Translations under genes and position numbers: made by a program
Shown here: positions 1 through 61,632 of the stretch, in pieces
Position numbering within the stretch: position 1 is the stretch's first letter
How the letters are laid out: each line of letters begins with the position of its first letter
From: a virus
Reading direction: 5' to 3' (one strand)
Length of the DNA: 61,632 nt
IMG/VR virus record: IMGVR_UViG_3300035034_000406
Span: 1 to 61,632 of that record
Notes under the pieces: generated by a model
The model's input: the letters and a program-made list of their open reading frames with translations, nothing else
The model's database searches: none
Told to the model about the DNA's origin: nothing

Positions 1-100
1 TAAAGAGATTCGCCTGACAGTGGTGGATCTCAAAGAAGCCGACTACGCACAAAAAAGCCTATTGCAGGGAGCCTACGATGACTCTGGAGAAAATCTCTGA
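1..100 (+). CDS. C-terminal end of an upstream gene (partial)
   Basis: An open frame enters from the left edge in frame 2 and ends at TGA 98-100. It encodes about 32 residues (begins KEIRLTVVDL, ends DDSGENL). It overlaps the ligase start by 23 bases, which fits the tight packing seen elsewhere. The fragment is too short to assign a function, and it could be a chance open frame. Confidence 0.45.
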   Translation, partial: KEIRLTVVDLKEADYAQKSLLQGAYDDSGENL

Positions 101-2009
101 GCTGGAAGCACGTCTGAAGGAATGCCGGGAAGCCTACTACAACGGCGATCCCATCGTTACGGATGACGTCTACGATGCGCTCGAAGACGAGCTTCGGACC
201 CTTGCCCCCCAACACCCCCTCCTCAAAAAAGTGGGTGCCTCCCCTGACGGCAAGACGAAATGGCAGAAGGTGCCACACCTGATGCCTATGTCGAGCCTCA
301 ACAAGGTCAACGATACCGACGAACTTTTCAACTGGTCTGAGAGCGTCAACGAGACGCTGGTACGGCCCGGTACGTTGAGTTGGTCGGAGAAGCTGGACGG
401 CATCTCTATCAGCCTCAACTACGAAGAGGGTAAGCTCAAGAGCGCCCTGACTCGTGGTGATGGTCTGGTCGGAGAGGACATTCTGGCGAACGTCGTGATG
501 ATGCGGGGTGTCAAGCGCACCCTTCCGCAGCCTTTCACCGGAAGCATCCGTGGTGAAATCGTGCTGACTCACGACAAGTGGGAGCGTCATTTCCCGGACT
601 ATGCCAACCCCCGCAACGCAGCCTCTGGTATTGCCAAGCGTGAGAGCCGGGACAAGGCACAGGGATGCTGCCACCTGACCGTGATGGCATACGACGTGGC
701 CTCCCGTGAGAAGACCCTCGAATCGGAGCGTGAGAAGTTCCTCTTCCTCAAAGAGGAGATGGGCCTCAAGGTCCCCAACCACGGCTTCGATGTGGACGCC
801 TTCGATATGCAGACGCTCTACGAGCAGTACGAAGGGGATCTCCGGGACGAGCTGAACTACGACATTGACGGCATCGTAATCCGCTTCCAGAGCCAGCAGG
901 ACTTCCAGAGAGCTGGCGAGAGAAATGGCAGGCCTTTCGGTGCGGTCGCTCTCAAGTTTGCCAACCAAGGCGCTGTCACGACCTTGGACGATGTGGTCTG
1001 GCAGGTTGGAAATACGGGACGTATCACGCCTGTTGCTATCTTTGAGCCCGTGCAGTTGGCGGGTGCAGAGGTCACGAGAGCCAACCTCCACAACGAGCAC
1101 TTCCTCACTTCCCTTGGTGTGTATCCGGGGGACACGATTCTGGTCGAGCGGGCCAACGACGTGATTCCTCAGGTCGTCAAGGTTGTTGAGAAGTATAAGG
1201 AAATCGCTCTCAAGGGTCCCAACTCTTGCCCCGTATGTGATGCTCCCGTAGAGCGTGAGGGCAAGTACATGACGTGCTCTGACTCTCTGGGATGCCCGGC
1301 ACAGACGGCTGGACGTATCAAGCGCTGGATCGAATCGCTGGGTATCCTCGATTGGGGAGACTTCGTGGTCGAGGCGCTGGTCGAGGAGGGTCTGGTCAAT
1401 ACCATCTCAGACCTGTACGATCTGGAGCCTGAGTCTATCGCGGAGCTTACGAATGCCAACGATGCTGTGGTCGGGATGAAGACGGCCACCAAGTTGTTGA
1501 AAGAGCTTCGGGCTAAGTCGAAGGATACGACCTTCGATGCGGTTATCGGTGGGCTCAGCATTCCCCACTGTCGCAAGAGCACGGCTCGCAAGATGATGAA
1601 GGCCGGGTACGATAGTGTCTCGGCGCTGGGACAGGCCTCTAAAGAGGAACTCGAAGCGGTGGACGGTCTGGGCAACGTCAAGGCTGCCTCGATCCACGAA
1701 GGTCTGCAGGAGATTATGGAGGTTCTCCAGACGCTTATCCTGCACCGTCACGTGGAGATTCAGGAGGCAGAAGGTCCTCTGGTCGATAAGACCTTCTGCA
1801 TCACCGGGTCCCTCTCGAAGCCTCGAAAGAATATCGAGCGTTACATTGAGGACGCAGGTGGTACAATGAAGGGCGTGTCGAAAAGCCTGTCCTACCTTGT
1901 GATTAACGACCCGGACTCGACTTCGAGTAAGGCTCGTAAGGCACGCAAGTACGGCATCCCGATGCTGTCAGAAGATGACCTATATGATATGATTGAAGGA
2001 AAAGGATAA
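78..2009 (+). CDS. ligA: NAD+-dependent DNA ligase, full length
   Basis: Seals nicks in duplex DNA using NAD+; probably acts in phage replication and repair. The 643 residues contain every LigA domain in order: an N-terminal Ia domain with the YYNGDPIVTDD-type NAD-binding segment (about 20-40), the adenylation motif EKLDG with catalytic Lys105, an OB fold, a four-cysteine zinc finger (CPVC ... CSDSLGC, about 390-410), HhH repeats and a C-terminal BRCT domain (about 570-640). Length is close to bacterial LigA (about 670). An AGGGAG site precedes the ATG. The stop lies 3 bases before the RecD2-like gene, so the two are probably co-transcribed. Many phages carry ATP-dependent or trimmed ligases; a complete five-domain LigA is less common. 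Confidence 0.95.
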   Translation: MTLEKISELEARLKECREAYYNGDPIVTDDVYDALEDELRTLAPQHPLLKKVGASPDGKTKWQKVPHLMPMSSLNKVNDTDELFNWSESVNETLVRPGTLSWSEKLDGISISLNYEEGKLKSALTRGDGLVGEDILANVVMMRGVKRTLPQPFTGSIRGEIVLTHDKWERHFPDYANPRNAASGIAKRESRDKAQGCCHLTVMAYDVASREKTLESEREKFLFLKEEMGLKVPNHGFDVDAFDMQTLYEQYEGDLRDELNYDIDGIVIRFQSQQDFQRAGERNGRPFGAVALKFANQGAVTTLDDVVWQVGNTGRITPVAIFEPVQLAGAEVTRANLHNEHFLTSLGVYPGDTILVERANDVIPQVVKVVEKYKEIALKGPNSCPVCDAPVEREGKYMTCSDSLGCPAQTAGRIKRWIESLGILDWGDFVVEALVEEGLVNTISDLYDLEPESIAELTNANDAVVGMKTATKLLKELRAKSKDTTFDAVIGGLSIPHCRKSTARKMMKAGYDSVSALGQASKEELEAVDGLGNVKAASIHEGLQEIMEVLQTLILHRHVEIQEAEGPLVDKTFCITGSLSKPRKNIERYIEDAGGTMKGVSKSLSYLVINDPDSTSSKARKARKYGIPMLSEDDLYDMIEGKG

Positions 2010-2012
2010 CGA

Positions 2013-4208
2013 ATGGCCCACCTAAGAGGCACAGTAAAGCGAATCATCTTCAACAGTGAGGAGTCGAGCTTCTTTATCTTCACGATGGAGGATAGAGACG
2101 ACGGCAACCGTACGAAGAAGGCCAAGGGTAACTTCCTTCTGGACCAGCCACACCCCGGCGCTGAATTGACGCTGGAGGGTATGTGGGAGGATACGAAGTA
2201 CGGCCCGACCTTTAAGGTGGAGAAGAGCACCCCCGCCGATCTGACGACTTCTGAGGGCATTCGCAAGTACCTTATCGGCCACGTCAAGTCGGTGGGTAAG
2301 GTCACTGCCAAACGTCTGGTCGACCACTTTGGTACGGACACACTCGACGTTCTGAGCAACCACCCGGAGCGGCTGGACGAGGTACAGAACCTCAACAAGA
2401 CGCAGCGGGCCAACCTCGCAGAGGAATGGTCCAAGTTCAACGAGTACCGGGACATTGCTATCCACCTTCTGGAGTGGGATCTCCCACCCGGTGTGGTCAA
2501 ACGGACCTACAAGCAGTGGGGCTCTGATACACTGGAGACGGTGCAGGAGAACCCCTATATCCTGATGGAAATCCGGGGCGTCGGCTTCGTGATGGCAGAC
2601 AGGGTGGCCCTCAAGTTGGGTGTAGCACCTGATTCGGTCTTCCGTATCGGAGCGTGTATCGAGTACGCTCTGAAATCATCATCCAACGGCCCCGGCCACC
2701 TTTACATGGAGGCCTCGGAGCTAATCAATCAGGTGCACTACCTGATTCGACGCAATGAGATTACGGGCTTTGGGCGCAAGCTAACGACGGAGGACGTAAG
2801 GGGTGCTCTAAAGTCCCTCATTGAGCGTGACCGGATTGTCACTGATAAGGGCAAAATCTATCTCAAACCTCTCCACTGGTACGAAGAGCAGAGCGCCAAG
2901 CTGCTCTCAGAGTTCATGGGTGCTCCGAAGTGGACTGAGACAGACATTGTGGAGTTCATCTCGGAGTACGAGCGTACTCACAAGATCCAGTTCTCTGAGG
3001 AACAGAGAGAGGCTATCGAGCTGTTGGAGGACAACAAGGTTGTGCTCGTTACCGGGCTCCCCGGTACAGGTAAGACCACTGTCACCAAAGCGATCGTCAA
3101 GCTCTTCAAAGAGAAGGGCGTCTCCTACCAGCTTATGAGCCCCACCGGTATCGCTGCCAAGAGGCTCTCCAACGTGGTTGGGGATGCGGCGGCTACGATT
3201 CACCGTACCTTGGGCTACCGTGGTGAGGGACAGCAGTGGGTATACAACGCCAACAACCTGCTCTCTGTGGACGCTGTGATTGTCGACGAAGTGAGTATGG
3301 TCGACCAGCACGTTATGTACCGCCTGCTCTCGTCTATCAGGAAGAACGCTACGCTGGTCTTTGTCGGAGACCACGCACAGCTCCCTTCTGTGGGTGCCGG
3401 TAACGTCCTGCACGAGCTGATTCGCTCTGAGCGGGTAGCACGGGCCAACCTCACACAGATTTTCCGTCAGGAAGAAGCCTCAGACATTATCATCAACGCC
3501 CACCGTATCAACTCGGGACAAGACCCGCAGGTCAAAGACCCCTCGGATACGAGCGCCGACTTCCGCTTCATCCCAATGGACGATGACGAGTCCATTCTCA
3601 AAGGCATCCTGAGCATTGTGGGGAAGATTCAGGAGAAGGCAGACAGGGAGAGCACCTTCCAAGTCCTGAGCCCCCGGTGGAAGAGCGATCTCGGAGTCTC
3701 CAATCTCAATGAGAGAATCCGGGATATGCTCAACCCCAAGACGCACCAGCGGCAGGTCAAGGTCAAAAACGGAATGGTGTTCCGGGAGGGCGACCGGGTG
3801 ATTGTCACGTCCAACGACTATGAGCGTGGCGTCTACAACGGCGAGATTGGTACGGTCCTCGAAATCAACTCGAAGGACAAAGAGATTCGGGTACGTATCA
3901 GGGACTTCGGCAAGTCGAAGGTAGTCCCCATCACGTATGGGGAGGCCCCTGATATGCTCAATCTGGCCTTCTGCATCACCATCCACAAGTCGCAGGGACA
4001 GGAGTACGACTACGTGATTCTGCCCTTCGTCAAGAACTTCTCCATCCAGCTCCAGCGCAACCTCCTGTATACGGCGGTCACGAGAGCGAAGAAGAAGGTC
4101 TTCCTGTTCGGCCATTGGGGAGCCCTCCAGAAGGCGGTCCGCAACAACGAGGTCGCCAAGCGTAACACGGTACTCGCAGAGAGGCTGTCCCTTGAACTGG
4201 ATAGCTAA
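2013..4208 (+). CDS. RecD2-like superfamily 1 DNA helicase
   Basis: Predicted 5'-3' DNA helicase of the RecD2/TraA group, 731 residues. The N-terminus has an OB-like domain starting LRGTVKRIIFN (about 1-75), followed by helix-hairpin-helix segments (GVGFVMADRVALKLG, about 187-201). The motor has Walker A GLPGTGKTT (about 347-356), Walker B VIVDEVSM (about 421-428) and motifs through ITIHKSQGQE (about 655-665), typical of the C-terminal UvrD-like fold. It lacks RecB/RecC partners, as RecD2 proteins do. AAGGA overlaps the ligase stop and serves the ATG. Likely role: unwinding at forks or during repair. A T4 Dda-like role is an alternative, but the N-terminal domain favours RecD2. Confidence 0.9.
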   Translation: MAHLRGTVKRIIFNSEESSFFIFTMEDRDDGNRTKKAKGNFLLDQPHPGAELTLEGMWEDTKYGPTFKVEKSTPADLTTSEGIRKYLIGHVKSVGKVTAKRLVDHFGTDTLDVLSNHPERLDEVQNLNKTQRANLAEEWSKFNEYRDIAIHLLEWDLPPGVVKRTYKQWGSDTLETVQENPYILMEIRGVGFVMADRVALKLGVAPDSVFRIGACIEYALKSSSNGPGHLYMEASELINQVHYLIRRNEITGFGRKLTTEDVRGALKSLIERDRIVTDKGKIYLKPLHWYEEQSAKLLSEFMGAPKWTETDIVEFISEYERTHKIQFSEEQREAIELLEDNKVVLVTGLPGTGKTTVTKAIVKLFKEKGVSYQLMSPTGIAAKRLSNVVGDAAATIHRTLGYRGEGQQWVYNANNLLSVDAVIVDEVSMVDQHVMYRLLSSIRKNATLVFVGDHAQLPSVGAGNVLHELIRSERVARANLTQIFRQEEASDIIINAHRINSGQDPQVKDPSDTSADFRFIPMDDDESILKGILSIVGKIQEKADRESTFQVLSPRWKSDLGVSNLNERIRDMLNPKTHQRQVKVKNGMVFREGDRVIVTSNDYERGVYNGEIGTVLEINSKDKEIRVRIRDFGKSKVVPITYGEAPDMLNLAFCITIHKSQGQEYDYVILPFVKNFSIQLQRNLLYTAVTRAKKKVFLFGHWGALQKAVRNNEVAKRNTVLAERLSLELDS

Positions 4209-4871
4209 ATATCCCTTCGCAAAGGCCCCTGAGCTTGAAGCAGGGGCCTTGGTAGCTCTGGTGAGTGATACCAATCAGGTAGACTCTGCGGGCTTCTCTC
4301 TGAGGCGATTAGGCGTCGAGATCAGAGACGCTATCAGCTACCAGACCGATGATGGCCTTTGGTTATTTTGCTAGGTCGTGTCCCAACGCCAGAGACCTAT
4401 GTGGGCCAAGTGGTCCGTGAAGGTACGGGTGTGTACGATATAGATGCCAGTCGTGTACCACTTACCACCGTAAGTGGCGGGAACCTTGCGGACAATCCAC
4501 ATTTACGTGGTACTAAGTTGAGATCGGCCTCGGTTGTGACTGGTTTTGGGCGTGCGGGTGATGTTACAAATCTTACCGAATCAGAAGGACGTTTCCCCGC
4601 CAACCTGATCTTGACGAAGGCTATAGCCACCTTGATGGACGAGCAGAGCGGTGAATTACATAGTCAAGACCCATCAACAAGAGCGCATCCCGGAGCCGCT
4701 AAATTTGAAAATCAAGGAGCTTCTGGTAGTTGGAGAACACAAAAAGGGTCTGAGGGTTGGTATTCCGACACGGGTGGTGCCTCCCGTTTTTATAACCATC
4801 TCGAAACCGTCTAGGACGTGATCACCTACCTCGACAACCTTTTTGTTGGACCCACCCTGATCACCACTTGA
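4192..4871 (+). pseudogene. DNA methyltransferase remnant (frameshift plus in-frame amber)
   Basis: The translated pieces match the middle of N6/N4 phage DNA methyltransferases. The first frame ends around GVEIRDAISYQTDDGLWLF (like the family's AGFEIRDTLMW). It joins by a -1 shift near 4363-4374 to LLGRVPTPETYV ... GTGVYDIDASRV ... GRFPANLIL ... MDEQSG ... GGASRFY. TAG 4812-4814 interrupts this frame, and DVITYLDNLFVGPTLITT follows in frame to TGA 4869-4871, resembling the family's region after HPTVKP. The DPPY catalytic motif and the SAM-binding DPFxGSG motif are both missing. No Shine-Dalgarno site or credible start is visible. Best read as a decayed gene. The piece 4359-4811 could still be translated from TTG, but could not be an active enzyme. 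Confidence 0.7.
4222..4250 (+). other. 10-bp hairpin after the helicase gene, no U-tract
   Basis: AAGGCCCCTG and CAGGGGCCTT form a perfect 10-bp stem with a 9-base loop, starting 13 bases after the helicase stop. No T-run follows, so it is not a standard intrinsic terminator. It may stabilise the 3' end, act as a factor-dependent terminator, or mark a rearrangement point at the edge of the methyltransferase remnant. Confidence 0.6.
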
Positions 4872-4895
4872 CACCGATCCCGGATCTGCTATCTT
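4868..4895 (+). promoter_or_regulatory. Candidate sigma-70-type promoter
   Basis: TTGACA (4868-4873) is separated by 16 bases from TATCTT (4890-4895), about 40 bases before the ATG at 4937. The -35 box is a perfect consensus. It would drive 4937-6166 and possibly onwards. Called by eye only. Confidence 0.5.
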
Positions 4896-4936
4896 TTTAG
4901 ATCCGTACGTAATTCACTAATACTAGAGGTACTACA

Positions 4937-5326
4937 ATGAGCGAACGTACAGAGGAAGAACTCCAAGACTCCATCAGAATTGAGAAGGTCACGTCCTCCT
5001 ACCTCCTATAGGGTCGGAGCCCCAAGGGTATCAAGACGTCCTCCTTCCTGTCTTACTCGGCAAATAGCGAAGATGGTGAGGGCTGGACGCCCCAAGAAGC
5101 TCGGTACGTCGAGGCGTGTCTGGCACAGCAGGTCTGCGAGGACCTCTACACCGATGCCATGATTCGCCAGCAGATCACAAAAGAGAACCGACAGTCTCAG
5201 GTACAGCGGCTCACGCCGATGTATGAGGCTCTGCAGCGGGCACGTGCTTCCAAGATGGATAACGGCACCACCCCTGAGGTAGAGTCTGCTCAAGAGGCTG
5301 TCCGCAACCCCGTCTCACAGACATAA
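4937..5326 (+). pseudogene. Unknown gene interrupted by an amber codon
   Basis: AGAGGT precedes an ATG that opens 24 codons (MSERTEEELQDS...KVTSSYLL) ending at TAG 5009-5011. The same frame then runs on uninterrupted for 104 codons to TAA 5324-5326, with codon use like the neighbours (ends ...RNPVSQT). One gene with a nonsense codon is the simplest reading; a CAG to TAG change would explain it. The N-terminal KVTSSYLL resembles the KxVAxxYLxK module of several late proteins. Function unknown. Readthrough, host amber suppression or a sequence error are alternatives. Confidence 0.6.
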
Positions 5327-5338
5327 AAGGACATTCCG

Positions 5339-6166
5339 ATGGATGACGAAAGAGTAGACGAGATCTTCGCACGTATCGAAGAGATCGACATTGAGCTGGA
5401 CTACGACCCCATTGAACGCGGCCCTAAGCACCTGAACAATATGGTCGCCAAGTGCCGTAATTACACGAATGAGGTCCAGAAGTTCATGCGGGAATGTCAG
5501 ATGTTCCTCCGAACGGTGGAGCGCCAGCTTCTGCGTAAAGAGGCTGACTTCGAGATGCAGTACAATGATCTCATGGCTAACGATGCTGAGATCATTCAGA
5601 TGCGAGGCCTGTCCAAAGCAGATCGTGAGGCCCTTGCCAACACGAAGCTCCAGACAGAGATCGGTGAGATCAACGAGCTTTCACAGGCGTTGACAGATGC
5701 CAAGCACGTCGAAACTGTGATCGACTCCAAGCTGCGAGAGCTGCGTGATGTGAACCGTGACATTCGGCTCCAGAAGCAGCTCATTCAAGCGGAGATCGAG
5801 ACCGGCGCTATGTGGGGTAATGACCACGGCCCTCAGGATTACACGCACCACGGATCTGGTGATGTGGACGTGGATGCTGAAGATATGTTCGAGAATCCCG
5901 ACGATGACCCTGAGACTAAGGGTAAAGAGGAAGAGCCCGACTATGAGGATCTCTTCGTCATGGACGGTGGATCGGACGACGAAGAAGAAAACGAGATCAC
6001 CGAAGAAAAAACAGATCAGGCCCTTGACAACTCAGATCAATCTGTTAAGGTGTCTGTCAAGTCCGACGATGATCAGGCAGAGGACGGCCAACCGGAAGAG
6101 CCAATCTTCCAAGATGAAAGCGAGATGGAGTTTGATTTCGAGGCCGCGCTAGAGCGCATGGGCTAA
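5339..6166 (+). CDS. Coiled-coil protein with acidic C-terminus
   Basis: 275 residues, function not recognised. Residues 1-160 are rich in heptad-like Leu/Glu/Lys/Arg and probably form a long helical coiled coil. Residues from about 170 are strongly acidic (Asp/Glu runs such as DDEEENEITEEK). It starts 12 bases after the interrupted gene, with AAAAGGA upstream. It lies between repair and replication genes, and an acidic tail is common in proteins that dock on replication partners, so a replication-accessory role is possible but only inferred. Confidence 0.75.
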   Translation: MDDERVDEIFARIEEIDIELDYDPIERGPKHLNNMVAKCRNYTNEVQKFMRECQMFLRTVERQLLRKEADFEMQYNDLMANDAEIIQMRGLSKADREALANTKLQTEIGEINELSQALTDAKHVETVIDSKLRELRDVNRDIRLQKQLIQAEIETGAMWGNDHGPQDYTHHGSGDVDVDAEDMFENPDDDPETKGKEEEPDYEDLFVMDGGSDDEEENEITEEKTDQALDNSDQSVKVSVKSDDDQAEDGQPEEPIFQDESEMEFDFEAALERMG

Positions 6167-6425
6167 GGGGTCGCCCCTCTCAATATTCTATCTATATTCC
6201 CTGTATGTGGGAATGGTTGGACAACAGATAGGTACCCACTCTAACTTACCCTCCTTTTTGGGTACCTTCCGTCTGTTACCTACCTAACCTAACGACTCGC
6301 ACTGAGTGGTTCAGTGGGGTCACTTTATACAATTGAAGATGCCGAAGTGCAGCGACCATAGCACCTATTGGATGCCAAAGTAGTCCACGCGCTGGCGGAT
6401 CTTCCCAAACAAAAAGGACATTCTT
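6167..6425 (+). other. Non-coding region with a large stem-loop
   Basis: This 259-base gap has no credible ORF. It contains the 6223-6277 stem-loop, AT-rich stretches (6181-6205, 6325-6340) and the leader of the next gene. It is the longest clearly non-coding stretch in the early region and could hold a promoter, a regulatory leader or an origin element. Confidence 0.6.
6223..6277 (+). promoter_or_regulatory. Long two-part stem-loop in the intergenic region
   Basis: AACAGA (6223-6228) pairs with TCTGTT (6272-6277). Inside it, AGGTACCCA (6230-6238) pairs with TGGGTACCT (6259-6267). That gives 15 bp with a small asymmetric internal loop and a 20-base pyrimidine-rich apical loop. No terminating U-run follows. 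It sits about 150 bases ahead of a possible ssDNA-binding protein gene. Confidence 0.6.
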
Positions 6426-7118
6426 ATGTCGAACGCAGAAGCACTAATCGGATTTGGTCAAGACGACAACAAGGTCATGAATGGTGGCCGGGTTGAGCGT
6501 TATAAGGGTAAGAAGAATCAGACGGATCGCATTGCGATTGCGTGGTTCTTCAAGGACGACGACGGCAACTACCGTATGGCTGAGTCGGACACCCCCAAGT
6601 TCAAGATGGCGAACTACCACTACGCTCCGGGTCTGGGGTACATCAACGCCAAAGGCGAGTACACCACGCAGAAGTTTGGCCCCCCGAAGCGTCGTATCGG
6701 TACGATCGTGGTCAAGTACAGCACTGACCGTCAGGGCTCCCTTCCAAAGGGAGCAGATGGAAAGCCTCAGCTTGACTTCCAGATCATGGAGTGGCAGTTC
6801 GGAGAAGACAAGTATCGTCTTCTCGCTACAATCCACGAGGAATTCCCCCTCACCAAGCATGACATTAAGGTAACGTGCACCGATGCACAGTACCAAAAAC
6901 TGTCATTCACCGCCTGCAACGGTGAAGCTCTGTGGCAGCGCAACGAGAATCTGAAGTCTAGTATCTTGGAGCGTGTCGCTGAGATGGCTCACCAAGTTTC
7001 GCTCTGCCGTGATCTGTCTGTGCAGGAGATCAAAGAGCATTACGGCGAATCAGAAGATGCCGTCCCTGACGTGTCCTCGGACATTGATTATGACGACTTG
7101 ATGGAAGACATTGAGTAG
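6426..7118 (+). CDS. Possible single-stranded DNA-binding protein
   Basis: 230 residues. The body (about 20-180) is rich in alternating beta-prone segments and aromatic/basic residues. The tail is acidic (DIDYDDLMEDIE), like those of T4 gp32, T7 gp2.5 and bacterial SSB, which recruit partners. AAAAAGGA precedes the ATG. A strong terminator follows directly, so it ends a transcription unit and could be made at high level, as SSBs are. Its position ahead of RuvC and RecA fits. No diagnostic motif is visible, so this is inference from tail, size and context. It is one of only three genes here that I read as ending in TAG. Confidence 0.4.
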   Translation: MSNAEALIGFGQDDNKVMNGGRVERYKGKKNQTDRIAIAWFFKDDDGNYRMAESDTPKFKMANYHYAPGLGYINAKGEYTTQKFGPPKRRIGTIVVKYSTDRQGSLPKGADGKPQLDFQIMEWQFGEDKYRLLATIHEEFPLTKHDIKVTCTDAQYQKLSFTACNGEALWQRNENLKSSILERVAEMAHQVSLCRDLSVQEIKEHYGESEDAVPDVSSDIDYDDLMEDIE

Positions 7119-7136
7119 TCGCGGCATCTGAAAGAA

Positions 7137-7160
7137 GGGGGCCTCACGGCCCCCTTTTCT
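7137..7160 (+). terminator. Intrinsic terminator
   Basis: GGGGGCC (7137-7143), loop TCAC and GGCCCCC (7148-7154) are followed by TTTTCT. The 7-bp GC stem with U-run lies just after the stop of the 6426 gene. Confidence 0.9.
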
Positions 7161-7180
7161 ATCTCACCCCAAAAACTGAT

Positions 7181-7846
7181 ATGATTGTACTTGGACTGGA
7201 CCCTTCGCTAACGGGTTACGGCTGGGCACTGATTGACTCCGAAAAAGAGGGGACGGATTCCGTTCTCGACTACGGTGTCATGAAGACGAAAGCCAAAACC
7301 TTCATGCCCCAACGATACCGTGATCTGGCAGATGGCCTCGAAGAGATCATCGTCAATTCAGAGCACGAGATTGATTGGGTAGGCATTGAGCACCCGCCCT
7401 TTAATGCGAGCTACTCGCTGGGCCTCTATGCTCTCTACATGTATACGATCGAAGTCTTGATGAACCATAGGCTTGGCTTCGTGTACTTCCTGCCGTCGCA
7501 GCTCAAGGCATTTGTCCGAAGCATCCTCGATGACAAGGGCAAGATGTTCAAGAGTGATATGAAGGATGCCATGAAGAAGCTCCTGAATGACGAGTGGGAA
7601 GGGCGTCTGAACAACAACGTGGCCGATGCTTTTCTGGTCGGGTACCACGCGGCTCGTTTCCGTCAACTACTGGAAGGCGAACTCAGTGAGGACGACCTGA
7701 CAGAGAAGGAAGCGCAGGCTTGGACCAAGACGATCAAGAGACGAAAAACGGGGAAGATAGACAAGGTAGGTATGATCTACCAAGAGGACGAAAAATTCTT
7801 CCTGCTAACGGACGAAAAATTCGACTACCTCTACGAAGACGAGTAA
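7181..7846 (+). CDS. RuvC-like Holliday junction resolvase
   Basis: Predicted RNase H-fold endonuclease that resolves recombination junctions, 221 residues. Metal-binding residues fit RuvC: Asp7 in GLDPSLTGYGWA, Glu70 in GIEHPP and Asp149 in NNNVADAFLVG, with helix Lys/Arg residues between. The C-terminal 60 residues are charged and extra to the fold. It precedes RecA by 50 bases, consistent with a recombination operon. The ATG follows the terminator with little upstream sequence. Confidence 0.85.
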   Translation: MIVLGLDPSLTGYGWALIDSEKEGTDSVLDYGVMKTKAKTFMPQRYRDLADGLEEIIVNSEHEIDWVGIEHPPFNASYSLGLYALYMYTIEVLMNHRLGFVYFLPSQLKAFVRSILDDKGKMFKSDMKDAMKKLLNDEWEGRLNNNVADAFLVGYHAARFRQLLEGELSEDDLTEKEAQAWTKTIKRRKTGKIDKVGMIYQEDEKFFLLTDEKFDYLYEDE

Positions 7847-7895
7847 TGGAAGTTAAGTCCCCTACCAACATGACTACATTCACATAAGGTGAAAA

Positions 7896-9035
7896 ATGTC
7901 AAGCACACTAGCGAAGGCCCGTGCGGCCATCAAAAAGAACAAGAAGATTGATCTCGATAATAGAGTTCAACTCGATCCCAATAACGCAGAAGCCGTGGAG
8001 GCTATCTCTACGGGCTCACTGGTACTCGACTTCCTGATCGGAGGCAACAAGCTCCCTAACGGAAAGCGTCAGTGTCCCGGTATCCCTCGGAGCAGAATCA
8101 CTGAGCTGTACGGCCCGGAAGGTTCGGGTAAGACGACTCTGGCACTGGAAACAGCAGCCAAGGTTCAGTCTCAGGGTGGTTCAGTTTGCTTTCTCGATTA
8201 TGAGAACGCTATTGCCCCTGCATACGCTCAGAGTCTGGGTGTAGATTTCAGTGAGGATAAGTGGGACCTCTTCACGCCTATCACGTGGGAAGAGGGTGCA
8301 GAGATCATCAAGATCATGACTAATGCGGGTGTAGACCTGATCATTGTGGATTCGGTATCCGCTATGGTACCTCAGGCGACCTTTGAAAAGGACCCGTCAG
8401 AGACCGGCCAGATTGGTCTACTTGCCCGCCTCCAGTCGCACTTCCTGCCTAACCTTGTGAATGACCTTCGCAAGTCTGGCACCTCCCTGATGTACCTCAA
8501 CCAGCTTCGTAGCCGGATCAAAACGAGCCGCTACGATACAGGGCCGGACGAGGGTACCAGTGGTGGTCGTGCTCTCAAGTATTACGCCTCGCTACGCCTC
8601 AAGGTAAAGCGTGTGCGTACTGAGTACGACAACATCGAAAACGATCTTACAGGTGATAGCGAGAAGCAGCCTATCTGTAACATCGTGCGAGCACAGTGCA
8701 CCAAGAACAAGGTCAGTCCTCACCAAGGTCACTCGACGGATTTCGTGATCCGATATGGTGAAGGTATTGACAACGTGCGCTCGATTGCGGACATTGCGGA
8801 GAACCGCAAGTTGATCCGTCGAGCCGGAGCTTGGTACAAGCTCGTTGATCAGCATGGTGAAGAGCAGAGCCTCCAAGGTAAGGAGAACCTCCGCAACTAC
8901 CTACTGGACAACGAGGACGTCTTCATGCACCTCGTCAACGAGATCTCTTCCTTCTCTTCTGGAATGCGAGGCGGTCCGGCAGGTAGTGGTGGATCTGAGG
9001 ATGACGATGACGACTCCTCTGAGGAAGAGGAATAA
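7896..9035 (+). CDS. recA: RecA-type recombinase
   Basis: Strand-exchange ATPase, 379 residues. Walker A GPEGSGKT (about 73-80), Walker B LIIVDSVSAMVP (about 148-159), an L1/L2 region including GLLARLQSHFLPNL and YLNQLRSRI, and GGRALKYYASLRL all match bacterial RecA rather than T4 UvsX. It has an acidic C-terminal tail (SEDDDDDSSEEEE), which in RecA tunes DNA access. AAGGTG precedes the ATG. A hairpin follows the stop. Confidence 0.95.
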   Translation: MSSTLAKARAAIKKNKKIDLDNRVQLDPNNAEAVEAISTGSLVLDFLIGGNKLPNGKRQCPGIPRSRITELYGPEGSGKTTLALETAAKVQSQGGSVCFLDYENAIAPAYAQSLGVDFSEDKWDLFTPITWEEGAEIIKIMTNAGVDLIIVDSVSAMVPQATFEKDPSETGQIGLLARLQSHFLPNLVNDLRKSGTSLMYLNQLRSRIKTSRYDTGPDEGTSGGRALKYYASLRLKVKRVRTEYDNIENDLTGDSEKQPICNIVRAQCTKNKVSPHQGHSTDFVIRYGEGIDNVRSIADIAENRKLIRRAGAWYKLVDQHGEEQSLQGKENLRNYLLDNEDVFMHLVNEISSFSSGMRGGPAGSGGSEDDDDDSSEEEE

Positions 9036-9041
9036 GACCAC

Positions 9042-9070
9042 GGGGCTACCGGTGTAAAAGCCGGAGCCCC
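9042..9070 (+). terminator. Hairpin after recA
   Basis: GGGGCT-A-CCGG pairs with CCGG-AGCCCC around an 8-base loop (10 bp with one bulge). Only TT follows, so termination may be weak or partial. Confidence 0.55.
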
Positions 9071-9096
9071 TTCCACTATGACGATGTGGTGTGTGT

Positions 9097-10260
9097 ATGA
9101 AGGTACGTATCAAAAACTTCCAGTCCGTAGAGGACGCAGAGCTGGAGATCGAAGGCTTCACTGTGTTGGTTGGAAAGTCCAACATCGGGAAGTCTGCGAT
9201 CATCCGGGCAATCCAAGGGGCTGTAACAAACAGGGAAGGCGAAGACTTCGTTACACACGGAGCCGACTTCTCTGAGGTCCAGATTGACTGCCCGGAGATT
9301 CAGCTAGAATGGAAGAAAGGTAGCGGGTACAACGACTATGTGATCAACGGCGATAAGCTGGAGAGCGTAGGTCGTGGTGCCCCTCCCCACATTGAAGAAG
9401 CTGGATTCGGAGAGATGAAGGTTGGTCGTGACTCGATCAATGTCCAGATCTCCGACCAGTTTCACCCCCTGTTCCTTTTGAATGAAACGGGCTCACTTGC
9501 GGCAGAGGCGATCTCTGACGTAGGCCGCCTTAATGAAGTTCAAGAGGCACTCCGTGACGCAGAGAGCGATAGGAGAGGGGTACGCAGCACGCTCAAGGTG
9601 CGAGAGAAAGACCTTGTGGACGTGCGTGACCAACTCGACGAGTATGACCACTACGATGACGATATGGCACAGGTAGATGAAGTTAGAGCCTATCACCGGG
9701 ACATTACTGATCTCAATAAGGAGCTGGATTATCTCCAAGAGGTCGACCGTAAGAAGTCCACGCACGAGGACCAGATTCAGACTCTTGGCCCCGTAGCAAA
9801 GCTGGACGTCCCTGAGTGGGATGGTGATGCTGATCTCAAAGAGGTCGAGTCACTGGAACGCTTAGAGCGCCAGTTTGAGCGTGGGAAAGCCGGTCTACAG
9901 AAATATGCCGGTGTCGAGAAGGTTGATATTCCTGAATGGGACGGAGACGCCCTTGTGGGGGAGATAGAAACCCTCTCTAGGTTCTCTCAGAGAGCAGAGA
10001 AGCTGCTTCGTACACTGCACGAGTGCAAGGGCTTAGATGACCTTACTCTGCCTGACCTTGAGGATCTCAAAGCCTCACAGGAGGAAGTAGAGTACCTCGC
10101 AGACCTAGACGTTCGGTTCAAGGCCGCATACGGAGAGATCCCTACCTTGAAGCAAGAAGTCAAGACGCTGGGTGTGGCTATCGAAGAGAAGAAGGAAGAG
10201 CTGCACGACGTACTTCATGAGGCCGGTCAGTGTCCGACCTGCGAGCGAGGTGTAGAATGA
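9097..10260 (+). CDS. N-terminal half of an SbcC/Rad50-type ATPase, ending in a zinc-hook CxxC
   Basis: Repair/recombination ABC ATPase, 387 residues from the ATG at 9097. The family-typical start MKVRIKNFQSVEDAEL is followed by Walker A GKSNIGKSA (about 25-33) and a Q-loop QISDQFHPLFLL (about 115-126). Then come about 230 residues of coiled coil. The protein stops right after GQCPTCERGVE, a CxxC zinc-hook. The signature, Walker B and switch His are absent here and are found in the gene at 13935. A GTG at 9091 is an alternative start. The stop overlaps the SbcD start (ATGA). Two chains could rebuild one SMC-like ATPase; see findings. Confidence 0.85.
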   Translation: MKVRIKNFQSVEDAELEIEGFTVLVGKSNIGKSAIIRAIQGAVTNREGEDFVTHGADFSEVQIDCPEIQLEWKKGSGYNDYVINGDKLESVGRGAPPHIEEAGFGEMKVGRDSINVQISDQFHPLFLLNETGSLAAEAISDVGRLNEVQEALRDAESDRRGVRSTLKVREKDLVDVRDQLDEYDHYDDDMAQVDEVRAYHRDITDLNKELDYLQEVDRKKSTHEDQIQTLGPVAKLDVPEWDGDADLKEVESLERLERQFERGKAGLQKYAGVEKVDIPEWDGDALVGEIETLSRFSQRAEKLLRTLHECKGLDDLTLPDLEDLKASQEEVEYLADLDVRFKAAYGEIPTLKQEVKTLGVAIEEKKEELHDVLHEAGQCPTCERGVE

Positions 10261-11225
10261 TCAGTTTCCTCGTACGCACCGACGTTCACATTAATGACAG
10301 GCCGCCAGAGTCTCGCTGTGATGATTATCTGGAGACGGTACTCGGTAAGCTCAAACAGATCGGGGATATAGCCCGTGAGCGAGAGGTTGATGCCGTGTTG
10401 GATAACGGCGACTTCTTCCACAACAAAGCGGCCTCCCGTAACAGTCACCTCCTAGTCCGCAAGGTGGCAGATCTGCACAGGGCGTATTATCCATGCCCCG
10501 TCTATGAGAACCCCGGCAACCACGATTTCCCGTATGCCAATGTGGACTACGTAGAGAAGCAGCCTCTTGGGGTCCTGTTCTCGACGGGTATCTTTGAGCG
10601 CATGACGGATCACACCTTCGAGGATGGTGATCTGAAAGTGCGTGTCGTGGGTTTTCCTTACAAGGTCGAGTTCGATGCCTTCGAGTTCGATATTGAGCGG
10701 GGAGACGAGGACGTACTGATTGTGGCCGCCCATACGTATGCGAGCCCCACGGGTACAGAGAGTTTTGGAAAAGAGCAGTTCCTGTCTTATCAGGACCTTG
10801 CTGAGTGTACGCCAGACGTTTTTATTTTCGGCCACCTCCATGTGGATCAAGGCATCCAGATGGTCAAGGGTAAGCCGTTCTTTAACTTGGGCTCCCTCAC
10901 GAGAGGGTCGCTCACAAACGACAATCTGGAGAGGACCCCACGCATTGGGTATCTCCGCATTGAGAAGGTGGATGGAGAGGTCGAGATTACGACCGAACCG
11001 ATCCCCATTGAAGTAAAACCTTCCTCCGAAGTGTTTGACCTTGAGAAGCATGAGAGGATCAAGCAGGAGCGCAAGGATATAGATCAATTCATTGACACGC
11101 TATCAAGATCAGCGTCCGTGGACGAAGAAGATAATATCCGCAAGGCCATTGAGGGCTTGGAGGATTTCGACCACGATGTAAGGAACCGGGCGCTTCGGTA
11201 TCTAGAGGCAGCAGCCGCAGGATAA
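10257..11225 (+). CDS. SbcD/Mre11-like nuclease (calcineurin-like phosphoesterase)
   Basis: Two-metal DNA nuclease, partner of SbcC/Rad50, 322 residues. The metal-binding blocks are in order: D9-x-H11 (RTDVHIND), GDFFHN (about 50), GNHD (about 87-90), a His in AAHTYAS (about 158) and GHLHVD (about 192-197). The C-terminal 80 residues are charged and helical, suited to binding the ATPase. The ATG overlaps the preceding TGA, indicating translational coupling with the N-half ATPase. Confidence 0.92.
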   Translation: MISFLVRTDVHINDRPPESRCDDYLETVLGKLKQIGDIAREREVDAVLDNGDFFHNKAASRNSHLLVRKVADLHRAYYPCPVYENPGNHDFPYANVDYVEKQPLGVLFSTGIFERMTDHTFEDGDLKVRVVGFPYKVEFDAFEFDIERGDEDVLIVAAHTYASPTGTESFGKEQFLSYQDLAECTPDVFIFGHLHVDQGIQMVKGKPFFNLGSLTRGSLTNDNLERTPRIGYLRIEKVDGEVEITTEPIPIEVKPSSEVFDLEKHERIKQERKDIDQFIDTLSRSASVDEEDNIRKAIEGLEDFDHDVRNRALRYLEAAAAG

Positions 11226-11230
11226 CGCCT

Positions 11231-12151
11231 ATGTCGAAGCAATTTTGGCTTTCGTACTCGGGGTACAAAACGTACCGGGAGTGCCCGAAGAAATATCGCC
11301 TGACTCGTGTGGACAAAGAAGATCCACCGGAGCCGGACTCCAAGCACAATGCCGTGGTTGGGTCAGTGGTTCAGCGGGTCTATGAGGACTTCTACAACAA
11401 CGAGCTGTGGCGGTCCGGTAAGGACACCTCCAAGAAGCTGATGGAGCTGGTCCCGAAGTATTTCTACGAGTTCCTCGATGAAGAGTACGTTGACTTCGAC
11501 GATATTAAGTGCCGGTACAACCCACTTGAGTTGCTGGAGACGTGCAAAGAGATCGTTCCCAAGGTGCTTGAAGGCATCAAGCGGGAGAAGCTCATTGGCC
11601 CCTACGCCAAGAGTGAGATCGTCCTGAAAGTGCAGCTCCAGAGCAGCTATTTCCTGTATGGAATCGCGGACTTCATCATTCGTAAGAAGGATGGGACGGT
11701 GATGCTTCTGGACGGCAAATCGTCCAAGCACCGTGAGAAGTACGTTGACGAAGATCAGTTGTTGTTCTATGCTTTGGCCTTCCAGTTGAAGCATAACCGT
11801 CTACCCGACAAGCTGGGCTTCTACTACTACCGCTTTGCGGACGACCCGGAGCAGGCATTCGATTGGATCGAGCCTGACCCTAAGCGTATCGCTGCTCTCC
11901 GACAGGATCTAGTGGAGACTTTCACCAAGATCCAGAAGAAGCGTTTCGGTGCTACCCCCAAGTCTTCCCACTGTCAGTGGTGCCCTTGGGAGGTCATGTG
12001 CCCTGAGCGCCAGAAGGAAAAGGCCACGAGACGTGAAAAGCGGAGATGGAACCATGCGCAGAAGGGAGAAGAGACGCTCCCTTCACTCTCGCAAAGCAAC
12101 GAGGGATCTGCTATGATCGGTTTCGGTGGCGTGATGGAAGATGACGACTAA
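11231..12151 (+). CDS. Cas4/RecB-like PD-(D/E)XK nuclease with cysteine cluster
   Basis: Predicted DNA exonuclease, 306 residues. YSGYKTYRECPKKYRL (about 9-24) supplies the first cysteine. The core has LLDGKSSK (about 158-166), the D...(D/E)xK motif, then YVDEDQLLFYALAF. Three more cysteines lie in CQWCPWEVMCPE (about 248-259). One N-terminal and three C-terminal Cys is the iron-sulphur layout of Cas4, AddB and related exonucleases. No CRISPR array is in the window, so a recombination role with SbcCD is more likely. It starts 5 bases after sbcD. Confidence 0.85.
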   Translation: MSKQFWLSYSGYKTYRECPKKYRLTRVDKEDPPEPDSKHNAVVGSVVQRVYEDFYNNELWRSGKDTSKKLMELVPKYFYEFLDEEYVDFDDIKCRYNPLELLETCKEIVPKVLEGIKREKLIGPYAKSEIVLKVQLQSSYFLYGIADFIIRKKDGTVMLLDGKSSKHREKYVDEDQLLFYALAFQLKHNRLPDKLGFYYYRFADDPEQAFDWIEPDPKRIAALRQDLVETFTKIQKKRFGATPKSSHCQWCPWEVMCPERQKEKATRREKRRWNHAQKGEETLPSLSQSNEGSAMIGFGGVMEDDD

Positions 12152-12171
12152 TTAGACTACGGAGCACTATT

Positions 12172-12444
12172 ATGAGCGATATGACCGAATTGGAAGATCG
12201 GATCAAGAAGATCAAGACGAGGCGTGAAGAGCTTGTCAGCAAGAAGGCTGAGAAGGTGGCCCGCCTCAAAAACGCCCAAGAGGAACTCAAGGCCCTCAAA
12301 GAAGAAGCGTCTGAGAAGGGCTACGAGCTGAAAGAGATCCCGGAGCTTCGCAAAGAGAAGCAGAAGGAACTCAATGGCAAGGTAGCCCTGATCGAGTCGG
12401 CACTCGAAGAGGTCGAAGAGAAGCTCGCCCAATACGACGCTTAA
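12172..12444 (+). CDS. Small all-helical coiled-coil protein
   Basis: 90 residues, nearly all Lys/Glu/Leu in heptad-like order, with a break around EKGYELKEIPELR (about 49-61). CGGAG lies 9 bases before the ATG. Sitting between SbcCD pieces and the clamp, it might supply a detached piece of the SbcC coiled coil, or be an independent adaptor. No known family recognised. Confidence 0.7.
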   Translation: MSDMTELEDRIKKIKTRREELVSKKAEKVARLKNAQEELKALKEEASEKGYELKEIPELRKEKQKELNGKVALIESALEEVEEKLAQYDA

Positions 12445-12470
12445 AAAGCAACTGAGTTACAGGAGTTAAA

Positions 12471-13655
12471 ATGAGATTTAGCATTCGCAAAGACACCCTC
12501 CAGAAGGCCCTTGATGTTGCCAGCCTCGCTGTCACTAAAGATGCCGGTGTGATCACGTCTTCCGTTCTCTTTGAGATCGAGGAAGGGGACCTTACACTCT
12601 GGTCCACGGATCGCCGTGTTATGACGAAGGTCCCCACTACTATGGTGCCTGAGACCCTCCAAGGTGAGGGCAGCTTCACTGTAGAGGCGGGCCGACTTAC
12701 GCAGTGGGTTAAGTCAGTCTTCGAGGAAGAGATCGCCGTAGAGGTGGACACAGACGGTGTGGTAATGACCTGTGGAGACGCTACGGGTCACTTCGTATCA
12801 CTGGACGCTGACGCCTTCCCCGACTTCAAGAACCGTCTGGAAGGTAAGACCAAGCTCTTCGATTCGGACCCCACGACCTTCATCAACGCCTTGAAGTTTG
12901 CCAAGCCGTTCATCGGGGATGAAACCTCGAACAACGCCACGGCCAACAACTTTCAGGTAGCTGAGCTACGTGGCCGTGATATGATGGCTACGGACTCGTG
13001 CATCCTCTCCCTGTTCAAGGTGACGACGGACGAGAACAGTGATATTCTGGCCGACTACATCGAGAGCGGGCAGAAGTTCAAGGTCAGCAAAGACGAGATC
13101 AAGAAGGTCATTGACTTTCTCAACAAGACCTGCGACCTCCGGTTCTCGGTATCCAAAACCGACCTGTTTCTTATTGAGTCTGACGACGGCTCGATCTTCG
13201 GCTACTCGGAGCCCTTGTACGATCTTCCTGACATTCCCGGCATCCCTGTGGATCTCACAGAGCCTGAAATTTGGAAGCTCAACAAGAAGAAGCTCCAGAG
13301 CGCCGTCAAGGCTCTGACTGCTACGGCAGACCCGGACGATGTGGTCCTCGAAGTTGAAGTCTCAGGAGCCGAAGGTGTGCAGGGCGTCTTGAAACTTTCG
13401 ATGAAGGATGCTCTGGAGAAGCACGACTCGGTGTTTAAGATCCCGGTGGTACGTGAGAAGTCAAGCGGCGAATCTGTATCGTTCAAGGTCAACCATCAGT
13501 TCTTGACAGACCCTCTGGGCCTGTACGATGATGAAGATGTGTACATCGGCGTGAATGCCACTGCGGAAGCCAGCACCAAGTACGTCAAGCTCCACGAGGT
13601 TACGGAGCAGGGCAACGTGCGTGTGGCTCTGATCACACTGAGACTGGATCTATGA
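12471..13655 (+). CDS. Sliding clamp, DnaN-like
   Basis: Predicted DNA polymerase processivity ring, 394 residues, near the usual length of bacterial beta clamps (about 370). The start MRFSIRKDTLQKALDVAS matches the DnaN N-terminal helix. The middle SILSLF-like strand and the end VRVALITLRLDL (DnaN proteins end in PMRL) fit a three-domain beta clamp rather than T4 gp45 or PCNA (about 230-260). AGGAG precedes the ATG. Overall similarity is weak, so the call also rests on length and on the DnaX gene nearby. Confidence 0.8.
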   Translation: MRFSIRKDTLQKALDVASLAVTKDAGVITSSVLFEIEEGDLTLWSTDRRVMTKVPTTMVPETLQGEGSFTVEAGRLTQWVKSVFEEEIAVEVDTDGVVMTCGDATGHFVSLDADAFPDFKNRLEGKTKLFDSDPTTFINALKFAKPFIGDETSNNATANNFQVAELRGRDMMATDSCILSLFKVTTDENSDILADYIESGQKFKVSKDEIKKVIDFLNKTCDLRFSVSKTDLFLIESDDGSIFGYSEPLYDLPDIPGIPVDLTEPEIWKLNKKKLQSAVKALTATADPDDVVLEVEVSGAEGVQGVLKLSMKDALEKHDSVFKIPVVREKSSGESVSFKVNHQFLTDPLGLYDDEDVYIGVNATAEASTKYVKLHEVTEQGNVRVALITLRLDL

Positions 13656-13945
13656 GCGAATATCATCCCATCAAAGGTTTCGCTACCAGTAACGGGTACT
13701 ACAAACAGTATGCGGTTGCTGGCGAAACCTTAGAAGACGGAGACTACTTGCTTGTTGCGTTCCCCGATGGAACCGAAGAGGTGGTGAAGTGTGAGGTGAC
13801 AACTACACATGGAACTGGACGGGACGCGAGTAGTTGGGATAGGGTACAGCTTGTAGTAGAGTATCGTGGGGCGAAGGCCCTGATCCATGACCATTCGCAG
13901 ATCACAGCACAGTATCTAGGTCCAATGGTAAGTGATGACACCTGA
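13652..13945 (+). CDS. Small unknown protein
   Basis: 97 residues, beta-rich, no recognised domain. The ATG overlaps the clamp stop by 4 bases (ATGA), so it is probably translationally coupled to the clamp. The 3' end overlaps the next gene by about 11 bases. Confidence 0.75.
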   Translation: MSEYHPIKGFATSNGYYKQYAVAGETLEDGDYLLVAFPDGTEEVVKCEVTTTHGTGRDASSWDRVQLVVEYRGAKALIHDHSQITAQYLGPMVSDDT

Positions 13946-14564
13946 AATCCAAGCTAAATACGAGGCGGTCACGGAGCGTGCTAGAAAGGTGGAGACCACC
14001 TACTCCATGCTCCAAGACCGGGAGAAGGATCTTGTAGACGAGATCGACACCCTCAGGGACGAGGACGTGCTTCTCCAGAAGGTCGCTGAGCTGTTCAAGT
14101 TCCTTCTCAACAAATACGTCTACGAGTATGCTGAGTCTTTCAGCCAGATCGTGACTGAGGGTTTGCAGACCATCTATCACGACCAAGACGTGGCGTTCGA
14201 TATTGAGGTAGAGCAAAAAAGAGGGAAGGTCTACGCTAACTTCGTGACGGAGCAAAATGGCGTAAGGGCCAACCCCCTTGAATCCTTTGGCGGTGGCGTC
14301 TCGTCCGTCGTAAGCCTTCTTATGCGGGTGCTGGTCTTGCTCAAGGCTGACAAGGCTCGCTACTTGATCCTAGACGAGGCGCTCGCGGCTCTCAGCACTG
14401 AGTATATCGAGTCATGCGGTCAGTTCCTCCGTAAGCTATGCGAAGAGCTGGACGTCAATATCCTGCTGGTCACGCACAACCCGGACTTTCTCGACCAGTG
14501 TGATAATGCGTATATGGGCTCTACCAATGCTAAAGGGCGACTCCAACTAAGAGAGATCGGGTAA
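13935..14564 (+). CDS. C-terminal half of an SbcC/Rad50-type ATPase
   Basis: 209 residues from the ATG at 13935 (a GTG at 13932 is possible). About 90 residues of coiled coil lead into the ABC signature ESFGGGVSS (about 115-123), Walker B ARYLILDEALAALS (about 140-153, including the D-loop) and the switch motif LLVTHNPDF (about 175-183). These are exactly the elements missing from the gene at 9097. Walker A is absent, so this chain cannot be an ATPase alone. It is separated from the N-half by four full genes and a small ORF. Confidence 0.88.
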   Translation: MTPEIQAKYEAVTERARKVETTYSMLQDREKDLVDEIDTLRDEDVLLQKVAELFKFLLNKYVYEYAESFSQIVTEGLQTIYHDQDVAFDIEVEQKRGKVYANFVTEQNGVRANPLESFGGGVSSVVSLLMRVLVLLKADKARYLILDEALAALSTEYIESCGQFLRKLCEELDVNILLVTHNPDFLDQCDNAYMGSTNAKGRLQLREIG

Positions 14565-14570
14565 GGTCCT

Positions 14571-14990
14571 ATGAAAGACGAAGCAGAAATCAGGAAGAAG
14601 TACAAAGAGCTGCGGTACCGCCATTTGAAGCGGCACCTCAAGTCTCACCTGAGTAGTAGCCCTTCCAACTGCGTCCACAATTTGGAATGTGAGACGCCGG
14701 AAGGGCCTGCTCGTCTTTGCATGTTGGGTGCCGAAGATCCTGAGAACTGGCCGGGTAACATTTGTGACACTCTGGAGACGGCTCAAAAATGCCCCTTCTT
14801 CCAAAGCAAGCACGAGAAGGCAGAGCTAAAGGAAGAGTTTGAGCAGGATATGTCAGACGCTAAGACCGTCTATCACGACTACCGTGATCTGGCTATGTTG
14901 CTGTGGGCGTTAGAGGAAGAGCCTAAGGATCAAGAGGTACACTTGTCGTGGTGGAAACGCCTACGGCTTTGGTTTATGCGGAGCGATTGA
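14571..14990 (+). CDS. Cysteine-rich unknown protein
   Basis: 139 residues. Five cysteines (34, 40, 50, 65, 74) lie in one segment including NWPGNICDTLETAQKCPFF, suggesting a zinc or iron-sulphur site. Charged helices flank it, and the C-terminus is Trp/Arg-rich. It sits 6 bases after the ATPase half and 0 bases before the next gene. Function unknown; the context suggests DNA repair or replication. Confidence 0.75.
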   Translation: MKDEAEIRKKYKELRYRHLKRHLKSHLSSSPSNCVHNLECETPEGPARLCMLGAEDPENWPGNICDTLETAQKCPFFQSKHEKAELKEEFEQDMSDAKTVYHDYRDLAMLLWALEEEPKDQEVHLSWWKRLRLWFMRSD

Positions 14991-15728
14991 ATGTCCTCAC
15001 TTACGAAGCTACTCGACACAGATAGACAGCGCCGACCTATGGCAGATAGGGGCGGTCTCAAGACACCCATGATGATGGCCTTCCCGGTGCAAGAGCACTT
15101 TGAGAAGGCACTTATCAGTCTGAGGACCGGTGACTATCACATGGTGAATGTGCGAGGCCAGCGGCCCACCAACAGCGGCTTCTTTGAGCTACCCCTTGAG
15201 GCGGAAGAGGAAGCCTTTGCCCGACTGGTGTCTTACCTGTATGAGTATGGGGTCAATCACCAGTGGGGCGGTGTCACTGAAATCGGAGTCCCGGAAGAAG
15301 GTCTATCCGAAGATGTGCAAGCCTACTTCGATAGCTATGACCTCGAATGCCAACATGGCTTCGTGGGCTTGATCGGGTTTGCGGCCTTAGTGACAGCAGG
15401 CCTCTTGGAGCTACCTACGGAGGTAGAAGATCCTAGCTCTATCAGCACCGATACACTAAAGGAATGGATGCAGGAGCATTTCCACGTGGGGAAGATGGGT
15501 GAGGTGCCTATCTACTTCAATGAAGAGATGGGCTCGCATATCGCCTTCTCATCAGCACCCGATACTGTGGGCAGCTTTAATCGTATAGGCGACTATGCGT
15601 GCTTGCTGGTACACAACGGGGAGCGAAGCCTGATCATACTACGAGTAGGACTACAAAACGATGAAGACGTTTCTGGATCAGATATTAGCGGCAGCACGGA
15701 AGAACGTCAGGAAGAGCCCGGCGATTGA
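14991..15728 (+). CDS. Unknown protein
   Basis: 245 residues with no motif I recognise. It starts directly after the preceding TGA and its 3' end overlaps the primase gene by 68 bases, an unusually long overlap here. The Gly/Asp/Ser-rich last 25 residues lie in the overlap, so they may be less constrained. Confidence 0.7.
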   Translation: MSSLTKLLDTDRQRRPMADRGGLKTPMMMAFPVQEHFEKALISLRTGDYHMVNVRGQRPTNSGFFELPLEAEEEAFARLVSYLYEYGVNHQWGGVTEIGVPEEGLSEDVQAYFDSYDLECQHGFVGLIGFAALVTAGLLELPTEVEDPSSISTDTLKEWMQEHFHVGKMGEVPIYFNEEMGSHIAFSSAPDTVGSFNRIGDYACLLVHNGERSLIILRVGLQNDEDVSGSDISGSTEERQEEPGD

Positions 15729-16368
15729 TTACTTGAAGAGTCGAGGTGTCTCCGACGCTCAGATAGAGGGCATTGGCATTGGCTATTTTCCTCCTGAGCA
15801 GTGGCCGCCGTATCTCAAAGACTCCGGGGACGAGGATATTCAGAAGTATTTGGAGTGGTCCTCGAATGGCTATCGGATGAAGGGCAAGCTCGTGTTCCCT
15901 ATGCGGAATGCAGCGGGCTTTCTTCGGGGCATTCAGATCAGGTCGCCCTCCAGAGAGAAGAAGGATTACTCGAAGTATTACCTGTCCCGATCCAAAGTGG
16001 ATGCTATCTTCTTTGGTATCGAGCTGGCTATGTCCCACATCTGGAAGACCGGAGAGGTCTACCTGTGTGAGGGCCTGTTCGATTACTTTCCGCTACAGCG
16101 GGTGTTTACCAACACGATCTGTACCGGCACAGCGAACGTCAGCAAGAGGCAGGTAGAGTTCCTGCTAAGATACGTAGAGGACGTCAATGTAGTGTTCGAT
16201 ATGGATTGGGGCGGTGATCAGTTTTACCGCCGATTCACTGAGGACTATGGAGACTCGTTCAAGACCGTGCGCCGTATTGAGGTGCGAGGTAAGGACGTAT
16301 CTGAGATGTGGGAGCAAGTGGGTGACGAGGGGTTAGAGAAACGCCTCACACGTGGCCTGCTACTATAG
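15661..16368 (+). CDS. DnaG-like primase core (Toprim), no zinc domain
   Basis: Predicted primer-synthesising or related Toprim enzyme, 235 residues. IDYLKSRGVSDAQIEGIGIGYF (starting about residue 22) and GKLVFPMRNAAGFLRGIQIR match the DnaG RNA-polymerase domain. The Toprim residues are Glu in LCEGLFDYF (about 137) and the Asp pair in FDMDWGGDQ (about 180-187). It lacks the N-terminal CHC2 zinc finger and the C-terminal helicase-binding domain of DnaG (about 580 residues). Another phage protein may provide template recognition. It stops at TAG. Confidence 0.8.
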   Translation: MKTFLDQILAAARKNVRKSPAIDYLKSRGVSDAQIEGIGIGYFPPEQWPPYLKDSGDEDIQKYLEWSSNGYRMKGKLVFPMRNAAGFLRGIQIRSPSREKKDYSKYYLSRSKVDAIFFGIELAMSHIWKTGEVYLCEGLFDYFPLQRVFTNTICTGTANVSKRQVEFLLRYVEDVNVVFDMDWGGDQFYRRFTEDYGDSFKTVRRIEVRGKDVSEMWEQVGDEGLEKRLTRGLLL

Positions 16369-16416
16369 CACAACTAGAGGTTGCACTACGTATCAATTTC
16401 TGGTAGTAACAACAGG

Positions 16417-16442
16417 CAGGGTCTAGCCAAGGCCCTGATTTT
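16417..16442 (+). terminator. Possible weak terminator
   Basis: CAGGGTC pairs with GGCCCTG (one G-U) around a 7-base loop, followed by ATTTTA. It lies 48 bases after the primase stop. Confidence 0.5.
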
Positions 16443-16467
16443 ACACACACAAGAAGGAGACTAGCAT

Positions 16468-16998
16468 ATGGCACAAGATTACTGGAAAGCACAAGAGCCC
16501 GCTGACATTGCCCAAAAATACCTCAAGTACCACCCGGACTTGACAGGTGCTAACATTGCCTTTCTCTTCAAAGAGAAGGCCACCAAGCGTGACGGACGCC
16601 CTCTGATCGGTAAGCCGTTCAAGGTACCGGCGAAGTACAAGCCTCTTATGGAGGAGTGCGACGATGGTACCAGCGGATACGATTTCATGATTGTGATCGG
16701 CGCTGATGCTTGGACGGAGATTGGCAACAAGAGCAAAGAAGCGTGGGTCGACTTCCTGCTGGAGCAGTGCTACGGCGAAGAGGACAAGCAAGGCAACATG
16801 AAGTGGAAGACTCGCAAGCCTGAAGTCCAAGCCTTCCCGGTCATTCTTGCTCGCCACGGAACCAATTGGGACCAAGGCGTCAACAAGCTGAGCGTGATTG
16901 ACATTAACCGCAAGCAGAACAAGGTGCAGGAGCCTCAGGTTCGCAAGAGCAGCACCACCGAAGAGTCCACTGACTCCAACGTGAACGTCAACACCTGA
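16468..16998 (+). CDS. Phage metallopeptidase-like protein that has lost the zinc motif
   Basis: 176 residues. The layout matches the putative phage metallopeptidase family: an N-terminal IAFLFK segment, KVPAKYKPLM, YDFMIVIGADAW (71-82), a helix with the active site, then RKPEVQAFPVILARHG (116-131). In that family the helix reads like VDHELCH. Here residues 94-101 are VDFLLEQC, so both zinc-binding His and the catalytic Glu position are gone. It is probably a non-catalytic binding protein. An AAGGAG site gives good translation. It sits between primase and clamp loader, so a replication role is possible. The C-terminal 30 residues are low complexity. Confidence 0.65.
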   Translation: MAQDYWKAQEPADIAQKYLKYHPDLTGANIAFLFKEKATKRDGRPLIGKPFKVPAKYKPLMEECDDGTSGYDFMIVIGADAWTEIGNKSKEAWVDFLLEQCYGEEDKQGNMKWKTRKPEVQAFPVILARHGTNWDQGVNKLSVIDINRKQNKVQEPQVRKSSTTEESTDSNVNVNT

Positions 16999-17005
16999 TT
17001 CTCCT

Positions 17006-17040
17006 GAGGCTGGGGGTCCCTAACCGGGGCTCCTAGCCTC
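17006..17040 (+). other. 15-bp hairpin upstream of the clamp loader gene
   Basis: The arms 17006-17020 and 17026-17040 pair over 15 bp (three G-U pairs) around TAACC. No U-run follows. The stem ends 16 bases before the ATG at 17057, with ACGAGGT between, so it may control access to that start. Confidence 0.65.
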
Positions 17041-17056
17041 ACATGTACGAGGTAAA

Positions 17057-18481
17057 ATGTCGTTTGATACCAAATATCGCCCCATCCGATTTGAAGATGT
17101 GATCGGGCAAGAAGACACGATCAACATCTTGAGGGAACTTCTACGTCGTGGGGAGGTCTTCCAGAAATCCTACGTCTTTGCTGGACCTTCGGGTACAGGT
17201 AAGACTACCACGGCTCGCATCTTAGCGAGGTCCATGCTCTGTGAAGACGTGGACCCTGAGACTGCAGAGCCTTGTAATGAGTGCAACTCGTGCAAACAGA
17301 TTCTTGAGCGGGGAGATTCTCCGGCTTTCAAAGAGATGGATGCGGCCAACAATACCGGCGCTGACAATGTACGTAAGATCGTTGAAGGCCTCGACTATTA
17401 CACGCTCGGTGGTGGAGATCGGAAGATCTACCTCATTGACGAGTGTCACCGTCTTAGTACCCAAGCTATGGACGCCCTCCTGAAACCTATGGAGGACTCA
17501 GTGCCCGGATCAAAGGACAAGCGGCTCGTATGCTTGTTCTGCACGACTGAGCCCCAAAAGCTGAGAGGCACGATCAAAGGCCGGTGCATGGTCTTCGGTA
17601 TTAAAGAACCCAAGCGGGACGAAATTGTCGAGCGCTTGCGTTATATCAGTGAGCAGGAAGAGATCCAAGCGGAAGACGAGGCGCTTGATCTTATTTTCAG
17701 TTATGGACGTGGGCACATTAGGGATATGGTCACGGCGCTCGAAAGGGTAAGCCGGGTAGGGCCAGTCACTGAGTCCTCGGTTCGTAAACAACTAGGTCTG
17801 GACGTGGTCTCGAAGCAATATGAGATCCTTCTGCACCTCGCAGATAGTCCAGACAAAAGCATGGCCGCAATGATGGAAGCCCTGACGCAAACAGATCCCG
17901 ACTCGATTTACGAAGGGATTGCAGATGCGGCTATGTCCTCGTATCGTATTTCTAAAGGAATCACCATTGGTCTGAGTTATGTGGAGCAGGATCTCGCAGA
18001 GAAAATCTCCGCACGCTATGACAATGACACATTACTTACGATTGCCCACCGCATTCTGAATGTGGACCGGAAGATGGACCGCAACTCGCTATCCTGTGAG
18101 TTGCTTGTACTACAGAGTCAGCTTGAGAGAGGCGTGGTGACAGCCACACCTGAGACGCAGGTGGTTCAAGTGCCTGTGCAAGGTCAACCCTCTGGAAGCC
18201 AAGAGGCTTCTTCTGAGGAGGCCCCACGCCGCCGTCGAGATGCCCGCTCCAAGGGGGAGATTGAGGCAGCAAACCGTGAGGCGGCTGAAAAGGCCATGCC
18301 CTACGGAGGTAAAGCGGCACGTGGCAGCGTGGAGGGGACACCCGAAGATGCTGTTTTTGACCCTGTAGACGAATTCCGTGGCGGTCGGGCTCCTGTAAAG
18401 TCCGGCGAACGAACTATTCCCGCGAAGTCAGCCAAAGAAGAGGATTACTCAGACGTCAAAAAGAGCTTTTCGTATGAGTGA
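17057..18481 (+). CDS. DnaX-like clamp loader ATPase (gamma/tau)
   Basis: Loads the sliding clamp; 474 residues. The start FDTKYRPIRFEDVIGQE is typical of DnaX. Walker A is GPSGTGKTT (43-51). The zinc module has C62, C73, C76 and C79 (CNECNSC). Walker B/box is LIDECHRL (about 126-133), and GRCMVF replaces the usual SRC motif. Residues beyond about 370 are an Arg/Ala/Glu-rich linker and tail, tau-like but short. No delta subunit is seen in the window. The 3' end overlaps the NusG-like gene by 8 bases. Confidence 0.92.
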   Translation: MSFDTKYRPIRFEDVIGQEDTINILRELLRRGEVFQKSYVFAGPSGTGKTTTARILARSMLCEDVDPETAEPCNECNSCKQILERGDSPAFKEMDAANNTGADNVRKIVEGLDYYTLGGGDRKIYLIDECHRLSTQAMDALLKPMEDSVPGSKDKRLVCLFCTTEPQKLRGTIKGRCMVFGIKEPKRDEIVERLRYISEQEEIQAEDEALDLIFSYGRGHIRDMVTALERVSRVGPVTESSVRKQLGLDVVSKQYEILLHLADSPDKSMAAMMEALTQTDPDSIYEGIADAAMSSYRISKGITIGLSYVEQDLAEKISARYDNDTLLTIAHRILNVDRKMDRNSLSCELLVLQSQLERGVVTATPETQVVQVPVQGQPSGSQEASSEEAPRRRRDARSKGEIEAANREAAEKAMPYGGKAARGSVEGTPEDAVFDPVDEFRGGRAPVKSGERTIPAKSAKEEDYSDVKKSFSYE

Positions 18482-19019
18482 ATCTAACAAGTGGGTAGTC
18501 GTAGAGCTAAGTCACCAAGGGGAAAAGAAGTCCACCAGTGAGCTGATCCCTCTCATTGAGAATGAGATCGGTTCCGATTTGGAAATCTTCGTTCCTTCGT
18601 TGACATACTCTCGCTATGACAGAAACGTCACCATCTGTCTGATGGAGGGCTACTTCTTTGTCGAAGGGGGTAGGGCAGCCTCGACGTACTTCGTGCTAGA
18701 GGAGTCCCCCTACGTCCAGCGAGTCCTGTCAAGGGACGAGGACAGTGGCAGGTACCTCTGCTATGTAGGACAGGAGACGGTAGACGAGCTTAGAGGCAAG
18801 CTACAGAAGCAAGCAGCAAGGGACATTAGAGTGGGCGATTATGTCCTCGTCAATGAGGGCGCTTATCAGTCCCTCAAAGGTAAGATCCTCGACGTGTTTA
18901 TGGAGCGTGAGCGTGCTACCGTTCATATCGTAGATCTCAAGAGCATGGAGATCATCGTCGAGCTGCCCTTTCAATTTTTTGGACGACCAGAACCCCCTGA
19001 GGAACACGAAAATGAGTGA
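18474..19019 (+). CDS. NusG-like transcription elongation factor
   Basis: 181 residues. The N-terminal 100 residues (starting around KWVVVEL, with EGYFFVEGG about 58-66) fit an NGN domain. VGDYVLVNEGAYQSLKGKIL (120-139) is a KOW motif. NusG/RfaH proteins bind RNA polymerase and modify pausing or termination. A phage copy could adapt host RNA polymerase for late transcription, which fits the sigma-like gene two genes downstream. The first helix GEKKSTSELIPLIE carries an unusual insertion. It overlaps the clamp loader and the next start. Confidence 0.75.
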   Translation: MSESNKWVVVELSHQGEKKSTSELIPLIENEIGSDLEIFVPSLTYSRYDRNVTICLMEGYFFVEGGRAASTYFVLEESPYVQRVLSRDEDSGRYLCYVGQETVDELRGKLQKQAARDIRVGDYVLVNEGAYQSLKGKILDVFMERERATVHIVDLKSMEIIVELPFQFFGRPEPPEEHENE

Positions 19020-19965
19020 CGTACAAACGAATGTGATCATTGATGGAATGAACATAGCTTTCAGGTGTTCTTATATATACGACCGGAAGCAGCAGCTAAC
19101 TGCATCGGATGGTAGCCCTACTGGAACCATCTATGGCTTCGCCCGCCACATGGTTAAGCTGAGAGATCGGTTCCCCGGAGCCAACTTCTATGTTGCTTGG
19201 GAGGGCCGTAACAGCCGCCAAGAGCGCCGTGAGATCTATGCGGACTACAAGGGCAACCGGCCAGATAAAAGCGACACGGGCGGTTCTGGGGAGTCTGAGA
19301 AACCTCTCCTCTTTGAGCAGCTAGACAAGGTTGGTGAAGTTCTTGAGGCTATGGGCGTCCACCAAGTGGTCGCTGACGGGTACGAAGCGGACGATGTGAT
19401 CGCCACGCTGATTCGAGAGCGTTTCAGTGCTGAGAAGTACAAGAACATCGTGGTGAGCAGTGACCGTGACCTCCTACAGTTGGTAGGTCCCAACACAGTG
19501 TTCATGACGCCACAGTCTGAGAAGTTCTATGACCGCCATAAGGTGGTCGAAGAATATGGGGTACCCCCAGAGCTACTTCTCGCCTATCGGACCTTTGACG
19601 GAGACACGAGTGATAACCTCCCAAGGCCTCCCCGCTTCCCTAAAAAGAAGATCGCGGCGCTTGTCAAGGCCCATGATGGTGATGTAGAATCTATTTATAC
19701 TGACTGTGCAGTGGACCTCACAGACTTTCAACGCACCAGCCTCGATGATTTTGAGGAGCAAGCGTACATCAACCACAAGGTGATGGCGCTTAGAACGGTG
19801 GACGACTACGAGCTATACGAAGGCGAACACGACGAGGATACAATTGGAGCCCTATGTGATCAACTAGAGATTGAATCCATTCGAGCCGACTTACTCTCGT
19901 TTACGGCCAAGACTGGATTCGTCAAGACGGGAACTTATGTCGGTACATTTCATTCAACCAGTTGA
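19012..19965 (+). CDS. 5'-3' exonuclease / flap endonuclease family
   Basis: 317 residues from the ATG at 19012, which overlaps the previous TGA; GAGGAA precedes it. PIN-fold acidic motifs are in order: IIDGMNIAFR (Asp11), GYEADDVIATLI (about 122-133), SSDRDLLQLV (about 148-157) and GDTSDNLP (about 197-204) leading into the H3TH DNA-binding region. This matches T5 D15, T4 RNase H and the Pol I 5'-nuclease. Likely removes RNA primers before LigA seals the nick. The 3' end overlaps the next gene by 29 bases. Confidence 0.9.
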   Translation: MSDVQTNVIIDGMNIAFRCSYIYDRKQQLTASDGSPTGTIYGFARHMVKLRDRFPGANFYVAWEGRNSRQERREIYADYKGNRPDKSDTGGSGESEKPLLFEQLDKVGEVLEAMGVHQVVADGYEADDVIATLIRERFSAEKYKNIVVSSDRDLLQLVGPNTVFMTPQSEKFYDRHKVVEEYGVPPELLLAYRTFDGDTSDNLPRPPRFPKKKIAALVKAHDGDVESIYTDCAVDLTDFQRTSLDDFEEQAYINHKVMALRTVDDYELYEGEHDEDTIGALCDQLEIESIRADLLSFTAKTGFVKTGTYVGTFHSTS

Positions 19966-20728
19966 TCCACAGGAGCTGGCGAGTCGATTCTCAACAGACG
20001 ACACGCTAGACCCTTTGCCTCGACAGGATGAAGACTGGAAGAAACTCCACCTTGAGAAGATCAAGGCAGTTATGGATAGACTTCCAGCAAGGGAGGCGGA
20101 TTTCGTCCGTCTCTACTTCTTCCTGAACAAGAAACAGACGGATATTGCGGAGATCTTCAATATCACGCAGGCTGCCGTGTCCTATCGCATCAAGCGTGCG
20201 CTCAACCGCATTCGATTTTTAATCGAGATCCCAGAGGTAACTAAAGACGACCTCTATGCAGACCTCCTACCTGTAATGCCCACCAAGCTCGACGCCCGTA
20301 TCTTCGCGGAGATGTTCGAGTCTACTTGCCAATCTGAAGTTGCAGAGATCCTAGACATTAGCCAAGGCCGGGTACGTCACCGGTTTATCGCCAACCTAGC
20401 CCGTCTAGGGCAAGTCTTGGTTGATAGGGCTTATGCTTGGACCCGTCGAAACGATGAAGATCTCGTAGAAGTCAAAGCTGTACGAGAGCGTCTAGATGAC
20501 CTGATGGAACAGAAGCGTCGTAAAGAGCTAGAGACAGAGGACTTCGAGGACGGACTCAAAGAAGTCGTGGATCTCCTCTGTGAACTGCCGGACGAGCTGG
20601 CCGACGAGGACCTGATTCTCTTCGCCCGGTACTACAAGACTTTTGTGAAAATCAGGTACAACTTCAATATCCTTCGGGAGATTAAACTGCCGAAGTGGTC
20701 CAACCGCAGCAAAAAAACCATCCAGTAA
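19937..20728 (+). CDS. Sigma-factor-like protein with two region-4 HTH domains
   Basis: 263 residues from the ATG at 19937. LPAREADFVRLYFFLNKKQ with TDIAEIFNITQAAVSYRIKR (49-87) is a clear sigma-70 region-4 helix-turn-helix. A second similar unit follows at about 112-160 (SEVAEILDISQGRVRHRF). No region-2 motif for -10 melting is obvious; the C-terminal 100 residues are charged helices. It lies at the end of the early genes, 20 bases before the first copy of the late-type AT-rich motif. I infer a role in switching host RNA polymerase to late promoters. A non-sigma DNA-binding role is the alternative. Confidence 0.7.
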   Translation: MSVHFIQPVDPQELASRFSTDDTLDPLPRQDEDWKKLHLEKIKAVMDRLPAREADFVRLYFFLNKKQTDIAEIFNITQAAVSYRIKRALNRIRFLIEIPEVTKDDLYADLLPVMPTKLDARIFAEMFESTCQSEVAEILDISQGRVRHRFIANLARLGQVLVDRAYAWTRRNDEDLVEVKAVRERLDDLMEQKRRKELETEDFEDGLKEVVDLLCELPDELADEDLILFARYYKTFVKIRYNFNILREIKLPKWSNRSKKTIQ

Positions 20729-20746
20729 GGGCGCGTTCCTACTCAG

Positions 20747-20760
20747 TAATCTGTTTATAT
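20747..20760 (+). promoter_or_regulatory. Candidate late promoter motif, copy 1
   Basis: TAATCTGTTTATAT lies in the 79-base gap at the boundary between early and late genes, 48 bases before ATG 20808. It matches the AATCTNTTTATA pattern of the other late gaps. Confidence 0.5.
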
Positions 20761-20807
20761 ACCTGAGTAGGTAGAATAAGTACGTCTATAACCCCAGCTT
20801 CCTTACG

Positions 20808-21080
20808 ATGAAAAGTAGCCTCCGAAAAGTGGTAATGTCGAAGAAGGTGGCATCTGCGTACCTAGAAAAGGTCGCAACCGTCACCTCGACATTGACCGTC
20901 TATTTTACAGACGAGTCCCAATTGCAGGGATTCCTTGAATCTGTGAAGGCGGCGCACGGGAAAAGGGTTTCGTGCAGCCGTGGTTTCGACTACCTCACCT
21001 TTCTATCGGAAGATAAAGAGGTGGTAACGGAAGTACAAGAGTGGGCGAATGAACGTGGTCTAGATTTCTCTGGCTTCTGA
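20808..21080 (+). CDS. Small late protein with VASAYLEK N-terminal module
   Basis: 90 residues, or 80 if translation starts at ATG 20838. The second start gives MSKKVASAYLEKVATV, which places the KxVAxxYLxK module at the very N-terminus as in other late proteins. Neither start has a strong Shine-Dalgarno site. The remaining residues look like a small alpha/beta domain, unrecognised. First gene after the putative late promoter. Confidence 0.7.
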   Translation: MKSSLRKVVMSKKVASAYLEKVATVTSTLTVYFTDESQLQGFLESVKAAHGKRVSCSRGFDYLTFLSEDKEVVTEVQEWANERGLDFSGF

Positions 21081-21092
21081 TTGGAGCACCTT

Positions 21093-21401
21093 ATGTCTTA
21101 CAAAGATTTTGATCTTGGCGAACTATCTATCATCTCTAGCGGGATGGACGCCTACCTTGATGACGGTGGTGTGGAAGATATGAGCCTCCAAGACCTACAG
21201 CCGAATGGTGAAGGGCATGTGCCTGAGCCTGAGCGTATGCGTGTGGCCTCGGTAGAGCAGCTCAAAGGCTTTAGCCGTGTAGCCAGTGATACGCTGGTCC
21301 GTAAGTCTGAGCGGGATCTATGGTCCCTCAAACAGGATGACGAAGGCGAGTGGGTAATCGAACGTCTGTATGACGACAATGATAACCCCATCAAGGTCTG
21401 A
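21093..21401 (+). CDS. Unknown late protein
   Basis: 102 residues from the ATG at 21093, chosen because TTGGAG lies 8 bases before it. The first half is acidic. The second half (LKGFSRVASDTLVRKSERDLW, then VIERLYDDNDNPIKV) looks like a compact conserved domain. Probably a virion or assembly protein from its position before the terminase genes. Confidence 0.75.
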   Translation: MSYKDFDLGELSIISSGMDAYLDDGGVEDMSLQDLQPNGEGHVPEPERMRVASVEQLKGFSRVASDTLVRKSERDLWSLKQDDEGEWVIERLYDDNDNPIKV

Positions 21402-21404
21402 TTT

Positions 21405-21944
21405 ATGAGTGACCGCAACTCAGAAACAAATCTCGCCAAGCGGGTAGCCTCGGAATACCTCCGTAAGAAGACGGGCATGGTACGCACCGCAGGTGAGATT
21501 CGCTTCATTAAGGATAACGGCCCTGAGGGTCGTGCTCTTCCAGAGGCATACGACTTCGATGCCAAGGCAAAGAAGCCTTTGGCGAAGGTCCTCTGGTCTA
21601 TCTCGTGCGCTCTAGGCCACATGGTATCGGCCTACAGTGACTTCACGAAGATCAAGGCCGTCTCTGTAAGCCCGGACGGAAAGCTGGGTGGTAAGGGGTA
21701 TATCCAAGAGATCAAAGAGATGCGCTCTAACCTCAACACATCTGTAGAAACCCTCTCCGCTATCCAAGATACCATCAATGACGAGCTGAGCGCTCCACAC
21801 TGGCAGCCCGGCACGCTCGATATTGACGAGGATGACGAAGCCGAAGTGGAAGAGATGATTAGTGACTCCGAAGAGATCAATGAAGATCCTGAGGGGTACG
21901 TTGAAGAAGAGTACGAAGAACACGTGAAGGACGACGTAGAATAA
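21405..21944 (+). CDS. Unknown late protein with VASEYLRK module
   Basis: 179 residues. LAKRVASEYLRKKTG (9-23) carries the KxVAxxYLxK module. A central domain follows (KPLAKVLWSISCALGHMVSAYSDF, SPDGKLGGKGYIQ) and then an acidic tail (from about 145). It begins 3 bases after the previous stop. The conserved-looking core and acidic tail suggest a structural or packaged protein; no enzyme motif is seen. Confidence 0.78.
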   Translation: MSDRNSETNLAKRVASEYLRKKTGMVRTAGEIRFIKDNGPEGRALPEAYDFDAKAKKPLAKVLWSISCALGHMVSAYSDFTKIKAVSVSPDGKLGGKGYIQEIKEMRSNLNTSVETLSAIQDTINDELSAPHWQPGTLDIDEDDEAEVEEMISDSEEINEDPEGYVEEEYEEHVKDDVE

Positions 21945-22009
21945 GCAGTTGAGCAGTATTAGGGTGCGTGTCTTATTTTAATGCCCTACCCCGAATGGGA
22001 GAACCACTT

Positions 22010-24964
22010 ATGGCAGATCTTGGAGACATTGGAGGCATCCTCAACGAAACTCACGTATCCGACCTTGACTGGTTGGACGTGGATGAAGAGGAGTATCGCG
22101 CTTCCGAAAAACTGCCAAAGCAGAACTTGGATGCAGTCCCGGAGCTTGTAGAGCAATGGGGGCGTTTGTCTGAGGAAGATCAGTACAGGCTGCACCCTGA
22201 GAACCGCACGCCTGAGAACCCGAACACATCTTTCTGGAGTGAGCGTTCAACACCCGGAGAGCTGAGTTCTGAGGACGCTGCTGCTATCGTCGAGAAGTTC
22301 GCTAAGCGTCACGTACAGGCGGGTGTGGCAGGTAAGGACCTGATCTCCATCCTCAAACGCAACTTTGACTCTCGGGTGCTCAAGGCATCTAAAGAGGCCG
22401 TGCGTGGTGTGCTCGAAGAGCGGGGCCTTCTGGGCTCTGTCTACATCGACTCGGAACTGTTTGAGGACTGCTACAAAGGCGGTCCTCAGGAAGGTCTGAC
22501 AGCCAACAACAAGAGTGCCAAGTTCGTTCTCGCCAAGAGCGACTGCTCTGACTGCATTCACAACCGGGAAGGCCGCTGCTCCGTTTTCCAAAAGGAGCTG
22601 GTCTTTGACGTAGAGTACACGCAGAACCTCTGGGAAGAGTATGAGGGCCACCTAGAAGCCCAAGGCAAGGATCTTAGCGGGGTCCAAGGCTTGCCAGTCA
22701 AGGCCCGTCTTCAAAAGGCCCTGCTGGCTTCTCCTGCACCCACAGCGCAAGCTCTCGACGGTAAGCCTATCGTAGCGGACCCCACTGAGGGAGTGACCTA
22801 CGAAGAGGCACGTGAGCGCCTGCTGGCTGCGGACGTCAAGCAAGAGGTGATTCGGAATCACTACGGTAAGAGGAAGATTCGCCGTGTGGCTATGGAGATG
22901 ATGCAGGGAAACCACAGCTCCTATGTGCGTGATCTCATTGCTTCTGATCTGGCTCTCTCGCCGCTCGAAAATAAGCTGCACCTACTTGGGCAGTTGTACC
23001 TAGATCTCTCGTACCTTCCAACCTATAAGGCCGCCTCGGAGTTTATCGACTCTCTTGGAGAGCAGCTACCTCCCCTCATTGTAGGCGTGCCTTACGAAGA
23101 GAAGGAACTGGATTCTCGCTACGCACAGGCCGCTCGGATCGACCTGACTTCGGATCGAGCCCTGTTGCATACAGTGAGTCGGTACTTCCTTACCAAGTTC
23201 GGCCACACGCTGGACGCTAAGAAGAAGTCTGTCTTCAAGAAGCTCTTTGCTAAGCTCCAGAAGATGGATGAAGAGAGCGTCCGTAAATTCGCCCAAGGCG
23301 TTTACGCCAAGCCGGTACCTCAGAAGGTACGTCAGTACGAGGCTACCGTCATTTACGATCCCACCGAAGGCATTACTTCGGAAGAAGCGGATCGTAGACT
23401 TGATGCTGCGGAGAACAAGCGGGTAGTTGTTGAGAACCCGACGAAGATTGCCAACCGACAGGACGTGGTGGGCCGTATGCTTCGTGGTGATCACGGAAGC
23501 AAGGTGGCTACCCTTCTTTTGAATGACGAGAGAATGGATGGTCTGTACGACCACCTCCATCTTCTCGGCAAGCTGTACGTGGATACCTCTCTGGCTTCTC
23601 CACGAGCAGTGGAAGCTGCTTCGATGGCAAACCCTGAGGTCAAAGAGCTGCCCCTACTCACCCCGAACAACCGGGACGGCTTCTTTGAGAAGCCTGAGGT
23701 ACATGCTGTAGTCGCCAAGAGGGTAGCCAAGCTCAAGGGTATCGACAAAGACCCTCACTACACCAAGCTGCTACGTAAAGTAGTGGACAAGCTATCCTCG
23801 GTATCTGGGGAGAAGGTCAAGGCGTTTGCTCGTAAGGCATTCTCTACACCTGTCAAGAAGAAGGTGGCGACTCACCAGACTCCGTACCAGATCAACCCCC
23901 GTGTTGAAGTTACGGACGAGCAGGTACATGATTTCATGGAATCCCTCAAGGGCGTCAAGCAAGCGAGAGCTTTCGACACGCTGGAGGACTACCTCATGGA
24001 AGAGGGTGGCAAAGAGCTACTCTCCGCTCTCCAAGATCGGATGGGCCTAGATCGTATCAAGCGCCTCTACCTATCTAATGATGGGAAGGTGGCCTCGAAT
24101 CTGGCGTCCTCGAAGACCGCTCAAAACGACGCTATGGAGATCCTGTCCGCAGTGCTTGCAGACAACTACGAGCCTTCGGGCCTCAGATCTCCCTCTGCGA
24201 AGATGGCCCGCACAAAGATGGGGCGCTGGCTTCGTGACCAGATGATGAAGGGTCGCTACGGAAAGGAATTGGCAGAAGCTCTCAAGGTTGCCTACTCCTA
24301 CTCAGAGCTACTCGACCAAGCCCCTGTGGTTGTCGCCTACCGTGAAGAGGAAGGACTCTATGGCCGGGCTTACAGCACGGCTGACAGCTACGATGACTGC
24401 ACTGAGGGGACACGTAAGATCTCCAACTCGGTACAGCAGATCGTCAAGGGCTCGAAGTGTGACGGCTGCATCTACAATAAGATTGGCCGCTGCCTTCTAT
24501 ATAGCAAGACGCTCACTGACCAGCCAGAGTATAGCGAGGATACGGTCAATGCCGCCCTCAACTATCGGGTAGGACACGGCCAGCTTACGGAGCGGGATGC
24601 TCAGAAAATCCGTGCACTGGACGTAGACCCCAAGACGAAGACTCGTATTGCGCACACAGCAGAGCCTTCTAATGAGGTGCAGGAGCATACCAGCGGACTG
24701 CAGGCATACTACGGCGACCAGTCAGAGAGAATGGGCAACCATGATGCTGTACGTCAGGTCGTAGAGAAGCGTGCCAAGCAGCGTGAGGAAGCCCTAGAGA
24801 CGATCGAGTCTTCTTCTGATGGTGGTGCCTTGGGTACCGACCAGATGGCAGACTTCGAGCTTGATGGCGCTAACCCCGGTGGCCCTTTGAACGACTTTGA
24901 GTTCCATGACGGTCCCGCCCCTTCGATGGACGTGGAGTTCGGTGACGGCTTCAATATCGAGTAA
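22010..24964 (+). CDS. Large protein with internal duplication and two CxxC-x7-C motifs
   Basis: 984 residues from the ATG at 22010, supported by GGGAG; a GTG at 21968 is an alternative. Not recognised. Two repeats are visible: DPTEGVTYEEARERLLAA (about 254-334) and DPTEGITSEEADRRLDAA (about 447-525), each ending LHLLG(Q/K)LY(L/V)D. Two short metal-type motifs also repeat, CSDCIHNREGRC (about 180) and CDGCIYNKIGRC (about 818). Most of the rest is helical and Lys/Glu-rich, with an acidic Gly-rich C-terminus. It lies just before the terminase genes, so it is probably a virion or packaging protein. Confidence 0.8.
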   Translation: MADLGDIGGILNETHVSDLDWLDVDEEEYRASEKLPKQNLDAVPELVEQWGRLSEEDQYRLHPENRTPENPNTSFWSERSTPGELSSEDAAAIVEKFAKRHVQAGVAGKDLISILKRNFDSRVLKASKEAVRGVLEERGLLGSVYIDSELFEDCYKGGPQEGLTANNKSAKFVLAKSDCSDCIHNREGRCSVFQKELVFDVEYTQNLWEEYEGHLEAQGKDLSGVQGLPVKARLQKALLASPAPTAQALDGKPIVADPTEGVTYEEARERLLAADVKQEVIRNHYGKRKIRRVAMEMMQGNHSSYVRDLIASDLALSPLENKLHLLGQLYLDLSYLPTYKAASEFIDSLGEQLPPLIVGVPYEEKELDSRYAQAARIDLTSDRALLHTVSRYFLTKFGHTLDAKKKSVFKKLFAKLQKMDEESVRKFAQGVYAKPVPQKVRQYEATVIYDPTEGITSEEADRRLDAAENKRVVVENPTKIANRQDVVGRMLRGDHGSKVATLLLNDERMDGLYDHLHLLGKLYVDTSLASPRAVEAASMANPEVKELPLLTPNNRDGFFEKPEVHAVVAKRVAKLKGIDKDPHYTKLLRKVVDKLSSVSGEKVKAFARKAFSTPVKKKVATHQTPYQINPRVEVTDEQVHDFMESLKGVKQARAFDTLEDYLMEEGGKELLSALQDRMGLDRIKRLYLSNDGKVASNLASSKTAQNDAMEILSAVLADNYEPSGLRSPSAKMARTKMGRWLRDQMMKGRYGKELAEALKVAYSYSELLDQAPVVVAYREEEGLYGRAYSTADSYDDCTEGTRKISNSVQQIVKGSKCDGCIYNKIGRCLLYSKTLTDQPEYSEDTVNAALNYRVGHGQLTERDAQKIRALDVDPKTKTRIAHTAEPSNEVQEHTSGLQAYYGDQSERMGNHDAVRQVVEKRAKQREEALETIESSSDGGALGTDQMADFELDGANPGGPLNDFEFHDGPAPSMDVEFGDGFNIE

Positions 24965-24976
24965 TTGAGGTAGCGT

Positions 24977-25534
24977 ATGAGCGATAAAACCAGAAAACTA
25001 CAAGTCCAGACGGTGACGCTGGATAAAAAAGAGAAGAAGCGTGGCCGTGGGCGACCCCGTAAGATCCCGATCAAGCCGAAGGATGAAGAGGTCGCCCAGC
25101 TTATGAAGAATAAGCGCAAGCACCAGAAGCAGGATGCCTTGATCAGTCAGATCTCGAAAGATCCTGACTCCCTCGACGTGCTTGATGTTGCCATGCTTGA
25201 ACTCGCTAAAGAGGCTTCCAGCCTCGACTTTGAGCGAGGGGAAGCTGAGCGTAAGGGTAACGATACAACGGGCATCTCGTCCAAGAAGATCAACGCTACG
25301 AAGGCTATCATCGACACGTATCTCCGTAAGCGAGATTCGGTCGTTTCAGAGACCTTCGACTTCCAGAGCAAGAAGTTCCAGAAGCTCTTCGAGTTCTGGG
25401 CTATGAAGTTCCGTCGCTGCTGTGAGAGATCCGGTATGTCGGAAGAGCAGATCCAGCATCTGTTCCAGATTGCTAGTGAGGTTTTTGAGGAGTGGGAGGA
25501 CGACGCACTACGATATATCAAGAGCGAAATCTAA
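24977..25534 (+). CDS. Probable small terminase subunit
   Basis: 185 residues. An AT-hook-like basic segment KKRGRGRPRK (about 17-30) precedes an all-helical domain with charged amphipathic stretches. It ends 25 bases before the large terminase, the usual place for the small subunit, which recognises DNA and regulates packaging. The call rests on position, size and the DNA-binding segment; no HTH is obvious. Confidence 0.55.
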   Translation: MSDKTRKLQVQTVTLDKKEKKRGRGRPRKIPIKPKDEEVAQLMKNKRKHQKQDALISQISKDPDSLDVLDVAMLELAKEASSLDFERGEAERKGNDTTGISSKKINATKAIIDTYLRKRDSVVSETFDFQSKKFQKLFEFWAMKFRRCCERSGMSEEQIQHLFQIASEVFEEWEDDALRYIKSEI

Positions 25535-25558
25535 GCGACCTAAGCACAGGGTGATCAT

Positions 25559-27559
25559 ATGTCTATGGCGGATCTATTTCGTCAGGTAGGACGCAAGTCC
25601 TCCGACGAACAAGAAGACTCGCAAGCACTCAATATCATTGAGTTCATTGAGTCTCCCTTTGGCTTGGGTTTTAGTAAAGAGCTGTGCGGCATGGCTCTTT
25701 TCCCTGTCCAGAAGTTTATCCTCAAGGCCTTCTACAACCTGCCTCTTGATGATACGACCCGTAACATCAAGGTACCCAAGAGCTGGCGTCAAGCCCAGAG
25801 TGCAAAGCCTGAGGACTTCTACCAGTTCACAGAAGTAGAGTACATGCGGTACCTCTATAATGAGGGCCGCTGCAATATCAAAGAACAAGGCCACGAGAGA
25901 CACGAGCTTGTCCTACCTATTGGCCGACGTTCTGGTAAGTCCCTGATCTCTTCGATGATTGCGGCTTACGAGATCTACCGCCTGCTTCGCAAGATCAACC
26001 CTCAGAGGTACTACGGCATTCAGGATGGTGCTGAGATCAGCATCTCCACGATTGCTACTACGAAGGACCAGTCGCAGATTCTCTACAACGCGGTGCGTAA
26101 CCACTTCCAGAACTGCGAGTTCTTTAGCCCATACCTCTCCCACGATACCCAGAGCTACGTCCGCTTCCAGACCCCGTACGATATTGACCAGACGGGTGAT
26201 GCAGATGACGGTGGCCGTGCTTCCGTACAGATCAAGTTCTTCTCGTCTGTATCCAGTGGTATCCGTGGTCTGGCTAACCTCGTCATTATCCTAGACGAGG
26301 TTGCGTTCTTCAAGCAGAAGGGTAACTCCTCTGCAGACGCTGTGTATCAGGCCGCCTCTCCCTCCGTTGCTACCTTCGCTGCTGCCGATCCTAATGGTGG
26401 ACAGGAAGCTATCAACAAGCAGTCTGAGGGTCGCATCATTTTGATTTCGTCGCCCTTCAATAAGGACGGCCTCTTCTACAACAAATACGAGCAGTCCAAG
26501 ATGGGCGGTTCGGCTGCCAAAGACATTCTGATGGTGCAGGCTCCCACTTGGGAGGTCAACCCTCAGGTACCCATCGGCTTCCTAGAGAACGCCCACGGTA
26601 AGGACCCGGTAGCCTTCGCTACGGAGTTCGGATCTGAGTTCACTGACCGTGTATCTTCGTGGATCGAGCGTGAGAAGGACCTGATGGTCTGCCTCGACTT
26701 CGATCTTCGAGCCTCGAATCGTGGTAAGCCTCGTGTTCCCCACTCTCTCGGGCTTGACTTGGCTGTTAAGGGCGACCGTACGGCTATCTGTCTCACACGC
26801 CCAGATGGAGACGTGATCCGTCAGGTGTACCATGAGGAGTGGCAGGCGGGCCGAAGCTGGTATGACCTGAACCCACATTTGGAGGAGCCCCTCGTACCTT
26901 ACGCCAAGGATCTACATACGACGGACATACTCGACTTCGATGAACTGGCCGATTGGATCAAGAAGCTGTCTGAGCGGTTCTACATCGTAGACGGTATCTT
27001 TGACCAATGGCAGGGGATCAGCTTCAAGCAGTCGCTGGATAAGATGGGGCTCAAACAGATTGAGTCTAATCAGTTCACGAGAGATGAAACGTCCCGCATG
27101 TTCGATGCGTTTAAGACCCTGATGTATCACGGGCGCTTGCTGCTATACGACTACGTGATCAGAGACGTAGAGGAGGACGAGGACGAGGTTCTCAACTCAG
27201 CTCTCGACGAGGGTACAGGGAACATCAAGCACGCTCCCTATGTCAATGAGCTTCTACAGCTCCGGGCAGAGAGGAAGTCCAAGAAGGTCATTCTGGTAGA
27301 GGCCCCTAGTGGTCCTAACAAGCACGATGACTTCTCCGATGCGCTCGTACGTAGCGTCTGGCTCTCCCTGAATAGGAGCGTCGGAAACAGGTACATCACG
27401 GGTGGTCCCGGTGGTGGACACCAGAGCCAAGAGCAGGGAGGCCAGCGCCGCCCCATGAGTAGTGAGCAGTACCAGCGCCGTCGTCAACGTCGGCACAACT
27501 ACACCAACAAGAGAGGTGATCGCGTGCGTCGTGGTAACTTCAACAAGCGGGGATACTAA
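25559..27559 (+). CDS. Large terminase subunit (packaging ATPase/nuclease)
   Basis: DNA-packaging motor, 666 residues. The ATPase domain has a Walker A variant PIGRRSGKS (120-128) and Walker B LVIILDEVAFF (about 240-250). The RNase H-like nuclease domain has GLDLAVKGDRTA (about 398-410) and a final acidic site HDDFSDALV (about 588-596). The C-terminal 35 residues are strongly Arg-rich (QYQRRRQRRHN), an unusual DNA- or portal-binding tail. AGGGTG precedes the ATG. Confidence 0.93.
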   Translation: MSMADLFRQVGRKSSDEQEDSQALNIIEFIESPFGLGFSKELCGMALFPVQKFILKAFYNLPLDDTTRNIKVPKSWRQAQSAKPEDFYQFTEVEYMRYLYNEGRCNIKEQGHERHELVLPIGRRSGKSLISSMIAAYEIYRLLRKINPQRYYGIQDGAEISISTIATTKDQSQILYNAVRNHFQNCEFFSPYLSHDTQSYVRFQTPYDIDQTGDADDGGRASVQIKFFSSVSSGIRGLANLVIILDEVAFFKQKGNSSADAVYQAASPSVATFAAADPNGGQEAINKQSEGRIILISSPFNKDGLFYNKYEQSKMGGSAAKDILMVQAPTWEVNPQVPIGFLENAHGKDPVAFATEFGSEFTDRVSSWIEREKDLMVCLDFDLRASNRGKPRVPHSLGLDLAVKGDRTAICLTRPDGDVIRQVYHEEWQAGRSWYDLNPHLEEPLVPYAKDLHTTDILDFDELADWIKKLSERFYIVDGIFDQWQGISFKQSLDKMGLKQIESNQFTRDETSRMFDAFKTLMYHGRLLLYDYVIRDVEEDEDEVLNSALDEGTGNIKHAPYVNELLQLRAERKSKKVILVEAPSGPNKHDDFSDALVRSVWLSLNRSVGNRYITGGPGGGHQSQEQGGQRRPMSSEQYQRRRQRRHNYTNKRGDRVRRGNFNKRGY

Positions 27560-27560
27560 T

Positions 27561-27815
27561 ATGCCGAAGCCTAAGGGACCCGAACAGGAGGGATCAGAGC
27601 ATTTCTGGGTGACGTGTGTCCAAGTGATGGTCCAAAAGCTCGGATGCCCTGTGGAGCTGGAGCAGGAGGACTACGATACAATAGCCTTTTTGTATGAAGA
27701 GGTAGGCGGTAGCTGGGAAAGCCTTGCTGCTGGAGACGCAGAGAAGTGGGGCCTCCTACGAAAGGCTTGTAAGGTATACCTAAAACGGAAGTTAAAAGAG
27801 TCAGATGAAGAGTAG
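27561..27815 (+). CDS. Small unknown protein
   Basis: 84 residues from the ATG at 27561, one base after the terminase stop. Acidic, Trp-containing and helical; no recognised motif. It ends at TAG and overlaps the next gene by 11 bases. Located between terminase and portal. Confidence 0.7.
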   Translation: MPKPKGPEQEGSEHFWVTCVQVMVQKLGCPVELEQEDYDTIAFLYEEVGGSWESLAAGDAEKWGLLRKACKVYLKRKLKESDEE

Positions 27816-28164
27816 TGATATTCCCAAAGTCGAAGAGCACCTTGCTGAGATGGACGATGTGGTGCGGCGAATCAAGGCAGAGATCCGTGAGCTTGGCGAA
27901 GTTGTCGAGCGACTTGCGGAAACCTGTGGAGGCGAGCCGGAACTGCTGAGAATTATCTCCAAAGAGCGTAGGTACTTTCAAACACTTCGCCACCTGATCG
28001 ACGATTTCCCTATTATCGGGAAAATCAAGCGTAGGCTTCCCATTGTGGAGTCACGCCTGCGTAGACAGGAGCGAGAAGGACGTGAGGAGAATCGCCAGAT
28101 CACTAGAGAGGCCGCCGATGTGCGGAACTCCCTAGAAGAGATTCTACGCAGGTTCTTGGGTTAA
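27805..28164 (+). CDS. Small coiled-coil protein
   Basis: 119 residues, Arg/Glu-rich and helical, with heptad-like spacing at about 5-45 and 85-115. The start overlaps the preceding gene (ATGAAG inside DEE codons). Probably a head-assembly accessory by position; no family recognised. Confidence 0.7.
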   Translation: MKSSDIPKVEEHLAEMDDVVRRIKAEIRELGEVVERLAETCGGEPELLRIISKERRYFQTLRHLIDDFPIIGKIKRRLPIVESRLRRQEREGREENRQITREAADVRNSLEEILRRFLG

Positions 28165-28177
28165 GGGAGCATAGAAG

Positions 28178-29944
28178 ATGCCTAGAGGTAGTCGTTTGAG
28201 AGAACAAAATGAAGATTCAGTAGTTGTTTCGAGTGTCTCACAGGTCCAGAACATGCTGGGCTCGTCCCGTCACGCTAGTGTGGGGGCAGAGTCTAGGATC
28301 AAGGCCCGTAAGACGAAAGTAGCTACGAATGCCCTTGGCGGGTATTTTGGAGGTGGTGGAGGCGGGGGCTCCCTCGGAAACTCCGGGTACTCTATGGGTA
28401 CGGCGACGAACGTATATTCGCCGCACCTGTCTACGGACTTCCTAGAGCTGCCGCAGAACCGTGTAGAGGAACGGGCGTACTTCCGCTTCTTTTACAACAA
28501 CGAACCCTATGTGGGTCAAGCCATTGATCTGCATACGGAATTGCCCCTCTCGAAGCTGCGACTCACGCTTCCGAAGGGGAGCGATTACAAGAAGAACCGG
28601 GAGATTCTCCAGTTCTTCCAAGGTATGGTCGACCGCACAGGTCTCCTGAACGTACTCATTGATGCTACCCGTGAGTATTACGTGATCGGAGAGGGGTGGA
28701 TCTTCGCAGAGGACAGTGACGTAGAGGTCCCTGAGTATGTCTACCTTGAGCGTGTGAACACACTGGACCCTGAGACGGGTGCCACAAAGACTGAGCTTCG
28801 CCGTCGTGAGAATGCCGACAAGCTCATTGAGCAGTACAAAGAGAAGAATTACCAAGGGTGGGATCGCATTATGCTCCTACCCCCGGACCAGATTGACGTA
28901 GACTCGTTTCAGTACAGCTCTAAGCAACGTGTCGAGCTGATCCCAGACGAGAAGACGAAGGAGATGGTCAAGGCTGCTCTCCGGGGAGATCCAGATGCCG
29001 CAGAGGCACTGGAGGACGTACCCGAAGAGATCATCGAGTATATCGCCAACAATGAGAATCTTCCTCTGGGTACAGATCCGGCAGAAGGCTCATTCGTTTA
29101 TCAGTTGGCCCGTAAGAAGCCGCCCGGTCAAGACCACGGCGTCTCTATTCTCCAGCGGTGTCTTCGCACGCTGGTCTACCGGGACAAGCTGAGACAGGCT
29201 CAGACTTCGATTGCCTCTCGTGCTATGACGCCTAAGCGTCTGATCTACGCAGAGGATATGGATGACTACGATGTGGAGGACCTCCGGGAGCAGGTCGATA
29301 TGGCCTTGCTCGACCCGGACTACTCAATCATCACCAACTTCCAAGTCAATTGGGAAGAGATCAACGCACGTGACCGCCTGCTTGACTTGAATGGTGAGTA
29401 CGACATTACGGACCGCCAGCTCTTTGCTGGTCTGGGCGTTACAGAGTCGATGCTCACAGGTGAGTCCACGTATAGTGGTGAGCGTATCAATATCGAGGTG
29501 ATCAACACTCGGTACATGCTCTATCGTGAGCTTCTCCAGACGTATGTGGAAGAGTACCTGTTCAAGCCGGTCGCAGAGAAGAAGGGCTTTGTGGAGTATG
29601 ACGAGTTTGGAAACAAGCAAGTCCTCTATCCCTCGCTCAGCTTCACCCGTCTGGCTCTGAGAGACAACAGGGACACCTTCGATGCAATGTTCAATCTGTA
29701 TCAGAAAGGTTCGCTGTCCGTTGGGTACATTCTGGAGCTGTTCAATCTGGACCCGCAGGCTGTCGAAGAGCGTCTGTCGCAAGACTTGATGACGGTCAAC
29801 GATGCTCTATTCAACGAGGTCATGCGCTCTGCCTACTCCGAAGTGGGCCGTGCTCTACCGGAACAGAGCGATATTATCGAGCGGATCGTCGATTACCTCA
29901 AGCTAGAGTATCGTAAGCCGCCCGATGAAAACTCAAGGTACTAA
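28178..29944 (+). CDS. Portal protein
   Basis: Forms the DNA entry ring at one head vertex; 588 residues. It sits directly after the terminase block and before the protease/scaffold/capsid genes. Portal-like features: RFFYNNEPYVGQAIDLHTELPLS, a stem and crown with LARKKPPGQDHGVSILQRCLR (about 305-325), and VNWEEINARDRLLDLNGEY near FAGLGVTESMLTGEST. Near residue 60 is a run of seven glycines, probably a flexible loop. The GGAGCATAGAAG leader is a moderate ribosome site. Confidence 0.85.
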   Translation: MPRGSRLREQNEDSVVVSSVSQVQNMLGSSRHASVGAESRIKARKTKVATNALGGYFGGGGGGGSLGNSGYSMGTATNVYSPHLSTDFLELPQNRVEERAYFRFFYNNEPYVGQAIDLHTELPLSKLRLTLPKGSDYKKNREILQFFQGMVDRTGLLNVLIDATREYYVIGEGWIFAEDSDVEVPEYVYLERVNTLDPETGATKTELRRRENADKLIEQYKEKNYQGWDRIMLLPPDQIDVDSFQYSSKQRVELIPDEKTKEMVKAALRGDPDAAEALEDVPEEIIEYIANNENLPLGTDPAEGSFVYQLARKKPPGQDHGVSILQRCLRTLVYRDKLRQAQTSIASRAMTPKRLIYAEDMDDYDVEDLREQVDMALLDPDYSIITNFQVNWEEINARDRLLDLNGEYDITDRQLFAGLGVTESMLTGESTYSGERINIEVINTRYMLYRELLQTYVEEYLFKPVAEKKGFVEYDEFGNKQVLYPSLSFTRLALRDNRDTFDAMFNLYQKGSLSVGYILELFNLDPQAVEERLSQDLMTVNDALFNEVMRSAYSEVGRALPEQSDIIERIVDYLKLEYRKPPDENSRY

Positions 29945-29946
29945 GA

Positions 29947-32136
29947 ATGGATGAGCTGATCGCCAAAAAGGACAAGTCGGAGAAGGAAGAGGAAGAGGCT
30001 GAGCGCCTCGTCCGTAAGTCCCCCAAGAAGAAGCCCCCTCGGAAGGATAAGGAGAGGGGGCGCATGGAGGTCGAAGATCCTGATATCGATAAGGAGGATG
30101 AAGATCTGTCAATGAACTATAAGGACATTGGCGGGTCTGTCCTGCTTGCACGCCACGTTGCGTCTGCCTACATGGCTAAGAACGCTTCTATGTCAGAGGA
30201 AGAGTTCCTCAAACAGGAGGTCAGCAACCCGGAAGGTACGGGTACAGTTAAGCTCAAGTCCCTCAAAAACAAGTCGAAGCACACGAAGGGCTTCAAGGTT
30301 TATGAGCAGGAGAGGGCGAAGTGGCAGGAGTCTCAGAACAAACAAGAGGAAGAGGAGTCAAATGGGAAGTCAAAAAAGAAGCCAGAGCCTCAGAAGAGCA
30401 AGAGCCCGAAGAAGGAAGAGGAGAGTCAAAAGAAGCCTCAGAAGACGGACAAGAGCAAGGGCAAGAGCAAGTCAGACGGGGAGATCTCTGAAGAACGAGT
30501 AGAGCAGATCAAAGAGATGGACTCTGACGGTCTGTACGATGCGGCCACTTCCGGTAATGAAGCTGAGCAGGCCGCCGCTATGGAGGAAATCCGTAAGCGG
30601 AAGTCTCCACTACCCACTGACGAGGACTTCCCAGACCCAAGTGAGTTTCGGGGGAGCCTCGATGCTAAGCAAGTGGGGATGCTCAAGGAACAGATCAAGA
30701 ACTGGGACCTGATGGATTATAACCAGAACATGGTTGCCATCCGGGAAAACATGATGGAGGCCGAACTCTCCGGCAATGACCAAGCAAAGGATTTCTTTAC
30801 TGAGGTCATGCTCACCTACGAAGAGGCTTCCGATGATGCTCTACGTCACCAGAACCTTCGAGAGGTTAGTGGTCCTGAGGACCTTGTAGACGACGTAGAG
30901 GGACTTGAAGAGAAGTACGAGGGTGGTAATGACCCCCAGCTCTCTAAGAAGCGTCAGCAGTGGTATCAGACCTCCATGTTCTCTCCACTGAACGACGTGG
31001 ACAAGCTACTTCAGCAGGTCAACGAGAAGATCGAGTCCAAAGGAAAGGGCGGCAAGGCCGACGATGGTGAAGTGATCTTGGACAACGATGGGAACGAGAT
31101 TGGTTCCCTACCTTCCGATGACTCGGGGGACTCTTGGGAGGATACGAAGGAGGCTGCCTACCTCGAAGAGATGAAGAATATCCTCACGGAGGTCCGGGAC
31201 AAGAAGATGTTCGATAAGAACACGACCGGCGACAAGTTCCTGAGGTCTGTCAGAGACGAGGGGGATAATGAGGAACTCAAAGACCTCGATCCCGGAAGCT
31301 ACGACTTCACTGACGTAGACGACATTAACTCGTTTGTCTTTCAGGTAAGAGGCCTCTCAGGAGATGCCTTGGCTGAGATGACCAAAGATATGCCCTACTA
31401 CCAGATGCAGCTAGGTATCAGTGAAGGTGATGCGGCAGGCGGTGATCTATCTATATCTGATAAGAGACGTGAGGACTTCGCCAAAGCATTGGAGGGGGAC
31501 CTCCAAGCTCGCGGTTTCTACGAGCAGCTCCGCTTCCACAATGACGATAAAGACGACAACGTATATGATCGGGGCTCCCTCCTCAAGTACCGTGAGGACT
31601 TGATGAAGGATCTCAAAGAGCAGGGTCTGGATTTCTCAGACACATCGAAGCTCGATAAGAAGGTGAAGGACGAGAAGAGGTTCAGAGGTTTCTGGGGTAC
31701 GTTTTTGGATTGGATGGACGACGCAATTGAGAAAGCTAACGAAAAGGTATCTACCATGAACAGTGGTGAAGCTATCAGCAGGGGCGTTAAAAAGGCTTTT
31801 GCTAGAGAGGGTCTACGTACCTCCGGTAAAACTTCTCAGTATCGAGGAGAGCCGGGGCCACTGAACGATGCAGATCCCCACAAGCCTGCGAACACTGATT
31901 GGCGTCTGCCAATTCATATGCAGCTTGATGACTACATCGAGATCGTCCGGGTCGCTAAGGAGTGGCTCCAAGATTCCTACTTCCAGCATGTGTTGGTGGA
32001 GTGGGATCAGGATATGGCTTGCCGTCTGGCACTCGACTATTCGATCTACACGGCGTCCAATTACAAATACAATGGTTCGGTAGGGGCACCAACTTACGAC
32101 CGCCTACTGTCGATCCTAAAGCGCCTAGAGGCGTAA
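29947..32136 (+). CDS. Large charged head-associated protein with VASAYMAK module
   Basis: 729 residues, not recognised. The first 60 residues are Lys/Glu-rich. LLARHVASAYMAKNAS (about 66-81) carries the KxVAxxYLxK module in an internal position. Residues about 115-185 are a low-complexity Lys/Ser/Glu/Pro stretch. The rest is helical and acidic, ending in a Trp/Tyr-rich domain (QLDDYIEIVRVAKEWLQD). It starts 2 bases after the portal stop. A packaged or core protein is possible; cleavage near the module would release the first 80 residues. Confidence 0.75.
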   Translation: MDELIAKKDKSEKEEEEAERLVRKSPKKKPPRKDKERGRMEVEDPDIDKEDEDLSMNYKDIGGSVLLARHVASAYMAKNASMSEEEFLKQEVSNPEGTGTVKLKSLKNKSKHTKGFKVYEQERAKWQESQNKQEEEESNGKSKKKPEPQKSKSPKKEEESQKKPQKTDKSKGKSKSDGEISEERVEQIKEMDSDGLYDAATSGNEAEQAAAMEEIRKRKSPLPTDEDFPDPSEFRGSLDAKQVGMLKEQIKNWDLMDYNQNMVAIRENMMEAELSGNDQAKDFFTEVMLTYEEASDDALRHQNLREVSGPEDLVDDVEGLEEKYEGGNDPQLSKKRQQWYQTSMFSPLNDVDKLLQQVNEKIESKGKGGKADDGEVILDNDGNEIGSLPSDDSGDSWEDTKEAAYLEEMKNILTEVRDKKMFDKNTTGDKFLRSVRDEGDNEELKDLDPGSYDFTDVDDINSFVFQVRGLSGDALAEMTKDMPYYQMQLGISEGDAAGGDLSISDKRREDFAKALEGDLQARGFYEQLRFHNDDKDDNVYDRGSLLKYREDLMKDLKEQGLDFSDTSKLDKKVKDEKRFRGFWGTFLDWMDDAIEKANEKVSTMNSGEAISRGVKKAFAREGLRTSGKTSQYRGEPGPLNDADPHKPANTDWRLPIHMQLDDYIEIVRVAKEWLQDSYFQHVLVEWDQDMACRLALDYSIYTASNYKYNGSVGAPTYDRLLSILKRLEA

Positions 32137-32143
32137 TCGTCGC

Positions 32144-32158
32144 TAATCTTTTTATACC
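32144..32158 (+). promoter_or_regulatory. Candidate late promoter motif, copy 2
   Basis: TAATCTTTTTATACC lies in the gap after 32136, 67 bases before ATG 32225. Confidence 0.5.
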
Positions 32159-32224
32159 TACTGCACAGTAGCGTCAATTTGATGTACTAGAAGTGGTTAA
32201 CCACCCGTTGCAACGGAGAAACCT

Positions 32225-32644
32225 ATGCTGACTCGTAAGCAAGTAAAAGCCCTAACCCAGCGTCTCGACAAGATCGCTAATCACGTCGAGAGCAATTTCC
32301 AGTCGTTTGGTATGTCTAAGAAGGCAGCCTACGACTTCTGCATGTATATCGACCAGACCTCGGATCTGTTGGAAGACGGAGCCCGTGAGTCCACCACGCT
32401 AGAGCGTGATGATGACGAAGGTTACATGGATTCCTTCGATACGCCGAATGGCCCGATTGAAACGGAGCCGGACGAGCCGTACATGGATAACTTCGAGGAC
32501 GACACGGACGATCAGGTCGTCAAGGATGATGATCTCGTACCGATGACTGATGGCGACTGGCACGCAGAGGCCGGGTCAGAGGACAACTGGTACGACAAGG
32601 CCAGCTCGGAAGACGCCGACGAAGGTAACTGGTACGACGTCTAA
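32225..32644 (+). CDS. Small acidic late protein
   Basis: 139 residues. The N-terminus is basic and helical (TRKQVKALTQRLDKIANHVES); the C-terminal 80 residues are strongly acidic, with repeats of EP(Y)MD(N/S)F and D/GNWYD. CAACGGAG lies upstream. It may interact with scaffold or capsid; function unknown. Confidence 0.75.
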   Translation: MLTRKQVKALTQRLDKIANHVESNFQSFGMSKKAAYDFCMYIDQTSDLLEDGARESTTLERDDDEGYMDSFDTPNGPIETEPDEPYMDNFEDDTDDQVVKDDDLVPMTDGDWHAEAGSEDNWYDKASSEDADEGNWYDV

Positions 32645-32658
32645 GTATCGCTCGTGAC

Positions 32659-32706
32659 GAGGCAGCATAAAAGCCCACCTCTCTAGTAGGGGTGGGCTAA
32701 TGCCTC
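32659..32706 (+). other. Two-part hairpin between 32644 and 32724
   Basis: GAGGCA (32659-32664) pairs with TGCCTC (32701-32706). Inside, AGCCCACC (32672-32679) pairs with GGTGGGCT (32691-32698). No T-run follows, and the next gene's AAGGA begins 8 bases later. Confidence 0.6.
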
Positions 32707-32723
32707 ATACGAGAAGGAACGCT

Positions 32724-33497
32724 ATGAGCCAAAAACAGGCATTCACAGACTACCAACAGCGAGCCTCGGAATTCGAGGTAGGCGATTCGGTACGCTATGT
32801 GGAGCCCGTCAAGGCCAAGGCGTTCGGATACACTGGTCGGGTTACGGCGGTATTGGAGGGCATTGGTTTCGTCGATGTGGAGTTTCCGTGGGGCAATGAA
32901 CGTATCTGCCCCACAGATCTAGTTCACGTCGACTCCAAAGGTCCCTCGGTAAGCACAGCCCTTGATACTTGGGAGCGGAGAAAGAACGCTATGTCCCCTA
33001 GAGATCTTATTAAGAAGCTGGCTACCACCTATCGTCACCGTCTGGTGGAGCTTCATCGTACGGCCTCCCGCTTTCAAGAGTGTGGGGTAGAGCAGATGGA
33101 CGCATATCATCTGCTCTATAGCCGCCGTGGTTCAGAGTTCACGGATGGTGAAATCAAGACTGCCCTCGAAGAGGCGTACACCACGTCTCTCGAAGTACGT
33201 CAGGCCATGTACTGGAAGGAAAAGGGTAGGCGGTACGTACCCACGCAAAGCGAGCTAGCCTCGGGTGTCTTCGGATGCCCTCGGTGCAAGTGTGAGCTGG
33301 AGCGTACCAACTACAAGAAGTACACGAAGCTCTATGCTTGCCCTGATTGCCTGTTCCTGATTAAGCCCGCTGATATTCTCGACTGCACTGACGAAGAGAA
33401 CGCTGAAGAGTGTGAGGACGTGCAGGAAGAGGAAGGATCGGGAGGACTGGACGAGCTGGTAAGTAACCCGGCGAACGCATTTAACGAATGGCTCTGA
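32724..33497 (+). CDS. KOW-like and zinc-ribbon protein
   Basis: 257 residues from the ATG at 32724, chosen for GAAGGA upstream (ATG 32700 lies inside the hairpin). Residues about 15-70 look like a small beta-barrel (VGDSVRYVEPVKAKAFGYTG ... VDVEFPWG). A central helical domain includes MYWKEKGRRYVPTQSEL. A zinc ribbon CPRCKCE ... YACPDC follows at about 184-211, then an acidic tail. Function unknown; probably virion assembly. Confidence 0.75.
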   Translation: MSQKQAFTDYQQRASEFEVGDSVRYVEPVKAKAFGYTGRVTAVLEGIGFVDVEFPWGNERICPTDLVHVDSKGPSVSTALDTWERRKNAMSPRDLIKKLATTYRHRLVELHRTASRFQECGVEQMDAYHLLYSRRGSEFTDGEIKTALEEAYTTSLEVRQAMYWKEKGRRYVPTQSELASGVFGCPRCKCELERTNYKKYTKLYACPDCLFLIKPADILDCTDEENAEECEDVQEEEGSGGLDELVSNPANAFNEWL

Positions 33498-33515
33498 CAC
33501 CTGAGAGGCGCACGG

Positions 33516-33961
33516 ATGACTTTGTTGGACAACATCATCCGGCTGGCCTACTCCGAACCCGAAGCACGACACGACCTACGCTGCTACATTAGACGCATTT
33601 GTGGCACAGAGGGCTACGGCAAAAAAGCCTCCGGTCTGAGTACGCTCGACGTACGGATTTTCGATTTCGTCCGCAATCAGTTCCTCAAAGAGCTGACTGA
33701 TAGCTTTGTCGAAACCTTGACTATAAGACGTCGATCACGAAGCGAGAGGACGGGTTTATAGAGGGTAGCCGAAGCCGGACCGTTTGGCGACTGAAATTTG
33801 AGATCATTCATCGTGGCGATAGCTACGATATAGAGGCCACCCTTCATGTGGGTACCTCTTTTCAGGATGCTCAGTTCGTCAAGTTCGAGGCAGGGCAGCA
33901 TGAGTCTCTTGATGACCTATTTGATGGGATCAATGATTCCCTGTCTAACCATTTGACCTAA
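33516..33961 (+). pseudogene. Late protein gene broken by a frameshift
   Basis: The first frame (ATG 33516) encodes LLDNIIRLAYSEPEARHDLR, a variant of the LIKLG/LRPHIRPIL module. It continues to about codon 68 and then runs to TAG 33759-33761 in unlikely Arg-rich codons. A -1 shift near 33717-33721 joins DYKTSITKREDGFIEGSRSR and runs to TAA 33959-33961, giving about 148 sensible residues. No slippery heptamer of the usual kind is present in the right frame, so a one-base deletion or a sequence error is more likely than programmed shifting. Confidence 0.6.
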
Positions 33962-34077
33962 CATATACTACGACCACCACCTCACTACGCCTACCAGCAC
34001 CCGGATTAAGTGGCAACTGTACCGCCGCCACTAGAAGTTACGTCTGTAACTCATACTTACGCTGAACCGGGGCCAAC

Positions 34078-35613
34078 ATGGCTTTTCCAAAGACCGCAGA
34101 TGCAATTGTCCAGAAGCCCATGATCGGGTTGGACACGTGGAACAACAAACGGCACAACGCGCTGCTCAAACAGGGCACGGAGTTCATGAATCGGTCGGCT
34201 TCGATCGCTATCGAGAACTACATCCCCGAACAGTACCTGCTTACCCACTGCACCATCATTGCGTCGGTTGACGTGGATACTCCCAACGTCAAGACGGGAG
34301 AGGTGGAGGAAGACGGTCAGAAGATCAACCGGCCCCACGCTGATTACCTGATCAAGCCCGACTGCAACAAGTATATCAACCAGAACGGTGATGCTTGGGA
34401 ACGCAAACTCCTGATGTCTACCTACAAGACCTTTGTAGGCGCTGAGAACTATGTAGAGCACATTCAGATCCCTGAGCTATCCAAGGGCAAGGTGATCGAC
34501 GCTGTTGCCCGTGACTTGGGCGATACGGTCTACATTGACATTCTGGTAGCCACAGACCGCAGTCACGAAGATCTCGTACGCTCCATCGAGGCCGGGGAAC
34601 TCAACACCCTCTCGATGGGTTGCACAATTGCCTACTCGGTATGCACCAAGTGCGGCAACAAAGCTGCAGACGAGACAGAGCTGTGCCGCCACATTAAGTA
34701 CGAGAAGGGTAACAAGTTTGTTGGCCCCAACGGTAAGATCCGCATCGTCGCAGAACTTTGCGGACACCACACAGATCCCGACTCGGTACACTTCATTGAA
34801 GCCTCATGGGTAGGAAACCCTGCATTCAAGGGTGCTGTCCTGCGGAACGTCCTCGACTTCAATAAGCCAGAGACAAAAGAGCCTACTCCCTATGAGCACG
34901 ACCAGCTACAGAATCTGATCCAGCAGGCGCACACAGCTACACCTACCGCTGATTGGACGGATGCCTTCCTCAAGACAGCTTCTGCCCAGATCCGTAGCGA
35001 GATCCGTGAGGAACTCTCTGCGTTTGCCAATCGTAACGCTTTTGGCGGCGGCTTTGATGATGAAGAGGAAGAGGATAGCGGCGGCGGTGATGAAGGCGGC
35101 GCTATTGAGGAAGTCTCGGATGAACTCAAAGAGAAAGTCAAGAAGAAGGTTATCCGGGACCTCAAAGACGAGATGAAGAAGGAAGATGGCGGAAACGGTG
35201 GACCTCCAAATGAGGACACAAAAGCCATGCCCGAAGCAGAACGTGCTCCGAACGATTCGATCCATCACTCCTACAAGCTGTTTGCCTCTCATTATCTGAA
35301 TGAGATTGGTGACGACAAACGTACCAAAAGGGCATTCGCTATCCTGCGCTTGATGCAAAAGGATAACGTCTTCCTTCAACACAAGAGCAGATTTGCCAAC
35401 ACAGATATTGTGACGGCAATGTATTTGTATGATCGGGACGGATTGAAGAGCCCGCAGTCTAGGGATCTCTATCTGTGCCTTCAAAAGGTAGGGGGAGCGT
35501 CTAATTACAGTAGTCTGCGGGAGTTCTTGGGTGCATGTATTAAATCGCTAGGCCGAAAGCCCTCTCAAAAAGAGGCGCTATTTCTGATCAAGAGAGCAAA
35601 AATTCTCAACTAA
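34078..35613 (+). CDS. HK97-fold prohead protease with zinc-type insertion
   Basis: 511 residues. YVEHIQIPELSKGKVIDAV (125-143) resembles the catalytic His strand, and LNTLSMGC (175-182) the Ser strand, of HK97-type prohead serine proteases. His128 and Ser179 are the likely pair. Directly after comes CTKCGNKAADETELCRH (C189, C192, C203, H205), a metal-type insert not usual in the family. The C-terminal half is acidic and Lys-rich, like a fused scaffold segment. It lies ahead of scaffold and capsid, the usual place. The protease call is by motif and context. Confidence 0.65.
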   Translation: MAFPKTADAIVQKPMIGLDTWNNKRHNALLKQGTEFMNRSASIAIENYIPEQYLLTHCTIIASVDVDTPNVKTGEVEEDGQKINRPHADYLIKPDCNKYINQNGDAWERKLLMSTYKTFVGAENYVEHIQIPELSKGKVIDAVARDLGDTVYIDILVATDRSHEDLVRSIEAGELNTLSMGCTIAYSVCTKCGNKAADETELCRHIKYEKGNKFVGPNGKIRIVAELCGHHTDPDSVHFIEASWVGNPAFKGAVLRNVLDFNKPETKEPTPYEHDQLQNLIQQAHTATPTADWTDAFLKTASAQIRSEIREELSAFANRNAFGGGFDDEEEEDSGGGDEGGAIEEVSDELKEKVKKKVIRDLKDEMKKEDGGNGGPPNEDTKAMPEAERAPNDSIHHSYKLFASHYLNEIGDDKRTKRAFAILRLMQKDNVFLQHKSRFANTDIVTAMYLYDRDGLKSPQSRDLYLCLQKVGGASNYSSLREFLGACIKSLGRKPSQKEALFLIKRAKILN

Positions 35614-35630
35614 TCGGGATTTTTTCCGTT

Positions 35631-35644
35631 TATCCATTTATACA
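35631..35644 (+). promoter_or_regulatory. Candidate late promoter motif, copy 3
   Basis: TATCCATTTATACA lies about 110 bases before the scaffold gene ATG 35754. Confidence 0.45.
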
Positions 35645-35753
35645 CTTGGTCCTATAGCGCCCAACCATACAGAGGGGTATTCCCTTCTGTATTCAAGAGG
35701 CTCCGGCTTCATAAGAAACACGGTACCGTGACAGTTTTCTGGAGGTTCAACCA

Positions 35754-37136
35754 ATGAGCAGAAATCGACTATCTTGGAAAGAGCGTCGTCGTCAAGCAGC
35801 TCGTCAAAAACAGGCAGATCCCTACACTATGAATCAGGAACGCACTCACGTGCCGACTGAGGAATATATGATTGGGGACCCTTCCGCATGGGCGGAAGAT
35901 CCTGTTGATGACGTGTCTGATCTAGATGGCACCGAACGCGACGAAATTGGAATGCCTGAGAAGCTCGACTCGACGTACGACCATAAGGACGTCGATCAGT
36001 GGAACAGCTCAGACCAATATGACAACGCTGATACCTTTGAAGCTGGCGACGATCTGGACCGTGAATCTTCGGTCCGTGAAGCTCAGGTACGCCTCGCAAA
36101 GATGCAGCGACACTTCGAGAAGAAAGCCCTTCAGTGCGTGAGAATCGCCAAGGCGCTCTTCCCCGCTGGCAATGACGATCTCATTGCTGAGCAGGCTCTC
36201 GACTTTATGCCTCTTCCTGACGACGCCGTGATCGCTACGGCTCTTCGTCTGGCAGAAGGTGATGAAGAGAAGAAGGAAGAGAAGGCCGAAGAGAAAGGCG
36301 AGGACAAAGAGGCTTCGCTTTCTTCTGAGGAAATGCTTCGCACCATGCTCGCTGAAGAGAAAGGTGAGGAAGAGGACGAAGAAGCTGACGATGCCGATGA
36401 AGGCAAAGAGGCTTCGGAGGACAAGGCCGAAGAGAAGGCCGAAGAGAAGGAAGAGGACGAAGACAAAAAGGATGAAGGCAAAAAGGACGAGAAGAAGGAA
36501 TCTTCGGTCCGTGCCATTATCCGTGAAGAGCTTCGCTCGCTTCTAGCCGCCAAGGATGATGACGGTGGCGACGATGACAAGAAGGACGACGAAAAGGACG
36601 AGAAGAAGGACGAGAAGAAGGAAGAGAAGGCCGAAGAGAAGAAGGAAGAGAAGAAGGACGACGCCAAAAAGGACGAGAAAGAGTCCAACGTGGACGTCGA
36701 TTCCATGCTCTCCGAACTCATGGCCGAAGCTGGCATGGATGAAGATGAAGATGACTCGGACGACGCCAAAGAGGCCGGTGAGGCTGAAGAGGTGGAGGAA
36801 GAGGACGAAGAGAAGGAAGCCGGTGATCTCGACGTCATGCTGAATGGCATGGACGACGATTTCGAGATGGACGCTTCGGAGCTTGGGATCGACCTCGATC
36901 CGGCTCTGGACCACCTCGACGGCGAAGCCCTTCTCGAAGAGGACGATGAAACCCTTCAAGCGCTGATGAATCGCCACTACTCGGTAGATGGTGACAAAGG
37001 CAAGAAGGCTTCTTCGGGTAGTAAAGGTATTTCGCAACTCGGGCGGGTGAAAGAGGCTGGGGCCAAAGGCGACGATTCGTTGTCGAAAATTTGGCCGCAT
37101 TCTCCCGACGTATCCGGTGTTTTCAACGGTGAGTAA
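35754..37136 (+). CDS. Scaffold/prohead core protein, highly charged
   Basis: 460 residues. It has a strong GGAGG site and lies just before the capsid genes. Residues about 160-330 are long Glu/Lys/Asp-rich repeats (units such as EEKAEEK, DEKKDEK) interrupted by ESSVRAIIREELRSLLAA. The N-terminal part contains VRLAKMQRHFEKKALQCVRIAKAL, amphipathic helices. The composition, size and location fit an internal scaffold removed by the protease. The repeat DNA (36250-36700) is built of short GAAGAGAAG-type units. Confidence 0.75.
   Translation: MSRNRLSWKERRRQAARQKQADPYTMNQERTHVPTEEYMIGDPSAWAEDPVDDVSDLDGTERDEIGMPEKLDSTYDHKDVDQWNSSDQYDNADTFEAGDDLDRESSVREAQVRLAKMQRHFEKKALQCVRIAKALFPAGNDDLIAEQALDFMPLPDDAVIATALRLAEGDEEKKEEKAEEKGEDKEASLSSEEMLRTMLAEEKGEEEDEEADDADEGKEASEDKAEEKAEEKEEDEDKKDEGKKDEKKESSVRAIIREELRSLLAAKDDDGGDDDKKDDEKDEKKDEKKEEKAEEKKEEKKDDAKKDEKESNVDVDSMLSELMAEAGMDEDEDDSDDAKEAGEAEEVEEEDEEKEAGDLDVMLNGMDDDFEMDASELGIDLDPALDHLDGEALLEEDDETLQALMNRHYSVDGDKGKKASSGSKGISQLGRVKEAGAKGDDSLSKIWPHSPDVSGVFNGE
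36250..36700 (+). repeat. Short tandem purine-rich repeats inside the scaffold gene
   Basis: Units such as GAAGAGAAGGCC and AAGGACGAGAAG recur many times and encode the Glu/Lys-rich tract. The strand is almost all purine, so length changes by slippage are likely. The opposite strand gives a long Ser-rich shadow ORF. Confidence 0.8.
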
Positions 37137-37148
37137 TCACTAGTTGAT

Positions 37149-37172
37149 CTGGGGACGGTAGCCCGTCCCCAG
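37149..37172 (+). terminator. 10-bp hairpin between scaffold and capsid genes
   Basis: CTGGGGACGG and CCGTCCCCAG pair perfectly around TAGC, 13 bases after the scaffold stop. No T-run follows. It may shield the abundant capsid mRNA or partly terminate. Confidence 0.55.
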
Positions 37173-37240
37173 AACTGGACGCGGCGTTCCGCTTTCACTG
37201 ATATAAAGTTCGCAACCAAACTTACGCTAGGAGGTCACAA

Positions 37241-37861
37241 ATGGCTCTTCCCGGTCAAGCATCCGGTGATTTCACCGAAAGCAGCTCTGCTCTACGTATT
37301 CTGTACGTAGGCACTCGTAATTCGTTCGCAGCGCAGCTTACCACTGACGGATTCACTCAGACGAATCCCCCTCAGGTAACTACCGCTGCCACTGTATCCT
37401 CGACTCTCCCGACCGCGCCAAAGCGTGGTATTCTGGGTGGATCGGTTTGCTTCACTCGTCCAGACGCTGGAAACGGCATGGTCGGTGGACCCACTGGTTC
37501 GGCACCTGCTGAAGGTGTTGTACGCCCGGTAGGTCTTTTCATTAACGATGCCTCTGGCAACGCTTATGAAAACACTCCGGCCCCCGCTTCGGGACAGGCT
37601 CCCTACCTTTCGGGTCAGGGAACCTACGGTCTGCGTCTCTATGAGACTCAGGACCTGAACACGGAGGCAGATCTGAACTGGCAAGTAGGCGATGCAGCTT
37701 ACGCCAGTCTGAATGGATACCTCACGAACGTAGCCGACGCTAACAACGCCTTTGAAATGGCTGCCGCTGGCGGTAGTCAGGCCGCACCGACAATGATTGG
37801 TGTCGTCAAGGTCGTGCCGGATTCGGTGCACGCTGAGCTTGTAATCGACCAACGCATCTAA
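37241..37861 (+). CDS. Probable capsid decoration/stabilising protein
   Basis: 206 residues with few charged residues, rich in Ala/Gly/Thr/Pro, soluble and beta-prone. AGGAGG 9 bases before the ATG is a consensus ribosome site, implying high expression. The position just before the major capsid gene is where head decoration or stabilising proteins often lie. No firm sequence match recognised. Confidence 0.5.
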   Translation: MALPGQASGDFTESSSALRILYVGTRNSFAAQLTTDGFTQTNPPQVTTAATVSSTLPTAPKRGILGGSVCFTRPDAGNGMVGGPTGSAPAEGVVRPVGLFINDASGNAYENTPAPASGQAPYLSGQGTYGLRLYETQDLNTEADLNWQVGDAAYASLNGYLTNVADANNAFEMAAAGGSQAAPTMIGVVKVVPDSVHAELVIDQRI

Positions 37862-37920
37862 GAGTGGCTGTCTCGCAAGAGATAGTTCCTCAGTGATCAA
37901 TTAAACAGGAGGCTTTTGAA

Positions 37921-38805
37921 ATGCCTGAAAACACTCAACTAGATAATGCGACTAAGCAGGAGCTGATCAGTCGCCACATCAAGACCGCCTCTGGGCGTGC
38001 TCGATTGGCTGCTTCGATGATCCAGCCCCTCCGTAGTCGTCGTGACTATTCCGCAGTTGGCCGCCGTACCTTCATGGTCGAGCAGTTGCCTGATGGAGCA
38101 CTTCCGATCTACGACAAGGACCCCGACGTAACTGCTTACGTCGTTGGTGAAGAAGGCGAGAACATTCTCGCTGTCACCAAGCCGCGTCGTGTGATTTTCC
38201 CGCTGTTCGAGATTGCATCGAACCCGGAGATCCCGATCACGCAGATCAAAGAGCGTCGCTTCGACCTCATTGAGCGTAGCCAGCAGCTTGCGAAGACCAC
38301 CATCCAAGCGGCTGAGGACGAGCGTGTATTCGCCGTTCTCGATTCGGTTGCAACCAACGGATTCGATTCGATCCCCGGTCAGGTCAACCCTGACATTCAG
38401 GTGATCGCTCCGATCAGCTCGGCTGTCCTCGCAGACGCCTTTGCTGAAATTGAGAAGCATGATCTCCGTGTCGCTCGTGTCTACATGAACGCCAAGGATT
38501 ACGCGGACATTCGTAAGTTTGGCCGTGAGATCCTCGACATTGAAACTCAGGCTACCCTGCTCAAGACTGGTCTTCAGGCCACTCTTTGGGGCGCTCAGAT
38601 CATTCTGAGCCGTCAGGTTCCGGCTGGTTTCGTATATGTCGCTTGCGAGCCTGAAATGTTCGGTCGCATCCCGGTCCGCACTGAGCTGACCGTTCTCTCC
38701 GCAGACAACCCTCGTGCTCGCACGATCGGTTTCTCGGTATTCGAGAACCTCGGTATCGGTGCTTTCAACCCTCGTGGACTCGTCCGCTTGGTTGTCCAGC
38801 GATAA
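37921..38805 (+). CDS. Major capsid protein
   Basis: 294 residues, head shell subunit. It has a consensus AGGAGG site and is followed by a very strong terminator, both fitting a highly expressed gene. HK97-like features: an N-terminal helical segment (TASGRARLAASMIQPL), an E-loop/P-domain-like region with VGEEGENILAVTKPRRVIFPLFE, QAAEDERVFAVLDSVATNG, MNAKDYADIRKFGREI and a C-terminal beta region (GRIPVRTELTVLSAD). The neighbouring protease and scaffold support the call. Confidence 0.88.
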   Translation: MPENTQLDNATKQELISRHIKTASGRARLAASMIQPLRSRRDYSAVGRRTFMVEQLPDGALPIYDKDPDVTAYVVGEEGENILAVTKPRRVIFPLFEIASNPEIPITQIKERRFDLIERSQQLAKTTIQAAEDERVFAVLDSVATNGFDSIPGQVNPDIQVIAPISSAVLADAFAEIEKHDLRVARVYMNAKDYADIRKFGREILDIETQATLLKTGLQATLWGAQIILSRQVPAGFVYVACEPEMFGRIPVRTELTVLSADNPRARTIGFSVFENLGIGAFNPRGLVRLVVQR

Positions 38806-38823
38806 GCTGACCGATCCGGTCTA

Positions 38824-38881
38824 GGGGCCTTCTAAGGCCCCACACCGACCCCTCCTAGCTCCGGCTGGGAGGGGATTTTTT
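38824..38881 (+). terminator. Double hairpin with strong intrinsic terminator
   Basis: A first hairpin GGGGCCTT/AAGGCCCC (38824-38841) is followed by CCCCTCC/GGAGGGG (38849-38874) with an inner AGC/GCT pairing, then ATTTTTT. It ends the capsid transcript. Confidence 0.92.
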
Positions 38882-38974
38882 ATGCCTTGGTGTGTTACGT
38901 GGGTAATCCCTTTGTACTCCACGTTAAGTGTGTTTAGATCCCTGTAGATCCTATCTTATATGATGGAGTCCCCA

Positions 38975-39304
38975 ATGTCTCTAAAGGATGAACTAATCAA
39001 GCTGGGTGCGTCTCGTAAAGACCTACGCCCTCAGATTCGCCCTATTCTGGCTGAACTGAAAAAGGATGCCTACACGCCCAGCAAGATCATGGACGTAGGC
39101 TTCATCCCGGACCGTGCTGCCGACCTAGCTTTGTATGCAGCAGAGCTTGCAGAAAAGGCGGCGTTCCGTCTCAACTCGCTGGCGTCGAACCCTAATGTAG
39201 ACTCTCAAGAGGTGCGTGAGGCAAAGAGCCTGTCGAAGGAAGCCAACAGGCTTGCGGATAAGATTGGTGATCTCGAAGAGGCTCTCCACAGCAAAGGCGT
39301 CTGA
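38975..39304 (+). CDS. Small late protein with LIKLG/RPIL module
   Basis: 109 residues from ATG 38975 (the frame also has ATG 38960). LKDELIKLGASRKDLRPQIR and PILAELKKD occupy residues 3-31, the module shared with the proteins at 52464, 52892 and 60959. The rest is a helical bundle-like tail (AADLALYAAELAEKAAFRL). No other function recognised. Confidence 0.72.
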   Translation: MSLKDELIKLGASRKDLRPQIRPILAELKKDAYTPSKIMDVGFIPDRAADLALYAAELAEKAAFRLNSLASNPNVDSQEVREAKSLSKEANRLADKIGDLEEALHSKGV

Positions 39305-39329
39305 TAATGTGGGTAGACCCTCTCACTTG

Positions 39330-39360
39330 GCCCTCGGTTAGAAACTAGCCGGGGGCTTTT
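39330..39360 (+). terminator. Intrinsic terminator
   Basis: GCCCTCGGTTAG pairs with CTAGCCGGGGGC (two G-U) around AAA, followed by TTTTCT. Confidence 0.88.
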
Positions 39361-39397
39361 CTGTACCTCCGTAAGACATTACTCGTGGAGTAACGAA

Positions 39398-40009
39398 ATG
39401 GAAATCAAAGACAGAGAAGCAATCATCAAGCTCGCCGTACACCCGGAGCTTACAGGGGAGGCTCGTAAGGAGACTCTCAAGATCCTCCGAAAGATAAAAG
39501 ACTCCGACTTGATGGAGATCATCGAGGGTCGAGGCCTCCTAGAGAAGTGCGTGGATGCGGGTATCATTGGGATGACCCTTCACGAGCGCTTAGAGGACCT
39601 CACAGGGCTCGAATGGTACGAGGACTACAACTCCTGCGAGACGTTCTTCGATGGGCGTATGGAGTCTGTGAGAGTCCGCAAGGCAGATGGTGGATACCAA
39701 GCCACGTACTGGTGGAACATCGAAAGTAGGGAAGGGGGGCAATCCGCACGCCCTGTTACAGGATCGGATCTAAAGGGCGTCCTACAGGGCGTGTTCAAGC
39801 AGGCAGGCGAGCCTCTCTCCGACAAGGTGTGCGAGCTTGCAGAGATTGAGAAGCCTGCTCTCAGGAAGGCAAAGAGACTGGCCTACGAAGAGATCTCTAC
39901 CATTGTAGGGGTGGACCCCGACAATCCAGAGGAAGTTTTGAGACGGGTCAAGTCCTATGTTCCCTTGCCAAAAAACCTAGAGGAAGCGAAAGAGAGGGGC
40001 CTAGCGTGA
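39398..40009 (+). CDS. Unknown late protein
   Basis: 203 residues. The N-terminus REAIIKLAVHPELTGEARKE is a divergent form of the LIKLG/LRPHIRPIL module. The middle contains a Trp/Tyr-rich segment (GYQATYWWNIESREGGQSA). No enzyme motif is visible. The stop overlaps the next GTG start by 4 bases. Confidence 0.72.
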   Translation: MEIKDREAIIKLAVHPELTGEARKETLKILRKIKDSDLMEIIEGRGLLEKCVDAGIIGMTLHERLEDLTGLEWYEDYNSCETFFDGRMESVRVRKADGGYQATYWWNIESREGGQSARPVTGSDLKGVLQGVFKQAGEPLSDKVCELAEIEKPALRKAKRLAYEEISTIVGVDPDNPEEVLRRVKSYVPLPKNLEEAKERGLA

Positions 40010-40500
40010 AGATAGCAGAGAAGATCACCAACCTGAACCAGACGTTGCAGGACCGTAAAGAGGCGCTCCTGACCATCCACGATGCGACCCTCTCCGAAGT
40101 GAGAAAGGCCTTCGAGGATGAAGAGGTGACTGTCAAAAAGGATAGGTTCTCTCCCCGGCACGTCCGCTCCGATGTGGGTATCTTCCGCTTGAACCTACAT
40201 TTGGGGGAAATTCAGGGAGTGCCACAGCACTTCGAGGTACCCTTCTTAGTCCATTTTGATGGGGACGTGACACGGGTGATCCTCCCGGCAGAGAAGAGCT
40301 TCCGGTTGGACCACGACATTTCATTTATGAATACAGCCTCTCCTGAAGAGCACGTGGGTTACTTCGGCCCCGTGGTACTCAAGACGCTGCACAAGTGCCT
40401 TGACGAGGAGTTCTTTTTGGAGAGAAACGGCTTCCCCCATAAGCTCTGGCGGGTCTATGGGAAAGTCTCGGAGAACCTGCTAAGTTTCTTCGATCAATAA
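40006..40500 (+). CDS. Unknown late protein, GTG start
   Basis: 164 residues. GTG at 40006 overlaps the previous TGA, and GAGAGGGG precedes it. A helical N-terminus (about 1-40) is followed by a beta-rich domain. No family recognised; probably co-translated with its neighbour. Confidence 0.72.
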   Translation: MKIAEKITNLNQTLQDRKEALLTIHDATLSEVRKAFEDEEVTVKKDRFSPRHVRSDVGIFRLNLHLGEIQGVPQHFEVPFLVHFDGDVTRVILPAEKSFRLDHDISFMNTASPEEHVGYFGPVVLKTLHKCLDEEFFLERNGFPHKLWRVYGKVSENLLSFFDQ

Positions 40501-40570
40501 GCCTTGACTACACCCGTGGTCCTTCCGTAAGGTACGTACCACACATGAACTGGAAAATGGAGAACGAATA

Positions 40571-41065
40571 ATGGCAGATCAAGAAGATCAAGTAGTAGCT
40601 GAAAATTACGGAGAACCCGTCTATCGCCGTCTGAGTGATGATGGACGTATCTACTGTGAGCACTGCTACGACATTGAAGGGTACGTCTACTACGATAGCG
40701 GTGCTACGTGGTGCCCCAACTGTGCTCACAACAAAGACTGGACGGATAGCGACCAGTACAATGCGGACTACGCTGAAGACCGCCGTCTCCGTAAGGAAGG
40801 CCTCAAAGAAGAGATCGGAGGCTTCACGGGGATGACCGTCTACAAGGTGGAGACGCCTAAGGGTGAGTATGCGTCCAAGAGGATCGGCTACGCTAGAAAC
40901 GGAATGGTCTTTTCAGGTTCCGGCCCACTCAAGAACCACCTTAGGAGCCGTGGTAAAGGCCATAGCAACCGTGACTGTGACGTTGTGGAGTACGAGCTTG
41001 TGGAGAAGAACCGCTGCTCGGTAGAGGAGTACGACGAGCACGACGGCTTCCCTCCCTCGGATTGA
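40571..41065 (+). CDS. Small zinc-ribbon protein
   Basis: 164 residues. CEHC (29-32) and CPNC (48-51) make a zinc ribbon. Later residues include Lys/Arg-rich and Glu-rich stretches; no enzyme motif. GGAGAACGA lies upstream. A TTGACT box at 40504 may belong to its promoter. It is the last plus-strand gene before the bidirectional terminator. Confidence 0.75.
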   Translation: MADQEDQVVAENYGEPVYRRLSDDGRIYCEHCYDIEGYVYYDSGATWCPNCAHNKDWTDSDQYNADYAEDRRLRKEGLKEEIGGFTGMTVYKVETPKGEYASKRIGYARNGMVFSGSGPLKNHLRSRGKGHSNRDCDVVEYELVEKNRCSVEEYDEHDGFPPSD

Positions 41066-41081
41066 TCGAGCACTCCCCATT

Positions 41082-41121
41082 AAAAAGCCCCTCCTAGCTA
41101 CAATGCCGGGAGGGGCTTTTT
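41082..41121. terminator. Bidirectional terminator between convergent genes
   Basis: AAAAAGCCCCTCC (41082-41094) and GGAGGGGCTTTTT (41109-41121) form a 13-bp perfect stem with an A-run and a T-run, so it works on both strands. It separates the plus-strand gene at 40571 from the minus-strand island. Confidence 0.93.
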
Positions 41122-41124
41122 GCG

Positions 41125-41661
41125 TTACAGGTGCCTCTTTATGTCTTCCGGTACATCGTCGTGGGTGAAGCAGGCGGCCATAAACACGCGCTTCTGGGCA
41201 CTGTTGAGGATACCACGAAGGGGTTTGGGTAGGTTGTTCTTAGTGACCTTTCGGGGGTCGAGACGCCACTCGTATCTACTATCCTCTGTGCGGAATCGGA
41301 AGATACGTTCCTTTGCCATATATTCAGAGACGATGGTACAGCCCACGTTCTCACTGGCATGGTGGTACACGTCCCTGAGCCAGTCGAGGATGCCATTGTC
41401 TCCGGTATAGGTGGACTTTACTACGGGAGTCCAGAAGGCCTTCTCTCCGTGGAACTCACCGCTTCCTCCACATTGTTCGCACGGGTCCTCTATCCACCGG
41501 AATCCCACATACTTCCCCTTACCATCACAGCCGGGACAAGGCTTGGGCTTAGGGGATGCCTCGCACGTCTCTTCGGACTCTTGGGGTGTCTCTTCCTTCT
41601 TCTTGAGAATGAGCTTGACCCCTTTGTACCGATTTCCTACGGCGGTTCCTAACTTACTCAC
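41125..41661 (-). CDS. DnaJ-type zinc-finger protein (minus strand)
   Basis: 178 residues with GTG start at 41661, chosen for GGGAGG on the minus strand just upstream. CPGCDGKG (42-49) and CEQCGGSG (61-68) are paired CxxCxGxG motifs as in DnaJ zinc fingers; no J domain is present. The rest (TEDSRYEWRLDPRKVTKNNL) is unrecognised. Last gene of the four-gene minus-strand operon; its start overlaps the preceding stop. Confidence 0.75.
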   Translation of the reverse strand: MSKLGTAVGNRYKGVKLILKKKEETPQESEETCEASPKPKPCPGCDGKGKYVGFRWIEDPCEQCGGSGEFHGEKAFWTPVVKSTYTGDNGILDWLRDVYHHASENVGCTIVSEYMAKERIFRFRTEDSRYEWRLDPRKVTKNNLPKPLRGILNSAQKRVFMAACFTHDDVPEDIKRHL

Positions 41662-42250
41662 TGCGTGCCTCCCAGAGTTCATCGAGTCTCTGAAACTCTT
41701 GACGTACAACCTCTTGCGCTGTCCTCAGAGCCTCTCCAAAGGCTTCCAACTCCTCTCGACGATCCTCAGGTACATCATCGTACCAGCCGTTCTCTACGGC
41801 TTGTCGGAACCTTTTGTACTCATAGTGGGGCTTGGTTCCGTAGTCGTCACAGAACGAGAAGCCATCTTCTTCGATCTTCCCCTCCCACTTGGATCGTGGG
41901 AGCACAGGGATTGACTCGTAGCCGTCATACACGATGTAGGGTACAGACGTCTCAGGAAGGCCGAACTTTTTGAACCTTCGGATTCGCCCCACCTTCAAGG
42001 CGATCCACCTACAGACCATGAAGGCGTAGTACCGGCTCATACTCCCGGTATTGTAGTTGAAGCCCAGCTTGGACGACCCCCTATCATAGGCGAGCCCCTC
42101 ATCAGTACGTAGGCCGTTAACCGTACAGTCTTGCCTATCCTCCACCTCCTCCCAGAGGTCAGAGGCAGGTCGGAAGTTCTCTTCCATGAAGGCGAGCATC
42201 TCCCGCTTAGCCTTCTGGCTCTTGGTAGATACGGACACTGTGTATCCCAT
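41654..42250 (-). CDS. Unknown protein (minus strand)
   Basis: 198 residues, charged and Tyr/Trp/Phe-rich (for example RYYAFMVCRWIALK). No recognised domain. It is directly coupled to the neighbours at both ends. The composition differs from the virion genes around it and suggests an early or host-takeover role, as an inference from operon isolation. Confidence 0.72.
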   Translation of the reverse strand: MGYTVSVSTKSQKAKREMLAFMEENFRPASDLWEEVEDRQDCTVNGLRTDEGLAYDRGSSKLGFNYNTGSMSRYYAFMVCRWIALKVGRIRRFKKFGLPETSVPYIVYDGYESIPVLPRSKWEGKIEEDGFSFCDDYGTKPHYEYKRFRQAVENGWYDDVPEDRREELEAFGEALRTAQEVVRQEFQRLDELWEARSE

Positions 42251-42948
42251 TACTCGTCTCCTCGCTTCTCGATCCTATTCAGGATACGCTCAGCCGTTTT
42301 GAGAGCGTCCTCTTTCTGTCCATTTTCCAGCTCCCTAGCAGCACGTTTCAGTGCTCTCTTAGCGAGGAACCGATTGGTTCTCTGAAAGCCTCGGAACTCT
42401 TCATTGGTTCCGGTATGGGTCGGGACCTCCGACGTCTTCTCGACCTTCTCGACGATCCCCCGGAGGCCTTCGAGGTTCAGGGCATCCTTCTCGGGGTTGG
42501 CTAGGAGAGTCTCCAGAGCCTCAGTACAGGCGGCCAGTTGCTCAGAGCCCTTGTACTTCCAGTGTGGGATGCTCTCGTCAGGCTCGACGGCATCGTAGAA
42601 CTCGAAGCCTTCGTACTCACCATCCCGTCGCCCCTCGATTAGGGCCACGGCAGCTTCGAGGCTACCTTCACGGGCTTTCTCAACCCGACGCCAGTCCGTC
42701 ATTTCGTTTTCCCAACTGCGGAGCCTATTTCTGTACCGCCGCATCTGGTTGTCGTATTCCTTTTCAGCCCACTCAGGCATCGGGTCAGGCTTCTCCGGCT
42801 CTTCCGGCTTCTCTAGTGACGGCTCGTAGTACCAGCCAGCAGAGTCCCTATCACGGAACACCTGCATACAGATACGGTACCAGTCCTCTTCATCACGGAT
42901 GACGAAGGGGGTATCCCCGTGCTTCTCATTGAAAATGACAATCTTCAT
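42250..42948 (-). CDS. Unknown protein (minus strand)
   Basis: 232 residues. The start MKIVIFNEKHGDTPF is an alpha/beta-like segment. The middle is very rich in Glu/Pro/Trp/Arg (EKPEEPEKPDPMPEWAEKEY) and the end is helical Arg/Lys/Glu. No family recognised. The stop and the next gene's start meet at 42250. Confidence 0.72.
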   Translation of the reverse strand: MKIVIFNEKHGDTPFVIRDEEDWYRICMQVFRDRDSAGWYYEPSLEKPEEPEKPDPMPEWAEKEYDNQMRRYRNRLRSWENEMTDWRRVEKAREGSLEAAVALIEGRRDGEYEGFEFYDAVEPDESIPHWKYKGSEQLAACTEALETLLANPEKDALNLEGLRGIVEKVEKTSEVPTHTGTNEEFRGFQRTNRFLAKRALKRAARELENGQKEDALKTAERILNRIEKRGDE

Positions 42949-42957
42949 ATTGGTTCC

Positions 42958-43293
42958 TCAGTAGACTCGTAGGCGATTGTGTACTTCTCTCATTTCCCGG
43001 TGGCATTCGTCAATGAAGCGTTCTTCGGAGGTACGGGTATCACGGGGACCCTGCTCCCAATGCTCTGACGTCTCCAGATGCTCTCTATCGAGCCCCTCAG
43101 CAGCTTCGACCTTCTCCAGAAACTCGTCAGCGTCCGGTTCGTACTGAAACTCGTAGTAGTGAACGAACTCGACGCTATCATCGGCCTCGTCATGTGCGAC
43201 GATATGAAAAATACGCATCAGACGGTCTTGGGGGTCCGTAGGATCGACCAGACGGCGGTAGGTCTTGCCAACGAAAAATCGGAGTGTATCCAT
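42958..43293 (-). CDS. Small acidic protein, first gene of the minus-strand operon
   Basis: 111 residues from the ATG at 43293 (GAGAGGA upstream on the minus strand). Acidic, with a beta-rich first half (LRFFVGKTYRRLVDPTDP). No family recognised. The 170 bases beyond it form a divergent intergenic region that must hold promoters for both strands. Confidence 0.72.
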   Translation of the reverse strand: MDTLRFFVGKTYRRLVDPTDPQDRLMRIFHIVAHDEADDSVEFVHYYEFQYEPDADEFLEKVEAAEGLDREHLETSEHWEQGPRDTRTSEERFIDECHREMREVHNRLRVY

Positions 43294-43463
43294 CGTGTCC
43301 TCTCTTTGTTGTGTTTGTCCCTCTTGCACTAGTGTATACCCTAACAGGACCTAGCCGTCAAAAGAAATCTACGTAGGGGGCGTTGATAATCTATTTGTGT
43401 ATCACGGGGGTAGCTATTGTTTGGTTTACGTGAGTCTATACCCTGCTTCATCGGAGAGTACGA
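43294..43463. promoter_or_regulatory. Divergent intergenic region
   Basis: 170 non-coding bases lie between the minus-strand operon and the gene at 43464. TAATCTATTTGTGTA (43387-43401) matches the late motif with changes near its 3' end and would drive the plus strand. A minus-strand promoter is expected but I cannot define it. Confidence 0.5.
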
Positions 43464-43721
43464 ATGGACAGCTCTGATCGCCTGTCTCAGTTTGCCAATG
43501 GAAATGTAGAGCTGGAGGAAGACCTCCGAAAGCTCGTTGATGTTGGTACGTCGGAGGAGGAGTCACTGGAGGCCTTTCTGGAGGTCCTTTATAACTTCCT
43601 CTCCGATGCGGGCACCCTCACTCTGGGGATGGACGACTTCATTATGTCTCTGGCCTCGACTCACGAAACCCACCTGTACCTACTAAAGCAAAAACTCCCC
43701 GAATATCCTCAGGGAGTCTAA
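43464..43721 (+). CDS. Small late protein
   Basis: 85 residues. SDRLSQFANGNVELEEDLRK (3-22) resembles the LAxFAxxxPELRxxL form of the N-terminal module. Otherwise acidic and helical. TCGGAGAG precedes the ATG. Confidence 0.68.
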   Translation: MDSSDRLSQFANGNVELEEDLRKLVDVGTSEEESLEAFLEVLYNFLSDAGTLTLGMDDFIMSLASTHETHLYLLKQKLPEYPQGV

Positions 43722-43741
43722 CCCCCATCTAGGAGAACCCT

Positions 43742-44563
43742 ATGTCCGGTAAAATTATCAACCAGCTACTTTAAGAAGCTGGAGACAATGTAGATCTCGT
43801 TGACGACGTTCACGAAGTTATCAAGTTTCTCCACCAGCGGTATCGTTCGGCATCGGTCTTTGAGAAGACCGCTATCAACGAAGAGACGGAGACACTTATT
43901 CGCTGGGCGCTCGCTCGTAGGGATGCGTACTCGGAGAAGGAAGTTTCTGACTTCTTCAAGGCCAACATGGGGTGGGAAGCCAAACAGCCGGGCAAGCACA
44001 GGTGGGCTCAGGGCGATCGTATCGAGATGGTTCCTTCCAAGTGCAAAGACGAGCTGATCCTTCCTGTCATTCAAGACTACTCCGGCAAGACTGGTACCGT
44101 CGAGAAGACGGAGAAGGAAGACCGTGATCTAGCACCTGAGGGTGGCAGCAAGTACGGTGCTATCTTGGTGCGCCTCGATAGCGGCCAGATGCTCAAGATC
44201 CCTCGTGGACAGAAGAAGCGTGGCTCCGGTCTGTATACTCCCAAGACGGGCAAGGGTGCGATGATTGAGGTCGTGTACGCTAAGGACCCCAGCGCTGTTC
44301 CCACAATTGAGCAGCTCCAGCAGGCTCAGCAGTACAAAGACAAGGCCCTCGAAGACGAGTTCCGCTCCCTCCGGTACCACTCTGGTCCGGCGAAAGGCGT
44401 CTCGGTCAACAAGCAGGGCCAGCTTTACTTCTCGATGCTGTCACAGCAAAGGTCCGGTCGCTACACGGCGGTTAACCCGGTCAAGGGTACCGTCTACTAC
44501 TTGGGCCTTGTACGCTCTCGTCCAAGCGGTCTTGATCGTGAGCTGGAGAATCTCCTCCGATAA
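43742..44563 (+). pseudogene. Late gene with TAA at codon 11, inside a hairpin
   Basis: TAGGAG precedes ATG 43742, which opens MSGKIINQLL and then TAA 43772-43774. The same frame continues unbroken for 262 codons to TAA 44561-44563 (EAGDNVDLVDDVHEVIKFLH ... ENLLR). The downstream part has sensible composition: an N-terminal helical stretch and, from about residue 85, a small beta domain (GDRIEMV ... ILVRLDSGQMLKI). The stop sits at the tip of the 43762-43782 hairpin. Either a nonsense mutation, or the downstream part starts elsewhere (for example ATG 43967), or there is readthrough/bypassing. Confidence 0.6.
43762..43782 (+). other. Hairpin enclosing the internal stop codon
   Basis: CCAGCT-A-CT pairs with AG-A-AGCTGG (8 bp, one mismatch) around TTA. 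The stop TAA (43772-43774) overlaps the apical loop. Confidence 0.6.
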
Positions 44564-44571
44564 GGCTAAGT

Positions 44572-45621
44572 ATGTCTCGTAACCACGACGCACTTGCAAA
44601 ATTTGCTTACTCCCATCCCCAGCTTCGGGGGGAGCTGGATGGGTTTGTACGCAAGGCTAGCTTGACGGCTAATCTTACGGGCAAAGCACGTAAACGCATG
44701 AACAGGCTCAAGACGCAGGCTACCCGGCTATGTAGCCAGCTAAGGCGAGCCCGTCGTGAGTACGAGACCTACTTGTATCAAGCGACCGGTCGTAAGGTAG
44801 ACTTTGAGGTAGCAGAGCTGGAGCGAGGTACGGGAGTCCAGTACAATGTGCAGATGAAGTTCATTGTGCAGAAGGACTCTACGGAGCCGATGGCTCCACG
44901 GTTCTATATCGACGTCCGGGTAGTTCCGGGCGAACTCGACGAAGTAGAGATCACGCTGAATGCAGGCTTCATTAGTGCTATCGGAATGAAGCATAGCAAA
45001 TTCACGCAGGAGGGCTTCAAGCAGGATGACCTGTCGAGCCCTCCTCAAGTTTTCTCGTGGATCGAGTTCCTTAAAGGGGACTTCCTCAAGGCGAAGCGAG
45101 TAGTACGTCCCTTTGACGGAGGAAGCGCAGAGATGGGTATCCTAACAGCTAAAGTAGCTTCGACACCCCCTGAGGATCTAGAAGAGTACGAGATGAAAGT
45201 GGCGGCAGCCAAAGACATTGACCTACGGGAAGATGCTCTGGGTATGAGCTACGTGATCTCTGATACCATGCCTGACTCCGATGATGTGAGGTGGGCGCTC
45301 TTTACCTTCGGGTCCCACTCGCTGGCTACCTACCTAGACCACGCCGCCTACTACGATGCGGCCTCTCTTGTGAGGCAGGCCCTTCTATTGCTCATGCGAG
45401 ATACGGAGCAGGTAGCTATCAGTTGGCTCAAGGCCATGATAGAGGCTCGTAACTTGGCCGACCCGTGTGAGAAATTCCAAGAGTCTATGCTCTCCGGTGA
45501 TCATACCGATGTACCTTTCCACGCCGCTGACTGCATTGACCAGTTGGCTCGTGTCAGCCAAGCTCTTGGTTACGAAGCTGTAGCTACGGGCCTCTGGAAC
45601 TGCGAAATGCTCATTCGCTGA
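44572..45621 (+). CDS. Unknown late protein with LAKFAYSHPQLR module
   Basis: 349 residues. LAKFAYSHPQLRGELDGFVR (8-27) is a variant of the N-terminal module. A Lys/Arg-rich coiled coil follows (about 38-65), then a beta-rich domain (about 75-150) and an acidic helical C-terminus. No enzyme motif. Probably virion-associated. Confidence 0.74.
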   Translation: MSRNHDALAKFAYSHPQLRGELDGFVRKASLTANLTGKARKRMNRLKTQATRLCSQLRRARREYETYLYQATGRKVDFEVAELERGTGVQYNVQMKFIVQKDSTEPMAPRFYIDVRVVPGELDEVEITLNAGFISAIGMKHSKFTQEGFKQDDLSSPPQVFSWIEFLKGDFLKAKRVVRPFDGGSAEMGILTAKVASTPPEDLEEYEMKVAAAKDIDLREDALGMSYVISDTMPDSDDVRWALFTFGSHSLATYLDHAAYYDAASLVRQALLLLMRDTEQVAISWLKAMIEARNLADPCEKFQESMLSGDHTDVPFHAADCIDQLARVSQALGYEAVATGLWNCEMLIR

Positions 45622-45689
45622 TAGCTCCATCCCTCAAAAAGCTGACTGAAACTTACTTACCGTCCTGAGATTTCTACCCCTCCGGGCGG

Positions 45690-45704
45690 TAATGTTTTTA
45701 TAGG
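45690..45704 (+). promoter_or_regulatory. Candidate late promoter motif, copy 4
   Basis: TAATGTTTTTATAGG lies about 60 bases before ATG 45763. It partly overlaps a TTACCG/CGGTAA inverted repeat (45657-45692). Confidence 0.45.
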
Positions 45705-45762
45705 ATATGTAGGGTGCGAAGAAGCATGTAACCCTTTCATGAGTTGAAGAAGGAGATAAGGT

Positions 45763-46740
45763 ATGGGCAATAATTACACTGAGTACATTGCGTCGACGAA
45801 GTTCAACATCGGCCAGAACAAAGAGGACAACCTCGTTGTCCCGAAGGGTACCGTCGTCAGTTATGACGGATCTACCGCTGTGATTGACGGTCGGGAGTAT
45901 AACTTCCCGAAGCTAGGATCAGCTATCAAGTCGCGGTGGCTCGTCTCCAAAGAAGAGCTAGGGCTCGGCGGTGAGGCTGATTTCAAACCGCAGTCGGCAG
46001 GCATCGAGATGCGCCACCCGACTGATGAAGACGGAGAATCTACTATTGCCAGCACCACGATGGTTGCTGATGAAGAGCGTGAGGTCAACACGATCGAGGC
46101 GTTCAAGAACAGTAGGCACGAGGTCCAGAGCCAAGGTGGCGATGCGGTCAAGGGCGTACAGTTCAAGACCAAGGCCGGTAAAGCGGCTATGGAAGAGTCG
46201 GTGTCCGTCGACCGCCTGAGCCAGAATGCTATTCAGCAGATGGAGAAAGGCACAGAGCGTCACGACAAGCTGGCTCAGTTTCAGGCGCTGGAGAACCAGA
46301 AGATGGAGCGAGAGATCGCTGATCTCAAGAAGCAGCTCGCTTCCCAGCAGCCGAAGAAGCAGGTCCGTGAAGGCATCCAGTTCAATACGGCGGAAGGCCA
46401 AGTTGGAACGGGTACCACCAAACAGGCTTCGAGCGAATATGCCGAAGGTATTTGGGACGGACAGGATGCTCCGGTCGTAGGATCGACCAATGAGCAGCAG
46501 GCCACCGGACAGGAGTCCACGGCGTCTGACTTTGACGTGCAGGACAAAGAGGCTCGCCTCAAGATGGCTCGTCAGATGATGCCTAGCTTCGATTGGGACT
46601 TCGAGCAGCACTGGAAGACGAAGCTCAAGACTCTCAATGACGATGGACGCCCGCTGTACGTTTGCGCCGTGTACGCCGTCGAGTCGGATGCTATGAAGAA
46701 GCACATTGCCAAGCAGTTCCCTGAGATGGAGCTGGGCTAA
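45763..46740 (+). CDS. Unknown late protein with coiled coil
   Basis: 325 residues with an AAGGAG site. A beta-like N-terminus (VVPKGTVVSYDGSTAVIDGR) comes first, then an acidic/charged linker, a coiled coil (about 150-205, FQALENQKMEREIADLKKQL), and a conserved-looking C-terminus (MMPSFDWDFEQHWKTKLKTL). No known family recognised. Confidence 0.75.
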   Translation: MGNNYTEYIASTKFNIGQNKEDNLVVPKGTVVSYDGSTAVIDGREYNFPKLGSAIKSRWLVSKEELGLGGEADFKPQSAGIEMRHPTDEDGESTIASTTMVADEEREVNTIEAFKNSRHEVQSQGGDAVKGVQFKTKAGKAAMEESVSVDRLSQNAIQQMEKGTERHDKLAQFQALENQKMEREIADLKKQLASQQPKKQVREGIQFNTAEGQVGTGTTKQASSEYAEGIWDGQDAPVVGSTNEQQATGQESTASDFDVQDKEARLKMARQMMPSFDWDFEQHWKTKLKTLNDDGRPLYVCAVYAVESDAMKKHIAKQFPEMELG

Positions 46741-46751
46741 TCCTCACGCTA

Positions 46752-46779
46752 GGGGCTCCTCGATCTTATGGGGAGCCCC
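46752..46779 (+). terminator. 8-bp hairpin after 46740, no U-tract
   Basis: GGGGCTCC pairs with GGAGCCCC around a 12-base loop, 11 bases after the stop. It is followed by GCCTACAAGG rather than T residues. Confidence 0.5.
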
Positions 46780-46796
46780 GCCTACAAGGTTTGCAC

Positions 46797-47297
46797 ATGC
46801 ACCGGAGAGTCGCCAAAAAGTATCTATCTCGTATCCTGAGCGATCACCTCCAGAGTGCGGTCTCTGAGTCGAGGCTCAACCTCTCCAAGCTAGAGACGCT
46901 TACAGAGAGAGCAAAGAACCTCATTGAAGAGTCCCCGTATAAGGAAGAGGTCTACAAAGAGGGAGGCGATATGATCTTCCTCTACGAGGCCTCGCTTGAA
47001 AGCCTCCGGGAAAACCTCTCAATCCTCACGTACCTTGTCGAGAAGATCTCCCTCACGGGAGCTGCAGACGATCTAAAACCTGCTATCCGAAAGGAACTCG
47101 ACAAGGCGTTCAAGAGCGCCTCTATTGACGTAGAGGAGCTAGAAGGCTTTCCGACCTACAGGGACCACAAAGGCCCCTCTGACGATGAAGACAAGCCTGC
47201 TAGGACCACAGAGGTTCCCGGCCCTTCTGAAACAGACTGGTCGGATCTATCACCTTCCTATACGCGACCAGAGATGGACGAGGACGTTGTACCGTGA
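46797..47297 (+). CDS. Late protein with VAKKYLSR module
   Basis: 166 residues from the ATG at 46797 (AAGGT upstream). The start MHRRVAKKYLSRILSDHL places the KxVAxxYLxK module at the extreme N-terminus. A helical region and an acidic Pro-rich tail follow. Its stop overlaps the next ATG. Confidence 0.72.
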   Translation: MHRRVAKKYLSRILSDHLQSAVSESRLNLSKLETLTERAKNLIEESPYKEEVYKEGGDMIFLYEASLESLRENLSILTYLVEKISLTGAADDLKPAIRKELDKAFKSASIDVEELEGFPTYRDHKGPSDDEDKPARTTEVPGPSETDWSDLSPSYTRPEMDEDVVP

Positions 47298-47791
47298 ATG
47301 CTGAGCATTTGGTACATGAAGTGATTGCCCGATACCGGCTCAAGTATCAGCCGGTTCGGCTTTCTCTCGCTCGCATTAAGAACGCCAAGCGGGTAGAGGA
47401 GATCATTAGTGGTATTGACAGCAAGATTAAGAGCAGGGCCTCAGACGTCCAGCTCCTATCGGTTGACAATAACCAAGTGTCCAATACCCTGACGTACAAA
47501 GCTACGACAGGCAATGGCGAGTATACCGTGAAGATTCGTGCGGTTCCGGCAGACGGTAGTGAGAAGAAGGTGTGGGAGGCTAAAGACGTCTACCTATCCT
47601 GCTCTTGTCGTCACTGGAGGTACGGTGGGTGTGAACACCACGCTAAGAAGGGTGACTACCTCTATGCAGAGGATCACCCTCGTGGTACACTAGGCAAGCC
47701 CAATATCAGAGATCCAGAAGGCAACAATTACGTGTGCAAGCACGTCTATCGGGCATTACAGGAAGCTAAGAAAGTCTATATTGACTACTGA
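47294..47791 (+). CDS. SWIM-type zinc-finger protein
   Basis: 165 residues. SCSCRHWRYGGCEHHA and a later VCKH (about 102-155) give a CxC ... CxH arrangement like SWIM zinc fingers, which bind DNA or proteins. IRDPEGNNYVCKHVYRAL is a conserved-looking stretch. The N-terminus VIARYRLKYQPVRLSLARI is basic and may be a module variant. Probably virion-associated. Confidence 0.72.
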   Translation: MNAEHLVHEVIARYRLKYQPVRLSLARIKNAKRVEEIISGIDSKIKSRASDVQLLSVDNNQVSNTLTYKATTGNGEYTVKIRAVPADGSEKKVWEAKDVYLSCSCRHWRYGGCEHHAKKGDYLYAEDHPRGTLGKPNIRDPEGNNYVCKHVYRALQEAKKVYIDY

Positions 47792-47804
47792 TTAGGAGCC
47801 TGTG

Positions 47805-48227
47805 ATGGACAAGAAATCTGGAATCAGCCCGTTCGCTAACAAGGTCTTTGAGCTGGCTCGCAACTTCCGTATGACGGGAGAGCTAGTGGCAAAGGCCGAA
47901 GGTGTTCTGGAAGGTCTACTTGCAAGGTGTGAGGACCTCCCCATCCTGCTCGCAGAGCTAGGGTGCGAAGAGGAAGAGCTTTACGAAGCGGCTATGCGCT
48001 ATTACAAGCTCAAGGCCGAAGCAGAAGCAATCTCCCAGCTAGCGATTGAATGTCGTGACCGGGCAGAGGCATTAGCAGAAGAGGCGGTGTCGGATGAATA
48101 TTTCGGCCCCTACCTCCAGAGAGAAGTAGTTGAACATCATCAAGGCGTGTTCTCTCCAGAGACTCTTACCGCAGCTCGGAAGGTCTGTGCGAGGTACATG
48201 AAGCGCCTCAAAAACAAAGGAAGTTAA
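47805..48227 (+). CDS. Helical unknown protein
   Basis: 140 residues from the ATG at 47805 (AGGAG upstream; GTG 47802 possible). Predominantly Glu/Ala/Leu helices (about 20-90). No recognised motif. Confidence 0.72.
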   Translation: MDKKSGISPFANKVFELARNFRMTGELVAKAEGVLEGLLARCEDLPILLAELGCEEEELYEAAMRYYKLKAEAEAISQLAIECRDRAEALAEEAVSDEYFGPYLQREVVEHHQGVFSPETLTAARKVCARYMKRLKNKGS

Positions 48228-48228
48228 A

Positions 48229-48624
48229 ATGAAGTACGAATTTGTATGTAGCGCATGTGATCACGTCCAGACGAATGACCTTAGCATCCCTGAGTTCGAG
48301 AAGGCTAAGGAGGCTGGAGTCGAATGTAAGGCATGTGAGGCCACCGCAGACTATCAGTTCAGCACGGCAGGCGTCCAGTTTTGCTTCAAGGGCGATGCGT
48401 GGGCCGACAAGAACTACAAAGAGAAGAAGTACCGGAAGAACCGCTCGAAGTATATGGCACAGCGGCAGGACAAAAACCATATCAGGCCTACGCTCAAGCC
48501 TAACTACAAAGGGCAAGAGGCTGATAGCTGGAAGGAAGCTCAAGAGGCCGCTCGTGATGACGGCAAGCAGACAGCTAGCTACGAGCCTCTTGTACAACGT
48601 GAAAAGATCCAAGAGGGTAAGTGA
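48229..48624 (+). CDS. FmdB-like zinc-ribbon protein
   Basis: 131 residues. CSAC (7-10) and CKAC (33-36) make a small N-terminal zinc ribbon like FmdB-type proteins, followed by QFSTAGVQFCFKGDAWADKN and a Lys/Arg-rich helix. GGAAG lies 5 bases before the ATG. The zinc-ribbon call is firm; function unknown. Confidence 0.72.
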   Translation: MKYEFVCSACDHVQTNDLSIPEFEKAKEAGVECKACEATADYQFSTAGVQFCFKGDAWADKNYKEKKYRKNRSKYMAQRQDKNHIRPTLKPNYKGQEADSWKEAQEAARDDGKQTASYEPLVQREKIQEGK

Positions 48625-48626
48625 TC

Positions 48627-49583
48627 ATGGCCTATATCTACCGCAGAAAAACCAACCTCGTTGATATGCTGATCGAGGACCACTTCTGGCTCAAGGTCTC
48701 CGTAGCTGACGGGATTGGGAGTACAGGAGACTACACGCTGATTCTAGGCGACCTTACGTTCGTGGAGACAGACCCCGCTTCTGGTGCAGACGATTCAGGG
48801 ACTCTGGCGACTGGACTCAAGGATCAGATCAACGCAGCGTCGGAACCTATCACAGCTTTTGATGGGGCAGCCACTGGCGAGATCCTGATTCGGTACGACA
48901 AGTACAACCAGAGCCCGGCTGGGATCACCAACCAGAACTTCGAGTACGAGGCCAGCACTACGGACGATGATGGTGAGATTTCCGTGAAGGAGATCCTCCC
49001 GGCGTCTTACAAGTTCAAGAACGCCGCCAATTGGGATGGTACCTTCACAGATATGGAGACGATCTCCTTTGTCAAGGGGAAGAGGTCTACACGTTTCCGA
49101 CCGTCTGAGATGCTGGTAGCCAACCAAGTGAGCGCCAATCAGTTGCGTGGGCGAACTAGATTTCTCTTCGACCCGGCTGACTATGCTCTGGTAGACGAGG
49201 ACGTTCTCTTCTACAAGCTGTCTACAGTGGTTGATGGAGTAGAGATCGAGGATGGACCTATCCAGATCCTGCTCACCTCGCAACAGTTGATCCAACCACG
49301 AGCGGTCCTCCTGCTTAACGGTAACACACCTCAGGGAGCGTCCTATGATGATAGGTTGGAGATTCAACTGCCCCGTTACATCGTCGATATGACGATCAAG
49401 AACACGGGGACAACCAACGACTTGAAGGTGTCTTTTGGTGCCGGTTCCGCAGAGCTTACGGTTTCCCCTTCCAGCAGTTTCGGGGATAACCGCCTGAATG
49501 TGTCTCAGTTGGATATGAGAGCAGTGGGTGGGACTACGGCCACAGAGGTATACATGGTTCTCGCTACGAACTCCTCTCTATAA
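48627..49583 (+). CDS. Probable beta-rich virion protein
   Basis: 318 residues from the ATG at 48627 (GAGGG upstream). Few Cys/Lys, many Thr/Ser/Asp/Leu, beta-prone throughout, with several repeated-looking short strands (TGDYTLILGDLTFVET; SVVTD-like loops). The composition suggests a tail, neck or capsid surface protein. No domain recognised. Confidence 0.7.
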   Translation: MAYIYRRKTNLVDMLIEDHFWLKVSVADGIGSTGDYTLILGDLTFVETDPASGADDSGTLATGLKDQINAASEPITAFDGAATGEILIRYDKYNQSPAGITNQNFEYEASTTDDDGEISVKEILPASYKFKNAANWDGTFTDMETISFVKGKRSTRFRPSEMLVANQVSANQLRGRTRFLFDPADYALVDEDVLFYKLSTVVDGVEIEDGPIQILLTSQQLIQPRAVLLLNGNTPQGASYDDRLEIQLPRYIVDMTIKNTGTTNDLKVSFGAGSAELTVSPSSSFGDNRLNVSQLDMRAVGGTTATEVYMVLATNSSL

Positions 49584-49650
49584 GATGGCTGGTCGTTAAA
49601 GTTTTAATATTCTCTCTCAGAGAGTTCTACTCAAACCCGTGGAGGCTTCT

Positions 49651-50277
49651 ATGCTCATTCGATTGGTTCACCAGCAGGGGGACGTTAAAGGTCCTTTGCT
49701 GATCACAGACATTGATTCCGGGCTCCCAAATGAGGAGCACGGTCTATCTCGTAAGCAGCCGGTCTACGTCCCGGTGCACCGCACTTACTTCGGCAGTGAT
49801 AATATGGTCAAAATTGACCGTACCAAGGCCGGGTACATTGACCTAGCTCCCAGCGACAAGGTTCGCCTGTCGGCTGATAGGGGTGTTATCAAGGGCCTAG
49901 AGGATAACGGTTTCCTTTCGGTAACTGAGATCCCTACTGGTGCTCTCGATAAGCCTACGATCACAGCAGCTACGTTTGATACTACTGCTGGAGCTGACGA
50001 TGGTGTGGGTACCGCTGATGATGGATCTATCGTCATCACTGGAACCAATTTCACCTCGTACGATCCCTCAACCACCGCTATTATCGTAGGTAATACGGGT
50101 GCTAACACGCCGGTCCCCCTCTCAGAAGATACTGCGGGCGTGACGGTTACGGACACTGAGATTACAATCACAGGAGCTGCGAACCCTTATGGTTCGGCAT
50201 CAGGTGATATTGAGACGGTGATTGTGGTTGCTAACGACAAGGCATCCGACACCTTCTTCCCCGTGACCGAAGTCTAA
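49651..50277 (+). CDS. Virion protein with Ig-like (TIG) region
   Basis: 208 residues from the ATG at 49651 (GGAGG upstream). The second half, with IVITGTNFTSYDPSTTAIIV (about 130-150), has the GxNF pattern of TIG/IPT immunoglobulin-like domains. The first half is beta-rich. Probably a surface or tail protein. Confidence 0.68.
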   Translation: MLIRLVHQQGDVKGPLLITDIDSGLPNEEHGLSRKQPVYVPVHRTYFGSDNMVKIDRTKAGYIDLAPSDKVRLSADRGVIKGLEDNGFLSVTEIPTGALDKPTITAATFDTTAGADDGVGTADDGSIVITGTNFTSYDPSTTAIIVGNTGANTPVPLSEDTAGVTVTDTEITITGAANPYGSASGDIETVIVVANDKASDTFFPVTEV

Positions 50278-50297
50278 TCTAACCCTCTGGGTAATTG

Positions 50298-50660
50298 ATG
50301 GATGCGGAACAAGCTCAAACACTACGAGGCGCTCTCGCACAGCATCGTGCGGAGTTCCACGGTATCGACTGGCGGCCAAGGCGGCTGGTCGATACCAACG
50401 TCGTGTCGACGCTTTTGGAAGTCGTGACGGAGTTTGTGTCTGAGGTTTTGGAGTTACCACTGGATGGCCTGCCAACATCGGGTCGCTTGATGAAGTACCA
50501 GAAGGAACTTCAAGTGGCTTATGGGCAGATCAGAAGGAACCGATTGTATAATCAGGCTGAGTTCTTCCAGCAGATCGGATTAGTATTCGAGTTGGTAGGC
50601 AAGGTCTTCGAGGATTTGGCGCGTTTAGAACGCATGGGTCACTTAGACCCTTCTAATTAA
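50298..50660 (+). CDS. Helical unknown late protein
   Basis: 120 residues from the ATG at 50298 (TTG 50295 possible). Charged and helical, with paired amphipathic segments. No recognised motif; lies among virion genes. Confidence 0.7.
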   Translation: MDAEQAQTLRGALAQHRAEFHGIDWRPRRLVDTNVVSTLLEVVTEFVSEVLELPLDGLPTSGRLMKYQKELQVAYGQIRRNRLYNQAEFFQQIGLVFELVGKVFEDLARLERMGHLDPSN

Positions 50661-50674
50661 ACAGGAGAAAACCA

Positions 50675-51139
50675 ATGGCTAGAATTAGCGTAGTAGGAAC
50701 CCCTTTCGAGAAAGTACTTCTTTCCGATCTGGACAAGAAGCAGAGCCTTCGTGAGCACACGATCAACCCTCCGGGACAGGAGCGGTATATCAATCCCATC
50801 GACAAAGATGCCCTGAAAGAAACCCTTCAAGGTGCTGTGTCAGGTGGAACGGCTGTTCAAGACAGCCATGTTGAGACATTCATTGCCGATACGGTAGGGG
50901 CTGATGATATTTCTACCACTACTCTCGTCAATAAGGTGGGCACGGTCGCTACTGCTGTTGGTGGGACCCCTGCTGCTGTTGGAGGTCTTGGTGAGTCTCT
51001 GCAGGATCATGTTTCGTACTCGTTCGTCGAGACGGGGCACTTCCTCCTTTCCTTCAACGGTGGTGTCCTCAAGGGCCTCGTGGATCTGGGATGGATCAAG
51101 GTATTCACCGACGCTGGTGACGCCCTCTTCAGCCTGTAA
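50675..51139 (+). CDS. Probable structural protein with strong RBS
   Basis: 154 residues, Gly/Val/Thr-rich with a repeated KVGTVATAVGGTPAAVGGLG stretch. The AGGAG site ahead of the ATG is among the best in the late region, suggesting a structural protein made in quantity. No domain recognised. Confidence 0.72.
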   Translation: MARISVVGTPFEKVLLSDLDKKQSLREHTINPPGQERYINPIDKDALKETLQGAVSGGTAVQDSHVETFIADTVGADDISTTTLVNKVGTVATAVGGTPAAVGGLGESLQDHVSYSFVETGHFLLSFNGGVLKGLVDLGWIKVFTDAGDALFSL

Positions 51140-51256
51140 TCCATGAAGAACCCCTTACGTACCCGACCTGACTACGGGGAGTGTCACGGGCCACCGGAGG
51201 ATCAACCCTCTTGGTGCCCGGCACTCCCTCGTGGTCACACCGAAGAAGAGGAAGAT

Positions 51257-52015
51257 ATGAGTGATCGAGTTGCCATGCAAGTCCCCAAGTTTAGGGATAA
51301 ATATCTGGACACCTTTTTCCGTGAGAAGAATCTCCGGGAGAAGGTGTATCACGTTAGTGGACCAGAGAATGACCACTCGATTCCTACAGGTGTAGTGTTG
51401 GAGCATATTGCCTTGACGCGGGGCCGTGAGCGGGAACAGATCAAAGACGTCATTCGCAAAATCGACTTCAAAAATGGTGATCTCCACCACTTCTTTGAAC
51501 ACCTTGCCAAGGGTATTGCCGCTCAGTACGACCAGCAAGGTCGTCAAGCCACGAAGGAACACACCGTGAAAGATGACCTGATCAAGCTGGGCAACGCCCA
51601 CCCCCAACTCCGTGAGCATATCAAGCCTATCCTGCGCTCCCTCAAGGTGGCTCAGTATAGCATCATGCCCTCTGAAATGGAGAAGGACCTTCGCAAGATC
51701 TTTGGGAATGTGATTTCCGGTTCAAGAGGGAATAGCACCTCTTCCACATGGGCCATTGATGTGGTCCCTGAGTACGGGGAAGATGGGATTGTAGAGGTTC
51801 ACCTCACTCACGACAAGATCATGGTGTCGAGCGAAGGTGGCCGCCAGCATCTTCTGACAGCTTCTGCGGAGCCTCAGATCTGGGAAGTCTTGAAGCGTGA
51901 CTTTAAGAAGGCCCTGAAAATGGCTGAGCGCAACTCGGATGCCCCTATGGCATACTTCGAGGCTGTGATGCGGGAATCGAAGGCCCCGCGTATGAAGATT
52001 CTGAGAGAAGTCTAA
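51257..52015 (+). CDS. Late protein with internal LIKLG/REHIKPIL module
   Basis: 252 residues from the ATG at 51257, chosen because GAGG lies 5 bases before it; the frame is open back to ATG 51143. Residues about 1-100 are one charged domain (FRDKYLDTFFREKNLREKV). From about 104 comes VKDDLIKLGNAHPQLREHIK then PILRSLKVAQ, the module that is N-terminal in other genes. A second beta-rich domain follows. A GTG at 51566 with AAGGAA 8 bases upstream could start a separate product. Either a fusion or two nested products. Confidence 0.72.
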   Translation: MSDRVAMQVPKFRDKYLDTFFREKNLREKVYHVSGPENDHSIPTGVVLEHIALTRGREREQIKDVIRKIDFKNGDLHHFFEHLAKGIAAQYDQQGRQATKEHTVKDDLIKLGNAHPQLREHIKPILRSLKVAQYSIMPSEMEKDLRKIFGNVISGSRGNSTSSTWAIDVVPEYGEDGIVEVHLTHDKIMVSSEGGRQHLLTASAEPQIWEVLKRDFKKALKMAERNSDAPMAYFEAVMRESKAPRMKILREV

Positions 52016-52030
52016 ATCTATGGGAGTTGA

Positions 52031-52264
52031 ATGTCAGTACGTAAAGATTTTCGCACGTGTGACCTCTACTTTGCTGCCTTCTTGAAGGCGACGGGCATTC
52101 CGTTCCTCAAGTCGGCCAAAGTGGGCCGGAAGACGTATTTCGTATTCGAGAACCCGGAGAACATGCGGGAGCTTAGAGACGGTTACTTCTCAGGTACGGC
52201 CAACGTGTCGGCCCTCCGTCACGCTAATGAGATTCGCAATCTCAAACGTCTCTGCCACCTTTGA
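52031..52264 (+). CDS. Small protein resembling the DUF5659 family
   Basis: 77 residues. DLYFAAFLKATGIPFLKSAK then GRKTYFVFENPENM resembles small phage proteins annotated as DUF5659. No enzyme motif. It starts after a GGGAG site. Confidence 0.6.
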   Translation: MSVRKDFRTCDLYFAAFLKATGIPFLKSAKVGRKTYFVFENPENMRELRDGYFSGTANVSALRHANEIRNLKRLCHL

Positions 52265-52270
52265 TCTGCT

Positions 52271-52444
52271 ATGTCCGACCAAGACGACAAAAAGAAGACA
52301 CTCAGGGATCTGGTCAATCAGGTGCCCTTTGATGAAGAGCGGTGGTACGAAGAGGCTCGCAAGACGAACTGGCGAGCGGTTGACAAGCAGATAGGGGCAG
52401 AAGCCCATTTCGTAGAGCCGGGCGAAGTCCCCGGTGAAGATTGA
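52271..52444 (+). CDS. Very small acidic protein
   Basis: 57 residues (MSDQDDKKKTLRDLVNQVP..., ends EVPGED). It fits exactly between 52264 and 52464. Start context is weak (no clear Shine-Dalgarno), so translation is less certain. Confidence 0.55.
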   Translation: MSDQDDKKKTLRDLVNQVPFDEERWYEEARKTNWRAVDKQIGAEAHFVEPGEVPGED

Positions 52445-52463
52445 GCTGTACTTGGAGAACCTT

Positions 52464-52877
52464 ATGAGCAACCTGAAAGAGCAACTGATCAAGCTGGGCT
52501 CGGATAATAAGAGCCTTCGCCCTCATATTCGTCCTATCCTCGCAGAACTCAAAGAGGCTGGAGGACGTAAGGCCCGCCTTGGTGACGGCCCTGTAGGCTC
52601 GGTTTTGGACAAGTATTGGGATATGCTTCATGATCTGGAACACGATCTCCAAGAGGCAGCCAAGAGCTATAACTTCGCATCATCTTACGTAGAGAAGGGC
52701 GGCAAGAATGATGCAGAGGAAGTTCTCAAGAAGGTCAAAGAGGTTAAGGGGGCAGTAGAGAAGGTTTCCATGAAGCTCTTCCGTGAGCTATTTGAGGCCG
52801 AAGAGAAGTTCACCAAAGAACACGGGCATCCTTCTGAGTATGTAGAGAAGGTGCGTAATGAGATGTACTCTCGCTAA
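52464..52877 (+). CDS. Late protein with LIKLG/RPIL module
   Basis: 137 residues from ATG 52464 (GGAG upstream). LKEQLIKLGSDNKSLRPHIR and PILAELKEA occupy residues 4-32. The remainder is helical and charged. Part of a modular set; see findings. Confidence 0.75.
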   Translation: MSNLKEQLIKLGSDNKSLRPHIRPILAELKEAGGRKARLGDGPVGSVLDKYWDMLHDLEHDLQEAAKSYNFASSYVEKGGKNDAEEVLKKVKEVKGAVEKVSMKLFRELFEAEEKFTKEHGHPSEYVEKVRNEMYSR

Positions 52878-52891
52878 CTTAGGTGGCTGCA

Positions 52892-53299
52892 ATGTCTAAC
52901 CTCAAAGATCAACTGGTCAAGCTAGGTACCTCCAATACGGATCTCCGTCCTCATATCCGTCCTATTCTAGCAGACCTAGCGAAGGCAGCCGCTCCTGTGG
53001 ATTTCTTTGACGAGGCTCGCTCTATTGAGCAAAGCCATCTTGAGGATATGCGTAAGGATTTGGTGAGGCTTGTAAAGAAGGCGGCCCACCAACTAGATAA
53101 GTACGGCTTCGAGGTGAGTAATAAGAGCGTCTGGGTAAATGCTTACGAGCGGCCTCAGATGGAGATCACCTTCAGATCGGAACCTCTGGAGAAGCGGAAG
53201 GTAGAAAGCATCCTCAGAGATGTTCTGGGTTATGGTGGTTACGTCAAGTCTGTGACTGGAGGGGTCGAATGGTCCTTCTTCGTAGACCTTAGCGAATAA
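52892..53299 (+). CDS. Late protein with LVKLG/RPIL module
   Basis: 135 residues from ATG 52892 (AGGTGG upstream; GTG 52883 possible). LKDQLVKLGTSNTDLRPHIR and PILADLAKA occupy residues 4-32. The downstream domain (SIEQSHLEDMRKDLVRLVKK, GYVKSVTGGVEWSFFVDL) differs from that of 52464, so only the module is shared. Confidence 0.75.
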   Translation: MSNLKDQLVKLGTSNTDLRPHIRPILADLAKAAAPVDFFDEARSIEQSHLEDMRKDLVRLVKKAAHQLDKYGFEVSNKSVWVNAYERPQMEITFRSEPLEKRKVESILRDVLGYGGYVKSVTGGVEWSFFVDLSE

Positions 53300-53325
53300 C
53301 CCCTCTTCCCACATAGGAGCACCCC

Positions 53326-54216
53326 ATGCCTCTGGAATTGACACGTGGTTCGATTACTGAGCCTGACGACCTAGATATTGAAATCATTGATTCCGGGGGC
53401 TCTCCTATTGACCCCCACTCCATCACGTACGCCCTGTACGATGTGACAACGGGCTCCGAAGTCCTCATAGGACCCGCTCAGAGGTCCCCTGTACGCATCG
53501 AGCTGGGTCATTACCACGCCCACTTCCAAGTCCCGGAGAATGCCGCCTACGGCCTCTACAGGATTCGCTGGACTCTCCAAGAACAAGCCGGTGATCCCTC
53601 CTATGAGGTGATGCAGGAGTTCGAGGTAGTCAATGAGTCCCAGCTTCAAGCCCAGCTCTGGACGCCTACGCAGGCGAACATGATTAAGAGGTTCCGTACG
53701 CTGCTCAGGGACAACAACCCGGACAAACACTATCACTTCCGGCCCCCCACCAGCTCCGGGACAGTCAACGAGTTCAACCGGGTCTTTGCGTACATCTGGG
53801 AGGACGAAGAGCTGTTTGAGTACATGGAGCAGGCTGTCTTCTCAATCAACGCTAGCCCTCCAGAGACACATTTCCACGGCCTTGACGATATGGTCAAGGG
53901 GAAGCGGAACTGGATTCCGTGGATCTTAACCGGTGCTACCATCCACGCTTGTATTGCTCTGAGCCTCAACTGGATTGCCGACGAATTTGACTACAGCATC
54001 GGAGGGATCTCGCTCTCCATCGAGAAGTCGTCTAAGTACGAGTCCATCAAGCAAAACGCAGAGGGCCGCTTCGACAAGATGATGGATCAGAAGACCCGTA
54101 CACATAAGATCATGCGAGGTCTAAAGCAGAGCCGTTATGGCCTTGGTGTGCGATCCAGCTTTGGACCGTCTACTGGAAAGGGCGTCCTCACCCCTCGCAA
54201 ATTCGTAGGTGTCTAA
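53326..54216 (+). CDS. Probable neck/connector or tail protein
   Basis: 296 residues. A beta-rich N-terminus (about 1-105) has a strand pattern like an Ig-like domain (SITYALYDVTTG ... GHYHAHFQVPENAAYGLYRI). A helical C-terminus contains IPWILTGATIHACIALSLNW, hydrophobic enough to be a membrane-interacting or buried helix (about 199-222). GGAGCACC precedes the ATG. Likely a head-tail connector or neck protein by location; not proved. Confidence 0.68.
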   Translation: MPLELTRGSITEPDDLDIEIIDSGGSPIDPHSITYALYDVTTGSEVLIGPAQRSPVRIELGHYHAHFQVPENAAYGLYRIRWTLQEQAGDPSYEVMQEFEVVNESQLQAQLWTPTQANMIKRFRTLLRDNNPDKHYHFRPPTSSGTVNEFNRVFAYIWEDEELFEYMEQAVFSINASPPETHFHGLDDMVKGKRNWIPWILTGATIHACIALSLNWIADEFDYSIGGISLSIEKSSKYESIKQNAEGRFDKMMDQKTRTHKIMRGLKQSRYGLGVRSSFGPSTGKGVLTPRKFVGV

Positions 54217-54697
54217 ATGTCGGATCGTATTGCCGCCCAAGTTGCCCGCCACTTCCTAGCCAAGGTCCTCCAAGACACGGGGGAAGAGTCCTTCTATGGA
54301 GGCCCCTCCTATATGATGAACGTGACGAAGGACCGTTTCGTACACTTCACGTACGAGAGCCGGGCACAGGAAATCCTCGATTCAGGCGCTCTCCTAGCGA
54401 ACCCTCCCTACAAGAAGTTCGGGTATCGAGGGCGTACAGGCAGTCTCCGCTATCTGGGGGAGGCTCACTTCGGGCGTTCAGTTTTCCCACCTCAAGGGCA
54501 AAGAGGATCTGGTAGCTATTGTGTTTAGCACCACCAATGAGCCCGATATTGGCTACCCTGAGGAAGTGATCTGGAAGCATGACGTATCCTTTTCAGGACG
54601 GCCCCGGATTGTATCCTTTTCAGAGGGGAAGAGAATTCTAAAGAGTACCCCGGAGAGAGTCCCCGATGGTACGGTAGTCAACTATTATAGGGCCTAA
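54217..54697 (+). pseudogene. ADP-ribosyltransferase-like late gene broken by a frameshift
   Basis: ATG 54217 opens IAAQVARHFLAKVLQ, a form of the VAxxYLxK module, then FVHFTYESRAQEILDSGALL, which resembles the start of ART/PARP-like folds. The frame runs to TAG 54526-54528 with a poor end (PPQGQRGSGSYCV). A +1 shift at about 54475 continues as GVQFSHLKGKEDLVAIVFST and YPEEVIWKHDV to TAA 54695-54697. Joined, it gives about 160 residues with a conserved appearance. One extra base is the simplest cause. The enzymatic call is tentative. Confidence 0.55.
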
Positions 54698-54704
54698 AGG
54701 TCGA

Positions 54705-54719
54705 AGATCTACTTATGCG
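54705..54719 (+). promoter_or_regulatory. Candidate late promoter motif, weak copy
   Basis: AGATCTACTTATGCG is a degenerate match to AATCTNTTTATA, about 55 bases before ATG 54774. Confidence 0.3.
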
Positions 54720-54773
54720 ACAGGTACGTTGAAGTTCCACCAGTGCTACCTACCCTAAGATATGGAGGGGTTT

Positions 54774-55154
54774 ATGTGGGCTAAAAACAGTGCATTGTTT
54801 GAGTATCACCCGTCGTCGAATTCAGATTTCACCTTTTACTACCTCCCAATCCCCAAGCCTGAGCAGAAGGTCCAGCGCCGCCGCTATAACGAGTACCGGA
54901 ACACGACAGAGTTCATGCAGTCCCTTCTGCGTAAGAGGTTGGTTCTCGTATCCGAGAGTTCCGGCCACACCGTCTACCGCTATGAATGGCCTAGCGATAT
55001 TACGGGGCAAGATCACCTGCTCTCTCGTATCCCTAACGGTGTCGTGATTGAACTAGGTGCCGCCATTCTTGGTTGGATGCGCTCGCAGGACGAGGATGCC
55101 TCACGCTTTATGGAGCGTGTGGTTGGAGACCTCAAAGACGCTCTGACCCCCTAA
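54774..55154 (+). CDS. Unknown late protein
   Basis: 126 residues from ATG 54774 (GGAGGGG upstream; ATG 54762 less likely). Mixed alpha/beta, with Arg-rich and Ser/Glu-rich segments. No motif recognised. Confidence 0.7.
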   Translation: MWAKNSALFEYHPSSNSDFTFYYLPIPKPEQKVQRRRYNEYRNTTEFMQSLLRKRLVLVSESSGHTVYRYEWPSDITGQDHLLSRIPNGVVIELGAAILGWMRSQDEDASRFMERVVGDLKDALTP

Positions 55155-55178
55155 ACATCGGTTATTTCCTTATACTTA

Positions 55179-55210
55179 GGGTACGGTAGCTAGCCGTACC
55201 CTTTTCTTTT
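55179..55210 (+). terminator. Strong intrinsic terminator
   Basis: GGGTACGG and CCGTACCC (8 bp, 7-base loop) are followed by TTTTCTTTT. It lies between 55154 and the next start at 55226. Confidence 0.9.
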
Positions 55211-55225
55211 GCGTGCGTCCTTATT

Positions 55226-56551
55226 GTGCCTAAAGACAGGAAGCCTACAACTAAGGAGCGCCAGAACCCTACGCACCCGCTCCCTCCTTTGAATTCGAGT
55301 GCCATCTGGTCCTTTGCCTCGCAACAGAAGGCTATTGACCTGTATTGGGATGATCCTGCAGCGATCCCCAATAACTCCGGCTTCGATATTCTGGGGGTCA
55401 ATGTGTACCGGTCCTTCGACTCTGAGTACGGACCCTATTTTCGTCTGAACCAGAATCCGATCGGGGCAACCTTCTACAGGGATGCCACGACCATTGATGA
55501 CGTGGTGGATGAAAATGTGTCCACTCGATTCCTCGCTAGAGGGGACGAGAACGGCGATTGGATCTTCCGGGTCCAGAACTACCCGATGGTCAAGCCGGGC
55601 GATCCTAAGGTAACTGCAAACAGCGCAGACGACGTGACGGTCACAATTGATGGACAGGAAGTGAAAGCAGCTCGTGTCTATGGTGAGACCGGTGAAGTAC
55701 AGCTCCAGACGGCCTACGAATATGATGCTGCTACCAATCAGCGAAATGATCCTGTGCTGCCACACGCTAACTCAGTGGTGACGTGCTCGTACTCTTACAA
55801 TACGAACCTGATCTCCAACGAGCTATTCCAGCGTACCTTTTACAGGATCACAACGGTTGGGTACGATCAGTGGGACGGCCAACTCAAAGAGACTCCGCTC
55901 AACTGGACGAGCGCAGTTCATATCCACGAGACAGAGAAGCTAGATTACATCTGGAAGGATGCGATCAGGCGGAACCGGTGGATTCTTGATCAAGGTGGGG
56001 AGAGGGTCAAGGCCTTTATCCACAAGTACCGAGGCGTTCAATGTGGGTGTTATGCCCGCTTTGACGATCCTCACCCCTACAATCAATGTGAGGTGTGCTT
56101 CGGCACCGGGGTGAAGGGGGGATATGAGGGTCCGTATGAGATCCTTCTGGCTCCCGCAGACGGAGCACGGTCTATTCGCCAGTCGGATAGAGGTCGAGGC
56201 GAGGAAAAGACCTACAATACATGGACAGGACCACAGCCCCTTATGTCTCAGAGGGACTTTATCGTCAAGCTCAATGGCGACCGGTACTCGATTGGTCCGG
56301 TGTCGATGCCTACGAACAGGGGCACGGTATTGCAACAACATTTCGATGTGAACCTTCTCGCCAAGAATGACATTCGCCATCTTGTGCCTGTGACGGGCAC
56401 AGATAGCTTGGCATTCCCTGAGACGAGAACAATGGATCACGAGGACGACCCGGATGAAACCCGGTATCCTCAGATCACAGACAGTGATTCCTCCCCTGAC
56501 GGGATTGAGGAACGAGGCCGCACTCCGGTGTGGGAGAATATCAATAGTTGA
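55226..56551 (+). CDS. Virion protein with central Cys motif
   Basis: 441 residues with GTG start. Mostly beta-rich, with Ig-like-looking segments near VTVTIDGQEVKAARVYGE. CGCYARFDDPHPYNQCEVC (about 270-290) gives four closely spaced cysteines that could bind zinc. No enzyme motif. Probably neck, baseplate or tail. Confidence 0.7.
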   Translation: MPKDRKPTTKERQNPTHPLPPLNSSAIWSFASQQKAIDLYWDDPAAIPNNSGFDILGVNVYRSFDSEYGPYFRLNQNPIGATFYRDATTIDDVVDENVSTRFLARGDENGDWIFRVQNYPMVKPGDPKVTANSADDVTVTIDGQEVKAARVYGETGEVQLQTAYEYDAATNQRNDPVLPHANSVVTCSYSYNTNLISNELFQRTFYRITTVGYDQWDGQLKETPLNWTSAVHIHETEKLDYIWKDAIRRNRWILDQGGERVKAFIHKYRGVQCGCYARFDDPHPYNQCEVCFGTGVKGGYEGPYEILLAPADGARSIRQSDRGRGEEKTYNTWTGPQPLMSQRDFIVKLNGDRYSIGPVSMPTNRGTVLQQHFDVNLLAKNDIRHLVPVTGTDSLAFPETRTMDHEDDPDETRYPQITDSDSSPDGIEERGRTPVWENINS

Positions 56552-56563
56552 TTGGAGTAAGTT

Positions 56564-57091
56564 ATGGAAGATCGAAAGTACAAGATCATCAATGCCGATA
56601 CAGTAGCGGTACACAAAGTGTCGACTCCTGCATGGGACAATCCTCAGGTAGCGGAGATGTACGAGACAGGTTCGAGATCTGTCCCTCCTTTACCTCCTTT
56701 TTCACCGGGAGAGGATATGGATATGGGGAGTGATGAATTCTGGGAAGACCTTCCTCAGGAGCTAAAGGATGCTGTCCGGGATAGCATCATCTCAGAGCTA
56801 GATGGCAAAGCGCTCCACGAGGATACACTTGACTGGAACTTCCTCGAAGAGAAGGCCAAAGAGGATCGACTTCGGGTAAAGGCCCAGAAGCGTCTGGATT
56901 ACATGGCTAGGACGGCGGTATCTAACACCCTCGATAAGATGGCCGATTTCGTTGGGAAGGTTCGTGGTGAGATTTCAGGCCTCAGTGAGAAGGTGGCACC
57001 TCCGTTTACCACACCGCCCCTCAATCCGGTCGATCTCCTGAAAAGCCTTAAATCCGGGAAGGGTATTGAGATTTTCAGGAGGAAGTCATGA
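56564..57091 (+). CDS. Helical late protein
   Basis: 175 residues. An acidic Pro-rich N-terminal half is followed by a Lys/Arg-rich helical half (VRVKAQKRLDYMAR-like). The stop overlaps the next ATG by 4 bases, and AGGAGG for that gene lies in its 3' end. Confidence 0.7.
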   Translation: MEDRKYKIINADTVAVHKVSTPAWDNPQVAEMYETGSRSVPPLPPFSPGEDMDMGSDEFWEDLPQELKDAVRDSIISELDGKALHEDTLDWNFLEEKAKEDRLRVKAQKRLDYMARTAVSNTLDKMADFVGKVRGEISGLSEKVAPPFTTPPLNPVDLLKSLKSGKGIEIFRRKS

Positions 57092-57672
57092 TCATCTCCC
57101 GATGGGGTCTTGTTGGAGCCATGAGGTGGGAGCCAAAGGATTACGCTACTGACGTACTCCAGAGGTGCTACGAGGTGTATATAGAAGGTGGGACCCTCAG
57201 TAGTGACACCGGTCTGGTTTACATGGAGAACGGCATCCTCAAGGCGTCCTTTGGGCGTCGTCAGGGGCATTCCCATTCGATCCATCAATTCACTGAGAAC
57301 CACCCTGAGATGGAGTTCTGCGTAGTCAAGAATACCTTTGATCAGGTATATATGGGCCGGAGAGAGCACGGGCATAACAATGTCCGCTGGGCCTCCCTCT
57401 CTCGTCTGGATAATTTGCGTGGTTGTCGTCCCGATGCTGTCTTTTTTGATGTGTGTCAGCGGGATTACATGGCTCAGCAGCAAGAGATCCGAAATCACAT
57501 TGGGCCATTCAGGGCTATGGGAATCCCCGTGATCGTCTTGATTAGCGATGCTGTAGATCCCCGTAGCGTAGGTCCTACGGTCATTGAAGCACAGGCACCA
57601 AAGAATGTACTAGATAGGCTGGGATACCGGTATGAAATCGCAAAAGACAGGCGAAAAACTACTTCGCAGTGA
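57088..57672 (+). CDS. Unknown late protein
   Basis: 194 residues. AGGAGGAAG precedes the ATG, among the best ribosome sites of the cluster. Contains a His-rich stretch (FGRRQGHSHSIHQF) and an alpha/beta segment (MGIPVIVLISDAVDPRSVG). No recognised family; might be an enzyme, but no signature is clear. Confidence 0.7.
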   Translation: MIISRWGLVGAMRWEPKDYATDVLQRCYEVYIEGGTLSSDTGLVYMENGILKASFGRRQGHSHSIHQFTENHPEMEFCVVKNTFDQVYMGRREHGHNNVRWASLSRLDNLRGCRPDAVFFDVCQRDYMAQQQEIRNHIGPFRAMGIPVIVLISDAVDPRSVGPTVIEAQAPKNVLDRLGYRYEIAKDRRKTTSQ

Positions 57673-57820
57673 GGCGTTCACCCGTCTCGCCAACCAGCAC
57701 GGGTACCGATTGAACCTGTCTGTACGTGCGTCGGAGGAACCCGTCCTCTACCGCATGTTTCTAAATCGTCAGGCGGCACACGCCCGCCAAGTCTGTTCTG
57801 TGAGGGACAGAGGGAGATGA
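57632..57820 (+). CDS. Possible small basic protein
   Basis: 62 residues, Arg/Leu/Ala-rich, overlapping the previous gene by 41 bases and ending 1 base before the next ATG. It fits the packing but start context is weak; it may be a chance ORF. Confidence 0.42.
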   Translation: MKSQKTGEKLLRSEAFTRLANQHGYRLNLSVRASEEPVLYRMFLNRQAAHARQVCSVRDRGR

Positions 57821-57821
57821 T

Positions 57822-58325
57822 ATGGGAAAAGGAAAGTACAGACTACGCGGCATCTACGGTAAGCCTCTCGTAAAGGGTACGCCCTTAGAAGATGAAGCTG
57901 ATCGAACGAAGCTCCTAGAAGAGACTGGACGTGAGGCTATCAAAGAGGTGCAGAAGGAAATCAGCCGCCTCTCTTTCAAGGGCCAGCCTACTGACCTACT
58001 CAATAGCTTCACGTATGAGGTGGAGGGTAAGAGTACCTTGGTGCTCAGTTCAGACCATCCGGCAGCAAAGTATCTTAACCGGGGCGTCAAGCCTCACCAG
58101 ATGAAGTACCTTGAGGGAGCTACTGTCCCCATTGTCACTGACGACGGGGAAGTGAAATTCAGAACGGCCACCCCTAAGTCGATGCGGGACGGTAAATGGC
58201 AGCACCCCGGCATCAAGGGTAAACACTTCCTAGAAAGGGGCGTCGAAAAGGCTCGTGAAAAGATCAAGCAGAAAGTGGCTGAAGATATTAAAGAACGGAT
58301 CAAGAAGCGGTTCAGAGGCGAATAA
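57822..58325 (+). CDS. HK97 gp10-like / tail-completion-like protein
   Basis: 167 residues. HPAAKYLNRGVKPHQMKYL, DGEVKFR and KSMRDGKWQHPGIKGKHFLE resemble the conserved core of HK97 gp10-type head-tail joining proteins (G-x-HPG ... F). The C-terminus is a Lys/Arg/Glu-rich helix. The position after the connector-like gene fits a neck/tail-completion function. Confidence 0.62.
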   Translation: MGKGKYRLRGIYGKPLVKGTPLEDEADRTKLLEETGREAIKEVQKEISRLSFKGQPTDLLNSFTYEVEGKSTLVLSSDHPAAKYLNRGVKPHQMKYLEGATVPIVTDDGEVKFRTATPKSMRDGKWQHPGIKGKHFLERGVEKAREKIKQKVAEDIKERIKKRFRGE

Positions 58326-58335
58326 GGGGTCGCAC

Positions 58336-58989
58336 GTGGAGAAATTTCTAGTCATTGAGGGGAAGGTTGTTGGCGGCCACAGGCTTGCCGACTTAGGTGT
58401 GGACGTACCTTACCAAAAAGAGGTTACGCTCAACTACGACCGGGCCAATTGGAGCCGTGATTTGAATCACGCTCTCCAGAACGGCCAAGTCAAGAAGGTG
58501 AGGGTGATCAGCGGTAATGAAATGTCTACCCGTAAGCCGACGCCTAAGAAGAAGAGGAAGGTGACGCCGAAGAGGCCCAAGTCGCCTACCCCGACCCAGC
58601 AGGTGAGTGCTGAGCCTGAGAAGTCCGCTCCCACGAGCGAGGAAGAAAACAAGCGGCTACGGAAGATGAACGAGGATCTTATAGAGCGAACCAACCAGCT
58701 CTTTGAGCAGCAACAGAAGCTAATGGAACAGCTCTCCAACTTCATGGAGCAACCTCCTACTCAATACGTACCTACCAACCAGCCTCTTGCTTCTGGATCT
58801 ACCACGCAGGAAGAGGACGAAGATGATACTCCGACCTTCATCCCATCGAAGATCCGCTCCGGTAAGGCGAAAGCCAACAAGGGGAGTGAGGTAGAAGCTG
58901 AGAGGAAGGAGAGTAAGAGCTTTGCTAGTGCTGCGGAAGCCCTCAAGGCGATGCGGCAGGGACAAGAGGACGAGGACGACAATGAGTGA
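58336..58989 (+). CDS. Lys/Glu-rich coiled-coil protein, GTG start
   Basis: 217 residues from GTG 58336 (AAGGGG 9 bases upstream); the frame is open upstream, but no ribosome site precedes the earlier ATG. A Pro/Lys/Thr-rich linker (STRKPTPKKKRKVTPKRPKS) is followed by a coiled coil (about 95-130, RLRKMNEDLIERTNQLFEQ) and a charged end. It overlaps the next gene by 8 bases. Function unknown. Confidence 0.68.
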   Translation: MEKFLVIEGKVVGGHRLADLGVDVPYQKEVTLNYDRANWSRDLNHALQNGQVKKVRVISGNEMSTRKPTPKKKRKVTPKRPKSPTPTQQVSAEPEKSAPTSEEENKRLRKMNEDLIERTNQLFEQQQKLMEQLSNFMEQPPTQYVPTNQPLASGSTTQEEDEDDTPTFIPSKIRSGKAKANKGSEVEAERKESKSFASAAEALKAMRQGQEDEDDNE

Positions 58990-60895
58990 TCTCCCTAAAA
59001 AAGTCGCAGCTACCTTCATGCTCGACCTCTTGGTTGATCGTAAGGCAAGGGTAGCTTCGGCCCACACGATGGAAGAAGCCTTTGGGCAGTTTGACGAGCT
59101 GGTGGATGCTATCTCTGACGAGCCTGAGATGATGGGTGACGTCATTGAGTCCCTTGTGAACATGGGCGACCTACGGTATGAGGATGGGGCTTTTTACTAC
59201 AAAGATGGCCTCAAACTTGGCTCACAAGGACGACCCGTGCTTGCTGATAAACACAAACAGTCAATCGCCCTGATGCGGTTTCTCTCAAACGTCGCATCGA
59301 AGTACGGTGTAGGCGAGCACGTCTACGTCGTAGGCGGTGCGGTACGTAACTTCGTTATCGACCGTCCTATCAAAGACATTGACGTTGTTATTGACTCCGT
59401 AGCCCTAGACGGCAAGGGGTCTGAGTGGTTCGCTAAGGCCCTCGAAAAGGCTATTCCTGCTACCACGTCCCTGCAGACCAACCAGTACGGTGTGGCTATC
59501 CTCACGGTCAACGAGGAGTGGTTGCTGGATGGTACCAACCTGCAAGGGGAGGTTATCGAGATAGCGAATGCCCGTAAGGAATCTTACGGTGGGGAAGAGG
59601 GCAAGGGTTACAAACCGCACATGGTCGAGCCCTCCACTATCGAAGAGGACATTGAGCGTCGTGAATTCACCTTCAATACGCTCCTGTGGCAGCTCTCTGA
59701 GTTGGCTCAGGGACCGGACAAGGCTGAAATCATCGACCTGACGGGTTGCGGCCTCGACGATCTGGAAGAGGGTGTCATGAAGTGCCCCTCCGACCCGGAC
59801 AAGACCTTCTCCGATGACCCGACCCGTATGCTTCGGGCCGTCAAGTTCATGGTCAAGTACGGTTTCAGGATCGACCCCATTGTTGAGGATGCGATTCGTC
59901 GGAACGCCCAGAAGCTCAAACAGGCTCCGCAGAATGCTATCAGTGAGATCCTGATTAACGACATTCTCCAAATGAGCCAGTCCAAAAAGACGCTCTCCGT
60001 ACTCAAAGAGCTGGGGCTCCTAGACGTCGTGGCCCAGATGCTCGAAAAGGACAAGGCCTTCCGTAAGACGCTGGCGAATTGGGCGTCACGGGATGCTAAG
60101 ATCCTCTTCCTGTTCGATATGATGGAAATAGGCCTTCCTCTACACAGTAGGCTGCGCTTCCTCGATGATGCTCAGATGGCCCGGCTACGACAGGTCGCTA
60201 TAGAGCTTGACGCCAAAGAGGCGGATAGCTTTGTGGACCTCTTGAAGCAGCCGGGCCGCCAGATGGATACCCGTGAGCTACTTACGGAGTTCGATCTCCA
60301 AGGGCCGGAAATCCGAAACCTTATGGGGACTGCCCGTGATGTTCTTCTGGAGCAGCCCTCTCTGCGTAAGAGCCCTCGAAAACTGACGGAGGCGGTCCAG
60401 AACCGTTACCGCTCACGTATCTCCAAGGTCGCCGGGTACTACGACATTCCGAAGAAGAAGCCGACCATTGAAGAAGTGGTCCGTCTGTGGATGGAAGGGC
60501 ACAAAGGGCTCGATGCAAAGATCCACGGCTACTATGACGTGAGAGAGCTGTGGCCCCTTCGTGAGTACACGTGGGACCGAGACTCTGCACGTGGTGGTAT
60601 GATGAATATCGACGGGGAGTGGAAGGACCTCCGGGGTCCTCAGAAGTGGGATGCCCTGAAAGCTGATATGAAGAAGAACGGCTGGCGCAAAGAAGAGCAG
60701 CCGCTCATTCTCCAAGTCGGCAAAGACGGGAAGGCCAAAGTCAGCGAAGGGAACCACCGCCTTGCTCTGGCTCGTGAGCTTCGGATGCGAAAGGTACCGG
60801 TCATGTTTGACTTCCGTACCTCTGTGTCGGGAGGCAAAACGGTCGTGGATGACTCCCCCTCTGTGGACGATCTGCTGGACCAGATGGGCTTTTGA
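58982..60895 (+). CDS. CCA-adding-enzyme-like nucleotidyltransferase fused to a ParB-like domain
   Basis: 637 residues from ATG 58982. KKVAATFMLDLLV (6-18) resembles the VAxxYLxK module. A class II tRNA nucleotidyltransferase core follows: VVGGAVRN (about 117-124), DIDVVID (about 132-138), EDIERREFTFN (about 221-231) and DDPTRMLRAVKF (about 278-289), then a helical tail. The C-terminal 100 residues (SEGNHRLALARELRMRKVPV, about 588) match ParB/sulfiredoxin-like GNHRLA domains. CCA-adding enzymes are about 400 residues, so the last domain is an added part. An unusual fusion for a late gene region. Confidence 0.8.
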   Translation: MSDLPKKVAATFMLDLLVDRKARVASAHTMEEAFGQFDELVDAISDEPEMMGDVIESLVNMGDLRYEDGAFYYKDGLKLGSQGRPVLADKHKQSIALMRFLSNVASKYGVGEHVYVVGGAVRNFVIDRPIKDIDVVIDSVALDGKGSEWFAKALEKAIPATTSLQTNQYGVAILTVNEEWLLDGTNLQGEVIEIANARKESYGGEEGKGYKPHMVEPSTIEEDIERREFTFNTLLWQLSELAQGPDKAEIIDLTGCGLDDLEEGVMKCPSDPDKTFSDDPTRMLRAVKFMVKYGFRIDPIVEDAIRRNAQKLKQAPQNAISEILINDILQMSQSKKTLSVLKELGLLDVVAQMLEKDKAFRKTLANWASRDAKILFLFDMMEIGLPLHSRLRFLDDAQMARLRQVAIELDAKEADSFVDLLKQPGRQMDTRELLTEFDLQGPEIRNLMGTARDVLLEQPSLRKSPRKLTEAVQNRYRSRISKVAGYYDIPKKKPTIEEVVRLWMEGHKGLDAKIHGYYDVRELWPLREYTWDRDSARGGMMNIDGEWKDLRGPQKWDALKADMKKNGWRKEEQPLILQVGKDGKAKVSEGNHRLALARELRMRKVPVMFDFRTSVSGGKTVVDDSPSVDDLLDQMGF

Positions 60896-60910
60896 GAATC
60901 TATTTATAGT
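60896..60910 (+). promoter_or_regulatory. Candidate late promoter motif, copy 5
   Basis: GAATCTATTTATAGT lies immediately after the stop of the previous gene and about 50 bases before ATG 60959. Confidence 0.5.
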
Positions 60911-60958
60911 ACACGGGAGTAGTGACTTGTAGATCCTCTGTACCCTTGGAGTACCCTT

Positions 60959-61444
60959 ATGTCAGATCTCAAAGCGCAACTGATCAAGCTAGGAAATGAG
61001 AACGAGAGCCTCCGACCCCACCTCCAGCCTGTAATTGCTGAGCTTGGCAAACAGGCAGGTACGCTGAAAAAAGAAGCAAAGGTCGATATTAAGTTGGTGC
61101 GTGATTCCATCATGGAGATACAGGTGTCCGTCGAGGTTGAGTCCTCAATGTCCGGCCCCCTCTATATCCGGCATTACGAGGATCAACTCAGCGAAGCCAA
61201 AGAAGCGGTTTTCGATGCTTTCCGTGTCGTCAGGAATGACTTTCATCGGATGGCATCTAGCCGTGATTGGAAAGTGGACAGCGGGGTTACGGATGGCATG
61301 ACGGTGGAGCTTGGCAAGGACACCTTGAAGCTGTCCAACGTCCTTAATTTCAGTGCCACTGATCGAAGCGGCATGATGGATGAACAACAGACAAAGACCC
61401 TCACGGAGCACAGCAATAAGCTCCTCAAGTCAAACGGCTACTAA
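60959..61444 (+). CDS. Late protein with LIKLG/RPVIAEL module
   Basis: 161 residues. LKAQLIKLGNENESLRPHLQ and PVIAELGKQ occupy residues 4-32, a clear copy of the module. A beta-rich domain follows (VEVESSMSGPLYIRHYEDQL) with a helical end. GGAG precedes the ATG. Confidence 0.75.
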   Translation: MSDLKAQLIKLGNENESLRPHLQPVIAELGKQAGTLKKEAKVDIKLVRDSIMEIQVSVEVESSMSGPLYIRHYEDQLSEAKEAVFDAFRVVRNDFHRMASSRDWKVDSGVTDGMTVELGKDTLKLSNVLNFSATDRSGMMDEQQTKTLTEHSNKLLKSNGY

Positions 61445-61452
61445 ACCATATC

Positions 61453-61632
61453 ATGGTGAAGCGTATTGACATACCCAGAGGATACCTCAAGACGGCTCTC
61501 GAAGAGGGACGTACCTATGGGGATATAGCATCCGAGTTTGGGTGCAGCGCTTCGACCGTGGGTAAAAGGGTTAAAGAGTACGGACTGAACAACGAAGATA
61601 GTAGTAACGTGAGTGAAAGCCAAAATAGGAGA
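61453..61632 (+). CDS. Partial HTH protein running off the right edge
   Basis: 60 residues open to the window end. RTYGDIASEFGCSASTVGKR (about 20-39) is a helix-turn-helix like those in homeodomain-type or recombinase/regulator proteins. Weak ribosome site. The real length and function lie outside the window. Confidence 0.6.
   Translation, partial: MVKRIDIPRGYLKTALEEGRTYGDIASEFGCSASTVGKRVKEYGLNNEDSSNVSESQNRR

What the first reader, a model, noticed from the sequence alone, without database searches (positions are those of the whole stretch)
9097..14564. SbcC/Rad50 split into two genes, with a zinc hook closing the first
The gene at 9097 has Walker A, the Q-loop and a coiled coil, and ends right after CPTCERGVE. 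The gene at 13935 has the ABC signature, Walker B, D-loop and switch His, but no Walker A. Together they contain one full set of ATPase motifs. The split falls at the zinc hook, and SbcD, a Cas4-like nuclease, a coiled-coil protein and the clamp lie between. The second coil is much shorter than the first, so the small coiled-coil gene at 12172 could be a third piece.
Basis: partly seen in the sequence, partly recalled or inferred. Interest (0 to 1): 0.78.

Follow-up and report, generated by a model that had tools for sequence, protein, structure and literature searches.

The report
Phage DNA-repair ATPase built from pieces
In this phage and in nearly a hundred related phage, prophage and plasmid loci, the DNA-break repair ATPase SbcC/Rad50, which is one long protein wherever it has been described, is encoded as separate proteins cut exactly at its zinc hook; this natural split could make it testable whether the hook and the ATPase must be joined by one unbroken chain.

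Summary
Confirmed, and larger than reported. The gene at 9097 (N) encodes the N-terminal half of a Rad50/SbcC: Walker A, Q-loop, a long helical arm and a CPTC that ends the protein. The gene at 13935 (C) encodes the other half: signature region, Walker B and H-loop, with no Walker A. Family profiles of each half find Pyrococcus Rad50 first in the PDB (N 5.7e-9, C 3.7e-11), and a profile of N's tail finds the Rad50 zinc-hook crystal structures first (2.9e-6). The split is ancient and stable. In 93 distinct loci no C is fused to an N, and 57 of 58 N proteins near a C end in CxxC 3-16 residues before the stop. Gene orders are N-S-C-SbcD (Firmicutes prophages) or RecA-N-SbcD-nuclease-S-clamp-C (uncultured and jumbo phages). 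Some megaplasmids fuse SbcD to N but keep C separate. Corrections: the signature serine is missing (FGGG), S plus C's arm are too short to be the whole return coil, and N's arm carries 40-residue repeats. No description was found in the open-access papers searched. Assembly itself is inferred, not shown.

The parts
9097..10260 (+). N: N-terminal half of SbcC/Rad50 (N-lobe, helical arm, terminal zinc hook); GTG start at 9091 also possible
   Evidence: phrog_16465 1e-20; family profile hits Rad50 N-segments first, 5.7e-9; AF2 head pLDDT mostly above 90, Foldseek best Rad50 1f2u
9172..9195 (+). Walker A GKSNIGKS (residues 26-33)
   Evidence: invariant G26, G31, K32 in 44 relatives; two relatives carry an intein exactly here
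9784..10152 (+). three 40-41 residue repeats (LxVPxxD + helix) in the arm of N
   Evidence: self-offset 40 score 56; 0 of 2000 shuffles reach it; AF2 helices broken at 231-243, 271-282, 316-320
10231..10242 (+). CPTC zinc hook, 5 residues from the C-terminus of N
   Evidence: C379 44/44, C382 43/44; tail profile hits Rad50 hook structures 1l8d 2.9e-6 and 6zff 6.5e-6 with CPxC aligned on CPxC
10257..11225 (+). D: SbcD/Mre11-like nuclease subunit; ATG overlaps the N stop (ATGA)
   Evidence: Metallophos 3.5e-13; DVH, GDFFH, GNHD and GHLH motifs intact in sequence; fused to N in megaplasmids
11231..12151 (+). PDDEXK (Cas4/RecB-like) nuclease, conserved neighbour between D and S
   Evidence: PDDEXK_1 1.3e-25; order D-P-S in most phage loci
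12172..12444 (+). S: ~90-aa coiled-coil protein, probable third piece of the SbcC
   Evidence: homologous S in 83 of 93 loci; cross-group HMMs find S and no other of 12,364 ORFs at E<1
12471..13655 (+). sliding clamp (DNA pol III beta-like), conserved neighbour
   Evidence: DNA_pol3_beta 4.1e-9; phrog_947 7e-20
13935..14564 (+). C: C-terminal half of SbcC/Rad50 (short coil arm, signature region, Walker B, H-loop)
   Evidence: phrog_15167 9e-22; profile hits Rad50 C-segments 3qkr_B 3.7e-11; AF2 pLDDT 94.5, Foldseek Rad50/SMC C-lobes 5e-8 to 8e-7
14286..14297 (+). signature region FGGG (Rad50 LSGGE; serine missing)
   Evidence: position is F/Y/R/N/I/V in 68 of 69 and never Ser
14373..14378 (+). 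Walker B D147-E148
   Evidence: invariant in 69 of 69
14475..14477 (+). switch (H-loop) His181
   Evidence: invariant in 69 of 69
7896..9035 (+). RecA-like recombinase, conserved neighbour upstream of N
   Evidence: order RecA-N-D-P-S-clamp-C in 23 distinct loci

Best explanation
This is a naturally split Mre11-Rad50 (SbcCD) complex. N supplies Walker A and the Q-loop, C supplies the signature region, Walker B and H-loop, and the two fold together into one ABC head that dimerises on ATP. The base of N's arm pairs with C's short helix. Beyond that the arm of N stands as a repeat-bearing helical rod ending in a CPxC hook at the protein's free end, which can still dimerise through zinc. S is a dedicated subunit that most likely pads or caps the arm where the return coil would lie. 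SbcD supplies the nuclease, and the complex trims phage DNA ends for the RecA encoded next to it. Shown by computation: homology of both heads, hook and SbcD, motif complementarity, strict co-inheritance, SbcD-N fusion. Inferred: physical assembly, zinc binding, the place of S, and function in end processing.
For: Complementary invariant motif sets. Each half's profile finds Rad50 first among solved structures, and the hook tail finds the Rad50 hook first. AF2/Foldseek of the halves match Rad50 lobes. 0 of 93 loci fused, 57 of 58 N with terminal CxxC. In large records where N was not near C it was found elsewhere in 11 of 22, 10 of those ending CxxC. N, S, C and D distance matrices agree (r 0.87-0.95, shuffled maxima 0.17-0.24). 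SbcD is fused to N in Geobacillus, Paenibacillus and Aneurinibacillus megaplasmids with S and C downstream. No intact SbcC in the split phage records. Hook peptides of Pfu Rad50 dimerise through zinc without the long coil (PMC5093744), so a terminal hook is workable. Pfu Rad50 heads engineered from two segments are in routine use (PMC8824468), and best PDB hits 1f2t, 1ii8 and 3qkr hold separate N and C chains.
Against: No interaction was measured or modelled: no multimer prediction was available. The signature serine is absent in all members, so the ATP-sandwich chemistry may differ. AF2 of N has pTM 0.37, so the arm's path is unknown. Arm lengths do not match: N arm about 245 residues against about 50 in C plus 90 in S. 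11 of 22 records with C but no nearby N gave no N, though they may be fragments. Magritte, one related contig and L117 have a lost or altered CxxC.
Confidence: 0.88

Rival explanations
1. N and C are unrelated ABC-type proteins (for example N a RecF/OLD-like ATPase, C an SMC-like fragment) that happen to lie in one recombination operon and do not pair.
For: Single-sequence searches are weak and mixed: C of the window hits RecN best in NCBIfam (7.6e-6) and N hits generic AAA_15.
Against: Neither protein has a complete ATPase motif set alone. Motifs are complementary and invariant, the two occur together in the complete phage records examined, distances agree, and family profiles favour Rad50.
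Confidence: 0.05
2. The split is an artefact or a decaying gene (frameshift, insertion, assembly error), or the halves are rejoined by trans-splicing inteins.
For: Split genes often arise by error; inteins do occur in this family (L096, L104).
Against: Same split point in 93 distinct loci from Firmicutes prophages to uncultured jumbo phages; halves lie up to ~100 kb apart, in Tunturi_5 on opposite strands; N stops 3-16 residues after CxxC, leaving no room for an intein half.
Confidence: 0.01
3. S is not part of the SbcC but a separate conserved protein of the recombination operon (for example a RecA or clamp accessory).
For: In jumbo phages S lies next to the clamp and PDDEXK genes, not N; lengths do not fit a simple descending coil.
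Against: In Firmicutes prophages and megaplasmids, with neither clamp nor RecA between, S sits between N and C, in the place of the return coil in an intact gene, and lies right after N in Tunturi_5.
Confidence: 0.22
4. The complex is an ATP-binding but not ATP-hydrolysing, or non-dimerising, derivative, because the signature serine is gone; it would serve as a scaffold for SbcD.
For: FGGG/RGGG/YGGG instead of LSGGE in every scored member.
Against: Walker A lysine, Q-loop, Walker B Asp-Glu and switch His are all invariant, which suggests hydrolysis is selected.
Confidence: 0.15

Closest known systems
Rad50/SbcC of the Mre11-Rad50 (SbcCD) complex, e.g. Pyrococcus furiosus Rad50 (1ii8, 3qkr, 1l8d)
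   Same: N-lobe, C-lobe, CPxC hook, SbcD/Mre11 partner, recombination context
   Different: Two head halves on separate polypeptides; hook at a free C-terminus; no single return coil; extra S subunit; signature serine missing; repeats in the arm
T4 gp46/gp47 (phage Rad50/Mre11)
   Same: Phage-encoded SbcCD homolog next to recombination genes
   Different: gp46 is one chain with a short coil (own knowledge; Barfoot et al. cited in PMC5093744); here the gene is split
PHROG families 16465 (exonuclease), 15167 (ATPase), 18563 (unknown)
   Same: These are the N, C and Bacillus-type S proteins of this system
   Different: The library holds them as three unconnected families; they were not joined as parts of one SbcC
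Split DNA polymerase III and split RNA polymerase subunits of jumbo phages (PMC7824862)
   Same: Core DNA-handling enzymes naturally split into separate phage genes
   Different: That survey lists SbcC/SbcD as near-universal but the passages read do not mention a split SbcC

Membership tests
Rad50/SbcC | N-lobe with Walker A and Q-loop | tested here: met
   N: G26, G31, K32, Q121 44/44; Rad50 N-segment best hit
Rad50/SbcC | C-lobe with Walker B and switch His | tested here: met
   C: D147, E148, H181 69/69; Rad50 C-segment best hit
Rad50/SbcC | ABC signature LSGG(E/Q) with serine | tested here: not met
   F/Y/R/N-GG-G/A; no serine at that position
Rad50/SbcC | CXXC zinc hook matching the Rad50 hook | tested here: met
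   Tail profile hits 1l8d 2.9e-6, CPxC aligned; zinc binding itself not tested
Rad50/SbcC | Both head halves and the hook on one polypeptide, hook at the apex of an antiparallel coil | tested here: not met
   0 of 93 loci fused; hook at C-terminus of N
Rad50/SbcC | Partner nuclease SbcD/Mre11 | tested here: met
   D found in 85 of 93 stretches; D-N fusion in megaplasmids
Rad50/SbcC | ATP-dependent head dimerisation and DNA-end nuclease activity | not testable with these tools
   needs protein work
SMC | Globular hinge domain between the coils | tested here: not met
   no hinge-like domain in N, S or C; N ends at CxxC
RecF/RecN | Single-chain head without zinc hook or SbcD partner | tested here: not met
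   hook and SbcD present, motifs on two chains
Split intein (trans-splicing) gene | Intein halves at the split ends | tested here: not met
   N ends 3-16 residues after CxxC; C starts with a helix

The most novel reading that the evidence does not exclude
A four-protein Mre11-Rad50 machine (N, S, C, SbcD) in which no polypeptide links the ATPase C-lobe to the zinc hook: the arm is a self-folded repeat rod with the hook at a free end and a dedicated small subunit S. Coupling between ATP-driven head motion and hook dimerisation would then have to run through one strand only, and the heads could be assembled or taken apart by exchanging C.
Probability: 0.45. Interest if true: 0.85.

Novelty: new variant of a known kind. 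Interest (0 to 1): 0.76.

Why it matters
Every Rad50/SbcC described in the papers read carries Walker A and Walker B at the two ends of one chain, joined through the hook. How the distant hook and the ATPase heads influence each other through that continuous coil is a long-standing question. A widespread natural version with the chain cut at the hook gives direct tests: N, S and C can be mixed, mutated and exchanged separately. It also assigns a likely function to protein families now annotated as 'hypothetical', 'exonuclease', 'ParA' or 'ATPase' in many phages, prophages and megaplasmids, and shows that 'SbcC missing' calls in such genomes can be wrong.

Tried and rejected
Frameshift or assembly artefact: rejected, same split in 93 distinct loci. 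Trans-splicing intein: rejected, no room after CxxC. S as the simple missing descending coil: not accepted, lengths do not match. Single-sequence Pfam for C gave only weak SMC_N 0.005 and SbcC_Walker_B 0.07, so profiles were needed. PDB search with the S profile gave only coiled-coil or repeat noise. Tunturi_5 gp179 was first guessed as C; it is not, the real C is gp14 ~107 kb away. The viral-contig scan with Tunturi_5 C found nothing. Literature searches for split SbcC/Rad50 found nothing relevant.

Full report
WHAT IS IN THE WINDOW. The window is an IMG/VR virus record with a recombination and replication block: RecA-like 7896-9035, N 9097-10260, SbcD-like 10257-11225 (its ATG overlaps the stop of N), PDDEXK nuclease 11231-12151, small coiled coil S 12172-12444, sliding clamp 12471-13655, a 97-aa protein 13652-13945, and C 13935-14564.

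THE TWO HALVES ARE RAD50 HALVES. Single-sequence matches are weak, but PHROGs already holds both as families, phrog_16465 (N, 1e-20) and phrog_15167 (C, 9e-22), without connecting them. Profiles built from 44 N and 69 C relatives find Pyrococcus Rad50 first among all solved structures: C hits 3qkr_B at 3.7e-11 and 1ii8_B at 1.2e-10; N hits 3qkr_A at 5.7e-9. AlphaFold2 gives C at pLDDT 94.5 (one helix 3-80, then the lobe), with Foldseek matches to Rad50 and SMC C-lobes at 5e-8 to 8e-7. N's head has pLDDT mostly above 90 with Rad50 1f2u at 8e-5. The PDB entries hit best (1f2t/1f2u, 1ii8, 3qkr) hold the N and C segments of Rad50 as separate chains. An engineered head of two segments joined by a short linker is in routine use (PMC8824468). 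Nature has made the same cut.

THE SPLIT FALLS AT THE HOOK. Within the 44-member N alignment the first hook cysteine is invariant and the second is 43/44, as conserved as Walker A. A profile of the last 70 residues of 19 N proteins finds the crystal structures of the Rad50 zinc hook, 1l8d (2.9e-6) and 6zff (6.5e-6), as the top hits in the whole PDB, with CPxC on CPxC and only the ascending half aligned. The NCBIfam archaeal Rad50 model aligns window N 143-386 to model positions 207-445 of 878; the Pfu hook cysteines begin at 444 (PMC5093744). As a control, of 731 complete ORFs of 300-560 aa in the fetched loci, 65 end in CPxC and none is a non-N protein. Hook peptides dimerise through zinc on their own, most of the energy coming from the CXXC and its beta-hairpin (PMC5093744), so a hook at a free end is chemically workable; zinc binding here is inferred.

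THE SPLIT IS ANCIENT AND STABLE. Related loci came from viral contigs, genome contigs, phage records and plasmids. In 93 distinct C loci no C is fused to N; 57 of 58 N proteins in the same stretch end in CxxC 3-16 residues from the stop. In Firmicutes prophages the order is N-S-C-SbcD in all 24 distinct loci. In other phages the order RecA-N-SbcD-PDDEXK-S-clamp-C occurs in 23 distinct loci, with partial versions in most others. In some genomes the halves are far apart: Tunturi_5 N at 127-128 kb and C at 19 kb on the other strand; Magritte gp155 and gp2; jumbo contigs. In 22 records with C but no N nearby, N was found in 11, 10 of them with CxxC; the rest may be fragments. No intact SbcC was detected in the phage records checked. 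Pairwise distances of N, S, C and D agree closely (r 0.87-0.95, shuffled maxima 0.17-0.24), as expected of a module inherited together. On megaplasmids of Paenibacillus, Aneurinibacillus and Geobacillus the SbcD domain and N are one polypeptide of 801-937 aa with CPxC near its end, followed by S and a separate C. This fusion links SbcD and N physically while leaving the N/C split untouched.

THE THIRD PIECE. S is a real family, not just any coiled coil. A model built only from non-Firmicutes S proteins finds all 32 Firmicutes S at E<1e-3 and no other of 12,364 ORFs at E<1. The reverse model finds 36 S and no other ORF, although not the window's own S. S is present in 83 of 93 loci. In Firmicutes it sits between N and C, often overlapping C or within about 13 bases of it, where the return coil would be encoded in an intact gene. 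Magritte showed no detectable S. S is therefore a probable subunit. It is not simply the missing coil: N's arm is about 245 residues, C's arm about 50, and S 77-100. Part of N's arm in the window is three repeats of 40-41 residues (LxVPxxD plus a helix; 0 of 2000 shuffles reach the self-score), and AF2 breaks the arm into five helices, so the arm probably packs partly on itself. AF2 could not place it (pTM 0.37).

HOW IT MOST LIKELY WORKS. N and C fold together into one ABC head; two heads sandwich ATP; SbcD binds at the base; the arm of N ends in a zinc hook for dimerisation or tethering; S supports the arm; the complex processes phage DNA ends for the neighbouring RecA. Homology, complementarity and co-inheritance are shown. 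Assembly, zinc binding, ATP hydrolysis, the position of S and the function are inferred. The missing signature serine in all scored members is a caveat: the ATP-engaged state may use other contacts.

KNOWN OR NEW. Iyer et al. (PMC7824862) report split DNA polymerase III and split RNA polymerase subunits in jumbo phages and list SbcC/SbcD as near-universal; the passages read do not mention a split SbcC. Nine searches of the held open-access papers gave no description of a split Rad50/SbcC. Subscription journals and preprints were not searched, so prior mention cannot be excluded. I class it as a new variant of a known kind: it works like Rad50 and is homologous to it, but fails two defining features (single chain, canonical signature).

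Noticed in passing
L096:3301-5547 and L104:2560-4680: In two relatives an intein with a LAGLIDADG homing endonuclease is inserted in N exactly within Walker A (after GK); the SbcD-like ORF of L098 (3557-5884) also has a LAGLIDADG match.
   Followed up: partly
L146:2962-5487, L149:2450-5263, L145:3121-5526: SbcD/Mre11 and the Rad50 N-half fused in one protein of 801-937 aa on Firmicutes megaplasmids, annotated 'metallophosphoesterase' or 'AAA family ATPase', with S and C as separate genes downstream.
   Followed up: yes
L003:8001-9053, L130, L117:7029-8303: N proteins of Magritte and a related contig end without any CxxC, and L117 has only CPLT; these could be hookless versions.
   Followed up: no
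L011:15453-16655: In the close relative a DNA methyltransferase gene lies just after C, absent from the window; the small gene before C is also replaced (14526-14837 against window 13652-13945).
   Followed up: no
window 11231-12151: The PDDEXK (Cas4/RecB-like) nuclease sits between SbcD and S in most of the phage loci, so it may be a functional partner of the complex.
   Followed up: partly
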